DNA of 12,690 nucleotides, taken from NCBI GenBank assembly GCA_947371645.1, contig CANBQJ010000102.1, positions 1 through 12,690 of the forward strand, read 5' to 3'. Positions 1 to 12,690 of this stretch are shown in pieces; position 1 is the stretch's first letter, and the number at the start of each line of letters is the position of its first letter. Both the position numbers and the translations under genes were made by a program. The notes beneath the pieces are model-generated. The model made no database searches. It had not been told where the DNA came from and was given only the letters and a program-made list of their open reading frames with translations. Source of the stretch: Burkholderiales bacterium. GTDB lineage: Bacteria; Pseudomonadota; Gammaproteobacteria; Burkholderiales; Burkholderiaceae.

Positions 1-369
1 CTGCCGTTTTCGACCGACTGGTTCATGACCTGGCAGCCCAACATCCACGCCTCGCTGTTCCTCAACGTCCACGAGTACCTGAACAAGGCTTCGGAGATGG
101 ACGAGATCGACGTCGTCATCAAGGCCTACCAGCTCTACCTGGAGCAGACGCAGTCGCAAGGCCTGGAGCCGCTGTTGTCCGTCACCCGCGCCTGGCGCCT
201 GGTGAAGTTCATCGACAACGGCATGCTGACCCTCACCCCCTGCTCACACTGCGGCGGCCACTTTGTGACCCACCCGCATGAGATCGCCCGTCACTTTGTC
301 TGTGGCCTGTGCAACCCGCCCGCCCGCGCCGGCAAGGGCAAGAGCGCCGGTGCCCTGCACCTGCACTGA
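1..369 (+). CDS. flhC: Flagellar transcriptional activator FlhC (3' part)
   Basis: This is the C-terminal 122 residues of FlhC. The reading frame is open from the first base, so the start lies upstream of the window; enteric FlhC is about 192 residues, so roughly a third is missing. The fragment opens with LPFSTDWFMTWQPNIHASLF, which matches the conserved central part of FlhC. It also carries the four zinc-binding cysteines as CSHC and CGLC (fragment residues 81, 84, 101 and 104). FlhC joins FlhD in the FlhD4C2 complex, which activates class II flagellar promoters, including that of fliA. flhD is expected just upstream of the window. The Lys/Gly/Ala-rich tail after the zinc site is short and not informative. 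The motor and chemotaxis genes that follow support the call. Confidence 0.95.
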   Translation: MPFSTDWFMTWQPNIHASLFLNVHEYLNKASEMDEIDVVIKAYQLYLEQTQSQGLEPLLSVTRAWRLVKFIDNGMLTLTPCSHCGGHFVTHPHEIARHFVCGLCNPPARAGKGKSAGALHLH

Positions 370-441
370 CACCCACCGCCTCGGATTTCACGTTTGGCAT
401 CGGGGCACGCGCTGTCCCGCGCCCGTCGGTGGCATCGGCCC

Positions 442-469
442 TCAAGTTCGGCCGCCGTACTGCCGATAC
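442..469 (+). promoter_or_regulatory. Sigma-28 (FliA)-type promoter downstream of flhC
   Basis: TCAAGTTC (442-449), a 12-base spacer, then GCCGATAC (462-469). The FliA consensus is TAAAGTTT, 11 bases, GCCGATAA, and TCAAG-type -35 elements are common in pseudomonads and betaproteobacteria. The -10 element matches at 7 of 8 positions. Transcription would begin near 475-478, about 245 bases before motA. It would meet the terminator at 539-568 first, so the product is either a small RNA of about 90 bases or a motA leader that depends on readthrough. Confidence 0.6.
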
Positions 470-475
470 ACCTGA

Positions 476-568
476 CGAGCGGTTTGTTTTCGAATCGTTC
501 TTGCTTGTCTCCTCCTGGCACTGACTTTGTGCTTTGTCGCGGACCCCTCACCGGGTCCGCCTTTTTTT
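476..568 (+). ncRNA. Candidate sigma-28-driven small RNA in the flhC-motA gap
   Basis: The candidate is bounded by the sigma-28-like promoter (442-469) and a strong intrinsic terminator (539-568), giving a transcript of about 90 bases with no convincing reading frame. Its 5' part is U-rich and holds TCTCCTCCT at 508-516, which is complementary to Shine-Dalgarno sequences, a common kind of seed in trans-acting small RNAs. The terminator with its U-run would suit Hfq binding. In Escherichia coli several sigma-28-dependent small RNAs come from flagellar transcripts, including one from the motA 5' region, which makes this reading plausible. It could equally be an untranslated, attenuated leader of motA. 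No expression evidence is available. Confidence 0.4.
539..568 (+). terminator. Intrinsic terminator between flhC and motA
   Basis: A perfect 8-bp stem, GCGGACCC (539-546) with GGGTCCGC (553-560), encloses a 6-base loop and is followed by C and seven T residues (562-568). It would end flhDC transcription and any RNA begun at 442-469. No other recognisable promoter lies between it and motA, so some readthrough may be required to express motA. Confidence 0.85.
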
Positions 569-722
569 GGTCGGCGCCACTGCGATGTGAAAAATGGCGT
601 GGCCCTGTGGCGTTGTTCACGGCATCGCTTTGGTCGTGCTCGCCGAAGATGATCGCAAGGCCCAAGCCGCTTGGCGCCACCTCGACACACCCACTCTTCC
701 TGAACCGGGCCCCCCAAACACC
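569..722 (+). other. motA upstream region without a clear promoter
   Basis: This is the rest of the 353-base gap between flhC and motA. An open frame runs into motA from 594, but MotA homology begins at the ATG at 723, so it is leader rather than coding. I see no TAAAG/GCCGATAA pair and no convincing sigma-70 promoter. The octamer GGCGCCAC occurs twice. There is no good Shine-Dalgarno sequence just before 723. Confidence 0.4.
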
Positions 723-1580
723 ATGAACCTCGCCATCGGATACGTCGTTGCGCTCGGGTGCATCTTTGGCGCGTACATCCTCCACCACGGCAACATGGAG
801 GTCATCATCGAGGCCCTGCCTCTGGAAATGATGGCCATCCTGGGCGGTGCGCTGGGCGCCTTCGTGGTGAACAACCAGACCAAGACGCTCAAGGCGGTGG
901 CGGCCAGCCTGGGGCCCCTGGTCAAAGGCTCGAAGTACACCAAGGCTCGCTACATGGAAATGATGGCGATGATGTACGAGATCTTGCAGAAGGTCCGCAA
1001 GGAAGGCCTGATGTCCATTGAGAAGGACGTCGAAGACCCGCACAACTCGGCCCTCTTCCAGAAGTACCCGGTGATGGGCCACGACCACCACATCGTCGAG
1101 TTCATCACGGACTACCTTCGCATGATGGTCTCGGGCAACCTCAATGCCCACGAGATCGAAACGCTCATGGACAACGAGATCGACACCCACCACCACGAGG
1201 GGCACAACGCCTGCGCGGCCATGGCCCGCCTGGCCGGCGCCCTGCCCGCCTTCGGGATCGTGGCCGCCGTGCTGGGTGTGGTGAACACCATGGGCTCGGT
1301 GGGGCAACCCCCGGCCGTGCTGGGCGGCATGATCGGCTCCGCACTGGTGGGGACCTTCCTGGGCATCTTGCTGGCCTACGGTGTCGTGGAGCCACTGGCC
1401 GGCCTGATGGAGCAAAAGCTCGACGAAGGCACCAAGGAATTTCAAGTGGTGAAGACGGTGCTGCTGGCGTCCATGCAGGGCTATGCCCCGCAGGTGGCCA
1501 TCGAGTTCGGCCGCAAGGTCCTGTACTCGACCGAGCGCCCCACCTTTGCCGAACTCGAAGCCCACGTGAAGAAGAAGTGA
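723..1580 (+). CDS. motA: Flagellar motor stator protein MotA
   Basis: MotA (285 residues; the E. coli protein has 295) forms with MotB the proton-conducting stator that drives flagellar rotation from the inner membrane. Four membrane segments are seen near residues 2-21, 34-50, 173-190 and 200-222. They are split by the long cytoplasmic loop, which carries Arg92 and Glu100, equivalent to the torque-generating Arg90 and Glu98 of E. coli. The two channel prolines are Pro175 and Pro224. The start at 723 is chosen because MNLAIGYVVALGC aligns with the family N-terminus; an upstream in-frame ATG at 594 would add 43 residues without homology. The start has only a weak ribosome-binding site. motB follows after 9 bases. 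Confidence 0.96.
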   Translation: MNLAIGYVVALGCIFGAYILHHGNMEVIIEALPLEMMAILGGALGAFVVNNQTKTLKAVAASLGPLVKGSKYTKARYMEMMAMMYEILQKVRKEGLMSIEKDVEDPHNSALFQKYPVMGHDHHIVEFITDYLRMMVSGNLNAHEIETLMDNEIDTHHHEGHNACAAMARLAGALPAFGIVAAVLGVVNTMGSVGQPPAVLGGMIGSALVGTFLGILLAYGVVEPLAGLMEQKLDEGTKEFQVVKTVLLASMQGYAPQVAIEFGRKVLYSTERPTFAELEAHVKKK

Positions 1581-1589
1581 GGCCAGACC

Positions 1590-2549
1590 ATGGCAGGCGA
1601 TTCGAAGAAGGTTCAACCGATCATCATCAAGCGCATCAAGAAGGCCGGTCACTCGGCCCACGGTGGCGCCTGGAAGATCGCCTATGCCGACTTCGTGACG
1701 GCCATGATGGCCTTCTTCCTGCTGATGTGGCTGCTGGGCTCCACCACAGAGGGCGACAAGAAGGGCATCGCGGACTACTTCAACAGCCCGCTGAAGGTGT
1801 CCTTCTTTGGCGGCAGTGGCGCGGGTGACGCCAGCTCGGTGATCAAGGGCGGCGGCAACAACCTCACCGAATCGGTGGGGCAGGTCAAGAAGGGCAAGTC
1901 ATCGGAAACGGCCGCGGAGAAGTCCCGCAAGAAGGCCATCCGGCAGGAGCAGGCACGGGCCGAACAGGAACGCCTGCGGGTGCTCAAGGCCAAGGTCGAA
2001 GAGGTGCTGGCCAACGACGACCGCCTGGCCAAGTACAAGACCCAGATCCGGCTGGACATGACGGCAGAAGGCCTGCGCATCCAGATCGTGGACGACCAGA
2101 ACCGGGCCATGTTCAACAGCGGCTCGGCGGCGGTCAACAGCTACATGCAGGACATCCTGCGCTCCATCGGCCACGTGCTGGAAGAGGTGCCCAACCACCT
2201 CACCATCGAGGGCCACACGGACGCCAAACCCTTCGTCGGCGGTGAGCGCGGCTACAGCAACTGGGAGCTGTCTGCAGACCGGGCCAATGCCTCGCGGCGC
2301 GAGCTGGTGTCGGGTGGGCTGTCGGGCGAGAAGATCCTGCGGGTACAGGGGCTCTCATCCAGCGTCCCCTTCGAGAAAGACGACCCCTTGAGCCCCATGA
2401 ACCGGCGCATCAGCATCATCGTGATGAACCGCGAAGCCGAGGACCGCTTCTTCCAGTCCGCCAACGCCGAACAGGTGCCCGCAGAAGGCGTCGAAAACGA
2501 AGAGCAGCCGGACATCAAACCCTCAAGGCCAGACGTGGTTGGCCGATAA
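1590..2549 (+). CDS. motB: Flagellar motor stator protein MotB
   Basis: MotB (319 residues; usual length about 310) is the peptidoglycan-anchored half of the stator. After a basic cytoplasmic N-terminus comes the single membrane helix, about residues 31-50. It contains Asp34 in AYADFVTAMMAFFLL, the counterpart of the essential proton-binding Asp32. Residues 58-75 match the plug region. A charged, coiled-coil-like linker rich in Lys/Glu/Gln occupies about 100-150. The OmpA/MotB peptidoglycan-binding domain (about 155-280) carries IEGHTDAKPF, NWELSADRANA and MNRRISI. The acidic C-terminal tail is typical. The GAGG at 1579-1582, overlapping the motA stop codon, is 7 bases before the ATG, so translation is probably coupled to motA. 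Confidence 0.96.
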   Translation: MAGDSKKVQPIIIKRIKKAGHSAHGGAWKIAYADFVTAMMAFFLLMWLLGSTTEGDKKGIADYFNSPLKVSFFGGSGAGDASSVIKGGGNNLTESVGQVKKGKSSETAAEKSRKKAIRQEQARAEQERLRVLKAKVEEVLANDDRLAKYKTQIRLDMTAEGLRIQIVDDQNRAMFNSGSAAVNSYMQDILRSIGHVLEEVPNHLTIEGHTDAKPFVGGERGYSNWELSADRANASRRELVSGGLSGEKILRVQGLSSSVPFEKDDPLSPMNRRISIIVMNREAEDRFFQSANAEQVPAEGVENEEQPDIKPSRPDVVGR

Positions 2550-2620
2550 GGCTCTAGCAAGGTCGGCACACCGCGACCTCCAGCCTTCCAAGCCGCCGCA
2601 TGGCGAAACAAGGACCCGTC

Positions 2621-3019
2621 ATGAGCAATCCTGCTGACCTGAAATTCCTGATCGTGGACGACTTCTCGACCATGCGCCGCATCGTCCGGGGCCTGCTCAA
2701 GGAGATCGGCTACAACAACGCCGAAGAGGCCGAAGACGGCGCTGTGGCGCTGAACATGCTCAAGGGCAGCAAGTTCGACTTCGTGGTCAGCGACATCAAC
2801 ATGCCCAACATGAACGGCTTCGAGCTGCTCAAGGCCATCAAGGCCGACGACAGCCTCAAGCACCTGCCTGTGCTGATGGTCACGGCCGAAGCCCGCAAGG
2901 AAGACATCGTGCTGGCCGCCCAGTCGGGCGCAGCCGGCTACATCGTGAAGCCTTTCACCAAGGCCACGCTGGAAGAGAAGGTTCAGAAAATCATGCAGAA
3001 ACTGGCCGCCACGGCCTGA
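2621..3019 (+). CDS. cheY: Chemotaxis response regulator CheY
   Basis: CheY (132 residues) is the single-domain receiver that, once phosphorylated by CheA, binds the flagellar switch protein FliM and changes the rotation direction. The sequence is close to E. coli CheY throughout ([61 protein letters not shown]). The active-site set is complete: Asp13 and Asp14, phospho-acceptor Asp58, Thr88 and Lys110. The start at 2621 is preferred over the in-frame ATG at 2600: AAGGA (2610-2614) lies 6 bases before it, and MSNPADLKF fits the family N-terminus. A small inverted repeat (2560-2565 with 2574-2579) lies in the 71-base gap after motB. cheZ follows after 21 bases. Confidence 0.97.
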
Positions 3020-3040
3020 TCAACTTGAAGGGAGAGGGCC

Positions 3041-3688
3041 ATGGCCGTCGATTTGCCAGACAACATGCAGATGCAACAGGGGTCGCCAGAGATATTTCAG
3101 CAGCTGGGCACGCTCACCCGCCAGCTGCACGACACGCTCAACATGCTGGGCGTGCTGCCCGACCTCAAGAGCCATGTCGACAACCTGCCTGATGCCCGCA
3201 GCCGCCTGAACTACATCGCCACGAAGACGGCCGATGCCGCCGAGAAGGTGCTCAACCTGGTGGACACGGCCAAGGCCGACCAGGAGCACATCGCGGCCGA
3301 GACCCGCAAGCTGGCCGCCTTGATCACGGCCGACCCGGTGAAGGCCGTGGCCACCGGCGCGGTGTTCAACTTCGTGCAGGACGTGGAGAACACCACCCAC
3401 CGCGTGGACGCCAACCTGACCGACATCATGATGGCCCAGGACTTCCACGACCTGACGGGCCAGGTGGTGGCCAAGGTCGTGCGCCTGGCCAATGACCTGG
3501 AATCGCAGCTGGTCAAGCTGCTGATGCAGGCGGCACCGCCCGAGCAAGCCCAAAAGCTGGAAGCGGCGCTGACCGCCCACCAGAACGAGCCGCGGCTGGA
3601 AGGCCCCGTCGTGAATGCAGAAGGCCGCACCGATGTGGTGGCCGACCAGGGCGAAGTGGACGACTTGCTGGCCAGCCTGGGCTTCTGA
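3041..3688 (+). CDS. cheZ: Protein phosphatase CheZ
   Basis: CheZ (215 residues; 214 in E. coli) dephosphorylates CheY-P and so resets the chemotaxis signal. The long helical-hairpin region contains DARSRLNYIATKTADAAEKVL at about 51-71. The catalytic helix is MAQDFHDLTGQVV, with Asp137 and the key Gln141 matching Asp143 and Gln147 of E. coli. The C-terminal CheY-binding peptide VDDLLASLGF is intact. A strong ribosome-binding sequence (AAGGGAGAGG, 3028-3037) precedes the start. Its place directly after cheY matches its function. cheA, cheW, cheR and cheB are not in this cluster and must be encoded elsewhere. Confidence 0.97.
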   Translation: MAVDLPDNMQMQQGSPEIFQQLGTLTRQLHDTLNMLGVLPDLKSHVDNLPDARSRLNYIATKTADAAEKVLNLVDTAKADQEHIAAETRKLAALITADPVKAVATGAVFNFVQDVENTTHRVDANLTDIMMAQDFHDLTGQVVAKVVRLANDLESQLVKLLMQAAPPEQAQKLEAALTAHQNEPRLEGPVVNAEGRTDVVADQGEVDDLLASLGF

Positions 3689-3718
3689 CGCCACCTCCCT
3701 CACATCGCCCGACCACAC

Positions 3719-3751
3719 ATGGCCGGCACGGCATCACGCCGTGCCGGCCAT
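3719..3751. terminator. Hairpin between the convergent cheZ and LytTR-regulator genes
   Basis: A perfect 14-bp inverted repeat, 3719-3732 with 3738-3751, encloses a 5-base loop. It lies 30 bases past the cheZ stop codon and includes the last codons and stop of the opposing gene. Only a short T-rich stretch (TCGCTTCTTT) follows on the + strand and none on the - strand, so it is either a weak bidirectional terminator or an end-protecting hairpin. Confidence 0.5.
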
Positions 3752-4516
3752 CGCTTCTTTGACGGCCGCCACCTGACGGCGCGACACCACCAGCCATTCC
3801 AGCGTGGGCAGCACCTGCACCGCCCAGGTCTCGCCGCCATCGGCGTCGTCGGCGCGGCGCTCCAGGGCGCGCATCACGTGGCGCGCCACCAGCGCGTTGC
3901 GGTGCACACGGATGAAGCGATCGCCCACCCGCCCTTCCAGCTCGGTGAGCGATTCGTCGATCACGTGGCTGCCCAGCGCCGTGCGCAAGGTGACGTACTT
4001 CTGCTCGGCCTTGAAATACAGGATGCTGGACAGCGGGATGCGCTCGACCCGGCCCCGGTCCTGCACGATGAAGAGCTCTTCGCCCTCCAGGCTGGCGGGC
4101 AGCTCGGGCTGCGCGGGGGCCAGGGCCGCGCGCAGGGCGAGCACCCGCTGCAGCGAAGCCTGCAGGCGCTCCAGGCGCACGGGCTTGGTGAGGTAGTCCG
4201 CAGCGGCCAAATCGAACGCGCGCAAGGCGTGCTCGGCGTGCGCCGTCAGGAAGACCACCGAGGGCGGGCGGTGCAGGTCACGCAGCCGCGCGGCCAGCAC
4301 CATGCCGTCCAGCCCGGGCATCTGGATGTCGAGCAAGACCAGGTCGGGGCTGCACCCGGTCGCGTCCTGCTCACGCAGCCACATCAGGGCCGCCACGGGC
4401 TCGCCGAACTCGCCCACCACTTCCGTGGGCGTTGCGGCCTGCTTGAGCAGGGACTGGATGCGCAGACGGGCCAGGGGCTCGTCGTCGATCACCACCACCT
4501 TCAAGGTGTCACTCAT
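3734..4516 (-). CDS. LytTR-family response regulator (AlgR-like)
   Basis: This 260-residue DNA-binding response regulator has an N-terminal receiver domain (about 5-125) with Asp11/Asp12, phospho-acceptor Asp63 in LVLLDIQMPGLDG, Thr91 and Lys111. A LytTR DNA-binding domain follows (about 147-256), containing ILYFKAEQKYVTLRT, FIRVHRNALVAR and WLVVSRRQVAAVKEAM. The architecture matches AlgR and LytR regulators. Its start codon overlaps the stop of the kinase gene as ATGA (4513-4516), so the two are translationally coupled and almost certainly form a cognate pair. Target genes cannot be read from the sequence. The gene ends inside the hairpin loop at 3733-3737. Confidence 0.93.
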   Translation of the reverse strand: MSDTLKVVVIDDEPLARLRIQSLLKQAATPTEVVGEFGEPVAALMWLREQDATGCSPDLVLLDIQMPGLDGMVLAARLRDLHRPPSVVFLTAHAEHALRAFDLAAADYLTKPVRLERLQASLQRVLALRAALAPAQPELPASLEGEELFIVQDRGRVERIPLSSILYFKAEQKYVTLRTALGSHVIDESLTELEGRVGDRFIRVHRNALVARHVMRALERRADDADGGETWAVQVLPTLEWLVVSRRQVAAVKEAMAGTA

Positions 4517-5709
4517 CGCAGCCTCTCCGGTGTCGCTGTGGCCAATGGGGACGATGGGGACGATGGGGACGTCCCACGCGGCAAGGGCACCACCACCTTC
4601 ACCATGTACACCGCCGGCTGACCCGATGCACTGGCTGGTTGCAAACCGGCATCGAAATCGGCCTCCACGTCGTGCATGAGCTTGAGTCGCTGACGCACGT
4701 TGCGCAGGGCCATCCCGTGGCCCGGCAAGCCCCCTGCCCTCGCCTGGGCCGGCACGGAGTTGCTCACCATCAGCACCGCGCGGCCAGACTGCACCTTGGT
4801 GCGCACCACGATCCAGCCCCCCTCGGCAGAGACCTCCACGCCGTGGCGCACGGCGTTTTCCACCAGCGGCTGCAAGATCAGCGCGGGCACCCGGGCGGCA
4901 CCGGCCTGCTCGTCGAGCTCCCAGCGCACCTGCACGCGCTCGCCAAAGCGCAGCTGTTCGATGCTGAGGTAGCGGCGGGCCAGGTCCACCTCTTCGTGCA
5001 AGGTGGCCGTGACGTGTGGCGCGGCCAGGGCCTGGCGAAAGAGTTCGGCCAGGTCTTCCAGCACCGACTCGGCCCGTTGCGGGTCCACCTGCACCAACGC
5101 GATCGCGGTGTTGAGCGTGTTGAACAAAAAGTGCGGACGGATGCGGGCCTGCAGCTCGGCCAGCCGCGCCGAGGCATGAGCCGGCAATTCACTGTGCGCA
5201 CGCTGGCGCAACCAGGCCAGGCCCACCGCCGCCATGGCCGCACCCGTGAGCAGTGGCGGCACCCAGGGCCAACCCAGCACCATGGTGCTGCCCGTGAGCC
5301 AGGCGTTGAGGGCCTGGTCCTGCGCGGCACTGACCAGGCCGCAGGCGGCCCCCAGCCCCACGGCCCATGCCGCCTGCTGCCACTCCTTGCGGCCGCGCAG
5401 CCAGCCCTTGGCCGCACAGGCCACCACCAGCCACAGCAGGCTGGCCGGCAAGGTCAACAGGGTCGACTGGGCCCAGGCCTGCAGCGCCTGTCCCGGCGAC
5501 GCGGCCACATGTGCCACGCCCAGGGCCACGACCAGCTGCACCCCCAGCACAACGCGCAACACCACCCCCACATGACAGACGTCAAAGGGAGATGGCGCCA
5601 GGGCCCGGCCCGCACGCAAGCCCGCGCCCTCCGTGGTGGGCGCGAACTGTGTCGACTGGGCCCAGGCAGGTTGCGTGGACGGGTTTTGAACAGGATCTTT
5701 AGAATCCAT
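4513..5709 (-). CDS. LytS/AlgZ-type membrane sensor histidine kinase
   Basis: The protein has 398 residues from the start chosen here. About four hydrophobic segments (near 47-69, 83-100, 112-128 and 143-165) form a membrane sensor of no recognisable domain. The His_kinase (PF06580-type) region has ELQARIRPHFLFNTLNTAIAL with phospho-acceptor His193. The ATPase domain has the N-box LQPLVENAVRHG (Asn285) and the G-box GLPGHGMALRNVRQRL (about 327-342). It presumably phosphorylates the overlapping LytTR regulator. The ATG at 5709 was chosen; a GTG at 5760 would add 17 residues and almost reach argH, and neither has a good ribosome-binding site, so the start is uncertain. The C-terminal tail contains a Ser-Pro repeat encoded by three 9-base repeats. 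Confidence 0.88.
   Translation of the reverse strand: MDSKDPVQNPSTQPAWAQSTQFAPTTEGAGLRAGRALAPSPFDVCHVGVVLRVVLGVQLVVALGVAHVAASPGQALQAWAQSTLLTLPASLLWLVVACAAKGWLRGRKEWQQAAWAVGLGAACGLVSAAQDQALNAWLTGSTMVLGWPWVPPLLTGAAMAAVGLAWLRQRAHSELPAHASARLAELQARIRPHFLFNTLNTAIALVQVDPQRAESVLEDLAELFRQALAAPHVTATLHEEVDLARRYLSIEQLRFGERVQVRWELDEQAGAARVPALILQPLVENAVRHGVEVSAEGGWIVVRTKVQSGRAVLMVSNSVPAQARAGGLPGHGMALRNVRQRLKLMHDVEADFDAGLQPASASGQPAVYMVKVVVPLPRGTSPSSPSSPLATATPERLR
4545..4571. repeat. Three perfect copies of a 9-base tandem repeat
   Basis: ATGGGGACG is repeated three times on the + strand (4545-4553, 4554-4562, 4563-4571). It is in frame in the kinase gene and encodes the PSSPSSP-like stretch of the C-terminal tail. 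Because the unit is a multiple of three, copy-number change would alter tail length without a frameshift. Confidence 0.85.
5676..5705 (+). promoter_or_regulatory. Possible sigma-70 promoter for argH
   Basis: TGGACG (5676-5681, 4 of 6 to TTGACA), an 18-base spacer, and TAGAAT (5700-5705, 5 of 6 to TATAAT) lie inside the 5' end of the divergent kinase gene. The start point would be near 5712, giving a leader of about 54 bases. The match is modest. Confidence 0.35.
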
Positions 5710-5765
5710 GGTTTGCACATTCTGCTTGAAGCGCCGCGCCGGCCTCCACCCTTGCCCCACTCCCC

Positions 5766-7163
<1,398 letters not shown>

Positions 7164-7170
7164 CCATCGG

Positions 7171-7195
7171 GGCGCGCCAGACGCCTCAGCGCGCC
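7171..7195. other. Inverted repeat at the argH-gtrA convergent end
   Basis: GGCGCGC (7171-7177) pairs with GCGCGCC (7189-7195) across an 11-base loop, between the stop of argH and the last codons of the GtrA gene. There is no T-run on either strand, so a terminator role is only possible. Confidence 0.3.
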
Positions 7196-7659
7196 AGGAT
7201 GCGTCGCGCCGCCAGGAAGTTGAACGCCATGCCCACCAGGCTGCCCAGGGCCACACCCAGGCCCGGGTGGGCGTGCACCGCCGGCAGCGTGGCCACCGCC
7301 AGCGCATAGGTGCCGTAGTTCAGCGCGCCACCCAGGGCCATCGACGAGAAGTAGCTCAGGTATTCGCGCCACAGCGTCTGCCTGGGGGCCAGCACGCCTT
7401 CACGCTGGCGCTGGCGGTCGACCGAAAAGGTCACCGCTCGGTTGAACAGCCAGGTGAAGGTGGCCGCAGCCCAGAACGACAGCGCACGTCCACCGTAACG
7501 GCCCCACACCGGCTGGGCCCAGGCCAGCACGCCCAGGTCGACGCCCAGGGCCAGCACGCCGGACACGCCAAACCACAGCAGGGCCGCGTGCCGGCCGTAC
7601 AGGCGCGCCCACAGCGAATGCTGGCGGGCTGAGGACGACGTCGAAGGGGGGACGCTCAT
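7186..7659 (-). CDS. GtrA-family membrane protein
   Basis: This 157-residue protein of the GtrA family (PF04138-type) has four predicted membrane helices, near residues 27-49, 60-78, 100-121 and 132-152. Typical family features are GVSGVLALGVDLGVLAW in the first helix and FTWLFNRAVTFS after the second, plus a basic end (FNFLAARRILAR). Family members are small inner-membrane proteins often linked to flipping or transfer of lipid-linked sugars in surface glycan modification; the substrate here is unknown because no glycosyltransferase lies next to it. No Shine-Dalgarno sequence is visible. TAGAAT lies only 10 bases before the ATG (7669-7674 on the + strand as ATTCTA), which could mean a very short leader. 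The gene is convergent with argH and divergent from the hemerythrin gene. Confidence 0.85.
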   Translation of the reverse strand: MSVPPSTSSSARQHSLWARLYGRHAALLWFGVSGVLALGVDLGVLAWAQPVWGRYGGRALSFWAAATFTWLFNRAVTFSVDRQRQREGVLAPRQTLWREYLSYFSSMALGGALNYGTYALAVATLPAVHAHPGLGVALGSLVGMAFNFLAARRILAR

Positions 7660-7707
7660 GGGGCGCTGATTCTAGGCGCTGGCGCCGCAAGCCGGCCGAG
7701 CGCACAA

Positions 7708-7727
7708 GGCTTGCGCCAACGCAAGCC
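7708..7727. repeat. Perfect 8-bp inverted repeat upstream of the hemerythrin gene
   Basis: GGCTTGCG (7708-7715) and CGCAAGCC (7720-7727) flank CCAA. The repeat sits in the divergent region between the GtrA and hemerythrin genes and directly before a purine-rich AGGAGAGGAGG (7728-7738). It could be an operator or a leader hairpin next to a ribosome-binding site. Confidence 0.5.
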
Positions 7728-7760
7728 AGGAGAGGAGGCGGGGCCCTACCCTTCGCGGCC

Positions 7761-8270
7761 ATGAACGCCACCACGAGCACCGCCCCAGAGCACACGGCCC
7801 ACACCATGGGGGCGCCGGCCACGCCCGCTGCCGCACCTGCCGCCTGGCAAGGGCCTTGCACCCCAGGCCTGCCCTGGTCGGAGGCCCTGACCGTGGCCTT
7901 GCCCGCGATGGACGAGACCCACGAAGCGTTCGTGGCGTTGCTGGCCGCAGTCCAGACCGCGGGCGACGGCGACCTGGTGTCACGGTGGCATGAGTTGGTC
8001 GCGCACACCCGTGAACACTTTGCCCGAGAAGATGCCTGGATGGTCGCCACCGGCTTCGCCCCGGGCAGTTGCCACATGACCCAGCACCAGGTGGTTTTGC
8101 AGGTGCTGCAAGATGGCTTGCAGGCTGGCGAGGTCGGGCAACTGGCCCCCATCCGCCAGATGGCGCACGAGCTGACGCTGTGGTTCCCCCACCATGCCCA
8201 GAACATGGACGCCGGCCTGGCCCTCCACCTCAAGAGCGTGGGTTTCGACCCGGCCCAGGGCACGGCCTGA
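7761..8270 (+). CDS. Bacteriohemerythrin
   Basis: This 169-residue hemerythrin-like protein probably binds oxygen at a non-heme di-iron centre. All seven canonical ligands are present in order and spacing: His54 (DETH), His86 and Glu90 (HFARE), His105 and His109 (HMTQH), His145 and Asp150 (HAQNMD). The typical W-[ST] entry (LPWSEAL) precedes the first helix. The N-terminal 30 or so residues are Ala/Thr/Pro-rich and longer than in many single-domain bacteriohemerythrins, with no clear signal peptide. The only strong purine-rich Shine-Dalgarno-like sequence (7728-7738) lies 22 bases before this ATG, so the start, or the way translation begins, is uncertain. An in-frame ATG at residue 16 has no better site. 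Such proteins serve as oxygen store, delivery protein or sensor. Confidence 0.92.
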   Translation: MNATTSTAPEHTAHTMGAPATPAAAPAAWQGPCTPGLPWSEALTVALPAMDETHEAFVALLAAVQTAGDGDLVSRWHELVAHTREHFAREDAWMVATGFAPGSCHMTQHQVVLQVLQDGLQAGEVGQLAPIRQMAHELTLWFPHHAQNMDAGLALHLKSVGFDPAQGTA

Positions 8271-8442
8271 CATTTCCCTCACCCAGGGGAATGCGGGTTG
8301 CCTCAGTGTTGCGATACGCTCGCAGGCACGGGGCTCCGGACGCCGCTTGGCGACCCAGCCTGCCCGTGCAGCCGCCGATGTTGGGCGGCAGCAGCCTTCT
8401 GCGCTGCGCTCCGTGCCATCCACCGACAACTCAGGACTCCCC

Positions 8443-8679
8443 ATGCGTACCCTTTCGAACCTGGAAATCAGCAGCATCGCCGGCGGCACCTTCTGCCACC
8501 CCCATCCCGTGTGCACGCCCACCGTCAAGCTGGACGTCCTGGCTGCACTGCTGAGCTGCATCAAGCTCAGCGTGTCCATCGACGTGAGCGTCGGCACCTG
8601 CGCCCCCAAGCCCAAGCCCCCCGTGAAGACCTGTGGCGGCAGCACCAGCACCCCCGTGGACGAGCCCTACCTCGGCTGA
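8443..8679 (+). CDS. Microcin-like double-glycine peptide precursor 1, Cys-rich
   Basis: This small gene encodes 78 residues. The N-terminus MRTLSNLEISSIAGG closely resembles the export leader of class II microcins such as colicin V (MRTLTLNELDSVSGG), in which a C39-peptidase ABC transporter cuts after the Gly-Gly. Cutting here would release a 63-residue core with five cysteines (18, 24, 39, 53 and 64), a hydrophobic stretch (about 30-50, VKLDVLAALLSCIKLSVSIDVSV) and a Pro/Lys-rich segment (APKPKPPVK). AGGA (8433-8436) lies 6 bases before the ATG and a terminator follows at 8711, supporting a real gene. No obvious promoter is seen in the 172 bases after the hemerythrin gene. I do not recognise the core, and no exporter or immunity gene is nearby, so antimicrobial activity is conjecture. 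Confidence 0.75.
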   Translation: MRTLSNLEISSIAGGTFCHPHPVCTPTVKLDVLAALLSCIKLSVSIDVSVGTCAPKPKPPVKTCGGSTSTPVDEPYLG

Positions 8680-8710
8680 GCCCCCAGCCAGGCCATTGCG
8701 GCCCAGGCAG

Positions 8711-8735
8711 AGGCCCCGCATTGCGGGGCCTTTTT
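8711..8735 (+). terminator. Intrinsic terminator after peptide gene 1
   Basis: AGGCCCCGC (8711-8719) pairs perfectly with GCGGGGCCT (8723-8731) across a 3-base loop, and T residues continue to 8735. It separates the two peptide genes into distinct transcription units. Confidence 0.88.
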
Positions 8736-8827
8736 CATGTCCGCCTCAGGTCTGCTGGCGCACGGCCATCGCGCGCAGACGCGGGAAAACCTCCTGTGCC
8801 CGGCGCGCCATCCACCCTGTTCAAGGG

Positions 8828-8860
8828 GGGTGCTATGGGCATTTTTGGGGGAAAGCACCC
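8828..8860. repeat. Inverted repeat upstream of peptide gene 2
   Basis: GGGTGCT (8828-8834) and AGCACCC (8854-8860) form a perfect 7-base inverted repeat with 19 bases between the arms. The stretch between is T- and G-rich. It ends 36 bases before the sigma-28-like -35 element at 8896, a position suitable for an activator or repressor, but no family consensus is recognised. The surrounding 8736-8895 holds no supported gene. Confidence 0.4.
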
Positions 8861-8895
8861 AGGCACTGCAAGCGAGGGGGCAAGGGGTCTATCGC

Positions 8896-8922
8896 TAAAG
8901 TTGTGACCGACGACACGGATAA
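8896..8922 (+). promoter_or_regulatory. Sigma-28 (FliA)-type promoter for peptide gene 2
   Basis: TAAAGTTG (8896-8903), exactly 11 bases, then ACGGATAA (8915-8922). Against the FliA consensus TAAAGTTT-N11-GCCGATAA this is 7 of 8 and 6 of 8 matches with the consensus spacer. Transcription would start near 8929, about 40 bases before the ATG at 8970. No sigma-70 pair with proper spacing is seen here. Confidence 0.6.
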
Positions 8923-8969
8923 CGTGCCTCGTCACCCGAAACAACAGACACACCACCTGGAGCAGACAC

Positions 8970-9206
8970 ATGCGTACCCTGAACACCCAAGAACTGAGCG
9001 CCGTGACCGGTGCCGGCAAGGCCGCCCCCAGCCCCGCAGCCGTCATCGACGCCATCACCAAGGCCCTGGCTGCCAAGGGCATCACCGTGGCCCTGAGCGG
9101 CACCACGCTGACCATCACTTCGCCCCAAGGCACCAAGACCTTCACGCTGCCGGCCCAACTGGCCGCCAAGCTGGCCGCCCTGACTGGCGCCACCGCAGCC
9201 GCCTGA
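8970..9206 (+). CDS. Microcin-like double-glycine peptide precursor 2
   Basis: This gene also encodes 78 residues. The leader MRTLNTQELSAVTGA is homologous to that of peptide 1 (7 of 15 identical: MRTL, Glu8, Ser10, Gly14) and to colicin-V-type leaders. The cut site would be Gly-Ala rather than Gly-Gly, a variant some C39 peptidases accept. The 63-residue core has no cysteine: an Ala-rich, probably amphipathic helix (about 20-36), a likely beta-hairpin (ITVALSGTTLTITSPQGTKTFTL) and a second Ala/Leu-rich helix to the end. GGAG (8959-8962) lies 7 bases before the ATG. The upstream sigma-28-like promoter and the terminator at 9256 define a single-gene unit. The core is unlike that of peptide 1 and unrecognised; export by a double-glycine transporter is inferred from the leader alone. 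Confidence 0.75.
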   Translation: MRTLNTQELSAVTGAGKAAPSPAAVIDAITKALAAKGITVALSGTTLTITSPQGTKTFTLPAQLAAKLAALTGATAAA

Positions 9207-9255
9207 TCAGGCACACGCATCCAGCCGACGGCCCTCACCGGGGAGGTCGGATGCC

Positions 9256-9292
9256 AAAAGCCGGCACCTGCCACAAGCAGGGCCGGCTTTTT
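9256..9292. terminator. Bidirectional terminator between peptide gene 2 and dxs
   Basis: AAAAGCCGGC (9256-9265) pairs with GCCGGCTTTT (9282-9291), and an inner CCTGC/GCAGG stem (9267-9271 with 9277-9281) extends the hairpin. T-runs occur on both strands (9288-9292 on +, the A-run 9256-9259 for -), so it can end both the peptide transcript and the xseB-ispA-dxs operon. Confidence 0.88.
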
Positions 9293-9301
9293 GTTTGGGC
9301 T

Positions 9302-11197
9302 TCAGTTGGGGCTGGCTGCCAGGCGGGTGCGGATGGCCTGCTCGATGCCGGCGGCATCCAGGCCGCACAGGGCCAGCAGCTTGGCCGGGTCGCCGTGCTC
9401 GACGAACTCGTCAGGCAGGCCCAGCATCAGCAGGGGTTTGGCCAGGCCGGCCGCAGCCAGGGCCTCGGCCACGGCAGAACCCGCACCACCTTGCACGCAG
9501 CCCTCTTCGACCGTCACGATGAGGTCGTGGTCTGCGGCCAGTTGCTTGACCAGCGCCACGTCCAGCGGCTTGATGAAGCGCATGTTGGCCACGGTGGCGT
9601 CCAGGCTTTCAGCAGCCTGCAGCGCCGGGTAGAGCAAGGTGCCAAAGGCCAGGATGGCCACGCGGCCGCCTTGGCCTGCCGGCTTGGCCGTCGTGCGGCG
9701 CACTTCACCTTGCCCCCAGGGCAAGGTGTCGAGGTGGGTGGGCACGGCCACACCCGCACCGGTGCCACGCGGGTAGCGCACGGCCACGGGGTGGTTCTGG
9801 GCGTAAGCCGTGCTCAGGGCCTGGCGGGTCTCGGCTTCATCGGCCGGGGCGATCAGGCTCAGGTTGGGCACGCAGCGGCAAAAGGCGATGTCGAACGCAC
9901 CCATGTGCGTGGCGCCGTCCGCACCCACGATGCCGGCACGGTCCAGCGCGAAGACCACAGGCAGGTTCTGGATGGCCACGTCGTGGATGAGCTGGTCGTA
10001 GGCGCGCTGCAGGAAGGTGGAGTAGATCGCCACCACCGGCTTCATGCCTTCGCAGGCCAGGCCGGCGGCAAAGGTCACGGCGTGCTGTTCGGCGATGCCC
10101 ACGTCGAAATACCGGCCCGGGTATCGCTTGTGGAACTCGACCATGCCCGAGCCCTCGCGCATGGCCGGCGTGATGCCCACCAGGCGCGGGTCGGCAGCGG
10201 CCATGTCGCACAGCCACTGGCCAAAGATCTGCGTGAAGGAAGGCTTGCCACCCGGCTTGGGCGGCGGAAAGCCCAGTGCAGGGTCGAACTGGCCAGAGGC
10301 CGCGTGGTACTTCACGGGGTCGGCCTCGGCCAGCTTGTAGCCATAGCCCTTTTTGGTCACCACGTGCAGGAACTGCGGGCCGCCCAGGTCGCGCAGGTTC
10401 TCCAGCGTTGGGATGAGGCTGTCGAGGTCATGGCCGTCGATGGGGCCGACGTAGTTGAAGCCGAATTCTTCAAAGATGGTGGCGGGCACCACCATGCCCT
10501 TGGCATGCTCTTCCAGCTTCTTGGCCAGCTCGAACAGCGGCGGCGCGTTGCGCAGCACCTGCTTGGCGCTTTCACGCGCGGCCGTGTAGAAGCGGCCGGA
10601 CATCAGCCGCGCCAGGTAGCGGTTGAGCGCCCCCACCGGTGGCGAGATCGACATGTCGTTGTCGTTGAGCACCACCAGCAGGTCGGGCATCTTGCCGGCG
10701 TGGGGCACGCCCGCATTGTTCAGGGCTTCAAAGGCCATGCCGGCGGTCATGGCGCCATCACCAATGATGGCCACGGCCTTGCGGGCCTCGCCACGCAGCT
10801 GTGCACCCAGGGCCATGCCCAGCGCCGCAGAGATCGATGTGGACGAGTGCGCGGTGCCGAAGGTGTCGTACTCGCTCTCGTCGCGGCGCGGGAAGCCGCT
10901 CATGCCACCGTACTGGCGCAGCGTGGGCATGCGGTCGCGTCGGCCGGTGAGGATCTTGTGCGGGTAGGTCTGGTGGCCCACGTCCCACACCAGGCGGTCG
11001 TGCGGGGTGTTGAAGACGTGGTGCAGGGCGATGGTGAGCTCCACCGTGCCCAGGTTGGACGACAGGTGGCCGCCCGTGCGGGACACGCTTTGCAGCAGGT
11101 GGTCACGCAACTCGCCGGCCAGCTGCTTGAGCTCGGTGCGAGACAGGTGCCGCATGTCCGCAGGCTTGTCGATCCTGGACAGCAGGGGGTGGCTCAT
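9302..11197 (-). CDS. dxs: 1-deoxy-D-xylulose-5-phosphate synthase
   Basis: Dxs (631 residues; 620 in E. coli) condenses pyruvate and glyceraldehyde 3-phosphate into deoxyxylulose 5-phosphate, the entry step of the MEP isoprenoid pathway and a precursor for thiamine and pyridoxal. The thiamine-diphosphate site is clear: [18 protein letters not shown] from residue 146 and LNDN with Asn178. Catalytic His44 ([12 protein letters not shown]) and Glu370 ([16 protein letters not shown]) are present, as is the transketolase C-terminal domain (about 500-625). The start at 11197 is preferred over an ATG 9 bases upstream (11206): AAGGA is 8 bases before the former but abuts the latter. It is the last gene of the xseB-ispA-dxs operon, 51 bases after ispA. 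Confidence 0.97.
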
Positions 11198-11248
11198 GTG
11201 GGTCATCCTTGATGGATTTGTTCTTGGGACATGGGTTGCAGCTGGCGC

Positions 11249-12175
11249 TCAGTGGTCGCGGTGCACGATGCGGTCGGCCAGGGCCGACAGGGCCGCGGTG
11301 GCGCCCGCACTCAAACCGCTGCGGGACAGGGCCTCACCCGCCTGGCGCCTCAGGGCCTGCGCCTCGGCCCGCGCGCCGTCCAGGCCCAGCAGGCTCACAT
11401 AGGTGGGCTTGTTGGCGTCCGCATCCTTGCCCGCGGTCTTGCCCAGGGTCTCGGCGCTTTCAGTGGCGTCCAGCACATCGTCCACGATCTGGAAGGCCAG
11501 GCCCATGGCATGGCCATAGGCCATCAAGGCCTGCCAGGCTGGCGTGCCACAGGCCACATTGCCGGCCGCAGCCCCCATCAGCACGCTGGCGCGCAGCAGG
11601 GCGCCTGTCTTGCGCTGGTGCATGTCGCGCAGCAGGGCTTCGTCCAGCCTCTGGCCCACGCTGGCCAGGTCGATGGCCTGGCCACCGGCCATGCCCGACT
11701 GCCCGGAGGCGCGTGCCAGCAGGCGCACCAGGCGGGCTTGCAAGGCGGGCGGCACGCCAGCGCCTTCGCCCACATCGGGCGTGAGCACTTCAAAGGCCAG
11801 GGCCTGCATGGCGTCGCCGGCCAGCATGGCCCGGGCTTCGCCAAACTGCACGTGCACGGTGGGCTTGCCACGCCGCAGCACGTCGTTGTCCATGCAGGGC
11901 ATGTCGTCGTGGATCAATGAATAGGCGTGGATGAGCTCCACGGCGCAGGCGGCACGCAAGGTGGCCTCTTCACCCGCCGGGGTGGCCAGGGCACCGCAGG
12001 CTTCCGCCGCGCCCACGACCAGCAGTGCACGCAGGCGCTTGCCACCGTCCAGCACGCCGTAGCGCATGGCTTCGCCCAGGCCTGCCGGCGCGGCCGCGGG
12101 CACCCAGATGTCCAGGGCCGATTCCACCCGGGCCAGCACGCCTGCCGACCACTGTGCAAGGTCCAGCTGGCTCAT
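11249..12175 (-). CDS. ispA: Farnesyl diphosphate synthase (polyprenyl synthetase)
   Basis: IspA (308 residues; 299 in E. coli) elongates dimethylallyl diphosphate with isopentenyl diphosphate to geranyl and then farnesyl diphosphate, the base for quinones, undecaprenyl carrier and hopanoids. The first aspartate motif is DDMPCMDND (Asp90, Asp91, Asp96), of the bacterial type with extra residues between aspartates. The second is QIVDDVLD (Asp232, Asp233, Asp236). GGKRLRALL near 44-52, and GQAIDL and QRKTGAL, also match the family. Its ATG overlaps the xseB stop as ATGA (12172-12175), so translation is coupled. Its place before dxs groups the start and a later step of isoprenoid synthesis. Geranylgeranyl specificity cannot be strictly excluded. 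Confidence 0.95.
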
Positions 12176-12414
12176 GCCTGATCCCAGGGCTGCAATTGGC
12201 CGTCTTCCAGCAGTTTGACCTGGGCCTCCACGGCTTCCAGGCGGCTGCGGCAGAACTTCAGCAAGGTGGCGCCGCGCTGGTAGGCGGTGAGCAGTTGATC
12301 CAGGGGCAGGCTGCCTGCTTCCATGCGGGACACGAGTTGTTCCAGCTCGGCCAGGGCTTCTTCATAGCTGAGGTTCAGCTCGGGCGGTTCAGCCGGTGCA
12401 GCGGTGGTGGCCAT
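12172..12414 (-). CDS. xseB: Exodeoxyribonuclease VII small subunit
   Basis: XseB (80 residues, the usual length) joins XseA in exonuclease VII, which degrades single-stranded DNA to oligonucleotides during repair. The family core is plain: [55 protein letters not shown], with two helices. It is preceded by a short Ala/Pro/Glu-rich N-terminus. xseB-ispA-dxs is a common operon order in proteobacteria although the functions differ. The start at 12414 has no clear ribosome-binding site, but the conserved part begins shortly after it. Confidence 0.95.
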
Positions 12415-12466
12415 GTTCTGGTGACGGGCGCGCGAAGCGCTCGAACGGTTTTCGGGGCAAACGCGT

Positions 12467-12472
12467 ATTGTA
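12467..12472 (-). promoter_or_regulatory. Possible -10 element for xseB-ispA-dxs
   Basis: Read on the - strand this is TACAAT (5 of 6 to TATAAT), 52 bases before the xseB ATG. No good -35 hexamer is found at 17 bases. It lies in an A+T-richer patch inside a GC-rich gap. Confidence 0.3.
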
Positions 12473-12495
12473 TTTCCGTGCGGGCACCACGGCCT

Positions 12496-12513
12496 GCCCC
12501 CTTGGCAGGGGGC
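12496..12513. repeat. Inverted repeat between divergent promoters
   Basis: GCCCCC (12496-12501) and GGGGGC (12508-12513) flank TTGGCA. It sits midway between the -10-like elements of the two divergent units, where an operator could act on both. Without a T-run it is unlikely to be a terminator. Confidence 0.35.
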
Positions 12514-12551
12514 CTCGCGCTCGGGTACTCACCCCGTACCAACCCCCGGGG

Positions 12552-12557
12552 TACAAT
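12552..12557 (+). promoter_or_regulatory. Possible -10 element for the right-end gene
   Basis: TACAAT (5 of 6 to TATAAT) lies about 100 bases before the ATG at 12657. The -35 region (TCACCC) matches poorly. GTAC-containing short repeats (12524-12528, 12536-12540, 12550-12554) surround it. Confidence 0.3.
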
Positions 12558-12656
12558 CCCGGTCCCTTCCGGTGCCCCCTTCTCGCGTCCCGCCCAGCCG
12601 CGTGCACATTGCTGCGGGCACCGGTCCCCGATTGGTTTTTGGAGATCCTGGGGATC

Positions 12657-12690
12657 ATGTCCGACCTGAGTCTTGCGCTCGCCCTCCCCC
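12657..12690 (+). CDS. Start of an unidentified gene (5' fragment)
   Basis: Eleven codons, MSDLSLALALP, run off the window end. The ATG is preceded by GGAG (12641-12644) at 12 bases and by GGGG nearer, a moderate ribosome-binding context, and a -10-like element lies upstream. The fragment is too short to name. It is divergent from xseB, so it belongs to another transcription unit. Confidence 0.5.
   Translation, partial: MSDLSLALALP

Follow-up and report, generated by a model that had tools for sequence, protein, structure and literature searches.

Two adjacent genes for double-glycine-type peptides at a hemerythrin-dxs junction and their putative C39 exporter in Aquabacterium

The window analyzed here, i.e. 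the whole 12,690-nucleotide stretch of contig CANBQJ010000102.1 from a Burkholderiales bacterium (GCA_947371645.1), carries ordinary chromosomal genes around the locus of interest, including flagellar and chemotaxis genes, argH, a GtrA-like gene, a hemerythrin-like gene, dxs, and ispA. These names derive mostly from reading the translations, and that of the hemerythrin-like gene from a Pfam match (PF01814). Between the hemerythrin-like gene and dxs lie two small genes on the forward strand, pep1 (8443..8679) and pep2 (8970..9206), separated by 290 bp that include a strong hairpin. Each encodes a 78-aa precursor. In pep1, a 15-residue leader (MRTLSNLEISSIAGG, 8443..8487) precedes a core that has five cysteines and whose tail is rich in Pro and Lys and includes CGG; in pep2, a related 15-residue leader (MRTLNTQELSAVTGA, 8970..9014) precedes a small alpha/beta core. 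An alignment of 24 leaders places the predicted C39 cleavage site after residue 15 in both precursors, following GG in pep1 and GA in pep2, and the remaining 63 residues of the two proteins are unlike. Frames and leaders are thus as described in the initial annotation, but the equal length of the precursors, which it had pointed out, is a coincidence, since both known pep1 homologs (P0001 and P0002) are 77 aa long, compared to 78 aa for pep1.

In the list of open reading frames (ORFs), pep1 is contained in a longer frame starting at 8194; its start is the ATG at 8443, which has its own AGGA motif and is supported by the leader. The pep2 ATG is preceded by GGAG, and these motifs, identified by eye, agree with the good ribosome-binding sites claimed for both genes. 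With regard to the claim that each gene has its own terminator, a strong hairpin follows each ORF: a hairpin with a T run 3' of pep1 (8709..8736, forward strand; fold of 8705-8742, −22.5 kcal/mol, z −4.9), which is a likely intrinsic terminator, and, in the pep2-dxs interval, a second one that also carries a T run (9256..9295; fold of 9245-9305, −32.8 kcal/mol, z −4.0) and is a possible two-way terminator. However, a consensus terminator scan of the window reported none, and the second hairpin, located at the 3' end of dxs, may serve both pep2 and dxs. As a proposed explanation for the negative scan, the long stems would absorb the T run. An Rfam search of positions 7600-9500 gave no match.

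High-GC DNA yields many spurious ORFs, and the window contains 110 of at least 40 aa, so that pep1 and pep2 might be chance ORFs carrying look-alike N-termini. This reading is very improbable and in effect refuted by the leader scores and ranks and by full-length homologs in separate clusters. In a leader matrix built from 18 unique transporter-linked leaders of relatives, with the window leaders left out, pep2 (35.9 bits) and pep1 (16.7 bits) ranked first and second among the 308 ATG starts of the window. The third-ranked start, located inside dxs, reached 11.8 bits, and the best of 2,426 control ATG starts 10.6 bits. Both leaders therefore match, above the control maximum, those of transporter-linked Aquabacterium peptides, for which the alignment of 24 leaders gives the consensus MRTLNxQEIxxVSGG. 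The transporter-linked leaders score 18.6–47.5 bits, all of them being themselves part of the matrix. The pep1 leader is far below most of these (27.9–47.5 bits) and only that of locus L119 (18.6 bits) is similar; with respect to the leader, pep1 is thus the weaker of the two and is close to L119, to which its core is also related.

The homologs come from metagenome protein clusters and are full-length, with two clusters for pep1 (P0001 and P0002, 94% and 83% identity) and five for pep2 (73%–96% identity). An alignment of six pep2 sequences has 53 invariant columns listed of 78, and this conservation suggests that the gene is in use. The pep1-like P0001 and the pep2-like P0003 were both recorded on 10 contigs, with a longest contig of 10,372 in both, and because of these matching values the tandem is probably maintained in the metagenome relatives. 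Among these metagenome relatives, the frames are thus kept, and the lack of conservation that had been named as grounds for rejecting the genes was not observed there.

For comparison, we used 42 Aquabacterium genomes, the nearest of which (G001) has 25% of the sampled 31-mers of the window in common. Of the 41 genomes with a dxs match, 30 dxs loci were compared using tblastn ends. A hemerythrin match is missing in five of these loci, and in the 25 relatives with both genes the distance between them is 72–251 bp, compared to 1,038 bp between the homologous gene ends in the window (8271..9301). The window thus holds extra DNA at this junction. None of the 30 dxs loci gave a tblastn match (E ≤ 1e-3) to pep1 or pep2. 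Because the junction is short in all 25 comparable relatives and no peptide match was found in the 30 loci, the pair is specific to the lineage of the window at the hemerythrin-dxs junction, where it would have been gained (or kept) in this lineage only. The alignment of relatives at this locus, suggested in the initial annotation as a check, therefore went against conservation of the pair at this position. No flanking repeats of note mark an insertion, and the GC content across the pair region (62%–70%) is like that of the surroundings. Variability of gene content is also found nearby, where the gene for the GtrA-like membrane protein (7186-7659), flanked by argH and the hemerythrin-like gene, is present in only 6 of the 30 relatives' loci.

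It is true of the window that no exporter is visible, as had been stated, but C39-peptidase ABC transporters are present in the genus. C39 matches at E ≤ 1e-15 were obtained in 31 of the 42 Aquabacterium genomes, and 25 have a match above 110 bits in frames of ~708–838 aa, leaving 17 genomes without one; this cut-off, like the E 0.01 cut for leader peptides used below, was set after seeing the match lists. The C39 motif QxExxECGxAC was identified in all of the 25 transporter loci except L127, i.e. in 24. A downstream histidine follows in 24 loci and the DPAxG aspartate in 23, L128 also being without the aspartate. In L107 and L125, Pfam matches to OEP, HlyD, and C39-ABC_membrane-ABC_tran lie side by side, and an OEP efflux protein was confirmed by Pfam in L119. 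The proposed search for a C39 transporter with an HlyD partner thus gave a positive result at the genus level. In addition, G009, where no leader peptides were detected, contains a 731-aa frame (G009:C53:2185-2523) with a weak C39 match of 62.7 bits.

Small leader ORFs are found near the transporter in 22 of the 25 transporter loci, the remaining ones being L113, L120, and L128, and the leader regular expression had no match in the 94,473 bases of dxs loci used as a control, the strict version on the 30 dxs loci likewise giving zero, as expected. With a leader-peptide profile of 23 sequences, two of them from the window, 27 of the 42 genomes were leader-positive at E ≤ 0.01. These comprise all 25 genomes with a C39 match above 110 bits, but 2 of the 17 without one (Fisher 1.4e-9). 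As 16 of the 25 transporter genomes had supplied rows to the profile, the nine that had given none were also considered separately, and all nine are leader-positive (Fisher 1.8e-5). Counting G009 as a transporter genome changes the proportions to 25 of 26 and 2 of 16. Further MRTL...G[GA] leaders, for which a search had been proposed, thus occur throughout much of the genus, and the description of the pair as precursors of the double-glycine type, in which the leader is conserved and the cores have diverged, is borne out by a genus that has a C39/HlyD exporter, usually beside peptides with the same leader.

The leader peptides are not restricted to the transporter loci. When 18 further places were opened, a leader ORF was present in 17 (all except L215), and in G004, G064, and G065 no leader ORF is present at the fetched transporter locus while one is found elsewhere, so that peptides supplied in trans would have a precedent. 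Pairs of tandem genes whose cores differ, as judged by eye, are found in L208, L209, and L214. The L208 pair adjoins a long frame that reads like an efflux partner, along with a C39-like frame that is partly masked, and for the L214 pair no transporter is apparent within about 10 kb on a coarse map. One peptide family is found in Aquabacterium commune, A. fontiphilum, and A. lacunae, and in four records without a genus name, and the assignment of the window to Aquabacterium is based on this distribution. Several other arrangements were observed across the genus. In L213 (G025:C44), a 59-aa leader peptide is encoded twice in identical form, with 344 bp between the copies. Members of the 61-aa and 59-aa families, both of them conserved, also lie off the fetched transporter loci in L198, L199, L203, L210, and L211, G017 and G005 having a second copy. 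In several genomes, the clusters adjoin glpD-, glpK-, and DeoR-type-like genes (L106, L107, L119, L121, L216, and L217; names by eye), with differing cores in the same place.

From the genus, we infer that the genome of the window also encodes a C39 transporter. The genes might instead be relics, intact and translated in a lineage that has lost its transporter, so that nothing is exported. This would be in line with the 17 genomes without a C39 match above 110 bits, two of which are still leader-positive, both of them incomplete (53% and 86%). Yet the other 15 of these 17 genomes also lack a leader peptide, so that the peptides seem tied to the transporter, and the conservation of pep2 in six sequences again speaks for use. 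We consider the relic explanation improbable. Instead, pep1 and pep2 likely encode precursors of small secreted proteins that are exported in trans and cleaved after residue 15, a reading based on sequence. The 15-residue leader, MRTL...E...(I/V).G(G/A), would be recognized by a C39-peptidase ABC transporter whose gene lies at another place in the genome. Together with an HlyD protein and an outer-membrane efflux partner, this transporter would act as a type I secretion system, cut after residue 15, and export the 63-residue cores. The pair would thus be a satellite, without linkage to the transporter, of a system found across the genus whose single leader serves several unrelated cargoes. The pep2 product may be a small folded alpha/beta protein, and that of pep1 may be rich in cysteines and contain a hydrophobic helix.

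The cores differ in how far they can be related to other proteins. The pep1 core (8488-8676) contains five cysteines, an odd number, all kept in P0001 and P0002, and pep1-type cores have CHPHPVC or CRPHPVC directly after the leader; disulfide pairing, dimer formation, and metal binding are all possible. A search of 61 genomes with pep1 gave one distant, full-length match within the genus, in G025 (G025:C64:10582; 34% identity over residues 1-72, E 0.007 per genome), which is weak alone but lies about 3 kb before a C39 transporter. A profile from the G025, G022, and G026 peptides found 18 proteins, including both known pep1 homologs and Aquabacterium soli EIP75_20590, many of which are near the seed rows and therefore do not provide independent proof of pep1 kinship. 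Features common to pep1 and the G022, G025, and G026 groups are a GGT following the cleavage site, cysteines, a hydrophobic central part, and a tail with CGG-T (GGT..C..C..CGG-T). In hhalign comparisons of the cores only, the best of seven groups for pep1 was the G022/G026 group (E 0.095, probability < 2%). The earlier statement that the cores match nothing does not hold for pep1, which has diverged relatives beside C39 transporters. No Pfam family matched pep1 at E ≤ 1, and pep1 had no match in plasmids. A genus profile of the pep1 group gave matches in 33 of the 42 genomes at E ≤ 0.5, but these were rejected, as the only strong one (G025) is an alignment row and many others hold stops.

For pep2, no clear core relative is found among the transporter-linked core groups of Aquabacterium, the best of seven in the hhalign comparison of cores being the G006/G063 group (E 0.01, probability < 2%), and no credible relative was detected in the 42 Aquabacterium genomes. 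A profile search of the genus did give matches in 27 of the 42 genomes at E ≤ 0.1 (best 0.0029), almost all of them partial and most covering residues 13-52, but we regard these as chance matches; one that was opened (L007) lies opposite a long tRNA-synthetase-like frame. The pep2 profile had no match in genome contigs or viral contigs. An AF2 model of pep2 (mean pLDDT 80.5, pTM 0.53) predicts that the leader is followed by a helix, three strands, and a second helix, and no convincing structural match to this model was found. Comparisons of pep1 and pep2 with NCBIfam remained below cut-off, and the curated cut-off of the TubC_N docking domain (PF18563) was not reached.

In class II microcin-type bacteriocins, the cores would kill or inhibit related bacteria, with self-protection encoded elsewhere or not needed. 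We rate this explanation for pep1 and pep2 as possible but rather unlikely. The precursor layout, the GG/GA leader, and the C39, HlyD, and outer-membrane partners fit the class II microcin set as described in the excerpts of PMC9746304, and the distribution at the hemerythrin-dxs locus is patchy. In Pfam, pep2 matches Bacteriocin_IIc (PF10439; E 0.016, 15.7 bits) and MccV (PF17508; E 0.16, 13 bits), both weakly and under their respective cut-offs of 27.1 and 27. On the other hand, no immunity-like small ORF was recognized by reading between or beside pep1 and pep2, in agreement with the initial annotation that no immunity gene is visible in the window, and coarse ORF maps of L106, L107, L111, and L119 have no extra ORF between the peptide and efflux genes. 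Immunity proteins share no recognizable sequence, so that this absence beside the pair is not proof. The 157-aa GtrA-like membrane protein fits the size rule for immunity proteins given in the excerpts of PMC9746304, but was rejected as an immunity gene, as it occupies the same place in 6 of the 30 relatives' loci, which lack the peptides. GxxxG-type core motifs are a feature of two-peptide (class IIb) bacteriocins, and reading of the translations revealed none in the pep1 and pep2 cores. That class is also defined by neighboring precursor genes that are co-transcribed; pep1 and pep2 are neighbors on the same strand, with the 290-bp gap and its hairpin between the two ORFs.

Selection on the genus families also bears on this question. 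In the 61-aa family (nine sequences), pooled pN/pS is 0.18 in the core and 0.58 in the leader, and in the 59-aa family (seven sequences) 0.12 and 0.54, respectively. The cores of these two families are under purifying selection. A third genus family with two sequences has a core pN/pS of 0.54. Conservation of two core families across species at low pN/pS is unlike a fast arms race, and because of these low values and the lack of an immunity-like gene, we lean toward a stable secreted role. A non-killing collective role, such as in surface life, matrix, or signaling, is suggested here tentatively and as somewhat less than an even prospect, and an antibacterial role appears rather doubtful.

The regulation of pep2 may involve a candidate sigma-28 (FliA)-like site on the forward strand (8896..8922, TAAAGTTG-N11-ACGGATAA) that ends 47 bp before the pep2 ATG. 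It is the only site in the window with ≤ 3 mismatches and a spacer of 11, compared to 0.00 in shuffles, and such sites are rare in the genus, with two in the 350,622 bases that the transporter loci cover and none in 94,473 bases of dxs loci. Its −10 part differs from the GCCGATAA-type sites upstream of some flagellin genes of the genus, although the genus consensus is poorly calibrated, since only 6 of 30 flagellin loci have a site with ≤ 4 mismatches in the scanned stretch. Control of the whole system by sigma-28 was rejected, as none of 22 linked peptides has a site with ≤ 3 mismatches in the 300 bp upstream (best, 5 mismatches). A second sigma-28-like site with a spacer of 12 (TCAAGTTC-N12-GCCGATAC, 442-469) is located upstream of a motA-like gene. 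As a speculative extension, which we consider improbable, the pair could form a two-part secreted module with a FliA-switched pep2 and a shared C39 exporter, drawing on an immunity-free, cargo-swapping genus repertoire for collective behavior (surface life, matrix, or signaling) and not for killing.

To our knowledge, little is known about what double-glycine peptides do in bacteria other than Enterobacterales, lactic acid bacteria, and cyanobacteria. Aquabacterium would add a case with one leader, one kind of exporter, several unrelated cargoes, no dedicated immunity gene seen, and unlinked copies, and as the genus is culturable, the idea of secreted peptides that are not bacteriocins is directly testable there. 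Among open-licence papers, we found none joining Aquabacterium with double-glycine peptides; Aquabacterium and microcin are co-mentioned, once each, in a single paper.

A close comparison is with the transporter-linked peptides of Aquabacterium itself (61-aa, 59-aa, 74-aa, TF, and other core groups), which have the leader consensus in common with the window pair but, unlike the pair, mostly adjoin a transporter. Class II microcins such as microcin V are likewise made as short precursors whose leader terminates in GG or GA, and their C39 transporter works with an HlyD protein and an outer-membrane partner, a set also found here in the genus (PMC9746304, in excerpt). They differ from the window pair, for which no immunity gene was seen, which remains under the MccV and Bacteriocin_IIc cut-offs, and which, within the window, lies away from any transporter. 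The Nap peptides of Neisseria gonorrhoeae are betaproteobacterial GG-motif peptides with unlike cores that are encoded together in an island with a C39 peptidase, and they are described as mediating autolysis and not killing competitor species in the excerpts of PMC11798529. The Nap island has its own C39 peptidase, export channel, and immunity-like gene (PMC11798529, in excerpt), whereas the window pair is without such neighbors. Finally, EbfG1-4 of Synechococcus elongatus are small secreted GG-motif proteins required for biofilm formation that depend on the C39-peptidase transporter PteB (PMC4997328, in excerpt). They resemble the Aquabacterium system in comprising several small GG-leader proteins with C39 export, and have a role other than killing according to the same excerpts, although they come from a different phylum and the likeness concerns the layout. 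Compared to these systems, pep1 and pep2 are best viewed as two putative unlinked members of a leader-sharing, C39-exported Aquabacterium peptide repertoire, a view that is well supported at the genus level and would involve an export route of a known kind.
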